A stretch of DNA of 64,000 bases from Muribaculaceae bacterium (GTDB lineage Bacteria > Bacteroidota > Bacteroidia > Bacteroidales > Muribaculaceae). The stretch lies in assembly GCA_029060725.1 (NCBI GenBank), contig JAIDTL010000038.1, forward strand, positions 1 through 64,000, in the 5' to 3' direction. Shown here one piece after another: positions 1 through 64,000 of this stretch. The position numbers were made by a program, and so were the translations under genes. The notes beneath the pieces were generated by a model. The model was not told where the DNA came from, did not search any database, and worked only from the letters and a program-made list of their open reading frames with translations. Position 1 is the stretch's first letter. Each line of letters opens with the position of its first letter.

Positions 1-194
1 ATTTCATAAAGATCAGAACTCTTCAGATGCTTCACGAATTTTGTTGACACATTATACACCGTCGCCATTACATTGATCACGTAGTCAAATTTTTTCTGAA
101 CCCTTTCAGGTTGACTGAAATAAAATTGATCAAATTCAGGTGTCGGAAATATTCGTCTCACTTCCTCTCCGTTATATTCATCGTTTGAATTCAT
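1..194 (-). CDS. RelE/Gp49-like toxin, N-terminal part (cut by window edge)
   Basis: An open frame runs from an ATG at 194 leftwards off the window, giving about 64 residues that begin MNSNDEYNGEEVRRIF and include FPTPEFDQFYFSQPERVQ and KFVKHLKSSDLYE. The pattern of an aromatic-rich start, a short helix and a K-x-L-x-x-x-x-LYE segment is that of phage-derived Gp49-like (DUF891) toxins of the RelE/ParE superfamily, which in type II toxin-antitoxin modules usually precede an HTH antitoxin. The catalytic end and any antitoxin gene lie outside the window, so function and completeness cannot be judged. Assigned by family resemblance only. Confidence 0.6.
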   Translation of the reverse strand, partial: MNSNDEYNGEEVRRIFPTPEFDQFYFSQPERVQKKFDYVINVMATVYNVSTKFVKHLKSSDLYE

Positions 195-244
195 GTCGCA
201 AATATAATCAATTAGTGATAATTCTCCAAATTATTTAGCAATTA

Positions 245-1693
245 TTATTCCGTAAGGTCTTCGACTTCTTTAAATCGTCTCCCCAAAATTTCCTCCATAT
301 TGGGACTAAGGTATCTTTTATCCGAGTCAACGGCTATCACCACAAGGTCTTTGCCCGGAGTCGGTATAAGCTTATAATGATCCTCATCGGTCTTACCGAT
401 ATAGGTCACTCTTCCGTCTGTAGGGTTCATTGTCCAGACATTCTTCTCCTTTCCCGATATCTTGCCGAAGTCAATTTCCATCGGCCGCCCCGTATGATTA
501 TAAGCCAACAAATAGTCTTTCCCTCGCGTAGCAAGAATCCTGTCATACCTTGTGCCATTGTTGATGATGATGCTTTGGTCTGCCACTCTCTCGAAATAAG
601 GGAAAGCCAACATCAGCCGTTTCAAATACTTCATCTGTTTTCTGCCCGGGTCATCAATAGCCACATACCATGGCTTATTGATTCCATCAGCAAAATAAGC
701 GGAAGGAAGTCCCGGACGGATAAACTGCATGACATTGTTATGCCCGTATGTATGACCGCAAGAGCCACCGAACACCGACCAATAGGCATATCTCCTTACG
801 TCCTTGTCATTCCATAAAGGCTCATCTGCACTGTGCAATCCCTTTGGTATATTCTCATAGCTCGGTTCCCCGTCAAGCACCGGTTTTATTGGAGCATACT
901 TTCTGACAGAGTCCACATACATCCAAGAGTCTTCCTCTGTCCCGTCAGGGATAGGATAATCCTTGTTCCCCATTCGCTGGTCATAGCGGCGGTGACCACT
1001 CTGAAACAAATGGAAATCCAACCAATCGCTGTCAGCAAACCATCTTGCCGAAGTAGTGCGTCCACGAGGATGGAAGGTCATCAAGTGCTCCCGATCATTA
1101 GCCTTTATGCTTTTCGCAAGGGCTTCCCAAACCTCTGTCTTCACATCCCCCTGTATATCGCCCCCAATTATCCAGATAATGTTTCTTTTATCGCCATATC
1201 GCTTAGCCAAAAACTCACCGTATGTTTTTGCCTGCTCCTCATTCATAAGCCCCCCTTTCACGAGGCCGCCCCAAATGCAAACCATGCCGATGTAGATGCC
1301 ATTTCTCTCCGCAGTTTCTATTATATAGTCCAAATGCTCCCAGTAGCCATATTCTCCCGGTTTTGACGCCGCATCAAGGTTCCATCCGTCCGGATGCGAC
1401 ATCTTGCCGTAGCGATTGAATGAGGGCACCCCGTTTAGTACTTGTACCTGCACCACATTGAATCCCTCTTGTGCAGTCTGCTCAAGATAATGCTGAGCCT
1501 CATCCCGGTCGAGCCGTTGCGGCAGCAGCCACCCCGTATCCCCCAGCCAGAAGAAAGGAGTCCCATCCTCATGCTGCAGATACAGCCCATTGTCAGAAAC
1601 CCGGAGAGCCCCATGCTCCCAAGGCTTCTCCGCCGCCCCCAGCGAAAAAGTAAAAAAGAAAAGTGAAATTATAGAAAATAATATCGACTTCAT
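245..1693 (-). CDS. GH140-type (DUF4038) secreted glycoside hydrolase, apiosidase-like
   Basis: A 482-residue protein with an N-terminal signal peptide (residues 1-20, ending around SLGAAEKPW). The body has the TIM-barrel pattern of DUF4038/GH140: FFWLGDTGWLL near residue 48, WIIGGD with Asp179, and PVLDGEPSYE with Glu276, which are the positions expected for the two catalytic acids in the family. The last 90 residues resemble the putative collagen-binding domain usually attached to DUF4038 proteins. The characterised GH140 is an apiosidase acting on rhamnogalacturonan II, so periplasmic or surface pectin side-chain hydrolysis is the likely role, by family. It stands alone on the minus strand, about 50 bases downstream of the toxin start, with a repeat-rich region upstream. 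The exact substrate is unproven. Confidence 0.82.
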   Translation of the reverse strand: MKSILFSIISLFFFTFSLGAAEKPWEHGALRVSDNGLYLQHEDGTPFFWLGDTGWLLPQRLDRDEAQHYLEQTAQEGFNVVQVQVLNGVPSFNRYGKMSHPDGWNLDAASKPGEYGYWEHLDYIIETAERNGIYIGMVCIWGGLVKGGLMNEEQAKTYGEFLAKRYGDKRNIIWIIGGDIQGDVKTEVWEALAKSIKANDREHLMTFHPRGRTTSARWFADSDWLDFHLFQSGHRRYDQRMGNKDYPIPDGTEEDSWMYVDSVRKYAPIKPVLDGEPSYENIPKGLHSADEPLWNDKDVRRYAYWSVFGGSCGHTYGHNNVMQFIRPGLPSAYFADGINKPWYVAIDDPGRKQMKYLKRLMLAFPYFERVADQSIIINNGTRYDRILATRGKDYLLAYNHTGRPMEIDFGKISGKEKNVWTMNPTDGRVTYIGKTDEDHYKLIPTPGKDLVVIAVDSDKRYLSPNMEEILGRRFKEVEDLTE

Positions 1694-1703
1694 AATATAA
1701 TTT

Positions 1704-2334
1704 TATTCAAGTTTCGTTTGTTCTTGCATATATAGATTCGTCATCCCTTAGCGCAGAAACTGCGCTTGAGCGATGCAAGTTCCAGGCGATGCTATGCAAA
1801 ATTTGATAGTTCATAGTTTATCGTTCATCATTCATCATTTATAATTTATAATTCATAATTTATTTAAGTTTCGCTTGTTCTTGTATGTTGAAGTGCAATC
1901 CCTTAGCGCAGGAACTGCGCTTGTTCTCTGCGCACTCCGGGCGAGGCGTAGCAGCCCGCAATCATTGCGTGCTTGCCAAAACCAAGTCGCGAAGCTATAA
2001 TTGATCGTTAATCGTTTATAGCTAATAGTTTCTCAGCGAGCCCTTTGCGCCTTTGCGTGATGATAAAAGGTCTTACGAAAGTTGAGTAATTTATAATTCA
2101 TAATTTATAATTCATAGTTTATCGTTTATAGTTTATAGTTCATCGTTTATCGTTCATAATTTATCGTTTATCGTTAATCGTTAAGTAGTTTGACAAATTA
2201 AAAGTATAATATCATAAATGTTTTATCATCTGAATTTCAGAGTCTAACAATTATGCATTATGCATTATGAATTATGCATTCCTACTTAATCGTTCATCGT
2301 TGAATAATACTTCTATCTTGCAAAATTAGCTAAA
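1704..2334. repeat. Dispersed repeat copies and AT-rich low-complexity DNA
   Basis: This gene-free stretch holds a partial (1704-1790) and a near-complete (1863-2088) copy of a dispersed element that starts with AAGTTTCGCTTGTTC, contains the hairpin GCGCAGGAACTGCGC and ends with CGAAAGTTGAG. The two ends are imperfect inverted repeats. After it come many short variants of TTATCGTTCATAATTTATAG, an AT-rich low-complexity run. No convincing gene is seen. Related copies occur at eight or more other places in the window. Confidence 0.75.
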
Positions 2335-2408
2335 ATCTACTGAAATATCAAATTGCGACCCAAGTTTAATAACAAACACTCTCCGACTGCCTCAAGCCAA
2401 GTCAACCA

Positions 2409-2838
2409 GAGTAGTTAGCACTCTCCGAGTGCGTCAAGCCGCGTCAAGCCAACGTAATAAAGCATGCTCCGCATGCGCCCCTCCGAGTCATTCAGAGTAG
2501 TTAGCACTCTCCGAGTGCGTCAAGCCGAGTCAAACCAACGTAATAAAGCATGCTCCGCATGCGCCCCACCAAGTCATGCAGAGTAGTTAGCACTCTCCGA
2601 GTGCGTCAAGCCCAGTCAAACCAACGTAATAAAGCATGCTCCGCATGCGCCCCACCAAGTCAACCAGAGTAGTTAGCACTCTCCGAGTGCGTCAAGCCGA
2701 GTCATACCAACGTAATAAAGTATGCTCCGCATGCGCCCCACCAAGTCAAGCAGAGTAGTTAGCACTCTCCGAGTGCGTCAACCCGAGTCAAACCAACGTA
2801 ATAAAGCATGCTCCGCATGCGCCCCACCGCGTCCATTA
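2409..2838. repeat. Tandem array, five copies of an 86-bp unit with two hairpins
   Basis: The string GAGTAGTTAGC starts at 2409, 2495, 2581, 2667 and 2753, exactly 86 bp apart. Each unit carries two small palindromes with the same TCC loop: GCACTC-TCC-GAGTGC and GCATGC-TCC-GCATGC. Copies differ at only a few bases. Single half-units occur at 17137-17175 and 18775-18835, so this is an expanded form of a dispersed palindromic repeat. There are no unique spacers, so it is not a CRISPR array. Confidence 0.92.
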
Positions 2839-2861
2839 TGAAACCTTCAATGCAAAGCAGC

Positions 2862-2992
2862 CCATAATCTTAGCGTGCTTACAATAACCGAGACGCAAAG
2901 CAAAATTGATAGTTAATAGTCAATAGTTGATAAAATCTCTGCCCCCTTGCGTAATAATAAAAAGAGCAAGCTTATCGTAAGAAAGTGAGGAA
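2862..2992. repeat. Degenerate copy of the dispersed element
   Basis: The segment keeps the order seen in fuller copies: GCAGCCCATAATC, TTAGCGTGCTTAC, an AT-rich TTGATAGTTAATAG run, CCCTTGCGTAATAAT and a final GTAAGAAAGTGAGG, but has diverged strongly. No gene is seen in it. Confidence 0.5.
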
Positions 2993-3014
2993 TTAGCAAA
3001 TATTTCATAAATTT

Positions 3015-3046
3015 CTTGTATTTCTTTTGTTAATATATTATCTTTG
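3015..3046 (+). promoter_or_regulatory. Bacteroidetes-type promoter for hicBA
   Basis: CTTG (3015-3018), 20 bases, TATCTTTG (3039-3046). This matches the Bacteroidetes consensus of TTTG and TAnnTTTG with one mismatch in the distal box. The expected start site leaves a leader of about 18 bases before the hicB ATG. Confidence 0.6.
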
Positions 3047-3070
3047 CATATATAATTCTGAAATAGTAAT

Positions 3071-3448
3071 ATGAATATGGAATCAGTAAATAAAATAACA
3101 AATCAGGGAAAAAGCATAAAGGTTTCTCTCGACGTTTACTTGTTTATGGATGGAGATTCCTATATCGCTTATAGTCCGGCTCTTGACCTCAGTGGATATG
3201 GAACTTCAGAAGAAGAAGCGAAACAGTCATTCAGTATAGTTATAGAACAATATATTAAATATGGACTTTCAACGCATTCTCTCGTGAAAGATCTCCGTGA
3301 GCATGGATGGAAAGTAAAATCATTCAAACAACGGAAGATGTCTGCCCCTTCATTCGACATGCTTTTAAATAGGAATGAAACATTCCGTGATATTCTTCAG
3401 AATAAGGAATATAGAAAGGTCTCCGAACCTTTCCCTGAAGTTTGTTGA
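3071..3448 (+). CDS. hicB: HicB-family antitoxin
   Basis: A 125-residue protein with the HicB partially degraded RNase H-like fold: IKVSLDVYLFMDGDSYIAYSPALDLSGYGTS, followed by EEEAKQSFSIVIEQYI. In the family this protein binds and neutralises the HicA mRNA interferase and often represses its own operon. The C-terminal half (from about residue 75) is charged and does not show a clear HTH or RHH motif. HicA follows two bases after the stop, an antitoxin-first order that also occurs in HicBA loci. A good promoter lies just upstream. Type II toxin-antitoxin assignment is strong because both partners are present. Confidence 0.82.
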   Translation: MNMESVNKITNQGKSIKVSLDVYLFMDGDSYIAYSPALDLSGYGTSEEEAKQSFSIVIEQYIKYGLSTHSLVKDLREHGWKVKSFKQRKMSAPSFDMLLNRNETFRDILQNKEYRKVSEPFPEVC

Positions 3449-3450
3449 TT

Positions 3451-3690
3451 ATGAATACAAGGAAGCTGGCAAATATTCCATTGAGTGAATTCAGAACTTT
3501 TCTTGAAAAAGCAGGGTGCATTTCAGAAAAAATCAAGGGTGGTCATGAAAAATGGACGCGTCCTGGACTACTGCGGCCTATTATTATTCAAACTCATATT
3601 GACCCTGTTCCCGAATTTATTGTTAAGAACACTTTGCGAAATCTCGGATTGACAAAAGCAGACTTCTTCCAAATTCTTTTCTGCCAATAA
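3451..3690 (+). CDS. hicA: HicA-family mRNA interferase toxin
   Basis: A 79-residue protein starting at ATG 3451 (MNTRKLANIPLSEF). A TTG three codons upstream in the same frame could extend it, but the ATG gives the usual HicA start. It shows the double-stranded-RNA-binding-like HicA core: SEFRTFLEKAGC, the catalytic-type histidine in KGGHEKW, and HIDPVPEFIVKNTLRNLGL. HicA toxins cleave mRNA and cause growth arrest when not bound by HicB. It lies two bases after hicB in the same operon. Confidence 0.85.
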   Translation: MNTRKLANIPLSEFRTFLEKAGCISEKIKGGHEKWTRPGLLRPIIIQTHIDPVPEFIVKNTLRNLGLTKADFFQILFCQ

Positions 3691-3818
3691 CAATTAAGGC
3701 GATAAGGCGACCCCCATCTCAGGAGAGCCTATGCTACTTTGCTTCCAATACTCCAAGATCCTCACAATTTTTGATGGATTTTTATTAATTTTGCGATATG
3801 GAAACAGAAAATGAAATA

Positions 3819-4041
3819 TTTAAGTTTCGCCTGTTCTTGTATGTTGAAGTGCAATCTCTTAGCGCAGGAACTGCGCTTGTTCTCTGCGCACTCCGGGCGA
3901 TGCGTAGCAGCCCGTAATCATTGCGTGCTTGCCAAAACCAAGTCGCGAAGCTATATTTGATCGTTAATCGTTTATAGTTAATAGTTTCTCAGCGAGCCCT
4001 TTGCGCCTTTGCGTGAGTTATTTAGTACTTGCGAAAGTTGA
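3819..4041. repeat. Full copy of the dispersed MITE-like element, ending inside the next gene
   Basis: This copy runs from TTTAAGTTTCGCC to TTGCGAAAGTTGAG and matches the copy at 1863-2088 nearly base for base over about 220 bp. Its right end supplies the first codons of the RhuM-like gene at 4029. The left and right ends are imperfect inverted repeats of each other. Confidence 0.8.
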
Positions 4042-4901
4042 GTGAAATAATAATTTATCATCCAGATTCAACTGTTAAACTAGAGGTTCGAATGGAGGGT
4101 GAAACTGTATGGCTGAGTCAAGGACAAATGGCTGAGTTATTCGATAAAGACCAGTCGGTAATAGCACGTCATATCTCAAATGTATTTAAAGAAGGAGAAC
4201 TGGAGAAAGAAAGTAATATGCAAATTTTGCATAATACTCTTTCCAAGTATAAACCAACACAAATTTATAGTTTAGATGTAATCATCTCTGTTGGTTATCG
4301 TGTAAAGTCTAAAAGGGGAACGCAATTCAGACAATGGGCAAACAAAGTGTTGAAAGATTATCTTCTAAGAGGTTATTCTATTAATCATCGTCTATTTCTT
4401 GCAGATAGAAGAGTAGACCAAAAGCTTTTAGAACATGACAAAAGGCTCGACGACTTAACAAATAAGGTTGATTTCCTTGTCAGGACATCTACCCCACCTC
4501 TCGAAGGAGTATTCTTTGATGGACAGATATTTGACGCCTATGCCTTAGTTTGCGATCTAATTCTGAAAGCACAGAAACGGATAATTATAATTGACAACTA
4601 TGCTGACTATTCAGTACTGAGGCAACTCGACAAACGCGCTACGGGAGTACACGCTCTGATATACACATCTAATAAAAATGAAGCAATAAAGACGGATATA
4701 AAGCGACATAATTCCCAATATCCATCCATAGAATTAAGACTGTTCGCAAAAGCTCATGATAGATTCCTTATCATCGATGATACAATTTATCACATAGGGG
4801 CTTCTTTGAAGGATTTAGGCAAAAAGCTATTCGCATTTTCTCGATTGGAAGAGATGAGTGCAAATGAATTACTTTCTCGTATAGAAAATAGTATCCTATA
4901 G
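4029..4901 (+). CDS. RhuM-like protein with PLD-like C-terminal domain
   Basis: A 290-residue protein. Residues 5-110 carry the RhuM core seen in virulence RhuM family proteins: SEIIIYHPDS, VRMEGETVWLSQGQMAELF, SVIARHISNVFKEGEL, and YSLDVIISVGYRVKSKRGTQFRQWANKVL. The C-terminal half (160-290) has IIIIDNYADYSVLRQL and HDRFLIIDDTIYHIGASLKDLG, a phospholipase D-like HxK/D pattern often fused to this domain. There is no ATG near the start. The frame opens after a TAG, with TTG at 4029 and 4038, both inside the dispersed repeat, so the native start was probably replaced or disturbed. The function of RhuM proteins is unknown. They are common in islands and mobile DNA. Confidence 0.75.
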   Translation: MRKLSEIIIYHPDSTVKLEVRMEGETVWLSQGQMAELFDKDQSVIARHISNVFKEGELEKESNMQILHNTLSKYKPTQIYSLDVIISVGYRVKSKRGTQFRQWANKVLKDYLLRGYSINHRLFLADRRVDQKLLEHDKRLDDLTNKVDFLVRTSTPPLEGVFFDGQIFDAYALVCDLILKAQKRIIIIDNYADYSVLRQLDKRATGVHALIYTSNKNEAIKTDIKRHNSQYPSIELRLFAKAHDRFLIIDDTIYHIGASLKDLGKKLFAFSRLEEMSANELLSRIENSIL

Positions 4902-4952
4902 GAATAAAACAGTTTTCTCACATAATCAAAAATATGTTGATATAATTCAAAA

Positions 4953-4978
4953 AGGCGACTCCGAAATTGGAGCCGCCT
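4953..4978 (-). terminator. Rho-independent terminator of the BspA-like gene
   Basis: Read on the minus strand, AGGCGGCTCC pairs with GGAGTCGCCT around a six-base loop (one G-T pair) and is followed by a T run. It sits about 175 bases after the stop of the BspA-like gene. A related hairpin lies at 8268-8292 after the truncated paralogue. Confidence 0.75.
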
Positions 4979-5153
4979 CTTTACATTACCGTCTCAATGC
5001 CTCCTGCATTGATCGCTTATAATTTATAACTAATAATTTATAGTTATATTTTACTTGCGAATAAACTTCTTACAACCATCCCCAGCCCAGTTTGTTCCCC
5101 GCCAAGCCGCTTGCGGCGCCTCCCCAACCAGCCCCAAAATCCCAGAAACCAAA

Positions 5154-8108
5154 TTATTTTATCAGAATCTTACGCGATTCAGACCCTTTCCTTACAATAT
5201 AATATCCCGGAGCAAGCGACTCGATACCCGAACCAATCTTCATACCGGAGATGGTGTAGACTTCTACAGTAGAATCAGTGGATTCAAAGACCGAATTAAC
5301 TCCATCGGGATTGTATAGCTCAGTATGCACAAATTCACACCATGGCCAAACCAAAGCAGCCTTAGCCAAACCCTTCTCCGGCATCCGAAGAATCGCATTA
5401 TTATAGACGTAATATGAGAACAGACTTCCATATCTATAATCGCTCTGCGACACATCGACAGGGTCTTCCGTATCATACTCAACCAATTCGGTTTTTGTAT
5501 TGTCGAAAGCCTGCAGGCCAAATGTCTCCACTGATGCAGGAATACGAATATAAGCTGGATGACCACAGTTGTAAAAGGCGTAGTCTCCGATTTCCGTGAC
5601 TCCATCGGAAATCCGGATACTCCGCAATCCGGTACATGTCTGAAATGCGGAAAATCCTATTGAATTCACACTCTCTGGAATCTCCACTTCCGTCAGAGCC
5701 GAGCAATAGGCAAATGCTCCTTTCTCAATAAGCGAAAGCCCCTTACCGAGGATGGCTTCGGAAAGCGAAGTGCAAGAAATAAACGCCTGCTCTCCAATGC
5801 ACTCCACACTGTCAGGAATCCTTATTGATGTTAGAGAGTTGCATCCTGAACAGAATTCATAAGGAATTTCCTTTACCCCCTCTGGAATATTGACATAAGA
5901 GAGGCTGTTGCAGAAATAGAAAGCACCCATCCCCAGTTCTTCGATTCCCTCAGGCAGACTTACCGAAGTGATCGTCCGATTTAAATAAAATGCGAGGGCT
6001 CCGACTTTAACCACACTGTAGGCTTTTCCATTGCGGAAGACCTTATCTGGAATTATAATATCTCCTTCTACATCGTTATAGGCAGCCACACGGCATATAG
6101 CCTCATCCTCATCAAGCACAGCATAGCGAATGCCCTCATAAGTAAAGACAGGACCATCACCGGCAACCACCGAAAGCGAACATACCGCAGACACGTATGC
6201 CTCCTTGTCAGTAGCGGAAATGAGGCATTTGCCGGGACCTACCGCCAAAACATTACCCTTGTCATCAACCGTAGCAACATTTTCATCCGAAGATGCCCAA
6301 CTCAGTGAGGATGTCATTTCTCCTTCAGGTATTCCGGATGCTACGATTCGGAATGACTCTCCTGCCTCCCCGCGCCATCTTTGTGTATCGAAAATGATTC
6401 TCTCCAATTGTGACACTGAAGGGGTGAATGTTTCAATTTTCTGAAACCTGCACCAAGGCTCAACCTGACGGTACGCATCCAAAGCATCCTCCTTTACATA
6501 AAGAGTGGCTTGGGCGAAGATTCTATCAGAATAAAACATGTCTCCCTCAACAGCCGGAGGATTGGTGGCTGCGCAAAAGACATTAAGTAGATTTTCACAA
6601 CCAACAAATACCGATTCTTCTATCTTTTCAAGCGAAGATGGAAGATAGACAGTAGTTAAATCGACACAATTACTGAATACCCCCCATTCGACAAGCTTTA
6701 TCCTGTCGGGAAGCCTGACAGAACTAAGGCGTGAACATCCATGGAGTGCTCCATTCTTAATGGTCTCCAAAGATTCAGGAAAATGGATCGATGCCAATTG
6801 GGTGCAATTGCTGAATATTCCTTCTGGCAACTCTGTCATTGACTCAGGAAGATAAATGTTTTCAAGATGATTGCAATCAATGAATATGTCGGTTCCATAT
6901 TCAGTTACAGATTCTGGAATCTTGATCAAGGTCAAGGAGCGACATGCCTGAAAGGCGTGGGAATCCAGCTTCTCGAGACTCTCAGGTAAGTCTATGGTTT
7001 CAAGTGAGATACAGTAAGCAAAAGATCCAAAGCCGATACTCTTGAGACCTCTTGGGAGAGCTAACGATTTTAGACTCCCACATTTGTTAAAAGCATGTGG
7101 TTCGATTTCTTTGACAGATACAGGCAGCCCTATAAAAATCAGGGACTGACAACCCTCGAAAGTAGACATTTGGACTCGATCAATTCGTTCTGGCAAATTG
7201 ATCGATATTAGTGAAGAACATCCATTGAAAGCACTCCATCCAATATATTCCACAGCATCTGGAATTTCCAATGATGTAAGGCTTGAACACCGAGAGAAAA
7301 CTGCGCTTTCTATTATCTTGACATTTTCCGGTATACAGATAGAAGATAGGGAAGAGCATCCTGAAAAGAGTCCATGTTCAAGTGTTTCCAGACCAGAAGG
7401 TATGGTGATATTTTCAAGTGTCACGCAACCGGCGAAAGCTCTTCTACCGAGCCGGTTGCACGATTCCGATAATTCTATCGTCTTCAAATTCACGCAGTCA
7501 ACGAATACTTCTTCTCCAATCATATTGGCACCCGAAACGTCAATTGAAGTGAGACTTGCACACCTACCGAATGCATAGTCGTCAATGTGCACTACCGAAT
7601 TAGGAATTGAGATGGAAGAAAGAGCCTTGCAGTCATAGAATGTAGAGCGTTTTATTTCCTTTGTACTCTCTGGCCAACTTATGGTTCTCAGCGCTGTACT
7701 CCCGAACGCCCCCGCTCCAACATTGCGTATGCCTGATGGAAGATTGATCTCAGAAAGTGATTCACAATATTCGAATGCATCTTCTCCGATCTCAAGCATT
7801 GAATCGGGAAGTCTGACCGATGTAAGATTTTTGTTTTCTTGAAAAGAATTCTCCCCAATTCCTATGACTTGATAGGAAATTCCATCCTCCTGAATTGATT
7901 CAGGAATAACAAGAACTCCTTCCGTCTGATTACCGGGCTGAAAACCTATTCTACCGAATCGTCCTGCTTTAGTAGCGACTGTTTTTGCTTCTTCGTCAAT
8001 GACAGTATAATTGAGGGTCTGCCCTTCGTAGGTGTACGTGATGTCTCTTGCCGTGAGATGTGTCATCAGCAAAATTGAGAACACGAGTATCGTCAGAAAT
8101 CGTTTCAT
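5154..8108 (-). CDS. BspA-like leucine-rich repeat surface protein with sorting tail
   Basis: A 984-residue protein from ATG 8108. An upstream in-frame ATG at 8198 is rejected because MKRFLTILVFSILLMTHLTARD is a clear signal peptide. From about residue 60 it consists of LRR_5 (BspA/Treponema) repeats of about 23 residues, with cores like FxxCxSLxSIxIPDSV. These are interrupted near residues 590-670 by a bacterial Ig-like (Big_2) region (SSDENVATVDDKGNVLAVGPG) and then resume. The end, VEVYTISGMKIGSGIES then GYYIVRKGSESRKILIK, looks like a Por/type IX secretion sorting tail. Surface adhesion is the role known for BspA relatives. The gene is flanked by direct repeats at 4948-5284 and 8262-8575. 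Confidence 0.85.
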   Translation of the reverse strand: MKRFLTILVFSILLMTHLTARDITYTYEGQTLNYTVIDEEAKTVATKAGRFGRIGFQPGNQTEGVLVIPESIQEDGISYQVIGIGENSFQENKNLTSVRLPDSMLEIGEDAFEYCESLSEINLPSGIRNVGAGAFGSTALRTISWPESTKEIKRSTFYDCKALSSISIPNSVVHIDDYAFGRCASLTSIDVSGANMIGEEVFVDCVNLKTIELSESCNRLGRRAFAGCVTLENITIPSGLETLEHGLFSGCSSLSSICIPENVKIIESAVFSRCSSLTSLEIPDAVEYIGWSAFNGCSSLISINLPERIDRVQMSTFEGCQSLIFIGLPVSVKEIEPHAFNKCGSLKSLALPRGLKSIGFGSFAYCISLETIDLPESLEKLDSHAFQACRSLTLIKIPESVTEYGTDIFIDCNHLENIYLPESMTELPEGIFSNCTQLASIHFPESLETIKNGALHGCSRLSSVRLPDRIKLVEWGVFSNCVDLTTVYLPSSLEKIEESVFVGCENLLNVFCAATNPPAVEGDMFYSDRIFAQATLYVKEDALDAYRQVEPWCRFQKIETFTPSVSQLERIIFDTQRWRGEAGESFRIVASGIPEGEMTSSLSWASSDENVATVDDKGNVLAVGPGKCLISATDKEAYVSAVCSLSVVAGDGPVFTYEGIRYAVLDEDEAICRVAAYNDVEGDIIIPDKVFRNGKAYSVVKVGALAFYLNRTITSVSLPEGIEELGMGAFYFCNSLSYVNIPEGVKEIPYEFCSGCNSLTSIRIPDSVECIGEQAFISCTSLSEAILGKGLSLIEKGAFAYCSALTEVEIPESVNSIGFSAFQTCTGLRSIRISDGVTEIGDYAFYNCGHPAYIRIPASVETFGLQAFDNTKTELVEYDTEDPVDVSQSDYRYGSLFSYYVYNNAILRMPEKGLAKAALVWPWCEFVHTELYNPDGVNSVFESTDSTVEVYTISGMKIGSGIESLAPGYYIVRKGSESRKILIK

Positions 8109-8261
8109 ACTGAATTTGTTTTGAAATATCTGCAAAGATACTAAAAAATCTTGATACTTTTTTTCTTTTACAAAAAAAATCAATTCATTATGAAACAAAA
8201 TCCACTCACTACAAGGTCCCTGTTTGTTTCGGTGTCGGAGCCTATGGCTCCGACAATAAAA

Positions 8262-8575
8262 AAAGGCGACCCCATCCCCGGAGTCGCCTCTTTACATTAC
8301 GGACTCAATGCATCCTACATTAAAAGACCCTTACCATCAGCATAAACAAGACCAACTATCCCCCAGCCCGGTTTGTTCCCCGCCAAGCCGCTTGCGGCGC
8401 CTCCCCAACCAGACCCAAAATCCCAGAAATCAAATTATTTTATCAGAATCTTACGCGATTCAGACCCTTTCCTTTCAATATAATATCCCGGAGCAAGCGA
8501 TTCGATATCCGAAGCAATCTTCACACCCGACAGGGTGTAGACTTCAACAATAGAATCAGTTGTCATAAGGCCTGA
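8262..8575. repeat. Direct repeat matching 4948-5284
   Basis: The block repeats, in the same order and orientation, the terminator hairpin, the TTTACATTAC segment, GTTTGTTCCCCGCCAAGCCG and the last codons of the BspA-like gene. The first 90 bases have diverged and the last 200 are highly similar. The BspA gene is therefore bracketed by direct repeats of about 320 bp. Confidence 0.8.
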
Positions 8576-8605
8576 GTTGACTCTTACTGTAATATATTTA
8601 TCAAA
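8435..8605 (-). pseudogene. Remnant C-terminus of a second BspA-like protein
   Basis: Read on the minus strand the segment encodes SIVEVYTLSGVKIASDIES then GYYIERKGSESRKILIK and a stop, nearly identical to the end of the intact BspA-like protein. There is no start codon or signal peptide, and the next gene begins on the other strand at 8660. This is the tail of a deleted paralogue. Confidence 0.82.
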
Positions 8606-8659
8606 AAATTAGCACAATTCAATAATTTACTTTATCTTTGCAATAAAATCCATCAATAA

Positions 8660-9232
8660 ATGAAAAAGGGCTCTTTCATCTTTATTCTTTGCCTATTGTG
8701 CGTAGCTTTATGCTCTGCGCGAGATCTCAAACGCGGCTACCGAGGCTTCGTTGAGTGGGAAACGTCCTATGGGAAAACCGATTACTGGAATGACGCACTT
8801 TTGGCTTATGATAATGATAACCTCCTGTTCTTAGGCATTACTACTTCTCATGGCTACCAATTTAATCCTCATTTCTATTTGGGAGCAGGATGTATGTTTT
8901 CATGTGCTTCCCCCACTGGAGACATGACTATACCCATTTTCGCAGATATCAGATATGATGCCAAATTCGGGAAATTCACTCCTTTTGTTGACTTTAGAGG
9001 TGGTTTCTATTTCGATGGCGGATCAGAATGCGACTTGTATATGGTCCCAACAATTGGATACTCATTCCAAAAGTCTAAGAAACTGAATTTTAATGTAGGG
9101 GCAGGACTCACGATAAGAGGTAATAAAATTATAGAAAATAAAGTTGAGAACGGACAGTTGATAGCACTCCCTGTAATATCACACCGGATCAATACACTCT
9201 TCACAATCCGTTTCGGAATTGATTTTAAATAA
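8660..9232 (+). CDS. Outer-membrane beta-barrel protein, paralogue 1
   Basis: A 190-residue protein with a signal peptide (MKKGSFIFILCLLCVALCSA) followed by RDLKRGYRGFVEWE. The rest alternates short beta strands (YQFNPHFYLGAGCMFS, IFADIRYDAKFGKFTPFVDFRGGFYF, TIGYSFQKSKKLNFNVGAGL) and ends in the aromatic-terminated strand FTIRFGIDFK, as expected for a small eight-stranded barrel of the OmpA/OmpW-like type. The next gene, 37 bases downstream, is a clear paralogue and probably co-transcribed. A TATCTTTG box lies 18 bases before the ATG. No specific function is known. Confidence 0.75.
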   Translation: MKKGSFIFILCLLCVALCSARDLKRGYRGFVEWETSYGKTDYWNDALLAYDNDNLLFLGITTSHGYQFNPHFYLGAGCMFSCASPTGDMTIPIFADIRYDAKFGKFTPFVDFRGGFYFDGGSECDLYMVPTIGYSFQKSKKLNFNVGAGLTIRGNKIIENKVENGQLIALPVISHRINTLFTIRFGIDFK

Positions 9233-9269
9233 AAATAAGATACTTAAACTCCCAAAAATATTAGATCTT

Positions 9270-9839
9270 ATGAAAAACAAATTATTTTTGATGGTTATTT
9301 CCATCTTGCTCACCACGGGTGTCTATGCTCGAGATCTCAATCGCGGCTACAGAGGATTCGTGGAATGGGACAATGCGATAGGGAATACAGACTATCGAAA
9401 GAAAGGTGTTGGACAATATGGAAATGGGACATTATGGTTTCTTGGTATTTCCACATCCCATGGATATCAATTTAACAATCATTGGTTTCTCGGAGCCGGA
9501 GCAATGATATCTTGTGGATTTCCAAAAAATGATAAGGTTATTCCTGGTTTTGCAGAAGTGAGATATGACACAAATTTAGGTAAATTCACTCCATTTGCAG
9601 ATTTACGTGCCGGTTATTATTTTGACGGGCTATCTGAAGGAGGTCTGTACCTATCGCCAACTATTGGATATACATTTCGTACGACTAAAAATCTAAACTT
9701 TAACTTTGGTATCGGAATGACATTGAAGTCCTTTACCAAACATATCTATACCCACACTGGCAACAATCCGGGACTAATTAATACAGAAATCAATTACTAT
9801 CCTTTACTGGCTGTCAGAATTGGCATTGAATTTCAATAG
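9270..9839 (+). CDS. Outer-membrane beta-barrel protein, paralogue 2
   Basis: A 189-residue protein from ATG 9270. The frame is open further upstream to 9219, but MKNKLFLMVISILLTTGVYA is the signal peptide. It shares with its upstream neighbour the segment RDLNRGYRGFVEWD, the strand block GISTSHGYQFNNHWFLGAG, AEVRYDTNLGKFTPFADLRAGYYF and a terminal barrel strand VRIGIEFQ. The two genes are probably a tandem duplication in one operon. A strong hairpin at 9868-9898 follows. Small barrel of unknown function. Confidence 0.75.
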   Translation: MKNKLFLMVISILLTTGVYARDLNRGYRGFVEWDNAIGNTDYRKKGVGQYGNGTLWFLGISTSHGYQFNNHWFLGAGAMISCGFPKNDKVIPGFAEVRYDTNLGKFTPFADLRAGYYFDGLSEGGLYLSPTIGYTFRTTKNLNFNFGIGMTLKSFTKHIYTHTGNNPGLINTEINYYPLLAVRIGIEFQ

Positions 9840-9867
9840 AAATATCGTCTTTTCATCTAATATACAA

Positions 9868-9898
9868 TGTAGGCTCCTCCAACACGGAAGAGCCTACA
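9868..9898. terminator. Bidirectional terminator hairpin
   Basis: TGTAGGCTC (9868-9876) and GAGCCTACA (9890-9898) form a 9-bp perfect stem with a 13-base loop. It lies between the convergent genes ending at 9839 and 9947, with A/T-rich flanks on both sides. Confidence 0.75.
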
Positions 9899-9946
9899 AT
9901 TTATCTATATCTTACTATTCAAATGGTATGATTTTCAACTATGCTA

Positions 9947-11005
9947 TTATTTACGAATGAACTTCTTACCATTCTGGATAAGGATTCCCTTAGCATCTGC
10001 ATTTACGCGTACACCCATCAAGTTATAGATAGGAGCATCAGCATTGTTGTCTACAGCTACAGATTTTACACCAGAAACGAGGATTTCTGGGAATTCTACA
10101 CGGGGAGCTGTTACATTACCTTCTCCATCAGTTACCTCCTCAAATACGATAGATGGAGCCTCTTCTGTGTAAACGAAGCCTCCGCAAGCTGCCTTTGAAC
10201 CAAGAGCTGAGAAATAGTAGTCAGCACCCTCATAAACAGGGAATGAAAGGAAACCAGTTGATTCACCGGGTGCCTTCTCGAAACCTGCTGCATTCCAAGG
10301 CATAGCAGGCTTAGTCTGGCCGGGGATATCTTCCATTACTCCGGCATACTGCTGATCGGGATCATCCTTCACTGTAGGATTGGAGGCGGCTGCTACGATT
10401 TCCCCTGTGACTTTGTTTGCCCAAAGCTTAAGGCCTGCTTCATCAGTTTTCTGCTTTGTGGCAGGGATAAGATATTTTGAAGCATCGGGAGCATCGAAGT
10501 TGATATAACCTTCGCCATCGTCAGGCATTGCATAATAGATCTTCTGGCTTCCATCAGACCATCCAAGGCTATAGATAATAGCACCTGTAGTACCTTCAAA
10601 TACAAGATACTGCTTGTTCGGATTCAACTTAGTGAAGACAGTCATGTAGCCATCCTTGTTAGCTGTCATCTTGAATACGGCACCTGCACTCATCACACCA
10701 GCCTCAAAGCTCACAAATGTAGGATTAGCATTACCTACAGCACCGTTACCGAGCTGAATTGCCTCACCATTGACAGTTACATTACGATAGGTCTTGTACG
10801 TAGTTGTTGTTCCCCAGCTGTCTGCATAAGCAAGACCAAAGGAGCCAGCCTCATTTTCAAGGATGGTCATTGCTGGTAGATCAGCTTTTGTTCCGGAAAG
10901 ACCTGCAGCCTCGAGCTCTTCGTTACTTGCCAATCCGACTACAACCTGTGCGTTAGCCATACCTGCGAATGCAGCTACAGCGATAAGAAGTAATGATTTT
11001 TTCAT
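9947..11005 (-). CDS. Secreted protein with sorting tail, last gene of the SusCD operon
   Basis: A 352-residue protein with a signal peptide (MKKSLLLIAVAAFAGMANA). I do not recognise the body, which is rich in Gly, Ala and aromatic residues and looks beta-rich. The last 40 residues, APIYNLMGVRVN then AKGILIQNGKKFIRK, form a Por-type sorting tail. The lyase ending at 25084 has a close match to it (AKGIIIQNGKKVLK), so both are probably exported by the same type IX-like route and kept on the surface. It follows the small lipoprotein gene of the SusCD operon, separated by a strong hairpin at 11041-11070. A role in binding the polysaccharide handled by SusC/SusD is an inference from position. Confidence 0.7.
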   Translation of the reverse strand: MKKSLLLIAVAAFAGMANAQVVVGLASNEELEAAGLSGTKADLPAMTILENEAGSFGLAYADSWGTTTTYKTYRNVTVNGEAIQLGNGAVGNANPTFVSFEAGVMSAGAVFKMTANKDGYMTVFTKLNPNKQYLVFEGTTGAIIYSLGWSDGSQKIYYAMPDDGEGYINFDAPDASKYLIPATKQKTDEAGLKLWANKVTGEIVAAASNPTVKDDPDQQYAGVMEDIPGQTKPAMPWNAAGFEKAPGESTGFLSFPVYEGADYYFSALGSKAACGGFVYTEEAPSIVFEEVTDGEGNVTAPRVEFPEILVSGVKSVAVDNNADAPIYNLMGVRVNADAKGILIQNGKKFIRK

Positions 11006-11040
11006 TGAAAAATTAATTAAAAGTTAGATATTGATTTGAT

Positions 11041-11070
11041 TGCAGTGGCGGACTTTTGTCCGCCACTGCA
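11041..11070 (-). terminator. Strong hairpin between operon genes
   Basis: A 13-bp perfect stem, TGCAGTGGCGGAC and its complement, with a four-base loop. The T run lies on the plus-strand side, so on the minus strand it is better seen as an attenuator or an mRNA end-protecting stem between the lipoprotein gene and the secreted-protein gene than as a full terminator. Confidence 0.6.
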
Positions 11071-11075
11071 GTTTT

Positions 11076-11567
11076 TTACTGCTTATGTCCTATAAATTCA
11101 AAATTATAGATTGTCTCTTTGTGCTTTACAACGACAGCCACACTATAATTGAAATTCACATCTCCTTCAGGAGTCACTTTTCCTGTAAAAGTAAAGCCAA
11201 ACGGATTCAAAGCATACACATTCCAGAATGAAAGAACATTCGAACTGAGTTTAGATACGTTGCAGGCGGATGTTTCTGCCTTTGCACCAAGATTTACTGT
11301 TTTTGGATCATCTGATACAATGGATACATTTGCAACATTATTGCCAAGTTCTTCACTATTGGAGAAAGTCAGAGAGCCTGTTGCTGATGATACGTCTCCT
11401 GTAACAGTATTCGTACTCGTCCATGTACCAGTATATGTACCTGCGATGAGTTTCTCCGCGTTGTCAAAACCACCTGTAGGTGGCATCTCTTCATTTTTGC
11501 CAGTGCAGGCTGAAAGACCGAGCATCAAGCAAAGACAGAAGAATATAGATTTATATAAAGCTTTCAT
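11076..11567 (-). CDS. Small lipoprotein of the SusCD operon
   Basis: A 163-residue protein with a lipoprotein signal peptide whose lipobox is LSAC (Cys at about residue 21), followed by a short polar linker KNEEMPPTGG. The mature part has beta-strand patterns (IAGTYTGTWTSTNTVTG, ATGSLTFSNS, FGFTFTGKVTPEGDVNFNYSVAVVV). It starts 22 bases after the SusD stop and so belongs to the same transcript. In such operons this position often holds a surface glycan-binding lipoprotein, but the sequence shows no named domain, so glycan binding is only suggested by context. Confidence 0.7.
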   Translation of the reverse strand: MKALYKSIFFCLCLMLGLSACTGKNEEMPPTGGFDNAEKLIAGTYTGTWTSTNTVTGDVSSATGSLTFSNSEELGNNVANVSIVSDDPKTVNLGAKAETSACNVSKLSSNVLSFWNVYALNPFGFTFTGKVTPEGDVNFNYSVAVVVKHKETIYNFEFIGHKQ

Positions 11568-11589
11568 TATTCTCTTTCTTATGAAATTT

Positions 11590-13446
11590 TTAATATCCTG
11601 GATTCTGATCAGCAGAAGATATTGCCTTGTTGCTGTCTATTTCGTCCTGAGGTATCGGTCTATACCATTTGATTTCTCCTGCTGCGTTGCTCATTGCGCT
11701 TACGTTCTTAATGAAACGGCTAAATTCAAGATTGTAGCGAACAAGTTGCTTTGTACGTCGAAGATCGAAGTAGCGAGTTCTTTCTGCATAGCATTCACGC
11801 GCACGCTCATCAAGGATGAGATCGAGAGGAACGAACGTAAAATTGGCACTCGTCACGTATGGAGCCTCATATGCGCCAAAAGAAGCCAACTCAGAAGCAC
11901 CGGCACGCTTCCGGACTGCATTGATGTACTTGAGGGAGTTAGCCTGATCACCGGCAAGAAGATAAGCTTCTGCGGCAACGAGATACATCTCACTTACATG
12001 GAGGATAGGCACATCACGGTAATCCTGATTTCCAGTCACTGCCTCACTTCTGGGATCATCATATTTAGTCACACATGTACCGTTGTTGGCAGATTCGCGA
12101 ATAAAATCGGTGTACGGAACAGTCTTTTTCGATGGCATAGTGCCATTGCTATTGAACTCCCATTTTGTGACAGTCTCGCCTGTGATAATAGCAGCAAACG
12201 GTTCATTAACACCATAAGTGTTATTAGCGAATTTCTTCAGGATTCTTCCATCAGCTATCATCTGACGAATATCAGCCTCTGCCTCTGCTACAGTAGTTGC
12301 CGGGGGATAGATCCTCATTGCGATTGGAAGATCATGTTGCTCTTCGGGCGTACAGTTATACCACGCCATATATCCCTGTGTTCCCCACTCCGCATTCTTA
12401 GTTTCAGGATTGATAGGAGCATTATAGAAGAAAGTCATGAAAGTACCTTCGAAACGAGTGTCACCTTTCTCGAAGAGAGAAGCAGCCTTCTGAGAGCAGC
12501 AGTTAGTACCACCGCCACCTGTACCTTTCTGACCGGTCTGGACACAGTTGCTATAATACGCCATATAGTTGTTCATCAACGAATGTCCGTTGGTAGCCTT
12601 ATTACCAGGGTAGCCGTCCTTGTCATACTGAGCAGAGAAAATCTCCTCTTCATTACCTTCGTTATTCCAAGCCCACTTCTCCGCAAAAGGCATGGTGAGC
12701 TGAATTCCCATTATCGCTTTATCAGCCCATTCCACAGCTTTCTTGAAATACTTGGTATCGTTGACTGTATAAGTTCCTGCTGCAGCGTTTACCAGGGAAG
12801 TGTCAAGATCCCAGCCGGCGGCAAGGGCGATCTTTGCAGCTATTGCTGCAACTGCCTGCTTGCTTGCTACACCGGTATGACTTTGCTGTTCGAGAGGAGA
12901 ATTGTTATAGAGGTCCTCGCATTCAGCCAACATGTTAGCATAGCATTCCTCAAGAGGAGTTCTCGGGAATTCATTCTGCGCAGTCTGAACATATTCTGTA
13001 ACATAGGGTACACTACCGAACTGCTGAGTGAGATAATAGAAACCCAATACACGAATGAATCTACCCTCAGCTGCCAACTGAGCATTATCGCCCGCATAGT
13101 GAATGAGACAGTTAGCACGGTTGATCATATACATCACATTCTGATAATATGATTTGACTGTAGAATTATCAGGAGTGACCGTGAACATTGAGAAAGTACC
13201 GTCGTCCGCACTACGAGGATTTATAAAGAGGTCGCCAGCCTGATCAAGCATATCGATATGAGTAGCGATATATCTTACTTTGTCATACACGACCGGACGA
13301 ATCTGGTCAGGATGCTCAGGGAAATACACATCTGCATCTTCTGCATTGGAGAGGTTTCTCGCATCAAGGAAATCCGAGCAACCTGTGAGTCCAGACAGGA
13401 GGAACGCGCCGCCCAATCCGAGCATATAATATTTAAATCTTTTCAT
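11590..13446 (-). CDS. susD: SusD/RagB-family outer-membrane nutrient-binding lipoprotein
   Basis: A 618-residue lipoprotein with lipobox LTGC near residue 23 (MKRFKYYMLGLGGAFLLSGLTGC in outline). It has SusD-like TPR helices in the first half (YVTEYVQTAQNEFPRTPLEECYANMLAECEDLYNN) and the typical SusD C-terminus, with DVPILHVSEMYLVAAEAYLLAG and LDERARECYAERTRYFDLRRTKQL. SusD proteins form a lid on the SusC channel and bind oligosaccharides. The gene starts 18 bases after susC ends, in the same operon. The ligand cannot be deduced from this gene alone. Confidence 0.95.
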   Translation of the reverse strand: MKRFKYYMLGLGGAFLLSGLTGCSDFLDARNLSNAEDADVYFPEHPDQIRPVVYDKVRYIATHIDMLDQAGDLFINPRSADDGTFSMFTVTPDNSTVKSYYQNVMYMINRANCLIHYAGDNAQLAAEGRFIRVLGFYYLTQQFGSVPYVTEYVQTAQNEFPRTPLEECYANMLAECEDLYNNSPLEQQSHTGVASKQAVAAIAAKIALAAGWDLDTSLVNAAAGTYTVNDTKYFKKAVEWADKAIMGIQLTMPFAEKWAWNNEGNEEEIFSAQYDKDGYPGNKATNGHSLMNNYMAYYSNCVQTGQKGTGGGGTNCCSQKAASLFEKGDTRFEGTFMTFFYNAPINPETKNAEWGTQGYMAWYNCTPEEQHDLPIAMRIYPPATTVAEAEADIRQMIADGRILKKFANNTYGVNEPFAAIITGETVTKWEFNSNGTMPSKKTVPYTDFIRESANNGTCVTKYDDPRSEAVTGNQDYRDVPILHVSEMYLVAAEAYLLAGDQANSLKYINAVRKRAGASELASFGAYEAPYVTSANFTFVPLDLILDERARECYAERTRYFDLRRTKQLVRYNLEFSRFIKNVSAMSNAAGEIKWYRPIPQDEIDSNKAISSADQNPGY

Positions 13447-13464
13447 AATAAGTATTTCCTATAG

Positions 13465-16400
13465 TTAGAAAGTAATGTTTGCACCGAACTCGTATGTGAC
13501 AGTGCTTGGACCATCATTCTTATTAGAGGCAGTGGCCCATTCAGGATCAAAGCCTTTATACTTAGACCAGACGAACGGATTTGTCACATTAACATAAAGC
13601 CTAAGCTTGCTACAACCGAACTTCTGGGTAATCTCGCGAGAGAAATCATAACCAAGTGAAATATGCTGAACCTTCCAGAAGGAACCATCAATCACCTGCT
13701 TCGCATTATAACTATTGTCATTGTTGTTATAACCAAAATAGGAAGCAGCCGGGCCCAGACCGTCATTTCCACCAGCGTTCACAAGAGGCCATGTACCATA
13801 ATAGGTCTCGGTCTGATAAACAGGATTAATAAGAGTTCCGTCAGCACGCACACCATCGCAATCCAACAGCATACCTGCAGGGATATAGTTATCCATCATG
13901 ACTTTTCCGCGACCTCGGTCATGCCAGTCAAACCAGTCGCCGGCCATGAAGGGAGATACGCACTTAAAGCCCATTTTAGTGTAGATCGAAAAACCGAAAT
14001 CAATAGAGCCACCCTTCTTAGGAAGGCGATAAGACAGATTAGAAATAATAGCACCTGTAAGCTTCGGGTTGCCGTTCATAATCACACGGTCGTTTTCATC
14101 CCACTTACCGTCGCCGTTAACATCTCTGATAATGGGCTGACCTTCAGACTGACCGTAGCAAGCATAGTAATAGTCACATTCCCTTACAGTCTGTCCGGGG
14201 GTAAAACCTTTATCGATAGCAATCTGGTGGTTTGGCACAGTCATGTTTCTATCCGAAACAATACCGTCCCATGCATAGGAAAAAGTATTGTTTATAGGTT
14301 GTCCAACAAAGAGAGTACCGCCTGGACCATTGATAACTTGATCAGATATGCCGTTGATTTGAAGCACTTTGTTGTCATTATGTGAGAGATTGAGTGTTGT
14401 AGTCCACGTCCAATCCTTAGTGTCAATATTCGTCGTAGTAATACTGAATTCCACACCAGTATTTCTGACAGAACCTATATTGGTATAGACTTTATCATAA
14501 CCAGTCTCCATTGGAAGAGGCATGTTATAAAGCAGCTCCTTGGAAGTCTTGTGATACCACTCAATGCTACCGGTGATCCTATTATTGAGGAAGCCGTAAT
14601 CCAGACCGATGTTATACTCGTGAGAAGATTCCCACTGTATTTCCTTATCAACAATTCCGGAAGGATAGAAGCCATCGACGTATGTACCTCCGAATGGATA
14701 GAAGCTTGAAGAAGAAACGCCAACGATAGTTTCATACTTACCTACGCCGGTATTGTTACCGGTCACACCATAGCTGAGACGAACCTTAAGATTATTCAGC
14801 CACCACTTCTGGAGGAAACTTTCCTCTGCTATATTCCAACCAAGAGCGACAGAGGGGAAACAACCCCAACGATAACCGGGAGCGAACTTGGAAGAACCGT
14901 CCCAACGAACAGTTGCAGTGACCATATACCTGCTTTTCCATGAATAATTGGCACGGATAGCAATTGATTCCATAGACTCCTCAGCAAAAGCCGAACTTAC
15001 GGAAGCCTCACCTTTAGTGCCGGTGCCGAGATTCCACCATTTAGTCTGTTCGATCGGATTGATGGCAGTCTCTTCATAAGTCTCCGCGTTATCTTTTCTC
15101 GCTGAGTACAGGGCCATGGCATTAATGCTGTGGTCGCCAAAGCTTCGGATGTAGCTCAAGACATTATCCCAAGTCCAACCATAGCTTGTATAATTCTTTA
15201 CAGTAGCTGTCCTCGTTTCGTTGTCGACCCAAGTCTTACCTGTCTGAGGATTGGTGAAACCAACATATTTACCGTTGCGATAGGAAGTGTAAGTAGGCGA
15301 TATGGTCGTCTTGAAACTAAGGCCCGGAATTATATTAAACTGAGCATAAATATTGCCAAGCAAACGATAAGTCTTGCGTTTTTCTACTGAGTTCTTCATC
15401 CTATCAAGAGGATTGATAAAGTCCGAGAACTGGTTGGCATCGGTATTGAGAGTAGCCTTATTACCTGGGAAGTGGACAGTATTTCCATCTTCATCGAAAG
15501 GAATCATATAAGGATTCACACGATATGCCTGAGCTACTGCATCGCTGTCAGCATAGTCATTGTTGATCTGTGCGAGATTGAAATTGAAACCGGCACTGAT
15601 TACCTTATTCAAAGTCGCGTCGACACTTCCCTTGAAGGAGAATGTGCTCTTGCCATCACCTTTATATGTACCCTCGACATTCTCGTAACCGAGGCCGAAA
15701 TGATAGTTAACCTTCTCACCGGCACCTGATACAGAAACGTAGTGATTCTGCTGATGACCATCCTGTGTCACAAGTCCTGGCCAGTAATAAGTAGCGTTAT
15801 TAGCCAGCATTTCCTTCATGATATAAGGAGATGTGATATCTCCCTGAGCCTGCTGAAGAAGTGCCTGACCAATACCCATAGCAGATGGAAGGGCTCCGAA
15901 AGTGGTCTGAGGCTCCCATGCCGTCACGCCACCCGTAGGCTGGGTAAACTTCATGAAACGGTAACGATACCACTGGTCGCCATCCATAAACTGGGGCATG
16001 CGTGCAATCTTGCTGACACCGTAATAGCCATCGTATGAAATAGTAGCCTTCGTTCCCTTATTGACATTCGCACCACTCTTCGTAGTGATCATTACAACAC
16101 CCGCTGTAGCGCGCGAACCATAAATTGCGGTAGAAGATGCATCTTTCAAGATATCAACTCGTTCAATATCCTGAGGATTAAGGAAAGAGATATCGCTTGT
16201 CTGAATTCCATCAACCACATATAGAGGCTTAGTATCAGAGTTAATCGAAGACTTACCACGGATTTCTATGTCAATCGTACCGTTTGTACGTCCGGTAGCT
16301 TTCGTAATACTAACGCCTGGAACTGTACCCTGCATAGCCTCAAGCACAGAAGCCGATCCCTTAGCAGTAATCTGACCGGCGTCTACCACAGACACAGAGC

Positions 16401-16800
16401 CTGTAAGGTCAGCTTTCTTGATCTGGCCATAGCCGACTACCACAAGCTCGTCAAGTGACTGAGAGTCTTCGCTCATCTTGATGTCGATGCGGGTGCGTCC
16501 CTTTACGTCTACCACTTGCTGTGAGTAGCCAATGTAAGAGAACACCAGTTTCCCCTTCGAAGGAACGTTTTTTAATGAATAATTGCCGTCAAAGTCCGTG
16601 GCTGTGCCATTGGATGTGCCCTCCACCATGACTGTAACGCCGATAAGGGGTTCGCCTTGGTCGTCAAGTACCGTACCCGATACGTCGACATTCTGTGCGA
16701 ACGCGGGAATCGCCAGCAACATGGCGATTAAGGTCAGGAATGTCTTCCGTAGGAAGGACCCGCCCTTTTCTCGTTTCGATGTTAGTTTAATTTTGGTCAT
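13465..16800 (-). CDS. susC: SusC/RagA-family TonB-dependent outer-membrane transporter
   Basis: A 1111-residue protein from ATG 16800 (MTKIKLTSKREKG). An upstream in-frame ATG at 16857 is less likely because the signal segment LRKTFLTLIAMLLAIPAFA follows the chosen start. Order of domains: carboxypeptidase-like beta-sandwich (VSGTVLDDQGEPLIGVTVMV), the family signature DELVVVGYG, the plug with VLEAMQGTVPGVSI and PLYVVDGI, and a 22-strand barrel ending in VTYEFGANITF. SusC proteins import glycans with TonB energy together with SusD. The gene heads a four-gene operon and has an excellent promoter at 16932-16963. Confidence 0.96.
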   Translation of the reverse strand: MTKIKLTSKREKGGSFLRKTFLTLIAMLLAIPAFAQNVDVSGTVLDDQGEPLIGVTVMVEGTSNGTATDFDGNYSLKNVPSKGKLVFSYIGYSQQVVDVKGRTRIDIKMSEDSQSLDELVVVGYGQIKKADLTGSVSVVDAGQITAKGSASVLEAMQGTVPGVSITKATGRTNGTIDIEIRGKSSINSDTKPLYVVDGIQTSDISFLNPQDIERVDILKDASSTAIYGSRATAGVVMITTKSGANVNKGTKATISYDGYYGVSKIARMPQFMDGDQWYRYRFMKFTQPTGGVTAWEPQTTFGALPSAMGIGQALLQQAQGDITSPYIMKEMLANNATYYWPGLVTQDGHQQNHYVSVSGAGEKVNYHFGLGYENVEGTYKGDGKSTFSFKGSVDATLNKVISAGFNFNLAQINNDYADSDAVAQAYRVNPYMIPFDEDGNTVHFPGNKATLNTDANQFSDFINPLDRMKNSVEKRKTYRLLGNIYAQFNIIPGLSFKTTISPTYTSYRNGKYVGFTNPQTGKTWVDNETRTATVKNYTSYGWTWDNVLSYIRSFGDHSINAMALYSARKDNAETYEETAINPIEQTKWWNLGTGTKGEASVSSAFAEESMESIAIRANYSWKSRYMVTATVRWDGSSKFAPGYRWGCFPSVALGWNIAEESFLQKWWLNNLKVRLSYGVTGNNTGVGKYETIVGVSSSSFYPFGGTYVDGFYPSGIVDKEIQWESSHEYNIGLDYGFLNNRITGSIEWYHKTSKELLYNMPLPMETGYDKVYTNIGSVRNTGVEFSITTTNIDTKDWTWTTTLNLSHNDNKVLQINGISDQVINGPGGTLFVGQPINNTFSYAWDGIVSDRNMTVPNHQIAIDKGFTPGQTVRECDYYYACYGQSEGQPIIRDVNGDGKWDENDRVIMNGNPKLTGAIISNLSYRLPKKGGSIDFGFSIYTKMGFKCVSPFMAGDWFDWHDRGRGKVMMDNYIPAGMLLDCDGVRADGTLINPVYQTETYYGTWPLVNAGGNDGLGPAASYFGYNNNDNSYNAKQVIDGSFWKVQHISLGYDFSREITQKFGCSKLRLYVNVTNPFVWSKYKGFDPEWATASNKNDGPSTVTYEFGANITF

Positions 16801-16931
16801 AATACATGTTATGATGTTTGATTGATAATACTTGCATATCAAGTGGTTACACACCACCTTGAATTTAAGTCGAAGTCAATTTTTTATTATATTCCTTATG
16901 TATTTTAAGGTTAAACGATAGGTTTAGCACA

Positions 16932-16963
16932 CAAAATTAGAGAAACTTCTTAAATTATCCAAA
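16932..16963 (-). promoter_or_regulatory. Bacteroidetes promoter of the susCD operon
   Basis: On the minus strand TTTG (16960-16963), 20 bases, TAATTTTG (16932-16939). This exactly fits TTTG-N19-20-TAnnTTTG and leaves a 5' leader of about 125 bases before the susC ATG. Confidence 0.8.
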
Positions 16964-17136
16964 TAAATTTGAAAAAAAAACTTAATTTTTAACAAAAAAA
17001 TCTAACCCCTCAAGTCTCCCTCATTCTTTCACATCCTTAACATACTCCCCAAAAACCGATTCCCAAACCCATAATCTCGCTCGCTTGCGCTTAGCATTTC
17101 ATGATAGAAGCAGCCTCTGATACTTCTACCGAGCCA

Positions 17137-17175
17137 ACACAACGTAATAAAGCATGCTCCGCATGCGCCCCACCG
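17137..17175. repeat. Single half-unit of the 86-bp repeat
   Basis: CAACGTAATAAAGCATGCTC and the following CGCATGCGCCCCACCGAGTC repeat the second hairpin of the array at 2409-2838. The rest of 16964-17255 is AT-rich with TTGATCGTTCATCG low-complexity runs and no gene. Confidence 0.8.
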
Positions 17176-17255
17176 AGTCCCTAACCAAAATTGATAGTTG
17201 ATCGTTCATCGTTGATAGTTGATCGTTCATAGTTTATCGTTAAAAAAAATCTGGT

Positions 17256-18608
17256 TTATATTAGTATTGGTCCATTCTTGTCAAGACGATTATCGAAAAA
17301 TAGAGAAAAATATATCGGCACATAGTGAATCTTACCATCGCTTTCCACTATCCGGCTATTAGAAAGCACATATCCTTGCTCAATTCCATACTCTGGATTT
17401 GACACAAATCTGGTTATAGCTACATGTCTTTTATAATCCTTTCCTGATTTGACCTCTATTGGAACCACCGACAACGAATCGTAGTCATCATATAAGAAAT
17501 CCACCTCTCCTCTATTCCGATTATCATAATAGAAAAGTTTGTTTTCATTCGCAGCAAGCTGACATGCAACAGCACATTCATATACAGAGCCAAGGTTTAT
17601 GCCACATTCTGTAAGAAGCACAGGAGCCGGGTTAGCTCTATATAACGCAGCTGTCAGTAGCCCGGGATCATTGAAATATAGCTTAATAAGATTTTTATGT
17701 TCTGTTTCAGCCAATGGAAATCTTGGGTTTGAGATCGCACTCACTCCCAAAGCCGTACCGGAACTAATAAGATACTCCACTTCCTCTTCATAGTCAGATG
17801 CCCTTTTTCCTTTGATATTTTCTATTTCTTTATATATTATTCGCTTCTTCTTATTCTCCATATTGGAAGGAATGAGACTGTAGATGCGCCCTATCTTTAA
17901 TGAATGTTCTTTATCGTATTTTGCAGCATCAATCTTATATAGATCGGATATCGTCTGCTGTATTGCCCTGACTTGTATTAGGTCATGGCTTCCAAGGTAT
18001 TTATTTACCGCCTCGGGTAATCCTCCAACTAATAGATATCTTTTATATAAATCCATTATCCTATCATGAATTCCTTCTGATATAGTATTTAAATTGTGAA
18101 AAGATTCACGAAGCAAATCTATCACAGCTTGTCCTATATTATTGGCAATCATAAATTCTTCGAAATCGAGAGGATACATATTTATTATATCGATGCTTCC
18201 AAGTGGTATGGAATTCGACTTCTTTAGCGTCACTCCAAGAAGCGACCCGCTCGCAACATACCTATATCTCCTATCTTCCCTTAGAAACTTTAACAATGTA
18301 AGCAAATGGGGATATTCCTGAATCTCATCAAGGAAAATCAACGTGTCTGAAAAATCTCCTAATGGTTCAGACGAGAAAGCTGCCAATGACAGATAGAAGT
18401 CTTCGAGACTCCTGACTCTTTTGAAAATACCATTATTTTCTGCGTCCTCAATGAGGTTGATTTCTACAATATGCTTAAAAAATTTATCTGCGCAATATCT
18501 GATAATAAATGATTTTCCCACCTGACGAGCCCCTGTCACTAATAAGACCTTATCTGAATCAGAAGCAAAATATTCCTCTATACGTTTTTCAACCTTTCTA
18601 AATAACAT
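17256..18608 (-). CDS. AAA_14/DUF4143 ATPase
   Basis: A 450-residue protein. Walker A is VTGARQVGKSF (residues about 25-35) and Walker B is LIFLDEIQEYP (about 90-100). A sensor-like ASGSLLG follows, then the DUF4143 C-terminal region with YLLVGGLPEAV, a YFNDPGLL motif, and a nuclease-like EVDFLYDDYDSLSVVPIEVKSG. Proteins of this family are frequent in Bacteroidales and have no firm function. The C-terminal E/D-x-n-E-V-K pattern resembles a PD-(D/E)XK fold. Upstream are three 33-bp direct repeats that overlap the promoter and leader, the same arrangement as at the related gene at 46650. Confidence 0.88.
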   Translation of the reverse strand: MLFRKVEKRIEEYFASDSDKVLLVTGARQVGKSFIIRYCADKFFKHIVEINLIEDAENNGIFKRVRSLEDFYLSLAAFSSEPLGDFSDTLIFLDEIQEYPHLLTLLKFLREDRRYRYVASGSLLGVTLKKSNSIPLGSIDIINMYPLDFEEFMIANNIGQAVIDLLRESFHNLNTISEGIHDRIMDLYKRYLLVGGLPEAVNKYLGSHDLIQVRAIQQTISDLYKIDAAKYDKEHSLKIGRIYSLIPSNMENKKKRIIYKEIENIKGKRASDYEEEVEYLISSGTALGVSAISNPRFPLAETEHKNLIKLYFNDPGLLTAALYRANPAPVLLTECGINLGSVYECAVACQLAANENKLFYYDNRNRGEVDFLYDDYDSLSVVPIEVKSGKDYKRHVAITRFVSNPEYGIEQGYVLSNSRIVESDGKIHYVPIYFSLFFDNRLDKNGPILI

Positions 18609-18633
18609 CTTTTCAATAATTTAAATAATAGAA

Positions 18634-18726
18634 TTACACTTTTCAATCCTAAAATAGCACTGAAAAATACACTTTTCAATCCAATTTAGGACTGCAAATA
18701 TACACTTTTCAATCCTCACATCCAAA
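18634..18726 (-). promoter_or_regulatory. Promoter and three 33-bp leader repeats before the ATPase
   Basis: TACACTTTTCAATCC occurs at 18635, 18668 and 18701, exactly 33 bp apart, and a partial CTTTTCAAT sits at 18609 beside the start codon. On the minus strand the promoter is TTTG (18723-18726), 20 bases, TATATTTG (18695-18702), inside the outermost repeat. Two repeats therefore lie in the transcribed leader. Confidence 0.72.
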
Positions 18727-18774
18727 TTTTAATCAATAAATATAGCCGTCTACACACGGCTACTGCCCCACCAA

Positions 18775-18992
18775 GCCAAACCAACGTAATAAAGCATGCT
18801 CCGCATGCGCCCCACCAAGTCAAACAGAGTAGTTAGCGCACTCCGGGCGATGCGTAGCAGCCCGCAATCATTGCGTGCTTACCAAAACCAAGTCGCGAAG
18901 CTATAATTGATCGTTAATCGTTTATAGTTAATATTCCCTCAGCGAGTCCTTTGCGCCTTTGCGTGAGTTATTTAGTACTTGCGAAACTTGAA
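18775..18992. repeat. Composite of palindromic repeat and dispersed element
   Basis: The first part (18775-18835) is one unit of the GCATGC-TCC-GCATGC repeat. At AGTAGTTAGCGCACTCCGGG it passes directly into the right two-thirds of the dispersed element, which ends TTGCGAAACTTGAATTAA at 18992. Two repeat families are thus joined end to end. The remaining DNA to 19380 has a short open frame (19282-19332), a GGGCA/TGCCC stem near 19220-19242 and a TATCTTTA box near 19158, but no firm gene. Confidence 0.7.
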
Positions 18993-19380
18993 TTAAATAA
19001 TATAAAAGTTCTGCGCCCCTCTGCCTGTTCGATTCAAGAGTCCATGCAAGAAAAAAGTTCTGCGCCTCAACATCAATAACTCATAGTTCATCGTTAAAAA
19101 AATCGTTATATTTTGTTAAAATACCACCCTACACCTATATTATTAGAAATTTTTATATTATCTTTACAAATTATTTCTGAAGCATGAACCATTAAGCGTA
19201 AATCTCCGTGAGCTTCAAGGGCAAGCGAAGCAATGCCCCTTTGTGGATGATATCAGATAAATCAATAAATTTATCTCATTTATGAAGATCAATAAGAAGA
19301 AAAGCCCCGTGTGCCCTCTGTGTGAGACCTAACAAGATATTCGCTGAATAGTTGCTCAGAAGCTAACCTAAATAAACGGA

Positions 19381-20562
19381 ATGAAAAGCCTGTCGCAAAT
19401 AATGTCATCCCTCCCTCTGCCGGTCAAATCGGTAGTGATTACGGTCGCGACTCTGCTTTTCTCCCACGTCCTGGTCTACGATCTAATGTCTGTCTCTTTC
19501 TTCTCCCCTATGGAGAAGGCTTCTGACTTCCGCTTCAGTGATTTCTACACTATTGTCGCCGACGACCGCGCTGTCTCAACTCTTGACGATGATATCGTCA
19601 TAGTCCCCGTCGACGGTCTCACCCGAAAGGAAATAGCTCACACCTTAGACGACATCGACTTCTACGAGCCGGCTGCAGTAGGACTCGATATTGCTTTTGC
19701 ACCCCCCACAAACCCTGAGGATGACCCTCTTGCAGAGTCACTTGCAGGTTGCGAAAACCTCGTAATGCCGATAAGAGTAGCAAGCGACGATGAGGGGACT
19801 CATGCACAGCATCTTTCATACTATGATGACCTCGTCGTCCCTAAAGGTGGCTTTGCCGCCGTTAATATTCAGGGAGATGCAAAAGAACGGGCTACTGTCA
19901 GAGAATTTACACGAAGTTTCGAGACAAATGAAGGCGAAGTCCCATCCCTTCCCTTTGCCCTCATTTCAATAGCTCGCCCTGAAGCTGCAAAAAAATTTGC
20001 CGACAGACCTCAAAAAGAAGAATTCATCAAATTCGCTTCGAGAGAATTCGACATAATTACCCCGGATGAAGTCGCCGAAAACCCCGATCTTATTAAAGAT
20101 AAAATTGTTCTTGTGGGCAAAATACAGAATGCAGGCGACCTCCATGTCACTCCCCTTGACAACTTCACCCCGGGTCTGAAAATTCACGCCCAGATAGCAG
20201 CAACCATGCTTTCAGGCGAATTTATCAGGGAACTTACTCCTTTCGAGTCGTATGCGATTGCCGCCATCACATGCTTTCTTATTGTTTGGCTCAATATGCG
20301 CCTATGGGACAGCCCCGCCGGTCCTCTCGTGGTCAGAATCGTGCAGATGATTCTTCTTTACGCCATGATTATGGGGGGTACTATGGCTTACATCTACTTA
20401 AACATTGACTTAAACTTCGCTTTCGCTATCTTGGCTACTTCTTTAGGAGTCGCAGGCTGCGATATATATATCGGACTCTTCACTAAAAATGGTGCTTGCG
20501 ACCGAATTGCAAATTTGTTCAAAAAATCAATCAAACCCAGCTTAAACAAACCCAGCTTATGA
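19381..20562 (+). CDS. CHASE2-domain membrane sensor without output domain
   Basis: A 393-residue protein. One transmembrane segment lies near residues 17-38 (VVITVATLLFSHVLVYDLM), followed by a CHASE2 extracytoplasmic domain (DDDIVIVPVDG, EPAAVGLDIAF, DKIVLVGKIQNAGDLHVTPLDNFTPGLKIHAQIAATML). Two or three hydrophobic helices follow at about 283-365. CHASE2 domains are periplasmic sensors normally linked to a kinase, cyclase or phosphodiesterase. Here nothing follows the last helix but a 30-residue polar tail, so any output must be through a partner. The stop overlaps the start of the next gene (ATGA). Confidence 0.82.
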   Translation: MKSLSQIMSSLPLPVKSVVITVATLLFSHVLVYDLMSVSFFSPMEKASDFRFSDFYTIVADDRAVSTLDDDIVIVPVDGLTRKEIAHTLDDIDFYEPAAVGLDIAFAPPTNPEDDPLAESLAGCENLVMPIRVASDDEGTHAQHLSYYDDLVVPKGGFAAVNIQGDAKERATVREFTRSFETNEGEVPSLPFALISIARPEAAKKFADRPQKEEFIKFASREFDIITPDEVAENPDLIKDKIVLVGKIQNAGDLHVTPLDNFTPGLKIHAQIAATMLSGEFIRELTPFESYAIAAITCFLIVWLNMRLWDSPAGPLVVRIVQMILLYAMIMGGTMAYIYLNIDLNFAFAILATSLGVAGCDIYIGLFTKNGACDRIANLFKKSIKPSLNKPSL

Positions 20563-21404
20563 AGACTATTACACTCAAACGTACTTTGACGACAGCATCT
20601 TTTGTTTTATGCGCTGTAATCCTGGCTTTTCAAGCCTCTGCTGCATATAAAATATATAAGGTGAAGGGAGACGTCTCTATAAAAAGCAAAAATGGGAAAA
20701 CGATAAAGGCACAGCGCAGGGCTGATGTAAGCCTCACCGACGTTGTCTCCATACCAAAAGATGGGAGTTTAGAGATTCTCAATTCCGATTCTCATAGAAT
20801 ATATTCCTCCGTATCTACGGGCAAAATGTCAGTTAAGTCTTTGATTGATAAGGCTGAGAAAAATGCTGCAAACATCACTCGCAACATCAACAAGAAGGTC
20901 ATGGCTGCGGTGGCTGAAACCGGAGCCCAAAAGCGCACCGGCTATGATGCTATGGGGATGGCGATCCACGAGACTGACTTCGTAGCAGGTCCTCCCGTGC
21001 CTATTCCAAATGGTATGAGCTATCTTCGATATCTTCTGACCGATGATACTGACCCTGATGCTATCCACCAGAATTTCTTATCAATCAAGACGCAATCAGC
21101 AGGCGATGACGAGACTTTCAACTTCGCTATCGAAAGCTTCATTGACAAGCCTCTTTATTACAACATCATTTCTCGAAACAATGGGGATAACATCAGCTTT
21201 TGTTTCCCGAAAAACCATATTGTGGCTCCGAAATCGGAATCGGTAGTAGCTGAATACACATATATCAAAGACAATAAAGACAAAGGTTATGTCGTTGTAG
21301 CTTCAGACTCCGACTTCTCTCTTGATGACGCCAAGCGTTTGCTTGAGCCGGAGTATATTCCTGCTCAGATGTATTATCTTTCTGTCATCACATCAAACCA
21401 ATAA
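20559..21404 (+). CDS. Secreted FecR-like protein coupled to the CHASE2 gene
   Basis: A 281-residue protein. The ATG at 20559 overlaps the CHASE2 stop (ATGA), which decides the start. It has a signal peptide (TTASFVLCAVILAFQASA) and then YKIYKVKGDVSIKSKNGKTIKAQRRADVSLTDVVSIPKDGSLEI, a FecR-like pattern of short beta strands. A charged helix at 100-130 and a second beta-rich region from about 185 follow. FecR-like domains with CHASE2 are seen elsewhere in envelope sensing pairs, so the two probably act together, by inference. The start motif AAACCCAGCTTA is tandemly repeated just upstream. Confidence 0.65.
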   Translation: MKTITLKRTLTTASFVLCAVILAFQASAAYKIYKVKGDVSIKSKNGKTIKAQRRADVSLTDVVSIPKDGSLEILNSDSHRIYSSVSTGKMSVKSLIDKAEKNAANITRNINKKVMAAVAETGAQKRTGYDAMGMAIHETDFVAGPPVPIPNGMSYLRYLLTDDTDPDAIHQNFLSIKTQSAGDDETFNFAIESFIDKPLYYNIISRNNGDNISFCFPKNHIVAPKSESVVAEYTYIKDNKDKGYVVVASDSDFSLDDAKRLLEPEYIPAQMYYLSVITSNQ

Positions 21405-21461
21405 ACTTATAACTGTAGACTTTAGCCGAGCTAAAGTCTAATTAAAAACCAAATATTCATC

Positions 21462-23258
21462 ATGAAGAAATCTTTACTATTGGCTGGAGCCCTTGCGCTC
21501 TGCACACCCATCTTCGCTGAAGAAGCTGCTCCGGCATTCCCCGGAGCTGAAGGACATGGCAGATTCACCACCGGCGGTCGCGGCGGAAAAATCATCCATG
21601 TCACCAACCTCAACGACTCTGGAGAGGGTTCACTACGCTGGGCTATGGCTCAGAGTGGACCGAAGACAATTGTCTTTGACGTAAGCGGATACATCGACCT
21701 CAAGAGCCAGCTTGATGTCACATCTAACACTACCATTGCCGGGCAGACAGCTCCTGAGGGTGGCATAACTCTCAGATATTACACACTATACTTCGGCAAA
21801 TGCGATAATGTGATCGTCCGCTTCATCCGCAGTCGCCGCTCTCAAGTGAAGGATGTCAACGACGGTGCTGATGCCACATGGGGTAGACGCCGAAAAAACA
21901 TAATTCTCGACCACTGCTCCTTCTCATGGAGCATCGACGAAGTCGCTTCTTTCTACGACAACCGAAACTTCACAATGCAGTGGTGTACCATCGGCGAAGG
22001 TCTCGCAAACCCCGGGCACTCAAAAGGTGCGCACAGCTACGGCGGCATCTGGGGCGGAAAGGAAGCATCTTTCCACCACAATTATTTGACCCACGTACAG
22101 AACCGAATGCCCCGCTTCAACGGTGCACGCTACGAATGGGATGGATGGGATAAGGAAAAGTATGAGAACACTGTTGACGCTGAACGTGTCGACTTCCGCA
22201 ACAACGTGATGTATAACTGGGGAAATGGCTCAGCTTGTTACGGTGGTCCCGGCGGTGGCTATATAAATATGGTCAACAACTACTATCAGGCTGGTCCCGG
22301 CACTAAGAACAAAACCCGTGTGACAGACGTCTCCGTCGGAAGCAGCGGAAACTCTACCAACGAAGCTCTTCGCGGTCTTTGCTCACGTTATTTCATCGAA
22401 GGCAACTACGTGACTGCCGCCTCTGATCCGGAAAACTACGACTGGAAGGGTGTTAATTACGATGGCGGACTAAAGACAGTAGACGGCATCAGATATATGC
22501 CCGACCCAAATCATAAGTTTGGAGAAAACGCCGACTATGTGGATATAGACGGGAAAGACTATATTTGCGTGAAACTTAACGAACCCATCGATGCTGGCAT
22601 CGTTACTACTCAAAGCGCTCAGACTGTTTACGACAAAGTTCTAAATTACAGTGGTGCTTCACTTTACCGCGATGCTGTCGATGCTCGCTATATGGAAGAG
22701 GCTCGCACAGGCACCGTGACATATCACGGCAAAGAAGCATACGTAGACAAAAACGGAAAGGTATATGCGACTTCTAACACTGAAGGCATCCTCGACTTCA
22801 TCAACGACCCTTCAAAAGAAGAAAATCCAAATACTGCAAGCTTCCCTGCCCTTAAGAGCACAAGCCGTCCCGATGGTTACGATACTGACCGCGACGGTAT
22901 GCCCGACGAATGGGAACTCGCAAGCGGTCTCAATCCTAACGATCCCGACGACGCTAACCTCTATACCGTTGACTCAAAGGGTGTATATACCAACGTGGAA
23001 GTTTTCCTCAACCAGCTCGTTGAAGACATCATGAAAGCCGGTAATGCCGACGCCATCTCTGCTGTGGATGAATACTATCCTGAATGCATCAGAATGAGCG
23101 CAGTTGAAAGCATCGAGGTTTCTAAAGGTGAGGTCGTGGCTGTGGAATACTACGATCTCAACGGTATCCGTCTTGCAGAGCCGGCTCAGGGCATCAGCAT
23201 ACGCCGCATCGTGTTCGCAAACGGAACTTCCGAAACCGATAAAGTATTTAAGAAATGA
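21462..23258 (+). CDS. Secreted polysaccharide lyase family 1 (pectate lyase-like) 1
   Basis: A 598-residue protein with a signal peptide (MKKSLLLAGALALCTPIFA) and the PL1 parallel beta-helix: FPGAEGHGRFTTGGRGGKIIHVTNLNDSG, NTTIAGQTAPEGGITLR, ILDHCSFSWSIDE, and FHHNYLTHVQNRMPRF with the conserved RxPR arginine. Near 475-500 is a calcium-binding type 3 repeat (DTDRDGMPDEWELASGLNP), and the end (YYDLNGIRLAEPAQGISIRR) looks like a sorting tail. PL1 enzymes cleave polygalacturonate by beta-elimination. It shares an operon with a paralogue, overlapping it by ATGA, and sits 57 bases after the FecR-like gene. Confidence 0.88.
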   Translation: MKKSLLLAGALALCTPIFAEEAAPAFPGAEGHGRFTTGGRGGKIIHVTNLNDSGEGSLRWAMAQSGPKTIVFDVSGYIDLKSQLDVTSNTTIAGQTAPEGGITLRYYTLYFGKCDNVIVRFIRSRRSQVKDVNDGADATWGRRRKNIILDHCSFSWSIDEVASFYDNRNFTMQWCTIGEGLANPGHSKGAHSYGGIWGGKEASFHHNYLTHVQNRMPRFNGARYEWDGWDKEKYENTVDAERVDFRNNVMYNWGNGSACYGGPGGGYINMVNNYYQAGPGTKNKTRVTDVSVGSSGNSTNEALRGLCSRYFIEGNYVTAASDPENYDWKGVNYDGGLKTVDGIRYMPDPNHKFGENADYVDIDGKDYICVKLNEPIDAGIVTTQSAQTVYDKVLNYSGASLYRDAVDARYMEEARTGTVTYHGKEAYVDKNGKVYATSNTEGILDFINDPSKEENPNTASFPALKSTSRPDGYDTDRDGMPDEWELASGLNPNDPDDANLYTVDSKGVYTNVEVFLNQLVEDIMKAGNADAISAVDEYYPECIRMSAVESIEVSKGEVVAVEYYDLNGIRLAEPAQGISIRRIVFANGTSETDKVFKK

Positions 23259-25084
23259 ATATTAAGAAATTAATGATGACGGTAGCTGCTTTAGCTGCCG
23301 TCATTGTTCCTGCTTATGCAGATGATGCCATTCTCCCCTCTTTCCCCGGTGCTGAAGGTTTCGGTGCCATTACTACAGGGGGACGTGGTGGCAAGGTTTA
23401 CCACGTAACCAACCTCAATGACAGTGGTGAAGGATCTTTCCGCTGGGCATGCAGCCAAAGCGGAGCTCGAACTATCGTCTTCGATGTGAGCGGTACTATC
23501 CATCTGAAATCTGAACTCAAGCTTAAACAAGGAAACGTGACCATCGCCGGACAAACTGCGCCCGGCGACGGTATCTGCGTTGCAGATTATCCATTTGTGA
23601 TCAGTGCTCCAAACGTCATTATCCGCTTCATGCGTTTCCGTCTCGGAAATGAGGCTCTGAAAACCAACAATAAAGCTCACGAAGGTGACGGTCTCGGAGG
23701 CATGGACGGACAGAAGATTATGATCGACCATTGCTCCGTCAGCTGGAGCATCGACGAGTGTCTTTCTGTCTACGGTTCAAAGAATATCACAGTGCAATGG
23801 TGTATGGTGACTCAGAGCCTTGTTAACTCCGGTCATAGCAAAGGTGCTCACGGCTATGGTGGAAACTGGGGTGGTGCAGGCGCGTCATACCATCACAACC
23901 TCCTTGCACACCACGGTTCTCGCGTTCCACGTCTTGGTCCTCGTCCCGGAACCCAGCTTGACGAACGTATGGACCTACGCAACAACGTGATGTACAACTA
24001 TGCCGGAGAAGGCTGCTACGGAGGTGAGGCTATGACTGTCAATATCGTCAACAACTACTACAAACCCGGACCTGCCACCAACGCCATAAATGAAGGCAAA
24101 CAGAAACGTATGGCAAAGCCCGGCATCCGCACATTCGACTACTGCATAAAAGCCGATCAACTGAAGGCAACCGCCACCAATTATAATAAGGTGAAAGGTA
24201 CCAAACTCACTACCTGCAAGCTTACCGTAGACAAAGAAGACAAGGGGTATCTGACATTTGAAGGCGACGACAACAAATACGAGATAGATATCGAAAAACT
24301 CTGTATCTACGTCGACGGACAGGAAGTGAAAGTTTCCACAAACGACTGGGGCAAGACTCTCCACAAGTGGGGAAGCTATTATATCGAGGGCAATGTCAAT
24401 TCCAAATATGCAGATGTCTCTGCCGACAACTGGACTATAGGACTCTTCAATCAGATCGATAAAGGTCAGAAAGTTGATTACCATAATGGTACTGAAGAAG
24501 AAATGCACGCTTTCGTTCCTATGGAGTTCGCAGCAGTCACTACTCATACTGCAGAGCAAGCTTTCGATCGAGTTCTCAAATACGCAGGAGCATCTCTTAG
24601 CCGTGATGAATACGATCAAATGATGGTGAAGGATACTCAAGAAGGTGCGGCAAGCTGCATCGTAAGTGGCATTGGCAAAGGTTTGATCAATAGTCAGGAT
24701 GACATCACATACGCTGATGGGTCCACAGGATTCCCGAAACTCAATTCTCTCGAAGCCCCTGCCGATACCGACGGCGACGGAATGCCCGATGAATGGGAGA
24801 CTGCCAATGGTCTGAATCCAAATGACCCGGAGGATGGTCCCGCAACCGCCGAAAATGGATACACAAACCTTGAAAACTATCTCAACAGCCTTGTTGCTCA
24901 TATAGTTGATGGTGGAAATGAAGGTGGTGTCCTTCTTGAAGGCAAACAGGAATTCGGAACCGGTGTTGAGGAAATCATCGGCAATTCAGCTGCCGACGGA
25001 CGCACATTCAACCTCCAAGGCATAGAAGTTGACTCCGACGCTAAAGGAATCATAATCCAGAATGGTAAGAAAGTACTGAAATAA
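23255..25084 (+). CDS. Secreted polysaccharide lyase family 1 (pectate lyase-like) 2
   Basis: A 609-residue paralogue of the preceding lyase, with the same order: signal peptide ending at VPAYA, FPGAEGFGAITTGGRGGKVYHVTNL, TIAGQTAPGDGICV, HCSVSWSIDECLSVYG, YHHNLLAHHGSRVPRLGPRPG (family RxPR motif), a type 3 calcium repeat DTDGDGMPDEWE, and a tail with AKGIIIQNGKKVLK that matches the SusCD-operon protein ending at 9947. An insertion of about 100 residues around 290-400 (lysine-rich, PGIRTFDYCIKADQL onwards) is longer than in its neighbour and may add a substrate-binding module. The ATG overlaps the previous stop. Confidence 0.88.
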   Translation: MNIKKLMMTVAALAAVIVPAYADDAILPSFPGAEGFGAITTGGRGGKVYHVTNLNDSGEGSFRWACSQSGARTIVFDVSGTIHLKSELKLKQGNVTIAGQTAPGDGICVADYPFVISAPNVIIRFMRFRLGNEALKTNNKAHEGDGLGGMDGQKIMIDHCSVSWSIDECLSVYGSKNITVQWCMVTQSLVNSGHSKGAHGYGGNWGGAGASYHHNLLAHHGSRVPRLGPRPGTQLDERMDLRNNVMYNYAGEGCYGGEAMTVNIVNNYYKPGPATNAINEGKQKRMAKPGIRTFDYCIKADQLKATATNYNKVKGTKLTTCKLTVDKEDKGYLTFEGDDNKYEIDIEKLCIYVDGQEVKVSTNDWGKTLHKWGSYYIEGNVNSKYADVSADNWTIGLFNQIDKGQKVDYHNGTEEEMHAFVPMEFAAVTTHTAEQAFDRVLKYAGASLSRDEYDQMMVKDTQEGAASCIVSGIGKGLINSQDDITYADGSTGFPKLNSLEAPADTDGDGMPDEWETANGLNPNDPEDGPATAENGYTNLENYLNSLVAHIVDGGNEGGVLLEGKQEFGTGVEEIIGNSAADGRTFNLQGIEVDSDAKGIIIQNGKKVLK

Positions 25085-25158
25085 AATTATACCTATATTT
25101 ACTACATTCCTACCAAAATCTCAGATTCAAAACATCTGATAATTCTTAATTGTTAATA

Positions 25159-25187
25159 AAGAGGCGACCCTAAAAAAGTCGCCTCTT
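25159..25187 (+). terminator. Terminator after the pectate lyase operon
   Basis: AAGAGGCGAC (25159-25168) and GTCGCCTCTT (25178-25187) form a 10-bp perfect stem with an A-rich nine-base loop, 75 bases after the lyase stop. The T run is weak, but the stem is strong. Confidence 0.7.
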
Positions 25188-25240
25188 AACATAAACCCCT
25201 AAAGCCCTTAAAGACTTTAAAGACCTAAACCCCTAAAATT

Positions 25241-26107
25241 ATGGAAATAATAAAAGATAAAGAATTCGGAGGCGAACGCCCCCTTTTCGAGACCCATAAC
25301 GTAAGATTAGAAAATGTAGTCATCCGCGCCGGTGAATCAGCCATCAAGGAATGCAGCAACATCGAAGCCATCGACTGCACTTTTGAAGGCAACTATCCAT
25401 TCTGGCATGTACACCGTTTCCTCATCGACCATTGCTATTTTGCCGTAGGCGGACGTTCCGCTCTCTGGTATAGCGACCATCTCAAAATGAAAGACACTGT
25501 CATCGATGCGCCCAAAATGTTCCGCGAGATGTACGACCTCGACATCGAAAACGTGGTGATGAACGATGCTGACGAAGTATTCTGGCGATGCAAGGATATT
25601 AAGATCAAGAATCTAAAGCTTCATGACGGCACTTATCCATTCATGTTTAGCGAGAACATTGAAGTCGACGGGCTGGAGTCTGACAGCAAATATGTATTCC
25701 AATATGTAAAAAACGTCGTGATCCGCAATGCGAAGATCACTACAAAGGATGCCTTCTGGGAAGTGGAGAACGTCACCATCTACGACTCCGAACTCAATGG
25801 AGAATACCTCGGCTGGCACTCCAAGAATCTGCGTCTCGTTAACTGCCACATCACCGGCGAGCAACCCCTTTGCTATGCCGATAATCTGACTCTTGAGAAT
25901 TGTACATTCGGCCCGGACTGCGACCGTGCTTTCGAATATTCGAATGTCAACGCCTTAATTTCCGGCAAAATCACCAATATCAAGAACCCGACTTCAGGTC
26001 ATATCGTTGCGGATGAGATTGGTTCAGTGACACTTGACAAAAACATCAAGGCCCCCGCCAACTGCAAAATAGAGCTAAAAAACGGCGGAGAAATTTCCTT
26101 CGATTAA
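25241..26107 (+). CDS. DUF3737 right-handed beta-helix protein
   Basis: A 288-residue cytoplasmic protein (no signal peptide) starting MEIIKDKEFGGERPLFETH. It consists of repeating strands of about 20 residues (IEAIDCTFEGNYPFWHVH, LKMKDTVIDAPKMFREMY, VTIYDSELNGEYLGWHSK, LTLENCTFGPDCDRAFEYS), the DUF3737 pattern, which predicts a parallel beta-helix. The family has no established function. It stands between a terminator and the PatB-like gene. The leader before the ATG is a run of CCCTTAAAG/CCCCTAAA repeats. Confidence 0.82.
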   Translation: MEIIKDKEFGGERPLFETHNVRLENVVIRAGESAIKECSNIEAIDCTFEGNYPFWHVHRFLIDHCYFAVGGRSALWYSDHLKMKDTVIDAPKMFREMYDLDIENVVMNDADEVFWRCKDIKIKNLKLHDGTYPFMFSENIEVDGLESDSKYVFQYVKNVVIRNAKITTKDAFWEVENVTIYDSELNGEYLGWHSKNLRLVNCHITGEQPLCYADNLTLENCTFGPDCDRAFEYSNVNALISGKITNIKNPTSGHIVADEIGSVTLDKNIKAPANCKIELKNGGEISFD

Positions 26108-26190
26108 GAGTCCTTTTAGAAATCCCATACAAAATATCACAAAATATCTGTTTGTTAAGGTGTCCGAGCTTCCAGCTCGGCTCCCACCCT

Positions 26191-26239
26191 CCCCACAACT
26201 CCAAAACCCCACAACTCCACAACTCCACAACTCCACAAC
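26191..26239 (+). repeat. 8-bp tandem repeat (ACAACTCC) abutting a start codon
   Basis: At least five copies of ACAACTCC or close variants run to the ATG at 26240 with no other leader sequence. A similar array precedes the start at 27496. Upstream, GAGCTTCCAGCTC at 26166-26180 is another TCC-loop palindrome. Confidence 0.8.
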
Positions 26240-27412
26240 ATGAAATATGATTTCGACAGCGTGACCCCGAGGAGGGGTACGCTATCCTATAAATGGGACA
26301 GTGCCCCCGAAGGCGTCCTCCCCATGTGGGTTGCCGACATGGACTTCAAGACTGCCCCCGCCATCATCGACGCTCTACGCAAGCGAGTCGACAACGGCAT
26401 CTTCGGCTACACCCGTGTCCCTGACGAATACTATGAGGCAGTGACCTCATGGTTCAGCAGAAAACATGGTTGGCAGATCGACCGCGACATGATCATCTAC
26501 ACCTCCGGCGTAGTACCTGCAATCTCTGCAATCATCAAAGCCCTTGCCAAGCCCGGTGAAAAAGTAATTGTCCAGACTCCGGTCTATAACTGCTTCTTCT
26601 CTTCTATCCGCAACAACGGATGCATGATCATGGAGAGCCCACTTGTCAAAAACGGTGACACCTACGCCATAGACTTCGACCGACTGGAAAAAGATGCCTC
26701 CGATCCTAATGCCACTCTTATGCTCCTCTGCAACCCTCACAATCCCGCAGGGCGAGTATGGAGCAGTGATGAACTGACGCGCATTGCCGAGATATGTCAT
26801 CTTCACGACGTGACAGTGATCTCTGATGAAATACACTGCGAGTTCGTCTTTGATGGCTACCGTTATACTCCTTTCGCTAATGTTGCCGAGGCCACAGGTT
26901 GCAAAGCTGTAATCTGCATCTCTCCAAGCAAGGCGTTCAATATCGCCGGCCTGCAGATTGCCAATATAGTAGCGCCCGACGAAGACACACGTGCCCGCAT
27001 TGATAAAGCCATAAACATCAATGAGGTATGCGACGTGAATCCTTTCGGAGTGATTGCCACCGTAGCGGCATATAATGAAGGTGGGGAATGGCTCGAGCAG
27101 CTCCTTGATTATATTAAGGGTAATTATGAATTTATGAAAGAATTTTGCGAAAAGAATCTTCCTGAATTTCCAATCGCAAAGCTTGAAGCCACCTATCTCG
27201 TCTGGATGGACTGCACTGCCCTCGGCTTGAAGTCAGAAGCCCTCGAAGAGAAACTAATCGAAGACGTAAGCCTTTGGCTCAACGCCGGCACTATGTATGG
27301 ATCAACCGATGGGGAAGGCTACATGCGCTGGAACATCGCCTGTCCCCGCTCTGTCCTCCACGAAGGCCTCAAAAGATTCCTCTCCTTCATCAGAGATAAT
27401 AAGTCCAATTAG
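26240..27412 (+). CDS. MalY/PatB-type PLP-dependent C-S lyase/aminotransferase 1
   Basis: A 390-residue fold-type I enzyme. Family signs are LPMWVADMDF near residue 28, GIFGYTRVPDEYYEAV, LLCNPHNPAGRVWS, ISDEIHCEFVF, and the PLP lysine in SPSKAFNIAGLQ. MalY/PatB enzymes split cystathionine or other cysteine conjugates to a thiol, pyruvate and ammonia. The usual length fits. A homologue with the same motifs is encoded at 32697, and trans-sulfuration enzymes follow, so a role in sulphur amino acid metabolism is likely. Confidence 0.9.
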   Translation: MKYDFDSVTPRRGTLSYKWDSAPEGVLPMWVADMDFKTAPAIIDALRKRVDNGIFGYTRVPDEYYEAVTSWFSRKHGWQIDRDMIIYTSGVVPAISAIIKALAKPGEKVIVQTPVYNCFFSSIRNNGCMIMESPLVKNGDTYAIDFDRLEKDASDPNATLMLLCNPHNPAGRVWSSDELTRIAEICHLHDVTVISDEIHCEFVFDGYRYTPFANVAEATGCKAVICISPSKAFNIAGLQIANIVAPDEDTRARIDKAININEVCDVNPFGVIATVAAYNEGGEWLEQLLDYIKGNYEFMKEFCEKNLPEFPIAKLEATYLVWMDCTALGLKSEALEEKLIEDVSLWLNAGTMYGSTDGEGYMRWNIACPRSVLHEGLKRFLSFIRDNKSN

Positions 27413-27495
27413 CCTAATTAGACCAATTAGACCAATCAGCCCCATTAGCCTAATCAACTCCACAACTCCACAACCCCACAACTCCACAACTCACA
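27408..27495 (+). repeat. Two short tandem arrays before the DUF418 gene
   Basis: A 9-bp degenerate array (ACCAATTAG and variants, 27408-27454) is followed by an ACAACTCC array (27455-27494) that ends at the ATG of the next gene. Together they fill the whole intergenic space. Confidence 0.75.
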
Positions 27496-28716
27496 ATGAG
27501 CTCAGCCTCCCCCATCGAAGCCTCAAAACGCCACATAATCCTCGACGCCCTACGGGGCTTCGCCCTCCTCGGCATCTGCATGGCAAACTTTCCTGAATTT
27601 TCCCTATATTCCTTTCTCCATCAGGAAGCGACTAATGCGATGCCGACATCATCCTGGGATTATTTTACAAAATATTTCCTCAGTATATTCGTCGATGGCA
27701 AATTCTACACCATCTTCTCCCTCCTTTTCGGCATAGGATTTTCGATAATAATATCCAATGTGACTAAAAGAGGTGGCAATGCATACGTCATTTTCTACCG
27801 CCGTATGTTCGTGCTTCTCATCATTGGGTTTCTTCACCTAATGTATATCTGGAGCGGCGACATTCTGATGCTGTATGCCCTGATGGGAATGATATTACCC
27901 TTATTTATAAAGGTTTCAGACAAGGCATTTCTATGGACTGCCGGAATTCTTCTTTTTCTCCCTGTCATCCTCGACTTTTTGTTGGAAGCAATGGGCGTGT
28001 CCCTCTCTTCGCCTATAGTAGACTGGCAATGGAGAGAGTGTGCAAAGGTGGGAATTACAGAGGAGAATTTCGCATATTGGCTTCGCGATGCAGACAGCTA
28101 TAGCAAGGTTTTTGACTTCCTTATTCAGGGAGCGATTGTGAGGATTCAGGAATTCGTCGACGGTCACCGATGGTTTAAAGTATTGGGGCTCTTCATGATA
28201 GGGCTCTACATAGGACGCCATCGTCTCTATGCTGACCTTGAGACAAGGAAAGACATGCTTCGCAAACTGGCAACGTGGGGATTATGTCTTGGTCTCCCAC
28301 TATCTTGCTTATATGCCTGGGATTCCATGTCCGGGTATCCCTTTGGCAACGGAGCTCACAGTCTTATATACTTTGCAAGTGTCTATCTCACTGCTTTCGG
28401 CTATATAGGCGCAATTGGGTTGCTTTATCTTAAAAATAAAGACGCCGCTTGCTGGAAGATTCTCGCATATCCCGGCAGAATGGCACTGACCAACTATATC
28501 GGTCAGTCGCTCATAGGAATGCTCATCTACTACGGAACCGGCTTCGGATTCGGTGCCAACACCGGACTAATCTATGTAGAGATCGCAGTGATGTGCGTAT
28601 TCACATTCCAAATATGCTTCAGCGCCCTCTGGCTCCGCTATTTCCGCTTCGGTCCCCTCGAATGGATCTGGCGCTGCCTCACCTACCTCCGCCTCTTCCC
28701 CCTCCTCAAAGATTAA
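27496..28716 (+). CDS. DUF418 multi-spanning membrane protein
   Basis: A 406-residue protein with about nine hydrophobic helices. The N-terminal HIILDALRGFALLGICMANF and the C-terminal GRMALTNYIGQSLIGMLIYYG are the two signatures of DUF418 proteins (YeiB-like), a family related to acyltransferase-type membrane proteins and of unproven function. The start ATG directly follows a tandem repeat array. It is probably co-transcribed with the PatB-like gene 83 bases upstream. Confidence 0.86.
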   Translation: MSSASPIEASKRHIILDALRGFALLGICMANFPEFSLYSFLHQEATNAMPTSSWDYFTKYFLSIFVDGKFYTIFSLLFGIGFSIIISNVTKRGGNAYVIFYRRMFVLLIIGFLHLMYIWSGDILMLYALMGMILPLFIKVSDKAFLWTAGILLFLPVILDFLLEAMGVSLSSPIVDWQWRECAKVGITEENFAYWLRDADSYSKVFDFLIQGAIVRIQEFVDGHRWFKVLGLFMIGLYIGRHRLYADLETRKDMLRKLATWGLCLGLPLSCLYAWDSMSGYPFGNGAHSLIYFASVYLTAFGYIGAIGLLYLKNKDAACWKILAYPGRMALTNYIGQSLIGMLIYYGTGFGFGANTGLIYVEIAVMCVFTFQICFSALWLRYFRFGPLEWIWRCLTYLRLFPLLKD

Positions 28717-28719
28717 TTA

Positions 28720-28948
28720 TTCAGGTTTCGCTTGTTAGAATTCATTGTAGTTCAATATGCATAGCATTAGAGTTGCGTAGCTTGCTCTGCGTTCTCCGGC
28801 CGATGCGAAGCAGGCCGTAATCATTGCGATCTTGCCAAAACCGAGTCGCGAAGCTATAATTGATCGTTAATCGTTTATAGTTAATATTCCCTCCGTGACC
28901 CCTTTGCGCCTTTGCGTGAGATTTTTAGAGCTTGCAGAATTTGAGTAT
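28720..28948. repeat. Dispersed MITE-like element, divergent full copy
   Basis: It begins TTCAGGTTTCGCTTGTTAG and ends GAGCTTGCAGAATTTGAG, with the internal blocks TTGCGTAGCTTGCTCTGCG, CCGGCCGATGCGAAGCAGGC, ACCGAGTCGCGAAGC and CCCTTTGCGCCTTTGCGTGA in the usual order. It fills the gap between the convergent DUF418 and metallopeptidase genes. Confidence 0.75.
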
Positions 28949-28954
28949 ATTACA

Positions 28955-29836
28955 TTACATAGGAGGATAAGAGCCGGAGAAAGTATCTGCAGCCGAAATC
29001 GACGCATCCCCGGTCTTAAGTCCCTTCGAAAGCCAATGCATTCTCCATTCGCTACGTCCATGATTGAACGATTCCGGCATCTCATATCCGTATGCTTTCT
29101 TCTGAAGATAGTCATCGCCTATTTTCGACGCCGCATTGATCGCATTCTCTACATCTCCCGGCTCGATTGATCCGAACATCTCATTGTCGGTATGCCCCCA
29201 CACTCCTGCATAATAGTCTGCTTGAAGCTCAAGACACACGCTTATCTTATTTGCCTCATTTTCCGGCAGACGAGCCATTGCTGAATGTGCTTTATTCAAA
29301 GTGCCAAGAAGATTCTGCACATGATGGCCAACCTCGTGGGCTATCACGTATGCAAAGCAAAAATCTCCGGACGCACCGATCTGGCTCTGCATTGTCTTGA
29401 AGAAATCAAGGTCAATATATACTGTCTCGTCTGCTGAGCAATAGAACGGACCCATCTGGGCACTTCCCTGTCCGCATCCGGTTTGGATAGAACCACTGTA
29501 GACTACCATCTGAGGAGCCCTATACTCTCCCCAACCCTGCTCACGAAACACCTTGGTCCATACATCCTCTGTGCCGGCAAGCACCTTCGACGAAAGATCG
29601 TAGAGCCGCTGGTCTTCAGCATCAAGCTGTACAGCCTGTTGAGTCTGTGTCCCACCCTGCTGTTGCATGGCTCCTAACACTGACTGCGCAACATCACCGA
29701 CACTACCGCCGGACATAAACGTTATGACAGCCGCTATTATCACTCCGATGATACCGCCTCCGATACCCATCGTCTTTCCAGACACACCGCGGCGATCCTG
29801 AATATTGCCGCTCTGCCTTCTTCCGTCAAGTCTCAT
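28955..29836 (-). CDS. Neutral zinc metallopeptidase, YpfJ/KPN_02809 family
   Basis: A 293-residue protein. MRLDGRRQSGNIQDRRG is the typical N-terminus of the family, followed by one transmembrane helix (IGGGIIGVIIAAVITFMSGG, residues about 27-46). A Gln-rich linker leads to the peptidase domain with GSAQMGPFYCSADETVYIDLDFF, the zinc motif HEVGHH and the third-ligand region LELQADYYAGVWGH. Family members are membrane-anchored peptidases of unknown substrate. Length and order match. An exact Bacteroidetes promoter is at 29873-29904. Confidence 0.9.
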   Translation of the reverse strand: MRLDGRRQSGNIQDRRGVSGKTMGIGGGIIGVIIAAVITFMSGGSVGDVAQSVLGAMQQQGGTQTQQAVQLDAEDQRLYDLSSKVLAGTEDVWTKVFREQGWGEYRAPQMVVYSGSIQTGCGQGSAQMGPFYCSADETVYIDLDFFKTMQSQIGASGDFCFAYVIAHEVGHHVQNLLGTLNKAHSAMARLPENEANKISVCLELQADYYAGVWGHTDNEMFGSIEPGDVENAINAASKIGDDYLQKKAYGYEMPESFNHGRSEWRMHWLSKGLKTGDASISAADTFSGSYPPM

Positions 29837-29872
29837 ATTTATAGTTTAAAATCATTTGTCTTTGGATGAGTG

Positions 29873-29904
29873 CAAATTTACAATAAAATTTGATATTATA
29901 CAAA
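29873..29904 (-). promoter_or_regulatory. Promoter of the metallopeptidase gene
   Basis: On the minus strand TTTG (29901-29904), 20 bases, TAAATTTG (29873-29880), a perfect consensus match 36 bases before the ATG. Confidence 0.78.
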
Positions 29905-29966
29905 TTAATTTTCATCCTCCTTGTAGGGACGCACGGCTCGTGCGTCCTCCTAAAAATTTAAATGCT

Positions 29967-30065
29967 GACTTGACAGCTCGGAGAGCTGTCATTTTGCAAA
30001 AACCCCGGACTTCAGTCCGGGGTATCCTCCACTAAAGCTCAGTAGCCTCGGAGAGGCGCTTTATG
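29967..30065. repeat. Triple-hairpin dispersed repeat (GGA-loop family), copy 1
   Basis: Three palindromes in a row: ACAGCTC-GGA-GAGCTGT, ACCCCGGAC-TTCA-GTCCGGGGT and GCCTC-GGA-GAGGC, ending GCGCTTTATG. The same order occurs at 45236-45333 and 57644-57731. Confidence 0.85.
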
Positions 30066-30196
30066 TTAGATTCATAATCCACACATTTACATATACTTTC
30101 TTATCATTATTTTTACTTATTATCTAAGACAACGTAGTTTTTCCCATTTTTTTTATAAATTTGCATTTTAGATTCAACAACTAACAGTATATACCA

Positions 30197-32539
30197 ATGA
30201 AAAAACTGACCATCGGCCTGCTGTCGGGACTCATCCTTACAGCCTGCGGCCAGAACAGTGGCTCCGGCTCAAGCAGCCAGGCCATTCCTTCTGACAACGA
30301 CATCGAAAAAAGAGTGAAAGAAATCGTCGGAAACATGACCCTCGAAGACAAGATCGGACAAATGTGCGAGATCGAGATCGGACAGCTCACAGACTACAAA
30401 GCTTCTGCTGAAAACGGCAAGTTCACCCTCGATGCCGCAAAGATGCAGGAAGCATTCGAGAAATACCGTGTCGGTTCCATCCTCAACACTCCGCTCGGAG
30501 AGGCTCAGAGCGTAGAGACTTGGCACTACGTAATCGGAACTATACAGGAGGAATCTATGAAATATATCGGTGTCCCCGATATCTACGGCGTCGACCAGAA
30601 CCACGGCACCACATACACTACCGGTGGCACCATCTTCCCTCAAGAAATCAACATGGCTGCCTCTTTCAACCGCGACCTCGTGCGCGAGGGTGCCACTATA
30701 TGCGCATACGAATCACGCACTTCTTCAATTCCATGGGTATATAATCCCGTGATGGACCTCGGACGCAACCCCGTCTGGAGCCGTATGTGGGAAAGCTTCG
30801 GCGAAGACCCCTACATCAATGGTGCAATGGCTGTGGAAATGGTTAAGGGATATCAAGGCGACGATCCTAACCACGTTGGTCCTCAAAACGTAGCTTGCTG
30901 TCTCAAGCACTATATGGCTTACGGTGTCCCTACTTCAGGCAAAGACCGTACTCCGGCTTCAATAAGCACAATTGACCTACGCGAGAAATTCTTCCAGCCA
31001 TATAAGATGGCTATCCAAGCCGGAGCCCTATCGGTAATGGTCAATTCAGGTATCGTAAACGGCATCCCATTCCATGCTAACCATGAAATGCTGACAGTTT
31101 GGCTCAAGGAGCAGCTCAACTGGGACGGTATGATCGTCACTGACTGGGCTGACATCCACAACATCTGGAAACGCGACAAGGTTGCAGCCGACTATAAGGA
31201 GGCTATCATGATGGCTATCAACGCCGGTATCGATATGTCGATGACCCCTTACGATATGGAATTCTGCACTCTGCTTAAGGAACTCGTGGAAGAAGGCAAA
31301 GTGTCACAGGCTCGTATCGACGATGCTACTGAACGTATCATCCGCCTGAAACTCCGCCTCGGACTCTTCGAGACCCCAACAATGAACCCTGCAGACTATC
31401 CCAACTTCGGCAGCGAAGCCCATGCACTAAAGGCTCTTGACCTCGCAGCTGAAAGTGAAATTCTGCTCAAAAACGAAGGCAATATCCTCCCGATAGCTCA
31501 AGGTAAGAAAATTCTCGTCACCGGTCCCAACGCCAACTCTATGCGTTCGCTCAACGGCGGCTGGAGCTACAAGTGGCAAGGTAGTGACGATCCTAAATTC
31601 CACGACCAGTATAACACCATCTACGAAGCGATGCGCCTGATCTATGGTGACTCCAACGTGAAACTCGAACAGGGCATGGACTACAACCCTGAAGCGTGGG
31701 AATCTGAAATCAACATTCGCATTCAGGCTGCCGTAGCCGCTGCCCGTAGCGTCGATGTAATCGTGGCTTGCGTAGGTGAAAACTCCTACTGCGAAACTCC
31801 CGGCAACACAAATGATCTCCACCTTTCCGCCAACCAGACTGCTCTCGTAAAGGCTCTCGCAGCTACAGGCAAGCCTATCGTGCTCGTACTCAACGAAGGT
31901 CGTCCTCGCATCATCCGCGAGATCGAACCTCTTGCATCTGCAGTTATCGACGTAATGCTTCCCGGAAACTACGGCGGCGACGCCCTTGCAGAGCTCCTAT
32001 CAGGCAAGCGCAACTTCAGTGGCAAGCTCCCCTTCACTTATCCTAAATGGATCAATGCTCTTGCCACTTACGACCACAAGCCATGCGAAACTGTGCCCAC
32101 AATGGAAGGTGCCTACAACTACAGCGCTGACATCGACGTGCAGTGGCCATTCGGCTTCGGCATGAGCTATACTACATTTGAATACTCCGATATCTCTATC
32201 GACAAGACCGAGTTCACACCTGCCGACGAGCTCAAGGTTTCAGTCAACGTCAAGAATACCGGCAGCGTGGAAGGCAAAGAAGCTGTAATCTTCTACAGCA
32301 GCGACCTCGTGGCATCAGTTACTCCCGACGTGCGTAGGGTTCGTGGCTTCGACAAAATCAACCTCAAGCCCGGCGAAAGCAAGATAGTAGAATTCACAAT
32401 CCCGGCATCCGATCTCGCTTTCGTAGGTCAGGACGGCAAGTGGACAATCGAAAAAGGCGAATTCCAATTCACCCTCGGCAATCAGAAAGTGAAAGCCTCC
32501 TGCACCGAAACAAAAGTCTGGGACACCCCCAACATCTGA
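30197..32539 (+). CDS. GH3 beta-glucosidase-type lipoprotein
   Basis: A 780-residue lipoprotein with lipobox LTAC (Cys near residue 17) and a Ser/Gly-rich linker. The GH3 N-terminal barrel has GVDQNHGTTY, ASFNRDLVREGA, MWESFGEDP and the nucleophile motif VTDWADI with Asp316. The C-terminal sandwich has DVIVACVGENSYCETPG, followed by a fibronectin-III-like end (VKNTGSVEGKEAVIFYSSDL). GH3 enzymes remove glucose or xylose from oligosaccharide ends, and lipidation implies an outer-membrane or periplasmic site. It is transcribed alone, with a TAAATTTG box about 40 bases upstream. The sugar specificity cannot be read from the sequence. Confidence 0.93.
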   Translation: MKKLTIGLLSGLILTACGQNSGSGSSSQAIPSDNDIEKRVKEIVGNMTLEDKIGQMCEIEIGQLTDYKASAENGKFTLDAAKMQEAFEKYRVGSILNTPLGEAQSVETWHYVIGTIQEESMKYIGVPDIYGVDQNHGTTYTTGGTIFPQEINMAASFNRDLVREGATICAYESRTSSIPWVYNPVMDLGRNPVWSRMWESFGEDPYINGAMAVEMVKGYQGDDPNHVGPQNVACCLKHYMAYGVPTSGKDRTPASISTIDLREKFFQPYKMAIQAGALSVMVNSGIVNGIPFHANHEMLTVWLKEQLNWDGMIVTDWADIHNIWKRDKVAADYKEAIMMAINAGIDMSMTPYDMEFCTLLKELVEEGKVSQARIDDATERIIRLKLRLGLFETPTMNPADYPNFGSEAHALKALDLAAESEILLKNEGNILPIAQGKKILVTGPNANSMRSLNGGWSYKWQGSDDPKFHDQYNTIYEAMRLIYGDSNVKLEQGMDYNPEAWESEINIRIQAAVAAARSVDVIVACVGENSYCETPGNTNDLHLSANQTALVKALAATGKPIVLVLNEGRPRIIREIEPLASAVIDVMLPGNYGGDALAELLSGKRNFSGKLPFTYPKWINALATYDHKPCETVPTMEGAYNYSADIDVQWPFGFGMSYTTFEYSDISIDKTEFTPADELKVSVNVKNTGSVEGKEAVIFYSSDLVASVTPDVRRVRGFDKINLKPGESKIVEFTIPASDLAFVGQDGKWTIEKGEFQFTLGNQKVKASCTETKVWDTPNI

Positions 32540-32655
32540 CAATATGGAAAGGAGGCTTTTCTATATGGAAGGGAGGCTTTCCAGCCTCCCCCATATCAAA
32601 ATAAAAACTCGTAAATATGCAAGGGGAGGCAGGATAGCCTCCCCTTATTTCATTG

Positions 32656-32696
32656 TCGGTGTTTTCGGTTAGGTGGCGGAGCCAAGGGCTCCGCGC
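32656..32696. repeat. Palindromic repeat of the TCGGTGTTTTCGGTT family
   Basis: TCGGTGTTTTCGGTTAGGTG is followed by a GCGGAGCC/GGGCTCCGC hairpin. It lies between two convergent genes and probably acts as their shared terminator. Related copies are at 8221, 37559, 41443, 46264 and 53569. Confidence 0.7.
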
Positions 32697-33872
32697 TCAT
32701 TTCCCCTCAGTTATTGCCGAAGCAATCCTCCCAAGTATCTCCTCCAAAGCAGCCCGAGGAGCCCCTACATTAAGCCTCATTAACCCGGACCCTTCCTTCC
32801 CGAACATCGCCCCGTCATTGAGTGCCACCCGAGCCTTATTCACGAATAGATCTATCAGCTCATCATGGCTCAGTCCGAGTCCACGGCAATCAAGCCATAC
32901 CAAATAAGATGCATCCGGACTCAAAGCCTTAACTCCCGGAATATTCTTCTCGCAATATTCCTCCACGAATTTGATATTCTCTTCCACATAGGCAAGCATC
33001 TCCTTTCTCCATTCCTCACCTTCGCGGTAAGCCGCTATCGCAGCAATGTGAGAGAATATCGGAGCGTCGCTGAACTCATTCGCAGCAAGCCAACCATAAA
33101 ATTTATCACGGATCTTTTCATCCGGCACTATAGAGAATGAACTTACGATCCCCGGAATATTGAATGTCTTCGAAGGCGCACAGAAAGTAATGCTGTTTGA
33201 AGCGGCATCGTCGCTCACCGTAGCAAACGGCACATGTCGGTTGCCCCAAAGTGCCATATCTGCGTGTATCTCATCCGAAACCACCAGCAGATTCTTCCTC
33301 TTGCATATCTCAGCAAGCTTGCGAAGCTCATCCTCGCTCCACATCCGGCCCCCGGGATTATGGGGATTGGATAGAAGCAACACCCCACCCTTCGTATCAA
33401 GATTTTCCAATGCATTATAATCGATATGATAGCGATGCGCTTCATCCTCTATAAGAGGCACATTCACCACATTCCTTCCGTTTTCCTCTGCAGTGATTCG
33501 GAAAGGATGATACACCGGCGGCATTATCACCACATCATCACCCGGCTTGGTGAATACATTGATCACCATCCCTATGCCCTTCACAATTCCCGGAATATAG
33601 CTTATCCACTCCGGTTTGATCTCCCAACCGTGAAGCTTCTTCTCCCAATCTATTATGGAGGGTCTATAGTCTGCCGGCTCTGCCGTGTATCCTAATATCG
33701 GATGCTCAAGCCTCTTCCTGAGCGCATCCATCACAAAAGGTGGAGTAGCGAAATCCATATCAGCTACCCAGGCAGCAAGCAAGTCAGGTCGTCCAAAACG
33801 TTCCTCAAGCAGATCCGTCTTTATCGCCCCGCTCCCATGCCTCTCGATTATCTCATCAAAATTATATTCCAT
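32697..33872 (-). CDS. MalY/PatB-type PLP-dependent C-S lyase/aminotransferase 2
   Basis: A 391-residue homologue of the enzyme at 26240, with the same signs: LAAWVADMDFATPP, LLLSNPHNPGGRMWS, VVSDEIHADM, the PLP lysine in APSKTFNIPG and GLMRLNVGAPRA near the end. It follows the trans-sulfuration enzyme gene by 73 bases on the same strand, probably in one operon. Together they would join sulphur to a homoserine ester and split the resulting thioether, or degrade methionine or cysteine. The direction is not decidable here. Confidence 0.9.
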   Translation of the reverse strand: MEYNFDEIIERHGSGAIKTDLLEERFGRPDLLAAWVADMDFATPPFVMDALRKRLEHPILGYTAEPADYRPSIIDWEKKLHGWEIKPEWISYIPGIVKGIGMVINVFTKPGDDVVIMPPVYHPFRITAEENGRNVVNVPLIEDEAHRYHIDYNALENLDTKGGVLLLSNPHNPGGRMWSEDELRKLAEICKRKNLLVVSDEIHADMALWGNRHVPFATVSDDAASNSITFCAPSKTFNIPGIVSSFSIVPDEKIRDKFYGWLAANEFSDAPIFSHIAAIAAYREGEEWRKEMLAYVEENIKFVEEYCEKNIPGVKALSPDASYLVWLDCRGLGLSHDELIDLFVNKARVALNDGAMFGKEGSGLMRLNVGAPRAALEEILGRIASAITEGK

Positions 33873-33937
33873 TTCAATTGTCAGTTATCTGTTGTCAGCT
33901 TATACTTTATACTTCATACTGCGCGAAGCGCAAATAC

Positions 33938-33976
33938 TTCCGATATCACGCAAGCAATGCTTGCGTGATATCGGAA
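33938..33976. terminator. Perfect 19-bp palindrome across a stop codon
   Basis: Arms 33938-33956 and 33958-33976 are exact reverse complements with a single central base, and they contain the last nine codons and stop of the trans-sulfuration gene. A second short stem GCGCGAAGCGC follows at 33921-33931. It could act as an attenuator before the PatB-like gene. Confidence 0.75.
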
Positions 33977-35121
33977 TAAAGATCCTCCGGATCCTCCAGC
34001 CCCACCGAAAGCCTAATGGTGGTATCCTTAATATCCATGGCATCACGCTGCTCCTGAGTCAAAGGCCCGAAAATCGTACTGGCAGGATGTATCGCCAATG
34101 TGCGGTTGTCAAAGAGATTCGTCGCCCTATGAATAAGCTTCAATCCGTTGATGAATCGCTTGCAAGCGTCTTCACTTTCAAGATCGAATGTCAGCATCGC
34201 TCCGGCTTTGTCTCCATATTGCTCAGTAAAAAGCTCATGCTGCGGATGGCTCTCCAGCCCGGGATACCCCACAGCCACCACTCCGGGTGTCTGCTCAAGC
34301 ATCTTGGCAAGCTTCAGCGCAGAATCTGCCTGTCGCTCGTATCTCACCTGCATCGTCTCCAGACCGAGGGTCTGCATATAAGCCGCATGAGGAGTCATGT
34401 ATCCTCCAAAATTAAACACACAATCCTTCTTTATGAAAAGAGATATGTCAGGAAAATTGCCGTAGTCGATAATCACACCACCAAGACTCGTAGCTCCACC
34501 TGAAACATATTTCGTAGTAGATACAACTTGGAAATCAAGCCCTAATGCTTTCCCGTCAAATTGAGTAAAGGGTATCATAGTGGTGTCGGCAATCAATGGG
34601 AAACCATGCTTATGGGCAATTGCAGCGAGAGCCTTCACATCTGCTACCTCCGTCTGCGGATTTGTCACACTTTCAAGAAATATGCAACAGGTGTTCTCAT
34701 CTACAAGTGCCTCCACTGCTGCCGGGTCGGTAAGGTCAGTCAGGCGAGCCTCCACTCCATACCTCAGCATAGTTTTGGTCAGCAAAAGATAAGTGTTACC
34801 GAAAAGATGCTTGGAAGATATTATATTTTTTCCGGCGGAAGCCGCACTCATCAGCATCGCGCTTATGGCAGCCATACCCGACGTGAACGCACTCACTTCT
34901 TTTGCCCCTGTAAGATTGGCAATTCTTTCTTCAAAATGAGTCACTGTAGGATTGAGCACCCTTGAATAGTCAGGAGCGTTTGTCCGTCCGCAGAAGGCAT
35001 CAGCCATCACGTCGGCATCGTCAAATTCGTAAGCAAGAGTGTGGTATACAGGCATCTGCAACGCATCGTATGCATCTCTACGCTGATAACGCGTATGTAT
35101 AGCTTTTGTGGTATTCTTCAT
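33946..35121 (-). CDS. Trans-sulfuration family PLP enzyme (cystathionine gamma-synthase/methionine gamma-lyase type)
   Basis: A 391-residue Cys/Met-metabolism enzyme. It has PVYHTLAYEFDDAD, the YSRVLNPTVTHFEERIA motif that contributes phosphate and substrate contacts, EVSAFTSGMAAISAMLM, LIADTTMIPF, and the PLP lysine in STTKYVSGGATSLGG. Sequence alone does not separate O-acetylhomoserine sulfhydrylase, gamma-synthase and gamma-lyase activities. A second family member is divergently encoded at 35401. The last codons lie inside a perfect palindrome, and a MalY/PatB-type gene follows in the same operon. Confidence 0.88.
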   Translation of the reverse strand: MKNTTKAIHTRYQRRDAYDALQMPVYHTLAYEFDDADVMADAFCGRTNAPDYSRVLNPTVTHFEERIANLTGAKEVSAFTSGMAAISAMLMSAASAGKNIISSKHLFGNTYLLLTKTMLRYGVEARLTDLTDPAAVEALVDENTCCIFLESVTNPQTEVADVKALAAIAHKHGFPLIADTTMIPFTQFDGKALGLDFQVVSTTKYVSGGATSLGGVIIDYGNFPDISLFIKKDCVFNFGGYMTPHAAYMQTLGLETMQVRYERQADSALKLAKMLEQTPGVVAVGYPGLESHPQHELFTEQYGDKAGAMLTFDLESEDACKRFINGLKLIHRATNLFDNRTLAIHPASTIFGPLTQEQRDAMDIKDTTIRLSVGLEDPEDLYSDITQALLA

Positions 35122-35214
35122 TGTTTTTCTTACAAAATGATATTTCGATGCAAAATTAGCACTTTATGGCGAAATAAGCACTATCAAAAGCAATAAAATC
35201 ATATTTTTTCTGCA

Positions 35215-35250
35215 TCTTCAACACCGTGTTGAGGACGCAGTCCGAAACTC
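35215..35250. repeat. Palindromic repeat TTGAGGACG family, copy 1
   Basis: TCTTCAACACCGTGTTGAGGA forms a hairpin and is followed by CGCAGTCCGAAACT. Copies occur at 48073, 50583 and 54461. Confidence 0.7.
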
Positions 35251-35252
35251 AT

Positions 35253-35284
35253 TTTGCATATCTCCCATATTTTATATATCTTTG
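35253..35284 (+). promoter_or_regulatory. Promoter of metY-like gene
   Basis: TTTG (35253-35256), 20 bases, TATCTTTG (35277-35284), an exact match. It leaves a leader of about 110 bases that consists mostly of a degenerate CCCTATTCG/CCTATCCGG repeat up to 35395. Confidence 0.78.
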
Positions 35285-35304
35285 CAAGAAATTCATAAAT
35301 CAAA

Positions 35305-35395
35305 GAAACATATTAGCCCTATTCGCCCTATCCGGCTTATTCGCCCCATTCGCCCTATCCGGCCAATATGACTAATTAGACTAATCAGACTCATA
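35305..35395 (+). repeat. Degenerate 9-bp tandem array in the leader
   Basis: Variants of CCCTATTCG, CCCTATCCG and ACTAATTAG repeat with a period near nine bases and end five bases before the ATG at 35401. Similar arrays are at 27408-27454 and 53692-53870, also directly before start codons. Confidence 0.72.
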
Positions 35396-35400
35396 CCCTT

Positions 35401-36675
35401 ATGAAAGCAAATCCCGGCACTATCTGCGTGCAAGGCGGCTGGAAACCCGAAAATGGCCAGCCCCGAGTGCTCCCTATAATTCAGAGCACTACTTTCAAAT
35501 ACTCCACCTCCGAACAGATGGCACGCCTCTTCGACCTCGAAGAGAGCGGTTATTTCTACACCCGACTTGCAAATCCCACCAACGACGCGGTTGCCGCAAA
35601 GATCGCTGAACTCGAAGGTGGAGTAGCCGCTATCCTGACCTCCTCCGGACAGGCTGCCAACTTCTATGCAGTCTTCAACCTTTGCTCCGCCGGCGACCAC
35701 TTCGTATGCTCGTCAGCAATCTACGGTGGCACATTCAATCTCTTCGCCGTAACTATGAAGAAGATGGGTATCGAATGCACATTCGTTGCTCCCGATGCCT
35801 CTGAAGAGGAAATAGCAGCGGCATTCCGTCCTAACACAAAACTCATATTCGGAGAGACCATCTCAAATCCAAGCAATGACATCCTCGACATCGAAAAGTT
35901 TGCCAAGGTAGCTCATGAGAATGGTGTGCCCCTGATTGTCGACAACACTTTCGCCACTCCCATCAACTGCCGTCCCTTCGAATGGGGAGCCGATATCGTG
36001 ACTCACTCCACTACTAAATACATGGACGGACACGCTACAAGCGTAGGTGGCGTAATCGTAGACAGCGGCAACTTCGACTGGGAAGCACACGCCGAGAAAT
36101 TCCCCGGACTCACCACTCCCGACGAGTCATACCATGGTCTGACCTACACTAAGGCATTCGGCAAAGCTGCCTTCATCACCAAAGCCACAGCACAGCTAAT
36201 GCGCGACCTCGGCTCCATACCCTCACCACACAACTCCTTCCTCCTCAACCTCGGACTCGAGACGCTTCATCTCCGTATGCCGCGCCACTGCGAGAACGCC
36301 CTGAAAGTGGCACAATGGCTCGAAAAGCATCCGAAGGTAGGCTGGGTCAACTACGCCGGACTCGAAGGCAACAAATACTACGACCTCGCCAAGAAGCAAA
36401 TGCCCAACGGCACCTGTGGCGTGATTTCATTTGGACTGAAAGGCACACGTGAGGACGCCATTGAATTCATGGATAAACTCAAATTCATAGCCATAGTGAC
36501 ACACGTAGCCGATGCCCGCACCTGTGTCCTTCACCCCGCGAGCCACACCCACCGCCAACTTACCGACGAACAGCTCCGCGAAGCCGGCGTCCCAGCCGAC
36601 CTCGTCCGCCTATCCGTAGGCATCGAAGACGTCCAAGACATCATCGCCGACCTCGACCAAGCCCTGAATAATTGA
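35401..36675 (+). CDS. metY: O-acetylhomoserine sulfhydrylase (MetY-type)
   Basis: A 424-residue PLP enzyme, the usual length for MetY. It has GTICVQGGWKPENGQPRVLPIIQSTTF, YTRLANPTNDAVAAKIAELEGG, LTSSGQAANFYAV, IVDNTFATP, and the PLP lysine in THSTTKYMDGHA. The family condenses O-acetylhomoserine with sulfide to homocysteine, or O-acetylserine to cysteine. It is divergent from the related enzyme at 33946 and has its own exact promoter. Together with the two PatB-like genes it forms a sulphur amino acid neighbourhood. Confidence 0.88.
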   Translation: MKANPGTICVQGGWKPENGQPRVLPIIQSTTFKYSTSEQMARLFDLEESGYFYTRLANPTNDAVAAKIAELEGGVAAILTSSGQAANFYAVFNLCSAGDHFVCSSAIYGGTFNLFAVTMKKMGIECTFVAPDASEEEIAAAFRPNTKLIFGETISNPSNDILDIEKFAKVAHENGVPLIVDNTFATPINCRPFEWGADIVTHSTTKYMDGHATSVGGVIVDSGNFDWEAHAEKFPGLTTPDESYHGLTYTKAFGKAAFITKATAQLMRDLGSIPSPHNSFLLNLGLETLHLRMPRHCENALKVAQWLEKHPKVGWVNYAGLEGNKYYDLAKKQMPNGTCGVISFGLKGTREDAIEFMDKLKFIAIVTHVADARTCVLHPASHTHRQLTDEQLREAGVPADLVRLSVGIEDVQDIIADLDQALNN

Positions 36676-36697
36676 GATTTGAGAATTATCCAAGCAC

Positions 36698-36779
36698 TAA
36701 GTTTGTTTAGGTGTCTGAGCCTCCGGCGCAGCCCAAGCAGTAAGTTTGTTCAGGTGTCTGAGCCTCCGGCTCAGCCCAA
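36698..36779. repeat. Two tandem 43-bp palindromic repeats
   Basis: TAAGTTTGTTTAGGTGTCTG and TAAGTTTGTTCAGGTGTCTG start at 36698 and 36741. Each is followed by a GAGCC-TCC-GGC stem, and in the second copy CTGAGCC/GGCTCAG is perfect. They lie just before the SIMPL gene. Confidence 0.78.
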
Positions 36780-36799
36780 TAATATTAATTTTATAGCCT

Positions 36800-37486
36800 A
36801 TGAATAAGTACATCTCAGCCGCCCTAATAGCAGTAGCAATCGTAATCTTAGGACTGTCACTCAAAGCCGGCATCGACAATATAGCATTCCGCGACCGCGA
36901 AGTCACTGTCAAAGGGCTCGCCGAACGCGAAGTCCCTGCCGACCTCGTCACATGGCCCATATCCTACTCCGTAGCCGGCAATGATCTGGCATCCCTTTAC
37001 AATCAAGTGAGCAGCAACAACGAGACAATCATCAAATTCCTGACATCAAATGGAATAGGACGCGATGAAATCTCCATAAATCCCCCCGACACATACAATG
37101 CCGAGTCAAACCAATACCGCTCATCAAACTTCGCTTACAACTATTCCATCAATAGCACCGTGACCGTGACCACTAAAAAGGTAGACAAAGTGCGTGAACT
37201 CCTCAACCGTCAGTCAGAACTGCTGAAAGAGGGAATAGCCTTCTCCAACTCATACATCAACTATCAATTCACCGGCTTGAATGCCATAAAACCTGAAATG
37301 ATTGGAGAAGCCACCAAGGCTGCACGCGACGCAGCAGCACAATTTGCCGCCGACAGCGACAGCCGAGTTGGCAAAATCAAAAACGCCCACCAAGGTCAAT
37401 TCTCGATCGATGACTCCGACTCCAGTACCCCCTACCTCAAAAAGGTCCGCGTAGTCACCACCATCGTCTACTACCTCGAAGACTAA
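36800..37486 (+). CDS. SIMPL (DUF541) domain protein
   Basis: A 228-residue protein with one N-terminal membrane helix (YISAALIAVAIVILGLSLKAG) and a periplasmic SIMPL domain (REVTVKGLAEREVPADLVTWPISY, FAYNYSINSTVTVTTKKVDKVRELL, AAQFAADSDSRVGKIKNAHQGQF). The role of bacterial SIMPL proteins is unclear. Some are linked to outer-membrane quality or oxidative stress. The length is normal. It ends before a strong hairpin pair at 37506-37605. Confidence 0.87.
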   Translation: MNKYISAALIAVAIVILGLSLKAGIDNIAFRDREVTVKGLAEREVPADLVTWPISYSVAGNDLASLYNQVSSNNETIIKFLTSNGIGRDEISINPPDTYNAESNQYRSSNFAYNYSINSTVTVTTKKVDKVRELLNRQSELLKEGIAFSNSYINYQFTGLNAIKPEMIGEATKAARDAAAQFAADSDSRVGKIKNAHQGQFSIDDSDSSTPYLKKVRVVTTIVYYLED

Positions 37487-37505
37487 CCCCTCCCCCCTCC
37501 GATAT

Positions 37506-37605
37506 TTTGGGGGGATTATGCACCCGACTCCAAATCGCCAGCATAATCCCCCCAAATCGATGTTTTCGGTTCAGTGTGGCGAGCGACGCTCGCCATTTTT
37601 CTTTC
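37506..37605 (+). terminator. Double hairpin terminator region
   Basis: First, a perfect 16-bp inverted repeat (arms 37506-37521 and 37541-37556, TTTGGGGGGATTATGC) with a 19-base loop. Second, GGCGAGC-GAC-GCTCGCC at 37579-37595 followed by a long T-rich run, a classic Rho-independent terminator for the SIMPL gene and a member of the TCGGTGTTTTCGGTT repeat family. Confidence 0.82.
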
Positions 37606-37607
37606 TT

Positions 37608-38474
37608 TTATTTTTTATTTTCGCGTCGTGGGATCTCATACTCCTCCCTTGGATATTTATTAGTATTCTTTGCGTAATCCTCAAGAAACTCCCGGTAGAT
37701 CAAGAATGCATTCTTTCCCCTTTCTACGTCATCGTAAGATAACTCTGGATAGTTTTCCCACTCCAATTCATATTCAATATGTTGCTGGAGCTTGTCCAGA
37801 AATGGGTTTATGTCTGTATTTCTCTCAATCCAGTAATTCAGATTGTCAAATACATTCCTGTTTTGAACTCGCCTGATAAGAAGATTATAAAGCCGTTTCA
37901 ACTTACAGCAATACGTGTTTATAGTGTTCGTTGGATATCCCTTGCCCTTATTCTTCATATACTGTCGAAACTGATTGCGCATCGGAATCTCCATAAACCG
38001 GGCAGAGTCGTCCTTAACCTCAACCTTCATCTTATTTCGAAGACGTTCCTCATCAATCCGCCACCTGATATACCGGCAATAGCATTGGAAAGCTCTTACC
38101 CAATCCTCTTTAGGAACAGGTTTTGTCTTTCCTTCTGGGAATTTTGAATTATAGCCATCAAACCAGTCATCAGCAAATTCGGCTATCGTCTCTGTATACG
38201 CCATAAGAGTTTCATACATATCCTCTAATTGGAGTATACGTTGCTCCGGATCATCTCCATGCGTGAGAAACGCATTTCTGATATCCTTGAACAATGTATC
38301 CTCATCGTCAAACATTGTGGTGAATGCAGTGCGGATTTGCGATATATATGACTTCGCAGTGCCTTCCGTAAGTCCCTGACTATTGACACACCAACGTATG
38401 AATGCCCAATAATCGTAAGGCATCTCATCATTCTCAGGCCCCGGCTCCTGAGCATACACTTTTTTCCTGCCCAT
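37608..38474 (-). CDS. Unknown protein with two integrase SAM-like-type segments
   Basis: A 288-residue protein from ATG 38474 (MGRKKVYAQEPG). An in-frame TTG nine bases earlier is less likely. I do not recognise a named family. Two segments resemble the core-binding (SAM-like) helices of tyrosine recombinases: YWAFIRWCVNSQGL then TEGTAKSYISQIRTAF near residue 23, and FRQYMKNKGKGYP then TNTINTYCCKLKRLYNLL near residue 170. No catalytic R-H-R-H-Y domain follows. It may be a DNA-binding protein derived from a recombinase. It shares an upstream promoter signature with four other island genes. Confidence 0.55.
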   Translation of the reverse strand: MGRKKVYAQEPGPENDEMPYDYWAFIRWCVNSQGLTEGTAKSYISQIRTAFTTMFDDEDTLFKDIRNAFLTHGDDPEQRILQLEDMYETLMAYTETIAEFADDWFDGYNSKFPEGKTKPVPKEDWVRAFQCYCRYIRWRIDEERLRNKMKVEVKDDSARFMEIPMRNQFRQYMKNKGKGYPTNTINTYCCKLKRLYNLLIRRVQNRNVFDNLNYWIERNTDINPFLDKLQQHIEYELEWENYPELSYDDVERGKNAFLIYREFLEDYAKNTNKYPREEYEIPRRENKK

Positions 38475-38504
38475 ATTAATCAATTTTTGCGTTTAACTTT
38501 CAAT

Positions 38505-38555
38505 TGCAAAATTACATAAATCTAATCTAAATAGATTTTAAGAACTTGATTAGCC
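38505..38555 (-). promoter_or_regulatory. Shared island promoter signature, member 1
   Basis: On the minus strand CTAATCAAGTTCTTAA is followed after about 20 bases by ATGTAATTTTGCA. The distal element and the TAATTTTG box match members at 39374, 39842, 44990 and 46198. It lies 31 bases before the start at 38474. Confidence 0.55.
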
Positions 38556-38577
38556 TTATCCTCCAATTCCGGTTTTT

Positions 38578-39345
38578 TCACTTCTCACTCTCTTCTTTCA
38601 ACATAGCTTTATAATACCCCTCATATTTCTCCCTCAATTTCTTGGATATCGGATATCTTAAAGGCATTATATTGAGAATATGCACATGTTCATGCGTTGC
38701 ATAGCTTGGACCGTCAATTACAGGTATTTGATCATCACTTGAATCCGGTATATAAGCTTTCTCAAGCTCCTCATCAGTCACTTCTCTCTGATGCTCTTCC
38801 TCCAACCTTTTCCTTATCCTTTCCCGAAGTTCCCAATACCATTCAACGGTCAATGGAGAACCTGTAGCAACAGCAAGCCTCACTTCATCACCATCAAGCA
38901 CTTCTACAATATCTCCTGCCTTAAAACGGAACGACTCTTCCAGACGCCCACGAAACTGCCCGTAAGGAGTGCCATGATCCAATTCCAAATCAGAACAATA
39001 CGTCCTATCAAGGAATATGCCGGTAGAATTATACAGTCGCCACGAAACGCCATATCCTTCCCAGTTAAAAGACATATATTCACCTATCGGAAACTCCTTA
39101 ATATGAAAACAGTAAATCTCCGTATCATACTTACCAGCATCCCTAATTGCCTCCTTCATTACATTCTCTGCCTCAGTAAGAGTCTTCCCGTATCCCACAC
39201 AAAAATGCCTGACATCAAACTTAGGATAATAGCAACGCCTACGACACGGCAAATCCTTGACATCGTACTCAATGACCTGAAAGATCGTATCCACATCCCT
39301 ACATGGCGGACTAAACGCCATTTCCCGAAATTCCTCAAATGTCAT
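38578..39345 (-). CDS. Conserved-looking protein of unknown function, 255 residues
   Basis: Not recognised. A cytoplasmic, charged protein starting MTFEEFREMAFSPPCRDVDTIF. The N-terminal half contains CRRRCYYPKFDVRHFCVG and TLTEAENVMKEAIRDAG, which loosely resemble a HicB/RNase H-like strand-helix unit. The second half has a beta segment (FKAGDIVEVLDGDEVRLAVA), then a long charged helix (ELRERIRKRLEEEHQREVTDEELEKAY) and ends THEHVHILNIMPLRYP. It follows the shared island promoter type. Codon use and the absence of low complexity suggest a real gene. Confidence 0.5.
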   Translation of the reverse strand: MTFEEFREMAFSPPCRDVDTIFQVIEYDVKDLPCRRRCYYPKFDVRHFCVGYGKTLTEAENVMKEAIRDAGKYDTEIYCFHIKEFPIGEYMSFNWEGYGVSWRLYNSTGIFLDRTYCSDLELDHGTPYGQFRGRLEESFRFKAGDIVEVLDGDEVRLAVATGSPLTVEWYWELRERIRKRLEEEHQREVTDEELEKAYIPDSSDDQIPVIDGPSYATHEHVHILNIMPLRYPISKKLREKYEGYYKAMLKEESEK

Positions 39346-39373
39346 AGTCGTTCTAATAAATAAATTTTTAACT

Positions 39374-39418
39374 TTGCAAATTACAACTTTTCCGCCCCAA
39401 TAAAAATTAAGAACTTGT
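39374..39418 (-). promoter_or_regulatory. Shared island promoter signature, member 2
   Basis: On the minus strand ACAAGTTCTTAATTTTTATT, then GGGGCGGAAAAGTTGTAATT and TGCA. The distal CAAGTTCTTAA, central GGNGGAAAAG and the -7 region agree with the other members. It is 29 bases before the start at 39345. Confidence 0.55.
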
Positions 39419-39523
39419 TTATAGTTTTGTTTGCATTATATTTGCAAACAAAATGACAGCACTATGAATGTAGCAATTTAAAAGAAAGCCACAATGTTAC
39501 GTTTATTACCAGTCACCCGGAGA

Positions 39524-39814
39524 TCATTCTCCAAGCAATTCTTTTGCCCTTAGTCTTGTCTCAGGGTCAGCTTGAGAATCAGCGATAATCTCCAGGGCAT
39601 CATATTCCCAACCATTTTTGAAGATTGTCTTGCCTTTGGACAACTTAGAATTTTGAGCATTAGCCGAGAAGTCATTATACTCAGGATATTTACGTGACAT
39701 CTCCAATACCGTCACATACATGTCTTTAGACAATGCCGGGAAAAGATATTTCACGAAAGTTTTCATTCCACACGACTGAAGCAAGCTTCTTATCTGTTTT
39801 TCCTTTTCTTCCAT
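39524..39814 (-). CDS. Small protein of unknown function, 96 residues
   Basis: Not recognised. MEEKEKQIRSLLQSCGMKTFVKYLFPAL starts a mainly helical, charged small protein with DALEIIADSQADPETRLRAKELLGE at the end. The start fits a good upstream promoter of the island type at 39842-39886. It lies on the same strand as the nuclease gene upstream and could be its partner, but the separate promoter argues for its own transcript. Confidence 0.5.
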   Translation of the reverse strand: MEEKEKQIRSLLQSCGMKTFVKYLFPALSKDMYVTVLEMSRKYPEYNDFSANAQNSKLSKGKTIFKNGWEYDALEIIADSQADPETRLRAKELLGE

Positions 39815-39841
39815 AATCTTTAAATTATTATTATTTACTCG

Positions 39842-39886
39842 GCAAAATTACTACCTTTCCACCTCAATAAAAATTATGAACTTGAT
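39842..39886 (-). promoter_or_regulatory. Shared island promoter signature, member 3
   Basis: On the minus strand AATCAAGTTCATAATTTTTA, then TTGAGGTGGAAAGGTAG and TAATTTTG. It overlaps the last codons of the upstream nuclease gene and lies about 30 bases before the start at 39814. Confidence 0.55.
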
Positions 39887-41109
39887 TACTTATCTATAGC
39901 CATAACTTTATATCCTTTTTCGCCAAAGGTGCTTATTATCTTCCCAAGATACTCGGGGTTACGAGTTCTTTGGTTACTTATTCTGTATGTTTTTCCTCCA
40001 ATTTTTTTCGTATCATATCCAGTTATTTTTTTCTTATCACTGAATATTTGCCATTCCTCACCCTCAAAAAGTTTATCTATATCTTCTTTTGTAGCATTTT
40101 CATTAAGCATATACGCTTTAATTAAATCACTAAGAAGATGTGTTTGGTTAGTTTCTATAACAGCCTTTTTATTGTCTTTATCATACTGAATTTGATATTT
40201 TGTTGAATCGGATTTAATTTTATTATCTACTGCTTTGGCAATATCTTCATCATTGGATCCGAAAAGAGACAACGCCTGAATGATATCTCTATGCTTATCA
40301 TATAGTTTTTTCAATAATTCTTCAGTTTTTTCATCCATAGCAATCTGCCTTTTTTTATTCGTTTTTATTGATGTTAGAGCCGATATATATTCCTCTAAGA
40401 AACGCTTGTCATCTTGAATATCTTTATTATTCATAATAGCAGCGTTTAATGGCTTTAAAATCCATTCATATATATCTTGATGGGTAATTCGTATAAATTT
40501 GTCACTTGATAGTTTTTCCTGTTCTGGATTATCAATACTCGAAAAAACATATATTTTATCTTTCAATTTATATTTAGTTCCATTAAGTATTAATGAAGAA
40601 CTACTAGAAAAATACTTATAATATTTTTTGCATTGATCAATTTGTTCGTTATTATCAATCTTATTTTCCCAAATAATCCCATAAGAATACTTATTTGAGT
40701 TTACATCAACTTCAAATATAATTACAAGATCTACTCTGCCATTATACCTATTATTAGTGTTACGTGTGGGAACTTCTCTTTTTAGATCGATGATTCTAAC
40801 TTTTATATTATTACTAATGGCTTCTTTTAAAATATCATCCATCAATTTAACATCAGTCCGTTTCTCTTGACTTGATGCATTATTTTTCAGTAATAGAAGT
40901 AATAATTTTAAGGGAGAGCCTTCTATATCATAGAACCTCTTATTACTTAGCACCCATGCAAACAAAGCACTAAACGCCGTTTCTGATCTTGGTTTTCCCA
41001 CAATATCCAAGAAATTAGGCTTCATCAGAAGATGATATTCTTCTGATGCCTCAAATTCCTTGATTCTGTTCTCTACTTCTTCAAATGTCATCTTATTATT
41101 TTGAGTCAT
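39886..41109 (-). CDS. PD-(D/E)XK nuclease family protein
   Basis: A 407-residue protein. An N-terminal helical part (NFLDIVGKPRSETAFSALFAWVLS) is typical of PDDEXK_4-type proteins. The catalytic core is GRVDLVIIFEVD and YGIIWENKIDNNEQIDQCKKYYKY, giving the D...ExK triad. A lysine-rich C-terminal half (from about 240) ends in KIGGKTYRISNQRTRNPEYLGK. The family contains restriction-like nucleases often found in defence or mobile regions. Codons are much more AT-rich than in neighbouring metabolic genes, a sign of transfer. A 230-base leader holding a structured RNA element precedes it. Confidence 0.78.
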   Translation of the reverse strand: MTQNNKMTFEEVENRIKEFEASEEYHLLMKPNFLDIVGKPRSETAFSALFAWVLSNKRFYDIEGSPLKLLLLLLKNNASSQEKRTDVKLMDDILKEAISNNIKVRIIDLKREVPTRNTNNRYNGRVDLVIIFEVDVNSNKYSYGIIWENKIDNNEQIDQCKKYYKYFSSSSSLILNGTKYKLKDKIYVFSSIDNPEQEKLSSDKFIRITHQDIYEWILKPLNAAIMNNKDIQDDKRFLEEYISALTSIKTNKKRQIAMDEKTEELLKKLYDKHRDIIQALSLFGSNDEDIAKAVDNKIKSDSTKYQIQYDKDNKKAVIETNQTHLLSDLIKAYMLNENATKEDIDKLFEGEEWQIFSDKKKITGYDTKKIGGKTYRISNQRTRNPEYLGKIISTFGEKGYKVMAIDK

Positions 41110-41160
41110 AAATTAATACTGTTAATAAAAAAGCGCAAGAGCCGCTAACTTTTTCTTATC

Positions 41161-41282
41161 CGATTAGGTGTCTGCAAATACCCGGGAATAAGATCAGTAG
41201 CAAACCCTCACGCCATAGACTATGACGCTAGAGTGCCAACCTCATCTTTTTGCCTTTATTTGAAATTTGCAGACTTCAATCG
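41161..41282 (-). ncRNA. Candidate structured RNA in the nuclease leader
   Basis: Nested pairing encloses 122 bases: CGATT/AATCG (41161-41165 with 41278-41282), GTCTGCAAAT/ATTTGCAGAC (41170-41179 with 41265-41274), AAGAT/ATCTT (41190-41194 with 41244-41248) and an inner hairpin at 41211-41227. The inner hairpin pairs fully only on the minus strand, using one G-U pair. An exact promoter at 41346-41377 would transcribe it, and a T run (41127-41132 region) follows. It could be a cis-regulatory leader of the nuclease gene or a separate small RNA. Confidence 0.5.
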
Positions 41283-41345
41283 GCAAGAATCAGTAAGATA
41301 CTTTCGTGTTTTTTCTTCTTTGTTATGGACCTCTGTCCAATACTG

Positions 41346-41377
41346 CAAATTTAACTATTTCCCGCCAAATCTCCAAA
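41346..41377 (-). promoter_or_regulatory. Promoter of the nuclease leader
   Basis: On the minus strand TTTG (41374-41377), 20 bases, TAAATTTG (41346-41353), an exact match about 235 bases before the nuclease ATG. Confidence 0.75.
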
Positions 41378-41479
41378 TCTTCACCCCACTTTTTCAATAA
41401 ATATTATAAAAATCCGACTCCCTACCACAGTTCCAAGCATAGTCGGTGTTTTCGGTTCGGTGAGGGAGCCGAGGGCTCC

Positions 41480-42160
41480 CTACCCAGAAGCCCCCTTCAC
41501 CCCACACTCCCGGCAAAGCACCCCCATCTCCTCCTCCGTCATTCTTACCCCATGAAGCCGCCGCGTACAAGTCGTAAACGAATCAAAATACCGGTCGCGT
41601 GATTCGCAAACCTCATACTTCCGCACCCTCCATTCATCCCTGTGCTCCCTGATAAGACTCATGAACATCCCCACCTTATTAGGATTTACCTTGCAGCAAA
41701 GACAAAACCCCGTATTTTTATATACAAGGATAAGCCTATGCAAAGTATCTCCCTGTCCCCTCCTCTCCTTTATTCCACCCGAGACCTTGATTGTGAGTTC
41801 CCCTTCAAACGCCTGATTTATCCTGCACATCAATTCCTTGAAAACCTTTCCATGCACACCTGAATCCTTGATACCATTCTGATAGATATATTGGTGTATC
41901 ATCTCATGCACAAGCGTATCATCAATTTCCCGAGCAGATATATCCGCATATTGCTGATAAAAGATTATCTGATCCTCCCATCCCCATTCAGAACCTACCA
42001 CGATCCGCTTCTGGCAGAAAAGCCCGTCGTATGTCTTCGACCTCTTTCTCACAATAAACTTCACCGGCATAAATCCTGATGCATCCCATATCCCGGAATC
42101 CTCAATCCGCCTCCTCCAATACAGATGCCTCTCCTCCAGATATTCAAATCTCACTTCCAT
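41480..42160 (-). CDS. SprT-like zinc metalloprotease-type protein
   Basis: A 226-residue protein. The active-site motif HEMIHQYIY (near residue 88) and a downstream His in SGVHGKVFKELMCRIN match SprT-like domains, which give HExxH plus a third His. The C-terminal part has CLCCKVNPNK and CRECGVKG, a possible zinc-binding pair. Eukaryotic relatives (Spartan) cut DNA-protein crosslinks, and bacterial members are poorly known. The start at 42160 overlaps the end of the preceding ADP-ribosylglycohydrolase fragment by 17 bases, so the two were translated as a couple. Confidence 0.75.
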   Translation of the reverse strand: MEVRFEYLEERHLYWRRRIEDSGIWDASGFMPVKFIVRKRSKTYDGLFCQKRIVVGSEWGWEDQIIFYQQYADISAREIDDTLVHEMIHQYIYQNGIKDSGVHGKVFKELMCRINQAFEGELTIKVSGGIKERRGQGDTLHRLILVYKNTGFCLCCKVNPNKVGMFMSLIREHRDEWRVRKYEVCESRDRYFDSFTTCTRRLHGVRMTEEEMGVLCRECGVKGASG

Positions 42161-42785
42161 AAATCTTCGAGTTTCTACGTTCCTTTATGAAAGCCTCAAA
42201 ATTCCTCATTATCTCCAGAAGTTCAGCCGGCAATCGCCTTTCGCACTCCACCGCAATATGCTCCGGTATCGGATAGACACACGCCGCTATTCCTCCGGCA
42301 ATAGCAGCCTGGGTATCCGCATCCCCACCTAATGACACCGCCAACCTCACCACATCCTCAAAATCCCTCCCATCAAGAAATGCCATGATTGCCTCCGGCA
42401 CCGACCTCTGACAATAATCATTCCATATATAGCCGGAACGTATTTCTTCTATTGTCTGCCAAAGATTATAATCATAGATTACAGAAACGACTTCTCTAAT
42501 ATGCTGTTTAGAGTATTTATGACGTGCCATATATATTGAAGTTGCCGTAGCTTGCGCTCCTTTAATACCCTCTGGATGATTATGGGAAAGCGATGCCGTG
42601 ATATACCCTAACTCAAGAGCCTCATTAAGTGTCTGCGCATACATACCTACTGGACTTACACGCATAGCTGAACCATTGCCATAACTATAATAGGGTAATG
42701 GATTATCTTTTGACAACCAATCCTTAAAATCTGGCCCGTATCCTACATCTGGATATTTTCTACCCAGTCTTTGCATATAGCACAT
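42144..42785 (-). pseudogene. ADP-ribosylglycohydrolase family, N-terminally truncated
   Basis: Residues read LGRKYPDVGYGPDFKDWL, YYSYGNGSAMRVSPVG, SHNHPEGIKGAQATATSIY and SLGGDADTQAAIAGGIA, all diagnostic of the ADP-ribosylglycohydrolase/DraG-like family. The N-terminal 60 residues, including the metal-binding TDD motif near the start, are missing. In the same frame a stop lies just upstream (ATAGAATC region, about 42825), and the adjacent sequence is unrelated. The later Asp pair (GGDADT) is kept. Probably inactive, or a remnant kept by coupling to the SprT-like gene. Confidence 0.72.
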
Positions 42786-42789
42786 CAGC

Positions 42790-43150
42790 TCATTTGAGGA
42801 AAAAGATTCTATTTTTTTCTACCTCTGTATAAGTCATTTTATATAATTTTCCATTAATGTATTTATATGATCTTTGTCTGTTTAAAAATGGTTCTTCTTC
42901 AAATTAATTGAATATTTATGATTTCTGTGCTCATTCCGACAACATCTGTGCTGAGAAGATCCGAGCCAATATAATACCAAAGTATAAATCCAAGTCTCTC
43001 ATCCCATATTGTCAGACCTAAAGGATAGCTTCGAGAATAATTAATTCTGTGAAAATCTGCCAGTTCTTGTGCTTTGATAAGTTCTGAGCCTAACATAATA
43101 CATTCCCATCTCTATTAACCAGACCGGATAGCTGAAATTATTTTCAAATA
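42790..43150 (-). pseudogene. Decayed small gene
   Basis: A 65-residue frame (42899-43096: LIKAQELADFHRINYSRSY, GLTIWDERLGFILWYYIGS) ends in TGA. The next frame continues as EEEPFLNRQRSYKYINGKLY without a start codon until 42797. Upstream, NRDGN in a third frame leads into it. The three pieces read like one protein of about 110 residues broken by two small frameshifts. No family recognised. Confidence 0.45.
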
Positions 43151-43188
43151 ATATATTTAATTGTTTCACCCTTTTACGGGCTTGATGC

Positions 43189-44958
43189 TCAAAAACCTAC
43201 ACGCCTATGTGTATTACGCCGATTTAAATATTCCTCCTTGCAAAATGACTTTACCTTATCTTTGTCGGGATAAACACCGGTAGCGACATATTCTATTTTA
43301 TATTTACGAGCTACATTCTCAATCTGTCCACCCGATAGATTAAACTCTTTCGCCAATGTTGCACACTCTTCCTCATCTATTTCCGGTAGCATTGAGTGCC
43401 ATATTTTGGTTCTCGCCTCCACACCGGGGTTAGTGAATTCAACTTTAAAAAGAAACCTCCGGTCGAACGCAGAATCAAGATTATCCGTAAGATTGGTAGT
43501 GGCAATAAGGATTCCTTCGAATGTTTCCATCTCCTGAAGAATTATATTCTGAATTGCATTATCCATCTTTTCCACAGAAGAACGTAGATTTTCAAAACGA
43601 CATCCAAATATGGCATCTGCCTCATTAAAAAGAAGTATCGGAATCTGCTCGCAACCTTGACATAACTTCTTATAACGCTCAAACACCATCTTAATATTTT
43701 TTTCACTCTCTCCAACAAATTTATCTCGCAAACCTGCAATATTCACCTGAAAGATGTCCCTACCGGTTCTCTTTGCCAACTGCAACACGGTCTCTGTCTT
43801 ACCAGTACCGGGTGCACCATACAACAGACAACTTATGCCACACCGAAGGCCACTCTCAGAAAGTCGGGCTTTCACATTCTCGAGTCCATCCTTACTTATG
43901 AGTCTACTGATCCGCTCTATCTGCTCACGCTCAGCAGCATTATAGAAAAGTTTTTTTTCTATAATATCCACATGAGAACGCAAGTCGCGATCTGACCTCA
44001 TCCTTATAAGATCCCTGCGTCGTATTCTCGGTTTATAAGCGCCCAAAAGATCTTCGCGAGCTTTTAATGTAAGTTTCCATCTGTTCGTATCCGCTAATCC
44101 ATCGTCTGTTCCAAACTCCAATAGCCCTAATCTAAACAATTCCTGTTTTCCCTCTGCCAATTCTTCCTTAATGTCACCCAGTTCAAATTCATCCTCAAAC
44201 CAGTCTTCAATATCCGATTCTATCAATCCCTCGGATGGAGTTCCTGTATATATTGTATAGTCATTTATAGCTAACAATAGAAGTTTCCTTGATGACTCCT
44301 CATTCAGACTGAAATATGTCTCGCATAAAGGCAACTGTTTGTTTACTTCACATAATTCATTGAGCCACTCCACCTTATCTTCAAGAGGTATGTGACTATT
44401 CGCCCCATCTTTTTTAAAAAAGATAGAAAGCCTATCTACGAATGCCTGTTCGCTCAGTCCATCAAGCTTTTCCGGAATAAATTTCCGGTTATTTTGTAAT
44501 GCAGTCATAACTCCTGCAGAAAGTCGGAATCCAACCATGTTTTCTCCGACACTCTGATTGATAAGATATCTAACCCACTTCTTATTCCTGAGAATCATGA
44601 TTTCTTCTTTAAGCGACATCGCTTTCAGACGAGACAGTCCCAGGAAATTCCCTAAATTCTCCCAGGTCATGACCTTTCCTACTTCGCTCAAGACTCCGAT
44701 TATCAATACCTCTTTGGGAGTCATATCAAGTTCTTGACAAAGAAACGCAAATTCTTTGGTCAATTTATACCAAAATGTTTTCCTTAATCCGGATTTCCTT
44801 GACCTTGTAACGACCCTATCAAGTGCTGAGATGATATTCATCTCTATATCATCCTCTTCGTCATAGGGGTCAACAATAGGTTCGTCAAAGCGGCTTTTAG
44901 GAAATGACAACCCATCTATGGCATCAATTATTTCTTGTGCATCAGAAGAAATTTTCAT
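43189..44958 (-). CDS. AAA+ ATPase (FtsH/katanin-like core) with long N-terminal region
   Basis: A 589-residue protein. The C-terminal half is an AAA+ module: Walker A YGAPGTGKTETVLQLA (near residue 385), FVGESEKNIKMVFERYK, Walker B LLFNEADAIFG with Asn in place of the usual Asp, ATTNLTDNLDSAFDRRF with sensor 1 and arginine finger, and LSGGQIENVARKY. The N-terminal 340 residues are helical and contain winged-helix-like stretches. Proteins of this architecture are common in Bacteroidales and have no proven role. It has its own promoter of the shared island type. Confidence 0.8.
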   Translation of the reverse strand: MKISSDAQEIIDAIDGLSFPKSRFDEPIVDPYDEEDDIEMNIISALDRVVTRSRKSGLRKTFWYKLTKEFAFLCQELDMTPKEVLIIGVLSEVGKVMTWENLGNFLGLSRLKAMSLKEEIMILRNKKWVRYLINQSVGENMVGFRLSAGVMTALQNNRKFIPEKLDGLSEQAFVDRLSIFFKKDGANSHIPLEDKVEWLNELCEVNKQLPLCETYFSLNEESSRKLLLLAINDYTIYTGTPSEGLIESDIEDWFEDEFELGDIKEELAEGKQELFRLGLLEFGTDDGLADTNRWKLTLKAREDLLGAYKPRIRRRDLIRMRSDRDLRSHVDIIEKKLFYNAAEREQIERISRLISKDGLENVKARLSESGLRCGISCLLYGAPGTGKTETVLQLAKRTGRDIFQVNIAGLRDKFVGESEKNIKMVFERYKKLCQGCEQIPILLFNEADAIFGCRFENLRSSVEKMDNAIQNIILQEMETFEGILIATTNLTDNLDSAFDRRFLFKVEFTNPGVEARTKIWHSMLPEIDEEECATLAKEFNLSGGQIENVARKYKIEYVATGVYPDKDKVKSFCKEEYLNRRNTHRRVGF

Positions 44959-44989
44959 ATCATTTATTAATTTTTTGTTTCTGCAAAAT

Positions 44990-45035
44990 TACTGCTTTTC
45001 GTCCTCTATAAAAATTAAGAAGTAGATTACCTATT
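44990..45035 (-). promoter_or_regulatory. Shared island promoter signature, member 4
   Basis: On the minus strand GTAATCTACTTCTTAATTTT, then TATAGAGGACGAAAAGCAG and TAATTTTGC. It lies about 35 bases before the ATPase ATG at 44958. Confidence 0.55.
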
Positions 45036-45093
45036 TATTTTATTAATTAAGAATCTTTTAATTGATATTTCGTTCTTATTATTGTACAATAAT

Positions 45094-45162
45094 TAATTCA
45101 AGTTTCACTCGAGCCCTTTACGCCTTTGCGTGAGTTATTTAGTACTTGCGAAACTTGAATTA
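45094..45162. repeat. Short deletion form of the MITE-like element
   Basis: A 69-bp element with perfect 13-bp terminal inverted repeats (TAATTCAAGTTTC at 45094-45106 and its complement at 45150-45162). Only the block GAGCCCTTTACGCCTTTGCG is left inside. The same short form occurs at 57508-57570. Confidence 0.8.
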
Positions 45163-45235
45163 TTTATTATGGTGTTCATTTTGATGTTCCGATTTTTAGG
45201 TCTAATTTTATAGAATTTGGATTTAAGAATTTGAC

Positions 45236-45333
45236 TCAGCAGCTCGGAGAGCTGCTATTATGCCAAAACCCCGGACTTCAGTCCGGGGCTTCTCCGACAA
45301 AAACGCTGTAGCCTCGGAGAGGCGCTTTATGAT
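45236..45333. repeat. Triple-hairpin repeat (GGA-loop family), copy 2
   Basis: CAGCTC-GGA-GAGCTG, CCCCGGAC-TTCA-GTCCGGGG and GCCTC-GGA-GAGGC in the same order as at 29967. Together with the 45094 element and the bases between, it forms a block of about 230 bp that is repeated at 57508-57731. Confidence 0.85.
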
Positions 45334-45371
45334 ATAGTCAGAATTTTGGTACATAGAACTGAACATCCTAC

Positions 45372-46181
45372 TTATTTTAGATCTTTTATTTGCAACCCCT
45401 CCGCAAGCCCTTCCTCAATCAGCATACGGTTCCCTGCATTTGCAACCGTCCATTTAGGAAATTTCACGGCATACGATTTCTTCCGATATTCCCGTGCAAA
45501 CCTCATCGTATGCAAGCTCCCGCTTTGTGCCGGACACTGCGCGAGGATTACAGCATTAGAGAGAGCCGCCTGAAGCCGATTTCGAGCTACAAGCCTACGT
45601 GGATTCGCCTTGACTCCGAACGGCTGTTCGGAAAGCATCAATCCGTCAGAAGATAGTATCTGCTCCATCAGCCTGACATTTTCCTTCGGATGACATATGT
45701 CAAGTCCGTTCCCGACAATCGCGATAGTTTCTCCTCCTGCATCCAGACACCCCCTATGGGCGGCAGTATCGCACCCGAGAGCCAGACCGCTCACTATGAC
45801 ATTCCCCTCCGACGCATACCTCCACCCAATCCGAGAAGCCACATCATTGCCTTCCTTGTCTGCAGCACGGGCACCGATCACTGCGACAGCATTCGGACGC
45901 GTAAGCAGCCCGACATTCCCCTTGCAATGTATCACAGCCGGACATTCGCGTCCTATATTCCTCAGTCGATCCGGAAATGCCGTCGCATGCCAAGGAATAG
46001 AAACCACTCCCTGTCCCTCCTGCCAATCAAGTAACTCATTCGCCTTGTCGAGCATATCCTCCAGATCCAGATTCTGCTCCAGCATCCGGTCAAAATCATC
46101 TAAATGCAACTTCCTTATCTCCGCATCCCTCATCCCGAAAGCCTGCAGAGCCATTATCTCATCCACATTAAGCTGTTCCAT
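45372..46181 (-). CDS. dprA: Short DprA/Smf-type DNA processing protein
   Basis: A 269-residue protein with the DprA Rossmann-like core: YPEELRNI-type segment FPDRLRNIGRECPAVIHCKGN, AVIGARAADKEGNDVASRIG, VIVSGLALGCDTAAHRGCLDAGGETIAIVGNGLD, and ARNRLQAALSNAVILAQCPAQSGSLHTMRFA. It lacks the C-terminal winged helix of full-length DprA. DprA loads RecA on incoming single-stranded DNA. Short forms occur in accessory regions, some in nucleotide-signalling defence. The housekeeping dprA is usually longer, so this may be a second, island copy. Confidence 0.8.
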   Translation of the reverse strand: MEQLNVDEIMALQAFGMRDAEIRKLHLDDFDRMLEQNLDLEDMLDKANELLDWQEGQGVVSIPWHATAFPDRLRNIGRECPAVIHCKGNVGLLTRPNAVAVIGARAADKEGNDVASRIGWRYASEGNVIVSGLALGCDTAAHRGCLDAGGETIAIVGNGLDICHPKENVRLMEQILSSDGLMLSEQPFGVKANPRRLVARNRLQAALSNAVILAQCPAQSGSLHTMRFAREYRKKSYAVKFPKWTVANAGNRMLIEEGLAEGLQIKDLK

Positions 46182-46197
46182 AACTTCTAAATATTTT

Positions 46198-46245
46198 AGA
46201 CTGCAAATTTACAGCTTTTCCCCCTCAATAAAATTTAATTCCTTG
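46198..46245 (-). promoter_or_regulatory. Shared island promoter signature, member 5
   Basis: On the minus strand GTAATCAAGGAATTAAATTT, then TATTGAGGGGGAAAAGCTG and TAAATTTGCA. It lies about 20 bases before the dprA ATG at 46181. Confidence 0.55.
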
Positions 46246-46263
46246 ATTACTTCTTCCCTAATC

Positions 46264-46302
46264 CTCGGTGTTTTCGGTTCAGTGTGGCGAGCGAGGCTCG
46301 CC
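46264..46302. repeat. Palindromic repeat of the TCGGTGTTTTCGGTT family
   Basis: TCGGTGTTTTCGGTTCAGTG followed by GGCGAGC-GAG-GCTCGCC. It is nearly identical to the copy at 53569-53609. From here to 46519 the DNA is AT-rich, and I see no gene. Confidence 0.75.
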
Positions 46303-46519
46303 ATCTCCCCTCCACTTAATTCATCATTTATCACTCCCCCTTATATTACCATATCAAAAGCCATAATTCCGCTCATTCCCATACCTATTTCGCTTAAAGT
46401 GTTGATCTCGCCTACAAATTTAAGCAAAAAAACTAAACCAAGCAATTTCTATCCATTGATTTTAGATATTCCGGAATCTTCTTTCTTACTTTAGATTTTC
46501 AATTTTTTGCTTGAATTAT

Positions 46520-46550
46520 TTTGAAATATGAGTGGGATTATTTAACTTTG
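46520..46550 (+). promoter_or_regulatory. Promoter of the second DUF4143 ATPase
   Basis: TTTG (46520-46523), 19 bases, TAACTTTG (46543-46550). The expected start lies near 46557, immediately before the first of three leader repeats. Confidence 0.8.
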
Positions 46551-46587
46551 CAATCCCACAAATCTCAGATTCGTGTAAAAAAACGCC

Positions 46588-46653
46588 ATGTGCAAATCTC
46601 AGATTCGTGTAAAAAACGCCATGTACAAATCTCAGATTCGTGTAAAAATATGA
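46588..46653 (+). CDS. Leader peptide encoded by 33-bp repeats, overlapping the ATPase start
   Basis: A 21-codon frame, MCKSQIRVKNAM then YKSQIRVKI, is encoded by direct repeats of AATCTCAGATTCGTGTAAAA (at 46561, 46595 and 46628, 33-34 bp apart). Its TGA overlaps the ATPase ATG (ATGA), the arrangement used for translational coupling. An exact promoter places the repeats in the transcribed leader. Whether the peptide is made is unknown. The alternative is that the repeats act as RNA or DNA sites. Confidence 0.45.
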   Translation: MCKSQIRVKNAMYKSQIRVKI

Positions 46654-47999
46654 AAAGAAAGATATATGAACGCCTTCTTAAATGGAAAGAAAAAGACCAA
46701 GGTTCCACAGCAGTCATGATTGAAGGAGCGCGTCGAATAGGGAAAAGCTATGTTGCCGAAGAGTTTGCCCGCAACGAATATGAATCGTACATAATCATAG
46801 ACTTCAGCAAAGCCCCAAAGGAAATATTTGAACTGTTTGACCATTACCTGCATAAGCTCGATGAATTATTCGATCGGCTTCAGCTTTTCTATGACATTAC
46901 CCTCATTAATCGTAAATCTGTTGTGATATTCGATGAGGTGCAGTTCTGCCCTCGAGCAAGAGCAGCAATCAAACATCTTGTCGCTGACGGACGATACGAC
47001 TACATAGAAACGGGCTCACTGATATCAATAAAGCGTAATGTGAAGGATATTCTTATTCCTTCAGAAGAAGTTTGTCTTGAAATGTATCCGATGGACTTCG
47101 AGGAATTTCTATGGGCGTCGGACAATGACCGTCTTATGCCCTTCATAAGAAAGCAATTCGAAAAGAAGATGCCTATGGGTGACGCATTTCACCGCAAGGC
47201 TCTTGATTATTTTCGCCAATATATGATAGTAGGAGGTATGCCTCAAGCAGTAAAAAAATTCATAGAAACTCATGATTTTGATGAAGTAGATAGAATCAAG
47301 CGTCAAATAATATCCCTTTACCGCAACGATATACGGAAATATGCTGATGGCGAGGAGCTGAGAGTGGCAGCCATATTTGAAGAGATACCCTCCCAACTGC
47401 AAAGACACGAAAAGAAGTTTAAGCTTTCTGCCCTCTCGCCTAACGCCCGAATGCGACAATATTCCGACGCTTTCTTTTGGCTTATGGATGCCAAGATCAT
47501 CAACTGCTGCTTCAACTCAACAGCTCCCAATATCGGTCTTCGCCTCAATGAAGACAGGACCACTATGAAATGCTATATGGGAGATACCGGACTTCTGATT
47601 TCCATGGCTTTTGATGAGCACGGAGACGAAATTAAAGAGCTTTATCGAAAACTAATATTCGGTAAACTTGAAGTCAACGAAGGAATGCTGACAGAAAATA
47701 TAGTGGCTCAGATGCTCGTCTGCGCCGGGCATAAATTATATTTCTTTTCAAAATATGATGAAAATGCAGAAGACCGGATGGAGATTGACTTCCTGATAGC
47801 GAAATCAAAACTTACAAACCGCCACAATATCTCGCCCATTGAAGTGAAGTCCGGAGAGAAATATTCCTTCACATCCCTACGCAAATGCAAGGCCAAATAC
47901 GGCCAATATCTCGCCACTTCCTACCTCATCCATGACAAGGACCTCAAGACAGAAGACGACATCACATTCTTACCAATCTACATGACTCCCCTCCTGTAA
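46650..47999 (+). CDS. AAA_14/DUF4143 ATPase 2
   Basis: A 449-residue protein from ATG 46650. An in-frame ATG at 46521 is rejected since it lies upstream of the likely transcription start and its codons are leader repeats. Walker A is IEGARRIGKSYVAEEFA, Walker B is VVIFDEVQFCPRAR, then ETGSLISI, MYPMDFEEFLWA, YMIVGGMPQAV, MGDTGLLISMAF and a C-terminal nuclease-like segment MEIDFLIAKSK and ISPIEVKSGEKY. Same family as the gene at 17256 and the same type of iterated leader. Function not established. Confidence 0.88.
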   Translation: MKRKIYERLLKWKEKDQGSTAVMIEGARRIGKSYVAEEFARNEYESYIIIDFSKAPKEIFELFDHYLHKLDELFDRLQLFYDITLINRKSVVIFDEVQFCPRARAAIKHLVADGRYDYIETGSLISIKRNVKDILIPSEEVCLEMYPMDFEEFLWASDNDRLMPFIRKQFEKKMPMGDAFHRKALDYFRQYMIVGGMPQAVKKFIETHDFDEVDRIKRQIISLYRNDIRKYADGEELRVAAIFEEIPSQLQRHEKKFKLSALSPNARMRQYSDAFFWLMDAKIINCCFNSTAPNIGLRLNEDRTTMKCYMGDTGLLISMAFDEHGDEIKELYRKLIFGKLEVNEGMLTENIVAQMLVCAGHKLYFFSKYDENAEDRMEIDFLIAKSKLTNRHNISPIEVKSGEKYSFTSLRKCKAKYGQYLATSYLIHDKDLKTEDDITFLPIYMTPLL

Positions 48000-48072
48000 T
48001 GCGTCCAGGTATTCAAGACTTTCCCGACCACATGACCTCCATAATATGGAAATATAATACTTCAAACTTACT

Positions 48073-48113
48073 TCGTCCTCAACACAGTGTTGAGGACGAA
48101 GTCCGAAACTCCC
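48073..48113. repeat. Palindromic repeat TTGAGGACG family, copy 2
   Basis: CGTCCTCAACACAGTGTTGA and GGACG form a 10-bp stem, followed by AAGTCCGAAACT. It lies between two convergent genes. Confidence 0.75.
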
Positions 48114-48130
48114 TATAGTTGGATATATTT

Positions 48131-48328
48131 CTATTTGATATTGACTACCATCGAAAATCCCCTCTCAGTTTCCGCACCCGGAAAATTGGCACGTATCCAC
48201 TGGGCCTGCTTGGTCTTATTGGTCATAAGCTGAGAATAATACCCCGCCTCCGACTGGGAGCAACTGATTTCCCTAACAAACGGCTTAGGCCCATTCATCT
48301 GATACACTCCCTTAATTATCACTTTCAT
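48131..48328 (-). CDS. Small protein of unknown function, 65 residues
   Basis: A frame starting MKVIIKGVYQMNGPKPFVREI and ending GFSMVVNIK, with KTKQAQWIRANFPGAETE in the middle. The start overlaps the preceding gene by 17 bases, and an alternative ATG at 48298 would avoid the overlap. The mix of residues looks coding, and the order on the minus strand makes it the last gene of a three-gene operon. No family recognised. Confidence 0.5.
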   Translation of the reverse strand: MKVIIKGVYQMNGPKPFVREISCSQSEAGYYSQLMTNKTKQAQWIRANFPGAETERGFSMVVNIK

Positions 48329-49055
48329 TTGCGATTTTTTTTAAATTTGAAAAAGATAGATAACCCTTTTCTTGGTTTGACAATTCCTGATTTGGGTTTG
48401 ATATTTTAGCAAGAATGTTAAGAGCTTCTGATTGCTTTCGCAATAATGCGAAAGATGACTTAGATTCAACATCAATACTATTTATCCTTTCATTCAACCA
48501 TGTAAGCCATTCTATTAGTTTTGTTTTTTCAGTTGGAGGATTAAAGCTCATAATTAGGTTAGCAACTTCCGCATCTCTTAAAACCCATACATCTTTTGAT
48601 ATATCATCGATTCCAGGGATGAAATCGGCTACAGTCTTGAGTGTCCCAGATACAAGTCGCCCGGCAATTCTGGTTACACCTCCTACAGTTCCACCAATCG
48701 TACGAGTCACCAATTTATTAACTCCACGATCATTTTCATCAAATAAAGCTTCTTCAATGTTGTCACTTATAATATTTGTACCTTGCTTTGTAGACACTGC
48801 CACAGTATTGAGGACACCTTTAATCCCTTTAGACAAAAGACCAATTGTGGATGTTACTTCCTTTTTAATTAATTTCTTTCTTAGTTTTTTCCCTTCAGAA
48901 TTGATTTCTGCATTAGGCATAGAATCATTCTCCATTGAAGTTGAAACAACATTTAAAGCACCCTTAATACCCGTAGAAAGATATTGAAACGTTGACGTGG
49001 CTTCCGGAGCTGCCAGTATCCTTGCTATCTCTTTTTCTAATTCTTTAATTTCCAT
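48312..49055 (-). CDS. Unknown protein with internal glycine-rich duplication
   Basis: A 247-residue protein without a signal peptide. Residues 18-42 (EATSTFQYLSTGIKGALNVV) and 66-90 (EVTSTIGLLSKGIKGVLNTV) are an internal duplication, followed by a Gly-rich amphipathic stretch (TIGGTVGGVTRIAGRLVSG). The second half is helical (IEWLTWLNERINSIDVESK). Such GxxG stretches can insert into or bind membranes. It starts 11 bases after the membrane/coiled-coil gene and overlaps the small gene that follows. A role as effector or partner in a three-gene membrane system is only suggested by context. Confidence 0.6.
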   Translation of the reverse strand: MEIKELEKEIARILAAPEATSTFQYLSTGIKGALNVVSTSMENDSMPNAEINSEGKKLRKKLIKKEVTSTIGLLSKGIKGVLNTVAVSTKQGTNIISDNIEEALFDENDRGVNKLVTRTIGGTVGGVTRIAGRLVSGTLKTVADFIPGIDDISKDVWVLRDAEVANLIMSFNPPTEKTKLIEWLTWLNERINSIDVESKSSFALLRKQSEALNILAKISNPNQELSNQEKGYLSFSNLKKIANESDN

Positions 49056-49066
49056 AAAAAACCTTT

Positions 49067-50164
49067 TTATTTAATATTATCCGTAAGTTTATCTATCCAT
49101 TTCATCACAGAAGCTCGCGCTTTGTCATTGGAGGGAAGCTGTTCGAGCAAAGTCCCGTCCTTTACTCCATAGTTCGATATCGGAAGTTCCCTCCACCAAG
49201 TACCGTATCTACGGGATCCCTTGAAATTATCTTTAAGATTCTGTGAAAAATCGCTGTCTCCTTCTTTTGTAGCCTCTATCACGTACTTACCTTTCTTACG
49301 GTAAACTGAAATTTGAACCGGACTATAATCAGACTTTATCACGAAAGAATCGTTTCCGTATGTCAACATCCATCCCCCAGATTCTAAATTCTTAACTTTA
49401 GCCTCCCAGCTTATTAATATCTCATTGCCAATTGATGACTCATCTTCCTTCCTATCCTCCTCAATTTCCAATTCTTTTTCCTTTTCGCTCGGTTCAACCT
49501 GCCCCCCGACTATTGTTTTTATGAAAGTAGTCAAATCTATACGGCTATCCTCATAATCAGGTTTTCCGTAAAGCTCATTTTGGAAGATCTGACTGATCTT
49601 TTGAAGAGTGATTACTAAAGCTTCTATCTCCCTCTTATCCCCATTTCCGGTAACTTCAATTATCTTTGAAACATTATCAATAAAGGATTGAACCGTTTTA
49701 GGATCCGCATGCATCTGAATAGCCATAGTATGGAAAATCAGGATTTTCTTGTTGGTTTCCGTACTGTCGGTAACGTATGAGCATAATGCTGTAAGGAATT
49801 TATTGTAAGTGGTAAGTTTTTCTTGAAATACTGCCGTATCTTTTTGTCTTTTTTGTTCTATCTCATTTTGCCTTTTTGCAAGATCCAGCTGTAGTCTTCC
49901 CTGAAGCTCTGTTTGCTTTTCACTCAAATCCGCCTGCAGTCTTGATTGCTTATTTGCCAGTTCTGCCTGCTGCTCCGATTGTCCCTTAAGCAGGATAAAT
50001 GAAGCAAAGACTGTCATCACTACTCCAAGTACAGCACCGATGATAGTAACGGGAAGGTCTCTGCTGTCAATCAGGGATACTGTGATGAAGGCTATCGCCA
50101 GGATAGATATGCAGAATACTATCCACCATGTCTTGGAAAATAAGGGTTTTGAATCTCCATTCAT
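49067..50164 (-). CDS. Membrane-anchored coiled-coil protein of unknown function
   Basis: A 365-residue protein. Two membrane helices lie near residues 13-31 (WWIVFCISILAIAFITVSL) and 38-58 (VTIIGAVLGVVMTVFASFILL). A long coiled coil at about 60-115, rich in Q, E, K and L, follows (QSEQQAELANKQSRLQADL). Then come a helical cytoplasmic domain, an acidic linker (EKEKELEIEEDRKEDESS) and a beta-rich C-terminal domain (SGGWMLTYGNDSFVIKSDY). I do not recognise a named family for the C-terminal domain. First gene of a three-gene operon, directly downstream of a structured RNA candidate. Confidence 0.65.
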   Translation of the reverse strand: MNGDSKPLFSKTWWIVFCISILAIAFITVSLIDSRDLPVTIIGAVLGVVMTVFASFILLKGQSEQQAELANKQSRLQADLSEKQTELQGRLQLDLAKRQNEIEQKRQKDTAVFQEKLTTYNKFLTALCSYVTDSTETNKKILIFHTMAIQMHADPKTVQSFIDNVSKIIEVTGNGDKREIEALVITLQKISQIFQNELYGKPDYEDSRIDLTTFIKTIVGGQVEPSEKEKELEIEEDRKEDESSIGNEILISWEAKVKNLESGGWMLTYGNDSFVIKSDYSPVQISVYRKKGKYVIEATKEGDSDFSQNLKDNFKGSRRYGTWWRELPISNYGVKDGTLLEQLPSNDKARASVMKWIDKLTDNIK

Positions 50165-50212
50165 AGGTAGAAAAACAGATGCCGCAGTCTCCCCTCCTTG
50201 GCGTTAGGTCAG

Positions 50213-50521
50213 CAATAAAAAAGCGTGGGATCCGTACTCGTCGCCGTCCCACTGCTTGAGGCTTCTGGCATTGCCCTGGTCGTAAGGACGGCAACGCAGA
50301 AGCCCACGCTCGTATATGCGAACTATGCCTCCGGTTCGCCTCCCATTCTCAGGGAAACTCCTCCGAAAGCATGATTCTACATCACTGCGGGCATCTACAG
50401 ATGCCTTGTCCTTGACGACCACTGAAATCTGCCAGAATTCCAAACAGTCAAGAGACAAGCGCTTCGTAAACGCTCTTTATGTATCTCCGAGACATCAAAG
50501 GATATCCCCTGATGTCTCGGA
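50213..50521 (-). ncRNA. Structured RNA candidate, about 305 bases
   Basis: On the minus strand an exact promoter (50524-50555) leads straight into a 12-bp hairpin (arms 50486-50497 and 50510-50521). Further perfect stems follow: GGCATC-TGTA-GATGCC, a GCGAAC/GTTCGC stem (about 50318-50339), and GGCTTCTG/CAGAAGCC with inner TTGCC/GGCAA. The closing AGCGTGGG/CCCACGCT (50222-50229 with 50303-50310) runs into six T, as in an intrinsic terminator. GCCGTCC/GGACGGC could form instead of part of the inner stem. It may belong to a known Bacteroidales RNA family (for example Bacteroidales-1). I cannot confirm that. Confidence 0.6.
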
Positions 50522-50523
50522 CA

Positions 50524-50555
50524 CAAAGTTACAAATATTATTCCGTTCTTGCAAA
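50524..50555 (-). promoter_or_regulatory. Promoter of the structured RNA
   Basis: TTTG (50552-50555), 20 bases, TAACTTTG (50524-50531) on the minus strand. The first transcribed bases would be those of the 5' hairpin. Confidence 0.78.
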
Positions 50556-50582
50556 TAAAAATTTCACTCCGCCCTCATATCG

Positions 50583-50612
50583 TCATCACTGTGTTGAGGA
50601 CGCAGGCCGAAA
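50583..50612. repeat. Palindromic repeat TTGAGGACG family, copy 3
   Basis: ATCACTGTGTTGAGGACGCA followed by GGCCGAAATA. The left half of the palindrome is degenerate. Confidence 0.55.
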
Positions 50613-50622
50613 TAATAAAGCA

Positions 50623-51495
50623 TCACATCATAGCCTTAGCCATCGTGGCGGCTATCTTATTCATCCTCGTAGCTTGCGCCACAGAAAGGCTGGAACTTGC
50701 ATTCTCAAGCTTCTTCTGCAGAGACTCGGCAGACTCAAGCAGCGACGAATACTCAGCCATCACGCTCACATCCCCGGCTTTTGCTTTCTTCGCAGCCGCT
50801 ACCAGCTTATTGCAATACGACTCATACTCGTCAAGAATCTTATCCCAATCCTCACCCCCTGAGACTGCAGCAACCTCTTCAACTTCCAATTCATCTGCAT
50901 CTTCCACTTCAGAAGACGATGCTGATGAAGCTACTCCGCTATACGGTACATACTTCGCACTGCTCCATCTCGGTTTCAAAACGATATATTTCCCATTCTG
51001 TCTCATCATCTCCCACATAGCGCTTGGTTTACCATCCCATCTTTCCTTCGACCCTGACTCATCCATCACAGCTCTATAATCCCCAGCCTTAAGATAGTGA
51101 TGATAAGTATCCACGTCATAGTCTGTGGCATCATCTATGTCATAGTAGCCGAAATCGGTGATCTCATTCATATTCGCATCTAATACAACGACATCGAGGT
51201 CAAACCCATCGTCGGATGCTACGTCCTTATTCACCTTTACCTGAAGTGTCGAAGCAATTTTGACGTATGGCTTACCGTCATCCGTGAATTCACTCAAAGT
51301 GATGACTGCCTCCTTACTCTCTATTGTCATGTAGTCTCCGAGAGCTCCAAGTTCAGGCTTTACTTCAAGCTTAAGTGTGTTCGGATCGTTGCTGCCTCCG
51401 CCACAAGATGCCATACCCAAGACCATCAAGAGTGCAAGCGCCACTCCGCCGATCTTCCACGCGGGAACAAGCCCCGCAATTCTTTCTTTCTTCAT
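50623..51495 (-). CDS. Lipoprotein of unknown function, acidic and helical C-terminus
   Basis: A 290-residue protein from ATG 51495 (MKKERIAGLVPAWKIG). An upstream in-frame ATG at 51537 would put 14 residues before the signal peptide and is less likely. The lipobox is GMASC (Cys near 31), followed by GGGSNDPN. The mature part begins with beta strands (LKLEVKPELGALGDYMTI, YVKIASTLQVKVN). After an acidic Ser-rich linker (ASSASSSEVEDADELEVEEV) it ends in a helical region (DEYESYCNKLVAAAKKAKAG). The layout is like that of Bacteroidales lipoproteins with a DUF6591-type domain, but I am not sure of the name. Confidence 0.65.
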   Translation of the reverse strand: MKKERIAGLVPAWKIGGVALALLMVLGMASCGGGSNDPNTLKLEVKPELGALGDYMTIESKEAVITLSEFTDDGKPYVKIASTLQVKVNKDVASDDGFDLDVVVLDANMNEITDFGYYDIDDATDYDVDTYHHYLKAGDYRAVMDESGSKERWDGKPSAMWEMMRQNGKYIVLKPRWSSAKYVPYSGVASSASSSEVEDADELEVEEVAAVSGGEDWDKILDEYESYCNKLVAAAKKAKAGDVSVMAEYSSLLESAESLQKKLENASSSLSVAQATRMNKIAATMAKAMM

Positions 51496-51686
51496 GATGA
51501 TACTGTTTTTTGAGTTATGAAATGTTTTCGCTTGCAAAGTTAATACTTGACTCTCAACAATAAAAATTCCATTTTAGTCCATTTTTCAGTCCATCAGCCG
51601 GTCCATTATGGAAATCCGAATTATTTTCACTAATTTTGAACCCGCAAAACAGACCTCTTCTGAAAACGACGATAACGTAGACAACA

Positions 51687-52301
51687 ATGAAAACCAGAAA
51701 AAGCATAGACACCGAACAACTCCAACGACTCAAAGAGGAAGTCGAACGCCGACTCCCTTTTCCTATAAAGTCTCCCGACGACTATTCCCGTCTCTCCGAC
51801 CTCCTAAAAGACGAAGGTTGCGGCACAGTCAGCGCCACAACCCTCAAAAGAATATGGGGATACATCTCTGACGTCGGTTCCGACTACCGCCCCAATGCCT
51901 ATACCATAACTGCACTCTGCCGCCTTATAGGATTCAGAGACATTGAAGAGTTCACGGCATCAGACTTCCCCGTCCAGTCACGCGAATACAATGGGACGTT
52001 CGTGGAAAGTCGCAGTCTGCCCAAAGACTCCATTGTGGAGCTGCGATGGCAGCCCAACCGAGTCTGTACCCTGCAGTATCTTGGAAATACCCTGTTCAAA
52101 GTAATCAGTGTGGAAAATTCCACTACTCTGCGCGAAGGTGACGAAGTGGAATGCGGTTGCTTCACGCAACACGCACCCGTATATTTCCCACGCGTATTCC
52201 GCGAAGGATCACACCCCATGACGGCTATAGCAGGTGCCGCTTCCGGAATCACCTTCTCCATTACTGAGCCTGATCCTGAAGCTCCTTCAGATGCCCCATA
52301 A
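51687..52301 (+). CDS. Regulator-like protein of unknown function facing a Ser/Thr kinase
   Basis: A 204-residue protein starting MKTRKSIDTEQLQRLKEEVE. The N-terminal 80 residues are helical and include TVSATTLKRIWGYISDVGSDYRPN and YTITALCRLIGFRDIEEFT, which look like an HTH-type DNA- or protein-binding unit seen in Bacteroidales regulators. The C-terminal half is beta-rich (SIVELRWQPNRVCTLQYLGNTLFKVISV). Its last 41 bases overlap the 3' end of the kinase gene on the other strand. A functional link with the kinase is suggested by conserved-looking arrangement only. Confidence 0.6.
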   Translation: MKTRKSIDTEQLQRLKEEVERRLPFPIKSPDDYSRLSDLLKDEGCGTVSATTLKRIWGYISDVGSDYRPNAYTITALCRLIGFRDIEEFTASDFPVQSREYNGTFVESRSLPKDSIVELRWQPNRVCTLQYLGNTLFKVISVENSTTLREGDEVECGCFTQHAPVYFPRVFREGSHPMTAIAGAASGITFSITEPDPEAPSDAP

Positions 52302-53481
52302 CCTCATCCATCTTCTTATTGGCATCAACCACATATTCCCAATACGTACTGAGATATATGTCTGCCTCCATAGGCTTGTATCCGGCAGCCAGCAGCTCTT
52401 CCAGCAGATGATCGGCTATGTCATGGGCTTTTTGATTCCGCTCTTCTTTCGAATCCTTCCATGCACGCCTATCCCTGTCGAAATATACGTCATATACAGC
52501 TATGGCGCTGTCAAGCATCTGCGTATGCTCATACAATATGTCCCAACCATTCGGACCTTTATCCGATTCTCCGGCATCCACAACTGATACTGTAGATGCT
52601 CCTACCGTATCAGCCGTAGAGACCATATATGTGTCATCCCCAGGCGTGTGGTGGTCCAGTTTAATCCCTGTCAGTTCCTCAAACAATCCTATTACAAGCC
52701 CCAAGACCAACATTACCCCATAGCAAGTCAGCACCCACCACCATAAACCTCTTTTACGTGGCTTATGTCCGGAGTCAAGTATATCTACTGCATCCTGCAT
52801 CGTTAAGCGCTTGTCTGGATTCTCTTTCAGGCATCCATTTCTCAGCTTGCGAAATTTCCTTTCAGGGAGCAGCATTTCCAGTATTCTGCCGAAAGAATAC
52901 ACGTCGGCTCGCGAATCCCCTACGCATGGGCTCTGCTGTTCCGGAGCTCCGAATCCATCCGTGCCAAGCGACTGCTTGTAGATTACAGAGTCCTCACTGT
53001 CCCCAAGCCCGATATCGATTATCTTCGCCTCGTTCCTGCGTGTCACCATGATATTGTCCGGTTTCAAATCCCGGTGCGACACTCCCATCGAATGCATATA
53101 GGCGAGCGCATCCGCTATCTGGCGGGCTATCCCCACCCTATCCTTCTGCGGAATCGACTTATTCTTCCAGAGATAGTCTGCCAGCGTTATCCCATCAATA
53201 TATTCCATTACGATCACCGGTCCGACTGTGGGATGCGTCTCAAAACCATATACCCCTGCAATCCCTGTATGGCAGATCCTGAGACCGAGCGAATACTCCT
53301 TGCGCAACCGTGCAGCCTCCTCCGGATGCGACCGCAACACCTCCGGCAGCCCCTTAAGGATGAAGCGTCGCCCCTCCCTTACCGTAAGCCACAGCAGATT
53401 ACGGGTCCCCCTCCTGAACGGCTCCAGACAATCCCCCGCTATCCCGCCATCAGCCGGCGCTGCCATCGAATTAGGTATCAT
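52261..53481 (-). CDS. Membrane-bound Ser/Thr protein kinase (Hanks type)
   Basis: A 406-residue protein. Kinase features: the beta-3 lysine in FILKGL (Lys43), the helix C glutamate (Glu62), the catalytic loop SHRDLKPDN (136-142), a DIG metal motif in place of DFG (Asp156) and the APE-like GAPEQ (179-182). One transmembrane helix at about 246-266 leads to an extracytoplasmic 140-residue tail rich in acidic and helical segments. The N-lobe lacks a clear glycine-rich loop. Transmembrane bacterial kinases of this type sense outside signals and phosphorylate cytoplasmic targets. The 3' end overlaps the convergent regulator-like gene. Confidence 0.88.
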   Translation of the reverse strand: MIPNSMAAPADGGIAGDCLEPFRRGTRNLLWLTVREGRRFILKGLPEVLRSHPEEAARLRKEYSLGLRICHTGIAGVYGFETHPTVGPVIVMEYIDGITLADYLWKNKSIPQKDRVGIARQIADALAYMHSMGVSHRDLKPDNIMVTRRNEAKIIDIGLGDSEDSVIYKQSLGTDGFGAPEQQSPCVGDSRADVYSFGRILEMLLPERKFRKLRNGCLKENPDKRLTMQDAVDILDSGHKPRKRGLWWWVLTCYGVMLVLGLVIGLFEELTGIKLDHHTPGDDTYMVSTADTVGASTVSVVDAGESDKGPNGWDILYEHTQMLDSAIAVYDVYFDRDRRAWKDSKEERNQKAHDIADHLLEELLAAGYKPMEADIYLSTYWEYVVDANKKMDEVMGHLKELQDQAQ

Positions 53482-53568
53482 ATCCGATAAATTTTATTTA
53501 AAAACTTTTCCACCGCAAAGTTAATTCTTTTTCCCCAATTATAAAAATCATCAAGATCTTCCATAATC

Positions 53569-53609
53569 CTCGGTGTTTTCGGTTCAGTGTGGCGAGCGAG
53601 GCTCGCCAT
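53569..53609. repeat. Palindromic repeat of the TCGGTGTTTTCGGTT family
   Basis: TCGGTGTTTTCGGTTCAGTG followed by GGCGAGC-GAG-GCTCGCC, nearly identical to 46264-46302. Confidence 0.75.
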
Positions 53610-53691
53610 CCCCCCATCCAATCTTTAATAATTAATATTTGCTACAGCAACCAAACCCCACCCCCTGACGTTAATACAATAGAATATATGC

Positions 53692-53870
53692 CCTATTCGG
53701 CTCATTAGCCATATCAGGCTCATTAGCCATATCAGGCTCATTAGCCCTATTCGGCTCATTAGCCCTATCAGCCCTATTCGCCCTATAGGCCCTATACGCC
53801 TAATTAATCTTATTAGCCCTATTCGGCCTATAAGCCCTATTAGACTTATCAAACTTATAAGAATTATAAT
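53692..53870 (+). repeat. Degenerate 9-bp tandem array before a start codon
   Basis: About 19 variants of CCCTATTCG, GCTCATTAG, CCATATCAG and CCTATTAG repeat with a period near nine bases and end 17 bases before the ATG at 53887. This is the longest of three such arrays in the window. Confidence 0.8.
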
Positions 53871-53886
53871 TAAAATCTTAAAAACA

Positions 53887-54444
53887 ATGGAAAACAGCAA
53901 AGAAATAGCTAAGAATTTTGAAGAAAAGGTCCGCCAAGACCTCACAAGCTTCCTTCAGTATAAAGGAGCCCTTGATCCCCACGTCCCGGAATGTCCCGAC
54001 GTAGAAGAAAAATGGGCTATAATCGGTCGCGCATATATGCCCGACGCTTCCAAGGAGTTCCAGCAGTATCCCGTCGTATCCCTCGGATGGATAATGTTTG
54101 TAGGTATGGCGATGGCTTATTATTGGGACACAGACTGGGTGGCTAACGCCGACCGTACCGATTACTACGAAGCCCTTCGCGAAAAGAATGGTTTCGACAA
54201 CCTTGACGAGACAGTCGTCAAGACCGTGCTCGGATATGAAGGAGAAGCCGCCGACAAAGTGATTGAACTTGTAGCTGAATGTGCATCAAGAGTCCACAGT
54301 CTCCTGACCCACGAGCAGGTAGAGAACGGCACTGAAGCCGCCTTCGGTTGCTTCGTAGCCGCACTCCATCAGATGTACCTCGCAGGAATGGAAATGGAAC
54401 TCAACGCCCTCGGCTACCACATGACTCCCCTCCAGCAGAAATAA
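53887..54444 (+). CDS. Conserved-looking cytoplasmic protein of unknown function
   Basis: A 185-residue protein starting MENSKEIAKNFEEKVRQDLTSFLQY. It is mainly helical, with a hydrophobic stretch VVSLGWIMFVGMAMAYYWDTDW and GTEAAFGCFVAALHQMYLAGMEMELNALGYHM at the end. No named family recognised. Codon use and composition match the housekeeping genes of the window, so it is likely native. It is preceded by a 9-bp repeat array. Confidence 0.65.
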   Translation: MENSKEIAKNFEEKVRQDLTSFLQYKGALDPHVPECPDVEEKWAIIGRAYMPDASKEFQQYPVVSLGWIMFVGMAMAYYWDTDWVANADRTDYYEALREKNGFDNLDETVVKTVLGYEGEAADKVIELVAECASRVHSLLTHEQVENGTEAAFGCFVAALHQMYLAGMEMELNALGYHMTPLQQK

Positions 54445-54951
54445 CCCTGAAGTATCAACACTGTGCTGAGGACGTTAGTCCGAAGTTAAGCCCCATCGCA
54501 TCGCTGCGACGGGGCTAATTAATTATCATTGTCTCCTTCTATTGGTACGCAAGCGAAGCGATAGAGCCTCTGCCCCTTTGCTTCCGAGTGCCGACTTGAT
54601 CGTTAATAATTCATCTTCATAGTTAATGAATCCCTCCGCGAGCCCTCTGCCCCTACCATTGAACTTCTTCCATCCAATGGATCTTCAATAGTACAAACAT
54701 TCAAGAGTCAGACGTTCCGAGTCAAATGGAAACCCGCAATGCGGAGCGCAGCGAGCGAGCCTCAGCGCCCTTTGCTCCCGGGTGTTGTCTGAGCATGCCA
54801 TGTGGCTCCTCAGCGAGCCCTTTGCGCCTTTGCGTGAGATTTCTCCCCCGTCTTGCCCCTGGTTCAATCCACTTTAAGAAGGCGCGACAGTACTCGGGTG
54901 ACTCTGCGAGAGATTTTTAGAGCTTGTAAAGTTTAGTAAATTATCCTTTAC
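54445..54951. repeat. Repeat-rich intergenic region
   Basis: Holds a TTGAGGACG-type palindrome remnant (54461-54487), a 12-bp stem AGCCCCATCGCA/TGCGACGGGGCT (54490-54517), and pieces of the dispersed element (CAGCGAGCCCTTTGCGCCTT at 54812, GATTTTTAGAGCTTGTAAAG at 54911). No gene is seen. Confidence 0.65.
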
Positions 54952-56199
54952 TCATTCTTTTTCAGCTGTCCTCGACGCACTCTGCGGCGTAGCCTCCAAA
55001 TCTGCCGGAAGCACACGAGTCATCCTCGTGAATACCAATACCAGCACCGACAATGCCACAATTGTGATAGCAGTAGAATGCAGCGTATTCCCAAGCCCCA
55101 CAAGAGGACTGACAGTAGCGCCAAACACATATCCCATCAAGCCGATAAGAGCAGAAGCATCTCCGGCACAGTCTCGCCCCTCATTCATAGCCAAGGTATT
55201 TCCTACCGTAAACAGCATACCCAAGCAGAACAGCATAGGAAGATTTAATGCCTCATATACCCATACATTGTCTACTAAGTAGAAGCATGCGAACTGAGCA
55301 GCAGCAATCAGCAGAAGCCCCCTACCTCCAAACAGGGCAGCCTTCTTCAACGGCTTGAAATGCAATGCCACAGTCGCGCCGAATGCCACAAATATTGCAT
55401 TGAATCCCATGAAGAGACCAAACTGCAACTGACTGAATCCATAATGATCCTGAATGATGAATGGTGCCGATGAAATATATGCGAACAGCACACCCAAAGC
55501 CGCTGCCTTAAGCATCACATGCACCACAAAATGCTTGTTCTTACTGAGCACTACATAATTCTTGAAAGCCGTACCGAAATGCCCCGTCACCCTACGGTCC
55601 TTAGGCAGCGACTCCTTGAAGGCTGGTGTAAGAAGAAGCAGCATGGCGCTGAATCCGAAAAGAATCCAGAAAATACCTTGCCATCCCACTGATCTTGCCA
55701 CCAATCCGCCGATCACAGGTGCACTCGCCGGAGCAAAACCATTTATCGCTCCCACAAGCGCCATCACCTTGGCAAGCGCACGACCCTTATACAAGTCTGC
55801 CGGAATTGTTCGAGCAAGAAAATATCCGCCGGATGCACCCAGACCCTGCACTAATCTCCACCAAAGAAAGACATGGATCGTCTTCGACCATACACTCCCG
55901 AAAGCACCGATGCAGAACACCACCAACGCCCATATCAATATCGGCTTTCGTCCGAATCGGTCACTAAGCGGACCCAGTATCAACTCGCCCACACCCAAGC
56001 CGATCATACCGAAAGTAAGACCTAACTGCACTACAGGACGCGTGGTATGAAACGACCTCACCATCTCCGGCAAAGTAGGCAGATACATATCGTTGACAAA
56101 CGACCCGAACGCGCTCAGCAACACCAAATAAATAATCAGAAACACATAATATCCTCCCGAAGGACCCGCCTGGGAAGACGCAACTGTAGAAGTTTTCAT
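54952..56199 (-). CDS. Bcr/CflA-family MFS drug/metabolite exporter
   Basis: A 415-residue protein with 12 predicted membrane helices. Signs of the Bcr/CflA group: DMYLPTLPEMVRSF after helix 1, LGVGELILGPLSDRFGRKPILI (MFS motif A), and LVQGLGASGGYFLARTIPADLY. Members export drugs such as bicyclomycin, or small metabolites such as cysteine, using the proton gradient. The tail (LPADLEATPQSASRTAEKE) is polar and cytoplasmic. A link to sulphur metabolism through the next gene (MsrAB) is possible but not shown. Confidence 0.88.
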   Translation of the reverse strand: MKTSTVASSQAGPSGGYYVFLIIYLVLLSAFGSFVNDMYLPTLPEMVRSFHTTRPVVQLGLTFGMIGLGVGELILGPLSDRFGRKPILIWALVVFCIGAFGSVWSKTIHVFLWWRLVQGLGASGGYFLARTIPADLYKGRALAKVMALVGAINGFAPASAPVIGGLVARSVGWQGIFWILFGFSAMLLLLTPAFKESLPKDRRVTGHFGTAFKNYVVLSKNKHFVVHVMLKAAALGVLFAYISSAPFIIQDHYGFSQLQFGLFMGFNAIFVAFGATVALHFKPLKKAALFGGRGLLLIAAAQFACFYLVDNVWVYEALNLPMLFCLGMLFTVGNTLAMNEGRDCAGDASALIGLMGYVFGATVSPLVGLGNTLHSTAITIVALSVLVLVFTRMTRVLPADLEATPQSASRTAEKE

Positions 56200-56288
56200 A
56201 GTATATAGTTATTAAGTCCCTCCACATAATCCCCTTAATAAACTAACACCCCAATCCTATTTCAGTTCACTCCACCCTTTGCGTGGGA

Positions 56289-57224
56289 TCATTCCACCAG
56301 TCCGAGATAATCGCCGTAGCCTGCAGCCTCCATGTCTTCCACCGGGATGAAGTGGAGCGAGGCGGAATTGATGCAATAGCGCATTCCACCGTCATCCTGC
56401 GGGCCGTCCGGGAAAACATGACCCAAATGTGCGCCACTTGACGCTGAGCGCACTTCCGTGCGTACACGCCCGAACGAAGTGTCGGTATGCTCCGTGATAA
56501 GCGACTGGTCTATAGGCCGAGAGAATGCCGGCCAACCACATCCGGAATTATATTTCCTCGACGAAACGAAGAGCGGCGTGCCATCAGTAATGTCTACATA
56601 AATACCTTTGCGGAATTCATGATCGTATTCATTGATAAACGGTCGCTCCGTCGCCCCGTTCTGCGTCACCTCCCATTGCAAGGGTGTCAACCGTTTCCTC
56701 AGCTCCGCCTTGTCGAGATTACGCGGCTTGCGGTTCCTTACCTCCTCGAAGAGAGCAGGATCCACATGGCAGTAACCCTGCGGATTCTTATAGAGATACT
56801 CCTGATGGTAGAGCTCTGCCGGATAGAAGTTTTCTAACTTCTCTACCTCCACCACCAACGGCTCCTTATGGCGTCTCTGCACCATTGCCACAAACGCCTC
56901 TATCACCGGAATATCCGCCTCATCAGTATAGTAGATGCCGGTTCGATATTGCGTGCCGATATCGTTGCCTTGTCTATTGAGGGAAGTCGGGTCGATACTC
57001 CGGAAATAGATCGACAACAGATCGGTCAGCCCGACCTTAGTATCATCATACTCCACCTCCACAGTCTCGGCAGCCCCAGTGCGCCCTGTACAAACCTGCT
57101 CATAAGAAGGATATGGAACCAAGCTGTTAGCATATCCCGCCGTCGTCTTCACCACCCCGTCCACAAGTGAGAAAAGATGGTCAGTCCCCCAAAAACATCC
57201 CCCCGCAAAATATATCTTCTTCAT
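56289..57224 (-). CDS. msrAB: Bifunctional peptide methionine sulfoxide reductase MsrA-MsrB
   Basis: A 311-residue protein from ATG 57224 ([18 protein letters not shown]). An in-frame upstream ATG at 57269 is rejected because the MsrA fold starts at KKIYFAGG. MsrA domain: catalytic Cys10 in [19 protein letters not shown]-like [16 protein letters not shown], and [11 protein letters not shown]. MsrB domain from about 165: [31 protein letters not shown] and the catalytic Cys in [11 protein letters not shown]. The two domains reduce S- and R-methionine sulfoxide. No export signal, so cytoplasmic. Confidence 0.93.
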
Positions 57225-57246
57225 ATTTCTTTTTTTCTTATTACTT

Positions 57247-57420
57247 TCAAACCATATTGCCGATGTCAACCACCGTAAGCGCCACCATCGCCTGGCTCAT
57301 GCCTATCTTCAGGGCCAAACCGCTTGCGCCGTCTACCACCCTGTTGCCCCCAATCACAAGAGCACCAAGCCAAGCACCAAAAAAACAATATCGTGGATCA
57401 TTTGCGTAAGAATTAATTAT
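57247..57420 (-). pseudogene. Remnant of a CaxA-type Na+/Ca2+ exchanger
   Basis: The frame reads [45 protein letters not shown] and stop. This resembles the first helix and the alpha-1 start (GGDxLVxGAsxLAxxLGixxLVIGLTIVAxGTS) of calcium/sodium antiporters. The motif decays before the catalytic GTSxPE and the rest of the gene is absent. It lies just upstream of msrAB. Confidence 0.5.
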
Positions 57421-57507
57421 TGTTTTGACAAGATTATAGTTTCCCATATCAACAATAAAAACCTGTACTCTGTTCGCAACCTCCAATTATCTTATTATTT
57501 TATTTAT

Positions 57508-57731
57508 TCAAGTTTCACTCGAGCCCTTTGCGCCTTTGCGCGAGATTTTTAGTACTTGAGAAAGTTGAATTATTTATCATGGTGTTCAGTTTGATGTTCC
57601 GAATTTTAGTCTAATTTTTTAGAATTTGGATTTAAGAATTTGACTCAGCAGCTCGGAGAGCTGCTATTATGCCAAAATCCCAGACTTCAGTCCGGAGCTT
57701 CTCCGACAAAAGCTCTGTAGCCTCGGAGAAA
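57508..57731. repeat. Block repeat matching 45094-45333
   Basis: The short MITE-like form (57508-57570) plus TGGTGTTCAGTTTGATGTTCC and the triple-hairpin unit repeat the 45-kb block with about 90% agreement by eye. It breaks off at GTAGCCTCGGAG, where gene-fragment sequence begins. Confidence 0.8.
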
Positions 57732-57857
57732 TACTGTGCCCGCTACGACATGGACGAAGACGCCGCCGTCGAAGCGCGCAAACGCATCCTCCAATACGCC
57801 GCCGACAACTCCCTCACCCTCCTCGGCATGCACTTCCCTCCAGCCACGAAAGAATGA
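57732..57857 (+). pseudogene. C-terminal fragment of an MBL-fold hydrolase
   Basis: The frame reads YDMDEDAAVEARKRILQYAA then DNSLTLLGMHFPPATKE and stop. This looks like the helix and final strand (DxDxxxAxxxRxrLLxxAA, GxHFP) near the end of secreted metallo-beta-lactamase-fold hydrolases. All metal-binding motifs are missing, and the fragment is fused directly to the palindromic repeat. Confidence 0.5.
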
Positions 57858-58595
57858 CCCCTAAAAGAAAAGAATGGCCCCTCAAAGTCCACTAAATAAA
57901 AACTTACCCAACCTAAAAGCATCCATGTGAAAAAGAGCTGAGCCAGTCACTCACCAAAGCACAAGATTGTGGTGCGAACGCAGTGAGCACATCCCCTCCT
58001 AATATAGAATATAGCCCTGCGCCCCACCACCCCAGCGATTCCTGCGTGATGCCCCTCACGACAAAACTCAATCAACAATAATTCAAGTATCCCCTTCGCC
58101 TCTTCTCTCCAAGTCGCGAAGCCGTTTCCGCCTGCAGCTATGCTGCATCCAAGACGGATCCCCACGAAAGATCACCGCATCGACCATTGCATATTAACTT
58201 GATCATTAATCTTTCATCCTTGATAATTAATCGTTCATCGTTGATCGTTAATCGTTGATTATTAATCGTTAATCGTTAATAGTTGATCGTTGATCGTTAA
58301 TCGTTGATAATTGAGAATTGATAAAACTGCCTAAGAATTTTAGAGCTTGCGAAAGTAAAGTTAATGATTCAAGTTTCGCTTGTTCTAATTTATTGTATCT
58401 CAATTGCCGGAGCATTAAAGTTGCGTAGCTTTCTCTGCGCTCTCCGGCCGATGCGAAGCAGGCCGCCATCATTGCGTGCTTGCCAAAACCGAGTCGCAAA
58501 ACTCCCCCAATCATCGGAACTCTGTTTCTTTGCGCCTTTGCGTGAGGTTTTTAGCACTTGCGAAAGTAAAGTTAATAATTATTGCCAAATAATAT
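57858..58595. repeat. Repeat-rich intergenic region
   Basis: 57858-58165 shows nothing convincing. 58190-58320 is a run of TTGATCGTTAATCG variants. The end of one dispersed-element copy (AGAGCTTGCGAAAGTAAAG) stands at 58340-58358, and a full copy from TTCAAGTTTCGCTTG to CTTGCGAAAGTAAAG lies at 58370-58575. No gene is supported. Confidence 0.65.
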
Positions 58596-58626
58596 TTTGA
58601 AATCTCTTATATTATTGGTAATTTTG
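58596..58626 (+). promoter_or_regulatory. Promoter of a small open frame
   Basis: TTTG (58596-58599), 19 bases, TAATTTTG (58619-58626), an exact match that has no long gene downstream on this strand. Confidence 0.72.
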
Positions 58627-58671
58627 CAAGCGAACAAATCCGAATAAATCATCAATTCCCAAACATACAAT

Positions 58672-58755
58672 ATGACCAAGAAAAGAAAGAACCCGTTTGC
58701 CGGAAAAACTAACCCCACAAGAAGCAGTGCCAACACCACCGATCAATCAAACTGA
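58672..58755 (+). CDS. Possible 27-residue basic peptide
   Basis: MTKKRKNPFAGKTNPTRSS then ANTTDQSN and stop, 46 bases after an exact promoter. The peptide is basic at the start and polar at the end, with no hydrophobic segment. Not recognised. The promoter is the main support. An RNA product is the alternative. Confidence 0.35.
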   Translation: MTKKRKNPFAGKTNPTRSSANTTDQSN

Positions 58756-58797
58756 AATATATTATTGCCCTCTGCGAGCCCTTTGCCTCTCTGCTAT

Positions 58798-60030
58798 TTA
58801 TAAAAAAGCCTTCACAACTTTCCCGTTGAATACCTTTATCTTAAGCTCAGTGTCTATCGGCATATTGTCTGGAATATTATAATGCATCGGGGTAAACCAA
58901 TAATTATTGCCTTGCGCATCGGTCACTCGCCATGCCGTCTGTGCCATCTTGCGGTTGCCGTAGCGGTCGGTGGTCTCAGCCCCGGGTTTATGATAAGTTT
59001 TTCTTACGGGTATTTCCGGAAGCGATTCATAGATGAAGTCATCTGCAAGATGCTCTACTTTCTTATAGAGTGTCACAGGGTCTGCAGGCTGAGTGCCGTC
59101 TGGAATCTTCTTTTCTGTCTCACGATAGAGACGTGGAAGATACCATTCATTTCTATCATAAAGGTCCTTAACATGCTTAAGCTCCCACTTCGCCTGAGGA
59201 AAAGCACCTCCCTCTGCAAGTGCAGATGCAAGATTTACGTGTATCTTACCCTTGAATTCCTCTTGACCCGGACAGCACAGAGCCTTATATAGCAACCCCA
59301 CCTTAATTCGCAACGAATCCTTGTCTGTAATCAAGGCTGCAAGACGGCTCCAGAAGTAAAACTTCGTTGGAGAAGCGAGAATGGCATTTCGGAGCATACC
59401 GATGGCCGCCTCCTGTTCCCCTGCAAGTTCATAAAGCTGCGCGCATTGGGCATATAGATTAGCTGATCCCGGATACTCTGCAAGCGCACGATTGATAATG
59501 TCCATAAATTGTGGAGAAGCAGGTATGCGGGCAGCATAGAGTTCATCGACATAGCTTGTGATAAGTTTCTCTACAGTAGATGGAAGTATCTTCCCCTCAT
59601 GCTCTTTCCTGCGCCAATCGCCTGGACGGAGATTGGCAAGATTCCATAGATCTGCAAACTTGACTATTGAAAACCTTGTGGCATCCGTGACCGGTTTGAA
59701 ACCCTCCTTTACTCTTGCGAGCGACGAAGCATCTGTTGCATCTTTATATAGGCGTATTGCCTCCGTCAATATCATGGAATGCAGCTTGTGAGGCTTCACT
59801 ACCTGAAGATTCAGATAGCGTGCAAGCATTAGTTTTCGCTCCTTGATGGCATGTGCCGGACTTTGATGCATCGCGTAATATATTATCCAGCCAAAAGGGT
59901 AATGACTCTTTATTGGCAATCCATGATTGCCTACCAATTGCACTACTTCTCCATAGACATCGATGGCAGCTCCTCCTTTGGCACGATCAAACCCATCCGA
60001 TACAAACTGAATCAATTCATTAGTTTCCAT
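58798..60030 (-). CDS. Helical-repeat protein of unknown function
   Basis: A 410-residue cytoplasmic protein starting METNELIQFVSDGFDRAKGG. The middle shows TPR-like helices (AEYPGSANLYAQCAQLYELA then GEQEAAIGMLRNAILASPT, and FWSRLAALITDKDSLRIKVGLLYKALCCPGQ). The C-terminal 60 residues form a beta-rich domain (AWRVTDAQGNNYWFTPMHYN then IPDNMPIDTELKIKVFNG) that could be a small OB- or SH3-like barrel. No named family is certain. It is transcribed alone. Protein- or nucleic-acid-binding is a guess from the architecture. Confidence 0.6.
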   Translation of the reverse strand: METNELIQFVSDGFDRAKGGAAIDVYGEVVQLVGNHGLPIKSHYPFGWIIYYAMHQSPAHAIKERKLMLARYLNLQVVKPHKLHSMILTEAIRLYKDATDASSLARVKEGFKPVTDATRFSIVKFADLWNLANLRPGDWRRKEHEGKILPSTVEKLITSYVDELYAARIPASPQFMDIINRALAEYPGSANLYAQCAQLYELAGEQEAAIGMLRNAILASPTKFYFWSRLAALITDKDSLRIKVGLLYKALCCPGQEEFKGKIHVNLASALAEGGAFPQAKWELKHVKDLYDRNEWYLPRLYRETEKKIPDGTQPADPVTLYKKVEHLADDFIYESLPEIPVRKTYHKPGAETTDRYGNRKMAQTAWRVTDAQGNNYWFTPMHYNIPDNMPIDTELKIKVFNGKVVKAFL

Positions 60031-60170
60031 GATATAAGATATTAGTTATTTCTATAATGCTACAAAACTACTCATAAAATCTGAGACTGCAAAGTATTTT
60101 TTTATATTTTTCGCAACAAATACGAATATTTTATGTTAGAGATATAGACACTAATTGAAATGTTTTGGCT

Positions 60171-60737
60171 ATGAAGAGTTGTCTATATACTGGAACTGGC
60201 GATGGTGGCAGCACGTCTCTTGTCGGAGGTGAACGGATAAGTAAAGTTTGCTCCCGGCTTGAAGCATACGGCACTGTCGATGAGTTCTCATCATTTTTGG
60301 GAGTTGTGCTTTCAAATTCTCAGTGTCCCCCAGACCTGAAAGAGCAGTTGCTTGAGATTCAAAATAGACTTTTCGATGCAGGTTGCTATCTTGCTACAGC
60401 CGTCAAAGGCAACGAGAAGCCATGCTGCAATGGCATCGACTCAGAAGTTGTAGAAAGACTTGAACGATGGATAGACTCCCTTGATGAAGAGACTCCTAAA
60501 ATCCGTGCATTTGTCTTGCCTGGTGGCTGTGAGCTTGCCGCTCATTGTCACGTAGCTCGGACTGTGTGCCGACGTGCAGAGCGGAGAATTCTTGAGTTGG
60601 CTATCGATGAATACGTCGATCCGGTGCTGATAAGATGGTTTAATAGGCTCAGCGACTATCTTTTCATAGCAGCCCGCTATCTCAACCACCGCCAAGGAGT
60701 AGATGAAATCACATGGACTCCCGCCTCCAAATCCTAA
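60171..60737 (+). CDS. PduO-type cob(I)alamin adenosyltransferase
   Basis: A 188-residue protein from ATG 60171 (MKSCLYTGTGDGGSTSLVGG). The in-frame TTG two codons upstream is less likely. Family signs: YTGTGDGGSTSLVGGERISK, RLEAYGTVDEFSSFLG, FVLPGGCELAAHCHVARTVCRRAERR and WFNRLSDYLFIAARYLN. The enzyme transfers adenosyl from ATP to cob(I)alamin to make coenzyme B12. Length and motifs are complete. Confidence 0.93.
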   Translation: MKSCLYTGTGDGGSTSLVGGERISKVCSRLEAYGTVDEFSSFLGVVLSNSQCPPDLKEQLLEIQNRLFDAGCYLATAVKGNEKPCCNGIDSEVVERLERWIDSLDEETPKIRAFVLPGGCELAAHCHVARTVCRRAERRILELAIDEYVDPVLIRWFNRLSDYLFIAARYLNHRQGVDEITWTPASKS

Positions 60738-60804
60738 AATTTGCCTTAATGACCCAACCTAAACGATTAAACAAATAAACAATTAAACAAAAAATATACA
60801 ATAT

Positions 60805-61026
60805 ATGTACTGGACACTTGAACTTGCGTCAAAACTTGAAGACGCACCATGGCCCGCAACAAAAGACGAGCTCATTGACTACGCGCAGCGCAGTGGCGCC
60901 CCGCTTGAAGTAATCGAAAACCTCAACGAAATCGAAGACGAAGGCGACACCTACGAATCAATCGAAGAAATCTGGCCCGACTACCCCTCCAAAGACGATT
61001 TCTTCTTCAACGAAGAGGAGTATTAA
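60805..61026 (+). CDS. DUF2795 domain protein
   Basis: A 73-residue acidic protein: MYWTLELASKLEDAPWPATKDELIDYAQRSGAPLEVIENL, then a strongly acidic tail ending DDFFFNEEEY. The core matches DUF2795, a small family of unknown function that is widespread in Bacteroidetes. It follows the adenosyltransferase by 67 bases, with an AACAATTAAACAAA-type repetitive leader. Confidence 0.85.
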   Translation: MYWTLELASKLEDAPWPATKDELIDYAQRSGAPLEVIENLNEIEDEGDTYESIEEIWPDYPSKDDFFFNEEEY

Positions 61027-61077
61027 AGGACTATTTCTTTGTAAACATTTGAAAACCAATGGTTGAACAAAAAATAA

Positions 61078-61173
61078 TTTGTTTGGCCATTGGTGTTTTA
61101 TAGCCTTAAACAGCCTAGTTTGTTTGGCCAAAATGCATCATTTTCTTAGAAAATCATTAGTTTGTTTGGCCAA
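61078..61173 (+). repeat. Three direct repeats of TTTGTTTGGCCA before the recombinase
   Basis: TTTGTTTGGCCA lies at about 61079, 61120 and 61160, about 40 bases apart. The last two copies are extended to TAGTTTGTTTGGCCAAAA. A TATCTTTG box follows at 61181-61188. They may be recombinase- or repressor-binding sites. Confidence 0.72.
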
Positions 61174-61245
61174 AAATCATTATCTTTGCAGAGGTTTGTG
61201 AGTATTGACAAATTTTTAATAATTATCCTCAAAAATCCTCTCAAA

Positions 61246-62601
61246 ATGGGTAGACCAAAAAGATTATATCCTCTAGGACGTTATCGCCTTCGTATTCGGG
61301 GGCGGGTTGATAAGGAGAAACTGTACCTGATAGAACTTGAATATACATGGAATCGCCAAGTCATCAGGAGGGGTATGAATATTTTTTCCAGAATTGATGA
61401 TTGGAATCAAAATGCGAATCAAGGCAGAGGCGCGGTTAGACCTTCTTATGGTCCTGAAGCCAAACGAATCAATGGTATTCTTTTGGCACGTGTTGATAAG
61501 ATAGATTCGTTGCTTGCAGAATATCAACAGAAATTCCCAGATCAACTTACATGTGAGTTGATAAATGATTTTCTCCAAGATAAGCCGGTGACTCGTGCAG
61601 ATAAGGGAAAGGATTTGGTAGAATTTGTCCAAGAAAGATTAGATTCAGACTATTCTCGTAATCGTATCGGAAGAAGTCGATATGAAAATGGGAAAAGCAG
61701 CTTGAATATCTTTAAGATGTTCTTGTTATCTACAAATAGAGGCACATATAAACCTGATGGTATATATGTGGGCGATTTGTCTGTAGAGTTATTAGATGAG
61801 TATATAGAGTGGAGGCGGAACATCAAAAAGAACAGTGATGGAACGATAAACCATGCACTTACTCCGATTCTAAAGGCTTGTTCGTATGCTGCAGAATTGA
61901 AGATGATAGATGTGGCTGTCAATGCAAGGATTCAGGATATGCGAATTAATCCTAAGTTGCTGTTATCTCAAGATGATTCGGAGTTTGATGATAAGAATCT
62001 TTCAGCCGAGGAACTACATAAACTTATTTCATATTATCAAGATTGTAGAGAGCCTCGTAGAAGGGAGTTCATTGAAATGTTTCTATTCGCATTTCATGCA
62101 TGTGGTCTGCGTATAGTTGACATTATGACATTGCAATGGAATCATATTGATTTTAACAAGAGGGAGCTAAGAAAGATAATGATTAAAACTAACAAGCGTC
62201 ACGTAATTCCTCTTTCGGAGCCAGCCATAAACATTCTTAAGGAGTGGAAAATAAAAAGTACTGGTGGAAAATATGTTTTCAATTTGATAAAGGAGGACAT
62301 AGATATAGATAATGATGAAGCTCTTTATAAGCTACGTAATAATGTTACTAAGTGTATCAATCAATCTCTTGTAGTGGTTGGAGAACAGATTAAGTTAAAC
62401 TTTAATCTGACAATGCATGTAGCTCGCCATACCTTCGCCGTCTTCGCTTTAAATAAGGGCTTGTCTATGTCTGTTGTTAGTAGGCTTCTTGGCCATGGAA
62501 GTACTGATATAACTGAAAAAGTATACGCTCGATTCTTACCTGAAACATTGTCTTCAGAACTTGGTCGTCTTCAAAGTGATTTTTCAAAGTTTACATTATA
62601 A
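61246..62601 (+). CDS. Tyrosine recombinase (phage/conjugative-element integrase type)
   Basis: A 451-residue protein from ATG 61246 (MGRPKRLYPLGRYRLRIRG). An in-frame ATG at 61162 is rejected because it lies inside the upstream repeats and promoter. An N-terminal arm-binding domain (to about 100) and a SAM-like core-binding domain (120-225) precede the catalytic domain with Arg289 (CGLRIVDI), His391 and Arg394 (HVARHTF), His417 (LGHGST) and Tyr427 (KVYARF), so all key residues are present. The size and N-terminal domain are those of Bacteroidetes element integrases. It stands directly upstream of the RiPP candidate and may mark one end of a mobile element. Confidence 0.92.
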   Translation: MGRPKRLYPLGRYRLRIRGRVDKEKLYLIELEYTWNRQVIRRGMNIFSRIDDWNQNANQGRGAVRPSYGPEAKRINGILLARVDKIDSLLAEYQQKFPDQLTCELINDFLQDKPVTRADKGKDLVEFVQERLDSDYSRNRIGRSRYENGKSSLNIFKMFLLSTNRGTYKPDGIYVGDLSVELLDEYIEWRRNIKKNSDGTINHALTPILKACSYAAELKMIDVAVNARIQDMRINPKLLLSQDDSEFDDKNLSAEELHKLISYYQDCREPRRREFIEMFLFAFHACGLRIVDIMTLQWNHIDFNKRELRKIMIKTNKRHVIPLSEPAINILKEWKIKSTGGKYVFNLIKEDIDIDNDEALYKLRNNVTKCINQSLVVVGEQIKLNFNLTMHVARHTFAVFALNKGLSMSVVSRLLGHGSTDITEKVYARFLPETLSSELGRLQSDFSKFTL

Positions 62602-62939
62602 AGTGTAGAATGACCAACAATATTCAAAATATTAGTATGCCAACATAGAAAATGGGGATGCTAAATGTCTGGACACGCAAGTATAAAAAATTACAAAATA
62701 CATTCCTTCTTATTTCTCAATTATACGAAACATGAATGTATTTGTATAGGAAGAAGATAGAATTTGAAAAGTTGAGGCTAATGGGATGACACATTATATA
62801 GAGAAATGAAATTCGTAACGTATTTTTCTCTCCTTCTCTTCAAAATTCTTTTTTCGATAGGAGTTCAATAATTTATGGAACCATATAAGAATAGATCAGA
62901 CTAGAGCATATTTGAATATTTGAAATAATCCTAAGTTAA
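62602..62939. other. AT-rich intergenic DNA, nothing recognised
   Basis: About 340 bases after the recombinase stop, strongly AT-rich. I find no gene-length frame, repeat or clear hairpin. If the recombinase acts nearby, an attachment site could lie here, but no tRNA end or direct repeat is visible. Confidence 0.5.
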
Positions 62940-62971
62940 TTTGGAGTATTAGAAAATATTTATTAATTTTG
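62940..62971 (+). promoter_or_regulatory. Promoter of the peptide-radical SAM locus
   Basis: TTTG (62940-62943), 20 bases, TAATTTTG (62964-62971), an exact match 27 bases before the peptide ATG. Confidence 0.82.
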
Positions 62972-62998
62972 CATAATAACTATAACGTAAATTTAATT

Positions 62999-63112
62999 AT
63001 GGATTATCAGAAACCGACAGTTTTAGTAAAAAGCAGTTTTCAGATGGCTGACTGCTCGAAGAAACCATGTGGACGCCCTTCGTGTACTACGAAGTCTTCT
63101 GGTCGACATTAA
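62999..63112 (+). CDS. Candidate RiPP precursor peptide, three cysteines
   Basis: A 37-residue peptide: MDYQKPTVLVKSSFQMAD as a leader-like part, then CSKKPCGRPSCTTKSSGRH. The cysteines at 19, 24 and 29 are evenly spaced (CX4CX4C) in a small basic core, a pattern expected for thioether- or disulfide-type modification. It has its own exact promoter, a stem-loop directly after the stop (63126-63149) and a radical SAM enzyme gene 50 bases downstream. Size, position, cysteine pattern and neighbour all fit a ribosomally made, post-translationally modified peptide. No known precursor family is recognised, so the product class is open. Confidence 0.72.
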   Translation: MDYQKPTVLVKSSFQMADCSKKPCGRPSCTTKSSGRH

Positions 63113-63125
63113 CTACTTAAGACGA

Positions 63126-63149
63126 GTGGCAGCAATCTTAAGCTGCCGC
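63126..63149 (+). terminator. Stem-loop between precursor and radical SAM genes
   Basis: GTGGCAGC and GCTGCCGC form an 8-bp stem (one G-T pair) with an eight-base loop and a T-rich tail. Such a partial terminator would give more precursor than enzyme mRNA. Confidence 0.65.
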
Positions 63150-63162
63150 TTCTATTTATTTA

Positions 63163-64000
63163 ATGGATATGTATTTTAGTAAACTTCCTTACATTATATA
63201 TAGAGATTATCCAAATTACGGTTATCTTACTGATAATCGCAACTATGGTTATGACACGAAATCAAAAAGCTGTAAAAAAGTAGGTGACAGGATCTTATCA
63301 AAATCCGGTAGTATCTTCTATTCTATATTAACAGAGCACCCTCAGTCATTGCTCCAAATATCCAGGAGGTTGTTGCGTCTTTTCCCAAAGGCTTCTTTAG
63401 AAGAAATTCAAGAAGATGCAAAAACATTTTATTCTGACTTATCATACGATGGATTCATCAAGGTGAGTAAAGAACCTGATAGAATACAAGAAGAACCTAT
63501 TTTTTCATATAATAATTTGTCTCCGTATATACTCAAGAAGACTCTTACTGAAGAAAATCCTTCTGTATTTGATAGTAAAGAGTTTACTCATCACCGTTTA
63601 TCTAGGGTGCATCTATGCATATCTGAGCGATGCAACGAACACTGCGTTCATTGTTACTTTCCTGAATCTTTAAGGAACCATACAATGACCAAAGATCTCT
63701 TTTTGATGGTATTAGATCAATGTATAAAGAATCGAATATTAAATATAACACTTAGTGGAGGGGAACCGATGCTTAATAAAAATTTAGGATTCTTTATTCA
63801 GAAATGCCGTGAAAATAATTTCTCAATTAATGTTTTATCCAATCTTACATTATTGACCGACTCGCTCATTAAGGAATTTAAAGCCACTCCCCTTTTGAGT
63901 GTTCAGACTTCCTTGTATTCAATGGATCCTGTCATTCATGACTCAATTACAAAAGTGAACGGAAGTTTCGAGAAAACAAAACAGGCTATAAAAATCCTTC
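63163..64000 (+). CDS. Radical SAM peptide maturase with N-terminal RRE-like domain (cut by window edge)
   Basis: The first 279 residues are in the window. Residues about 10-102 (YIIYRDYPNYGYLTDN, FYSILTEHPQSLLQISRRLL, EEIQEDAKTFYSDLSYDGFI) look like a PqqD-type winged-helix RiPP recognition element. The radical SAM core has Cys157, Cys161 and Cys164 (CNEHCVHCYF) and TLSGGEP (196-202), followed by SINVLSNLTLL and VQTSLYSMDPVIHD, typical of SPASM/twitch maturases. The C-terminal auxiliary cluster region is outside the window. Fusion of the recognition domain to the enzyme and the small cysteine peptide just upstream point to RiPP maturation. Confidence 0.85.
   Translation, partial: MDMYFSKLPYIIYRDYPNYGYLTDNRNYGYDTKSKSCKKVGDRILSKSGSIFYSILTEHPQSLLQISRRLLRLFPKASLEEIQEDAKTFYSDLSYDGFIKVSKEPDRIQEEPIFSYNNLSPYILKKTLTEENPSVFDSKEFTHHRLSRVHLCISERCNEHCVHCYFPESLRNHTMTKDLFLMVLDQCIKNRILNITLSGGEPMLNKNLGFFIQKCRENNFSINVLSNLTLLTDSLIKEFKATPLLSVQTSLYSMDPVIHDSITKVNGSFEKTKQAIKIL

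Follow-up and report, generated by a model that had tools for sequence, protein, structure and literature searches.

A precursor-maturase cassette in a Muribaculaceae genome that probably belongs to an undescribed, mobile family of radical SAM RiPPs

Radical SAM RiPPs usually have transport and processing genes and variable cores. Among the described systems, SuiB/SuiA, in which the streptide link joins Lys and Trp by a carbon-carbon bond, resembles the locus reported here in its N-terminal RRE, radical SAM core and SPASM domain, and SuiB was the top Foldseek match of a relative's model (residues 2-457). However, identity with SuiB is 14-18%, and Trp, Phe or Tyr follows the first core Cys in none of 60 class I-III peptides (classes as described below). 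The sactipeptide and ranthipeptide maturases CteB and SkfB are 18-20% identical, but the precursor here matched no Pfam model (E ≤ 1) and no NCBIfam model (E ≤ 1, and E ≤ 10 for its relatives), which agrees with the first-pass annotation (made by a model from the letters alone), where it had been placed outside the known precursor families. Against the model of the PapB-type ranthipeptide maturases (NF047865) the enzyme scored 50 bits and fell short of the cut-off of 340. The name of the Cys-every-fifth maturase CefB (NF038107) suggests a Cys-x4-Cys spacing like that of our peptide, although the Cys spacing varies in the relatives found here; with a cut-off of 600 bits, this model gave five matches at E ≤ 1e-3 in the same genome, none of them over the cut-off, and our enzyme was not among them. 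No cut-off of a curated NCBIfam maturase model was reached among the best 25 of 70 matches of the enzyme (top 97.2 versus 500 bits).

Another group of known proteins concerns one branch of the relatives. DrrC, Ecm16 and MtrX, the UvrA-like self-resistance proteins, belong to polyketide or nonribosomal products, and the protein of the Bacillota branch is like them in being UvrA-like and standing in a presumed biosynthetic operon. According to PMC10413001, DrrC and Ecm16 lack the UvrB-binding domain, and the RiPP class is listed among 642 clusters with uvrA-like genes, so a link between UvrA and RiPPs is as such not new. A study of RiPP mining in Bacteroidales (PMC10352776) stresses GG-motif peptides with peptidase-containing transporters, systems unlike the cassette here, and neither "GRP" nor "UvrA" occurs in its main text. 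Since lanthipeptide genes have been studied together with defence systems (PMC12715929), the association of RiPP genes with defence genes is in itself no novelty either. Literature on radical SAM enzymes with RiPP, UvrA, excinuclease, amidohydrolase, AT-hook, defence island and Cys-every-fifth, accessible in part, gave no description of this peptide-maturase family; coverage of subscription journals was thin, and this is no proof of novelty. What we describe is a precursor-maturase family within the radical SAM RiPPs, real and mobile, which was not matched to a described one.

The window, i.e., the whole stretch of 64,000 nucleotides analysed, is part of contig C103 in a 3.4-Mb draft genome (completeness 86.6) of a Muribaculaceae bacterium. 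The contig extends to 147 kb, and because it runs past position 64,000 the enzyme, cut by the end of the window, could be completed (Table 1). The 37-residue peptide (MDYQKPTVLVKSSFQMADCSKKPCGRPSCTTKSSGRH), the exact promoter, the stem-loop after the stop codon and the downstream enzyme, all reported by the first-pass annotation, were found at the same positions. The gene arrangement expected of a RiPP, a precursor encoded next to its modifying enzyme, is present, and in our view these two genes probably form a cassette of a mobile radical SAM RiPP family that has yet to be described. The second maturase, protease and exporter that had been expected beyond the window did not appear: none of them adjoins the pair, which is followed instead by the metallophosphoesterase-like gene, the orphan (w/o confident relatives) and, on the opposite strand, RND-like efflux genes (named by eye). 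The orphan had no notable match in Pfam, NCBIfam or PADLOC.

Table 1. Features of the locus and its surroundings (window positions unless a contig is named).
Feature	Position	Strand or placement	Basis
Tyrosine recombinase; mobility context, outside the biosynthetic pair	61246..62601	+	Phage_integrase E 7.8e-21
Bacteroidota-type promoter TTTG-N20-TAnnTTTG	62940..62971	+	Exact match; TAATTTTG is the part downstream of N20
Precursor peptide gene, 37 aa	62999..63112	+	ATG at 62999, stop ends at 63112; relatives; profile; codon test on relatives
Core CSKKPCGRPSC in the precursor	63053..63085	+	Alignment, Cys counts, conservation; leader/core boundary putative
Intercistronic hairpin, candidate attenuator or RNA-stability element	63124..63151	+	Fold energy; same-gap hairpins in chosen relatives
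Radical SAM/SPASM enzyme (476 aa, residues 1-279 inside the window)	63163..64000, to contig base 64593	+	ORF, Pfam, Cys alignment
Candidate N-terminal RRE-like (PqqD-like) domain of the enzyme, about residues 1-104	63163..63474	+	Predicted fold
Metallophosphoesterase-like protein, 559 aa	Contig C103 64711-66390 (L004:4712-6391)	Downstream of the pair	Named by eye and from Pfam/NCBIfam
Orphan, 937 aa	Contig C103 66859-69672 (L004:6860-9673)	After the metallophosphoesterase-like gene	

The enzyme has the features of a SPASM-domain radical SAM protein, with Radical_SAM (E 4.9e-22) and SPASM (PF13186, E 3.5e-9, 37.2 bits against a cut-off of 21.5) domains, a CX3CX2C motif at C157-C164 and eight C-terminal Cys residues that are invariant in 78 aligned relatives; the Cys pattern used for this assignment is the one which we take to be that of SPASM proteins. 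The SPASM cysteines, for which a look to the right had been advised, are therefore present. PADLOC matched the enzyme to prokaryotic viperin models only (best 1.2e-16), and these matches span the radical SAM core. The nearest structures to the whole-enzyme model of a relative were SuiB, SkfB, CteB and anSME, with PqqE also among the fold matches. Since the fold search with the full model was filled by matches to the radical SAM core, the N-terminus was folded alone, and its predicted fold matched RRE/PqqD structures, weakly (Foldseek E 0.013), while in VIA an unrelated methyltransferase chain came nearly as high as the RRE matches (10.6). No Pfam model matched this part. On its predicted fold, the N-terminus would be an RRE-like leader-binding domain, as expected of a RiPP enzyme, in line with the PqqD-like domain of the first-pass annotation.

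An alignment-based scan gave 2 viral contigs and 528 genome loci with a relative; the 80 best genome loci were retained together with the viral ones, i.e., 82 loci examined, while single-sequence enzyme scans of the same viral and genome contig sets gave no relative. A related peptide lies on the same strand as the enzyme in 80 of the 82 loci; in the other two, the contig ends 156 and 615 nt 5' of the enzyme, too near to judge. This count is partly by construction, because the profiles were built from the same peptides. Loss of the peptide frame in genomes that keep the enzyme had been named as evidence against the pairing, and the frame is kept with the enzyme at this rate, with L088 holding the peptide as frameshifted pieces only. 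No opposite-strand peptide matches (E < 1e-3) were found in a profile search of the examined loci. The peptide is upstream of the enzyme in 79 of the 80 loci, the exception being L059, a Peptococcaceae UBA6129 contig of 5520 bases with the peptide at its far end. Its two ends share an overlap of 162 bases, which points to a probable circle of about 5.36 kb, in which the peptide would be upstream too; beside peptide and enzyme, the contig carries an ORF of 347 aa and a candidate defence gene with a strong PADLOC match (PDC-S21).

The pairing was also seen in separate searches of whole genomes. Among 295 genomes of the window's order (its own included), the enzyme had 5 matches at E ≤ 1e-40, and the peptide profile had 9 at E ≤ 0.01, of which 4 (E ≤ 1.2e-17, the window's peptide with 1.1e-18 in its own genome) are each beside the enzyme and the other 5 (E 0.006-0.009) are about what chance would give. 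In the fifth genome with the enzyme, the upstream peptide is a divergent one of class IV, which the profile missed, so the proposal that profile and enzyme go together holds with this one exception. In the order of the genome of L061 (G295), both searches matched the same 2 of 295 genomes, with the genes side by side. The peptides of the E. coli and Photobacterium plasmids (see below) are identical as proteins; their DNA has 17 differences in 114 bases, each of them at a third codon position, and their enzymes are 76.6% identical. Over pairs of 24 class I sequences, differences at codon positions 1, 2 and 3 numbered 1867, 1254 and 4765; these sequences had been picked for their length and for the presence of PSGRPC, a motif that predetermines 6 of 12 core positions. 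The peptide-enzyme pairing and the plasmid differences confined to third positions exceed chance, and the codon pattern shows purifying selection; the peptide is a genuine gene. L028, from a draft genome, is a near-copy of the L015 cassette with an intact peptide and a disrupted enzyme frame.

The peptides fall into four classes, with taxa taken mostly from draft genomes that may include misbinned contigs. Members of class I (MAECRPNSKPSGRPCNPP...) were found in Bacteroidota, Pseudomonadota, Thermodesulfobacteriota, Spirochaetota and Bacillota; class II (MADCSKKPCGRPSC...), to which the window belongs, in Bacteroidales; class III (CGDGPCGRPC...) in Bacillota and one Synergistota locus; and class IV (AAGCP...C..C) mostly in Spirochaetota and Bacteroidota. 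The core signature of the family, from the alignment, is C-x(n)-P-[S/C]-G-R-P-(x)-C. The CX4CX4C core named by the first-pass annotation is there in the window's peptide but does not stand as a rule of the family: among 60 [SC]GRP peptides, 59 could be parsed, and of these 32 read Cys-Ser-Cys, 26 Cys-Cys-Cys and 1 lacks the last Cys, which makes CX4CX4C one local variant. Even L020, from the window's own clade, has Ser in place of the middle Cys. When the classes were placed on the enzyme tree (L022, L076, L087 and L088 labelled "none"; L028, L059, L091 and L092 left out), 7 changes were needed, the label "none" included, versus 42.5 for shuffled labels. For class I, 4 changes suffice, and the window's class forms a single clade of 7 rows with a support of 100/100.

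Conservation was taken as the mean majority fraction per column over all 82 peptides gathered (plasmids and window included; near-copies present, 77 distinct), with classes set by motif. The core was more constant than the leader in class I (0.96 versus 0.72, 32 distinct sequences), class II (0.89 versus 0.75, 6 distinct) and class III (0.94 versus 0.64, 17 distinct), while class IV was reversed (0.47 versus 0.75, 22 distinct). Judged by its sequences, class IV resembles a conventional RiPP, and since its core varies, the family does not make one invariant product. In class I, the majority residue at core positions is found in 26 to 32 of the 32 distinct sequences, and this constancy across five phyla argues that class I has a single conserved product and a single conserved target.

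The promoter-like site, TTTG-N20-TAATTTTG, ends 27 nt before the ATG of the peptide and has the form that we take to be the Bacteroidota-type consensus (TTTG/TAnnTTTG). The exact form with a spacer of 17-23 also lies 5' of the peptide in seven other loci (L015, L016, L017, L021, L027, L028 and L046). Exact TTTG-N19-21-TAnnTTTG sites number 13 on both strands of the window versus 0.89 expected from shuffles, and they are useful for promoter calling in this genome. The hairpin in the peptide-enzyme gap has an energy of -17.7 kcal/mol (z -3.9; equally stable in 1 of 200 dinucleotide shuffles), and the same gap in 18 other loci, chosen by hand and folded, gave z values of -1.4 to -6.7 versus mononucleotide shuffles.

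Among the gene families common to at least 3 of 88 loci there is no protease, and the sole transporter-like one is a MATE-like family (named by eye) 2.5-3.3 kb from the enzyme in 3 loci. Partners were found by class. In class III, a UvrA-like protein of 759 to 803 aa directly follows the enzyme in 18 of 18 loci, with a second radical SAM gene next in 17 of them; such a second maturase was seen in the Bacillota branch only. Genome G311 likewise has the UvrA-like protein, and none was found in the DNA fetched for the other 64 loci (tblastn E ≤ 1e-20). The copy of L061 has the UvrA DNA-binding domain and skips canonical residues of about 139-275, presumably the UvrB-binding region. In four class III hosts, the match between the copy and the UvrA model begins only at position 258-265; all four also encode a full-length UvrA. 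The Bacillota branch therefore has the architecture of UvrA-like self-resistance (no UvrB-binding region, a place beside biosynthetic genes, canonical UvrA elsewhere), and this gene is a possible candidate for immunity to a DNA-directed product. Dysgonomonas capnocytophagoides (genome G300, locus L029) has a class I cassette and, on contig C13 at 30840-32666, another UvrA-like gene, which matches the UvrA model from position 266 only. Of about 24 class IV loci, several of which are cut by contig ends, 15 share a related gene that is amidohydrolase-like by Pfam in the two examined. A cluster of small regulators lies 5' of the enzyme on the minus strand in the class IV loci L075, L082, L083, L090, L092 and L094, the L082 member being a helix-turn-helix protein (Pfam).

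Regarding its spread, 220 of the 72,556 PLSDB plasmid records match the enzyme in some way and 7 over at least 80% of its length; the same 7 carry the peptide, and all are typed as conjugative. Judging from its occurrence in several phyla and on conjugative plasmids, the cassette is mobile. No feature is listed under the precursor in these 7 records (the PLSDB gene table is incomplete), and a survey based on gene tables can therefore overlook it. When complete E. coli genomes were searched for near DNA copies of the cassette from the E. coli plasmid, nothing matched, yet five E. coli plasmids in PLSDB carry it. In phage records the peptide was absent at E ≤ 0.01, and the enzyme matched 13 records, none over 80% of its length. 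Recombinases related to the one upstream in the window cluster in 10 of 88 loci, the window included; among 20 of 33 repeat families listed, no convincing integration site by direct repeats was found around the window's island.

Class I and II cassettes are often near integrases, restriction-modification genes and candidate defence genes, and also have ordinary genes as neighbours. All of ten neighbours that were selected by eye match PADLOC models (nine of the ten belong to the 87 neighbours of classes I and II), e.g., PtuA (9e-158, L016), PDC-S49 (8e-165, L017), PDC-S01 (1e-143, L029) and PDC-S21 (1e-107, L059). Tallies w/o picking gave 387 redundant families for the 87 class I/II neighbours versus 40 for 75 class III/IV neighbours, a rough contrast in which class III/IV is not a neutral control. 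Pfam found integrases (3), N6 methylases (2), AAA_21 (4) and Peptidase_M64 (2) among the 87, with a relaxase in the first member. The defence link rests on relatives, because the three ORFs 3' of the window's enzyme have no PADLOC match (E ≤ 1).

We suggest that the 37-aa peptide is a precursor, of which an N-terminal leader segment (around Y-x-K-P) would be bound by the RRE-like front of the enzyme, which would then modify the core at the C-terminal end, C-x(n)-P-[S/C]-G-R-P-(x)-C, and that the leader may be removed by a host protease. The likeliest modification would be one or two thioether cross-links from the core cysteines, for which we see about an even chance, next to other radical modifications. 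Because class I-III cores are constant, export genes do not recur, many relatives have mobile or defence surroundings and one branch has a UvrA-like partner, the product may have a conserved, possibly intracellular target and be used in conflict, a tentative reading to which we give slightly less than an even chance; that DNA itself is this target is doubtful. What sets the family apart from the usual radical SAM RiPPs is a bare precursor-maturase pair in Bacteroidota, Pseudomonadota, Thermodesulfobacteriota, Spirochaetota and Bacillota, together with an unusually constant core in three of four classes.

The same pair would also fit a classical secreted antimicrobial RiPP, i.e., a bacteriocin of the sactipeptide or ranthipeptide type that borrows a host protease and exporter and differs from our reading in function. 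An architecture like that of SuiB, CteB and SkfB, cores with 2-3 Cys, the variable class IV cores and a UvrA-like protein that could be immunity in Bacillota are consistent with it; however, secreted antimicrobials usually vary in the core, whereas class I-III cores are more constant than their leaders, and the window's pair has no exporter or protease gene beside it, so we consider it rather unlikely. If the product were instead a small peptide-derived cofactor or metal ligand, such as PQQ or mycofactocin, the constancy of the class I-III core over distant hosts would be expected, as would PqqE among the fold matches, but the patchy presence (5/295 and 2/295 genomes) and the mobile context are unlike housekeeping, the cores of class IV are variable, and the families common to at least 3 of 88 loci include no likely user enzyme. 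Such a product seems improbable to us.

It seems more improbable still that the short ORF is a regulatory leader peptide, on which ribosome movement governs the hairpin and the expression of a radical SAM enzyme acting elsewhere. A short ORF and hairpin directly 5' of the enzyme, kept in relatives, would fit an attenuator, and a stalling peptide would likewise show third-position freedom. However, in L025, L057, L084 and L087 a distance of 0.4 to 3.2 kb separates peptide and enzyme, an ORF intervenes in L081-L083, L086 has two peptides, the peptide class follows the enzyme clade, and the enzyme has its predicted RRE-like domain. To return to the precursor reading, its boldest form is that the mature product is a cross-linked DNA-binding peptide whose cysteine links lock its shape, that the Bacillota UvrA-like protein strips it off the chromosome, and that mobile copies beside defence genes act against incoming DNA or competitors. 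The eukaryotic AT-hook core P-R-G-R-P sits in the DNA minor groove and is resembled by P-[S/C]-G-R-P of classes I-III, although four peptides tried gave no AT-hook Pfam match (E ≤ 1). We regard this form as a long shot; if true, it would mean a RiPP with DNA as its target that moved between phyla as two genes, and the UvrA-like partner in Bacillota is a direct, testable hint of such a target.

Two further observations concern the rest of the window. Just 5' of the tyrosine recombinase there are two 29-nt repeats, 86% alike (TAGTTTGTTTGGCCAAAA...), at 61116-61144 and 61158-61186. At 52261-53481 on the minus strand, a predicted 406-aa protein has the eukaryote-like kinase signature HRDLKPDN (read by eye).
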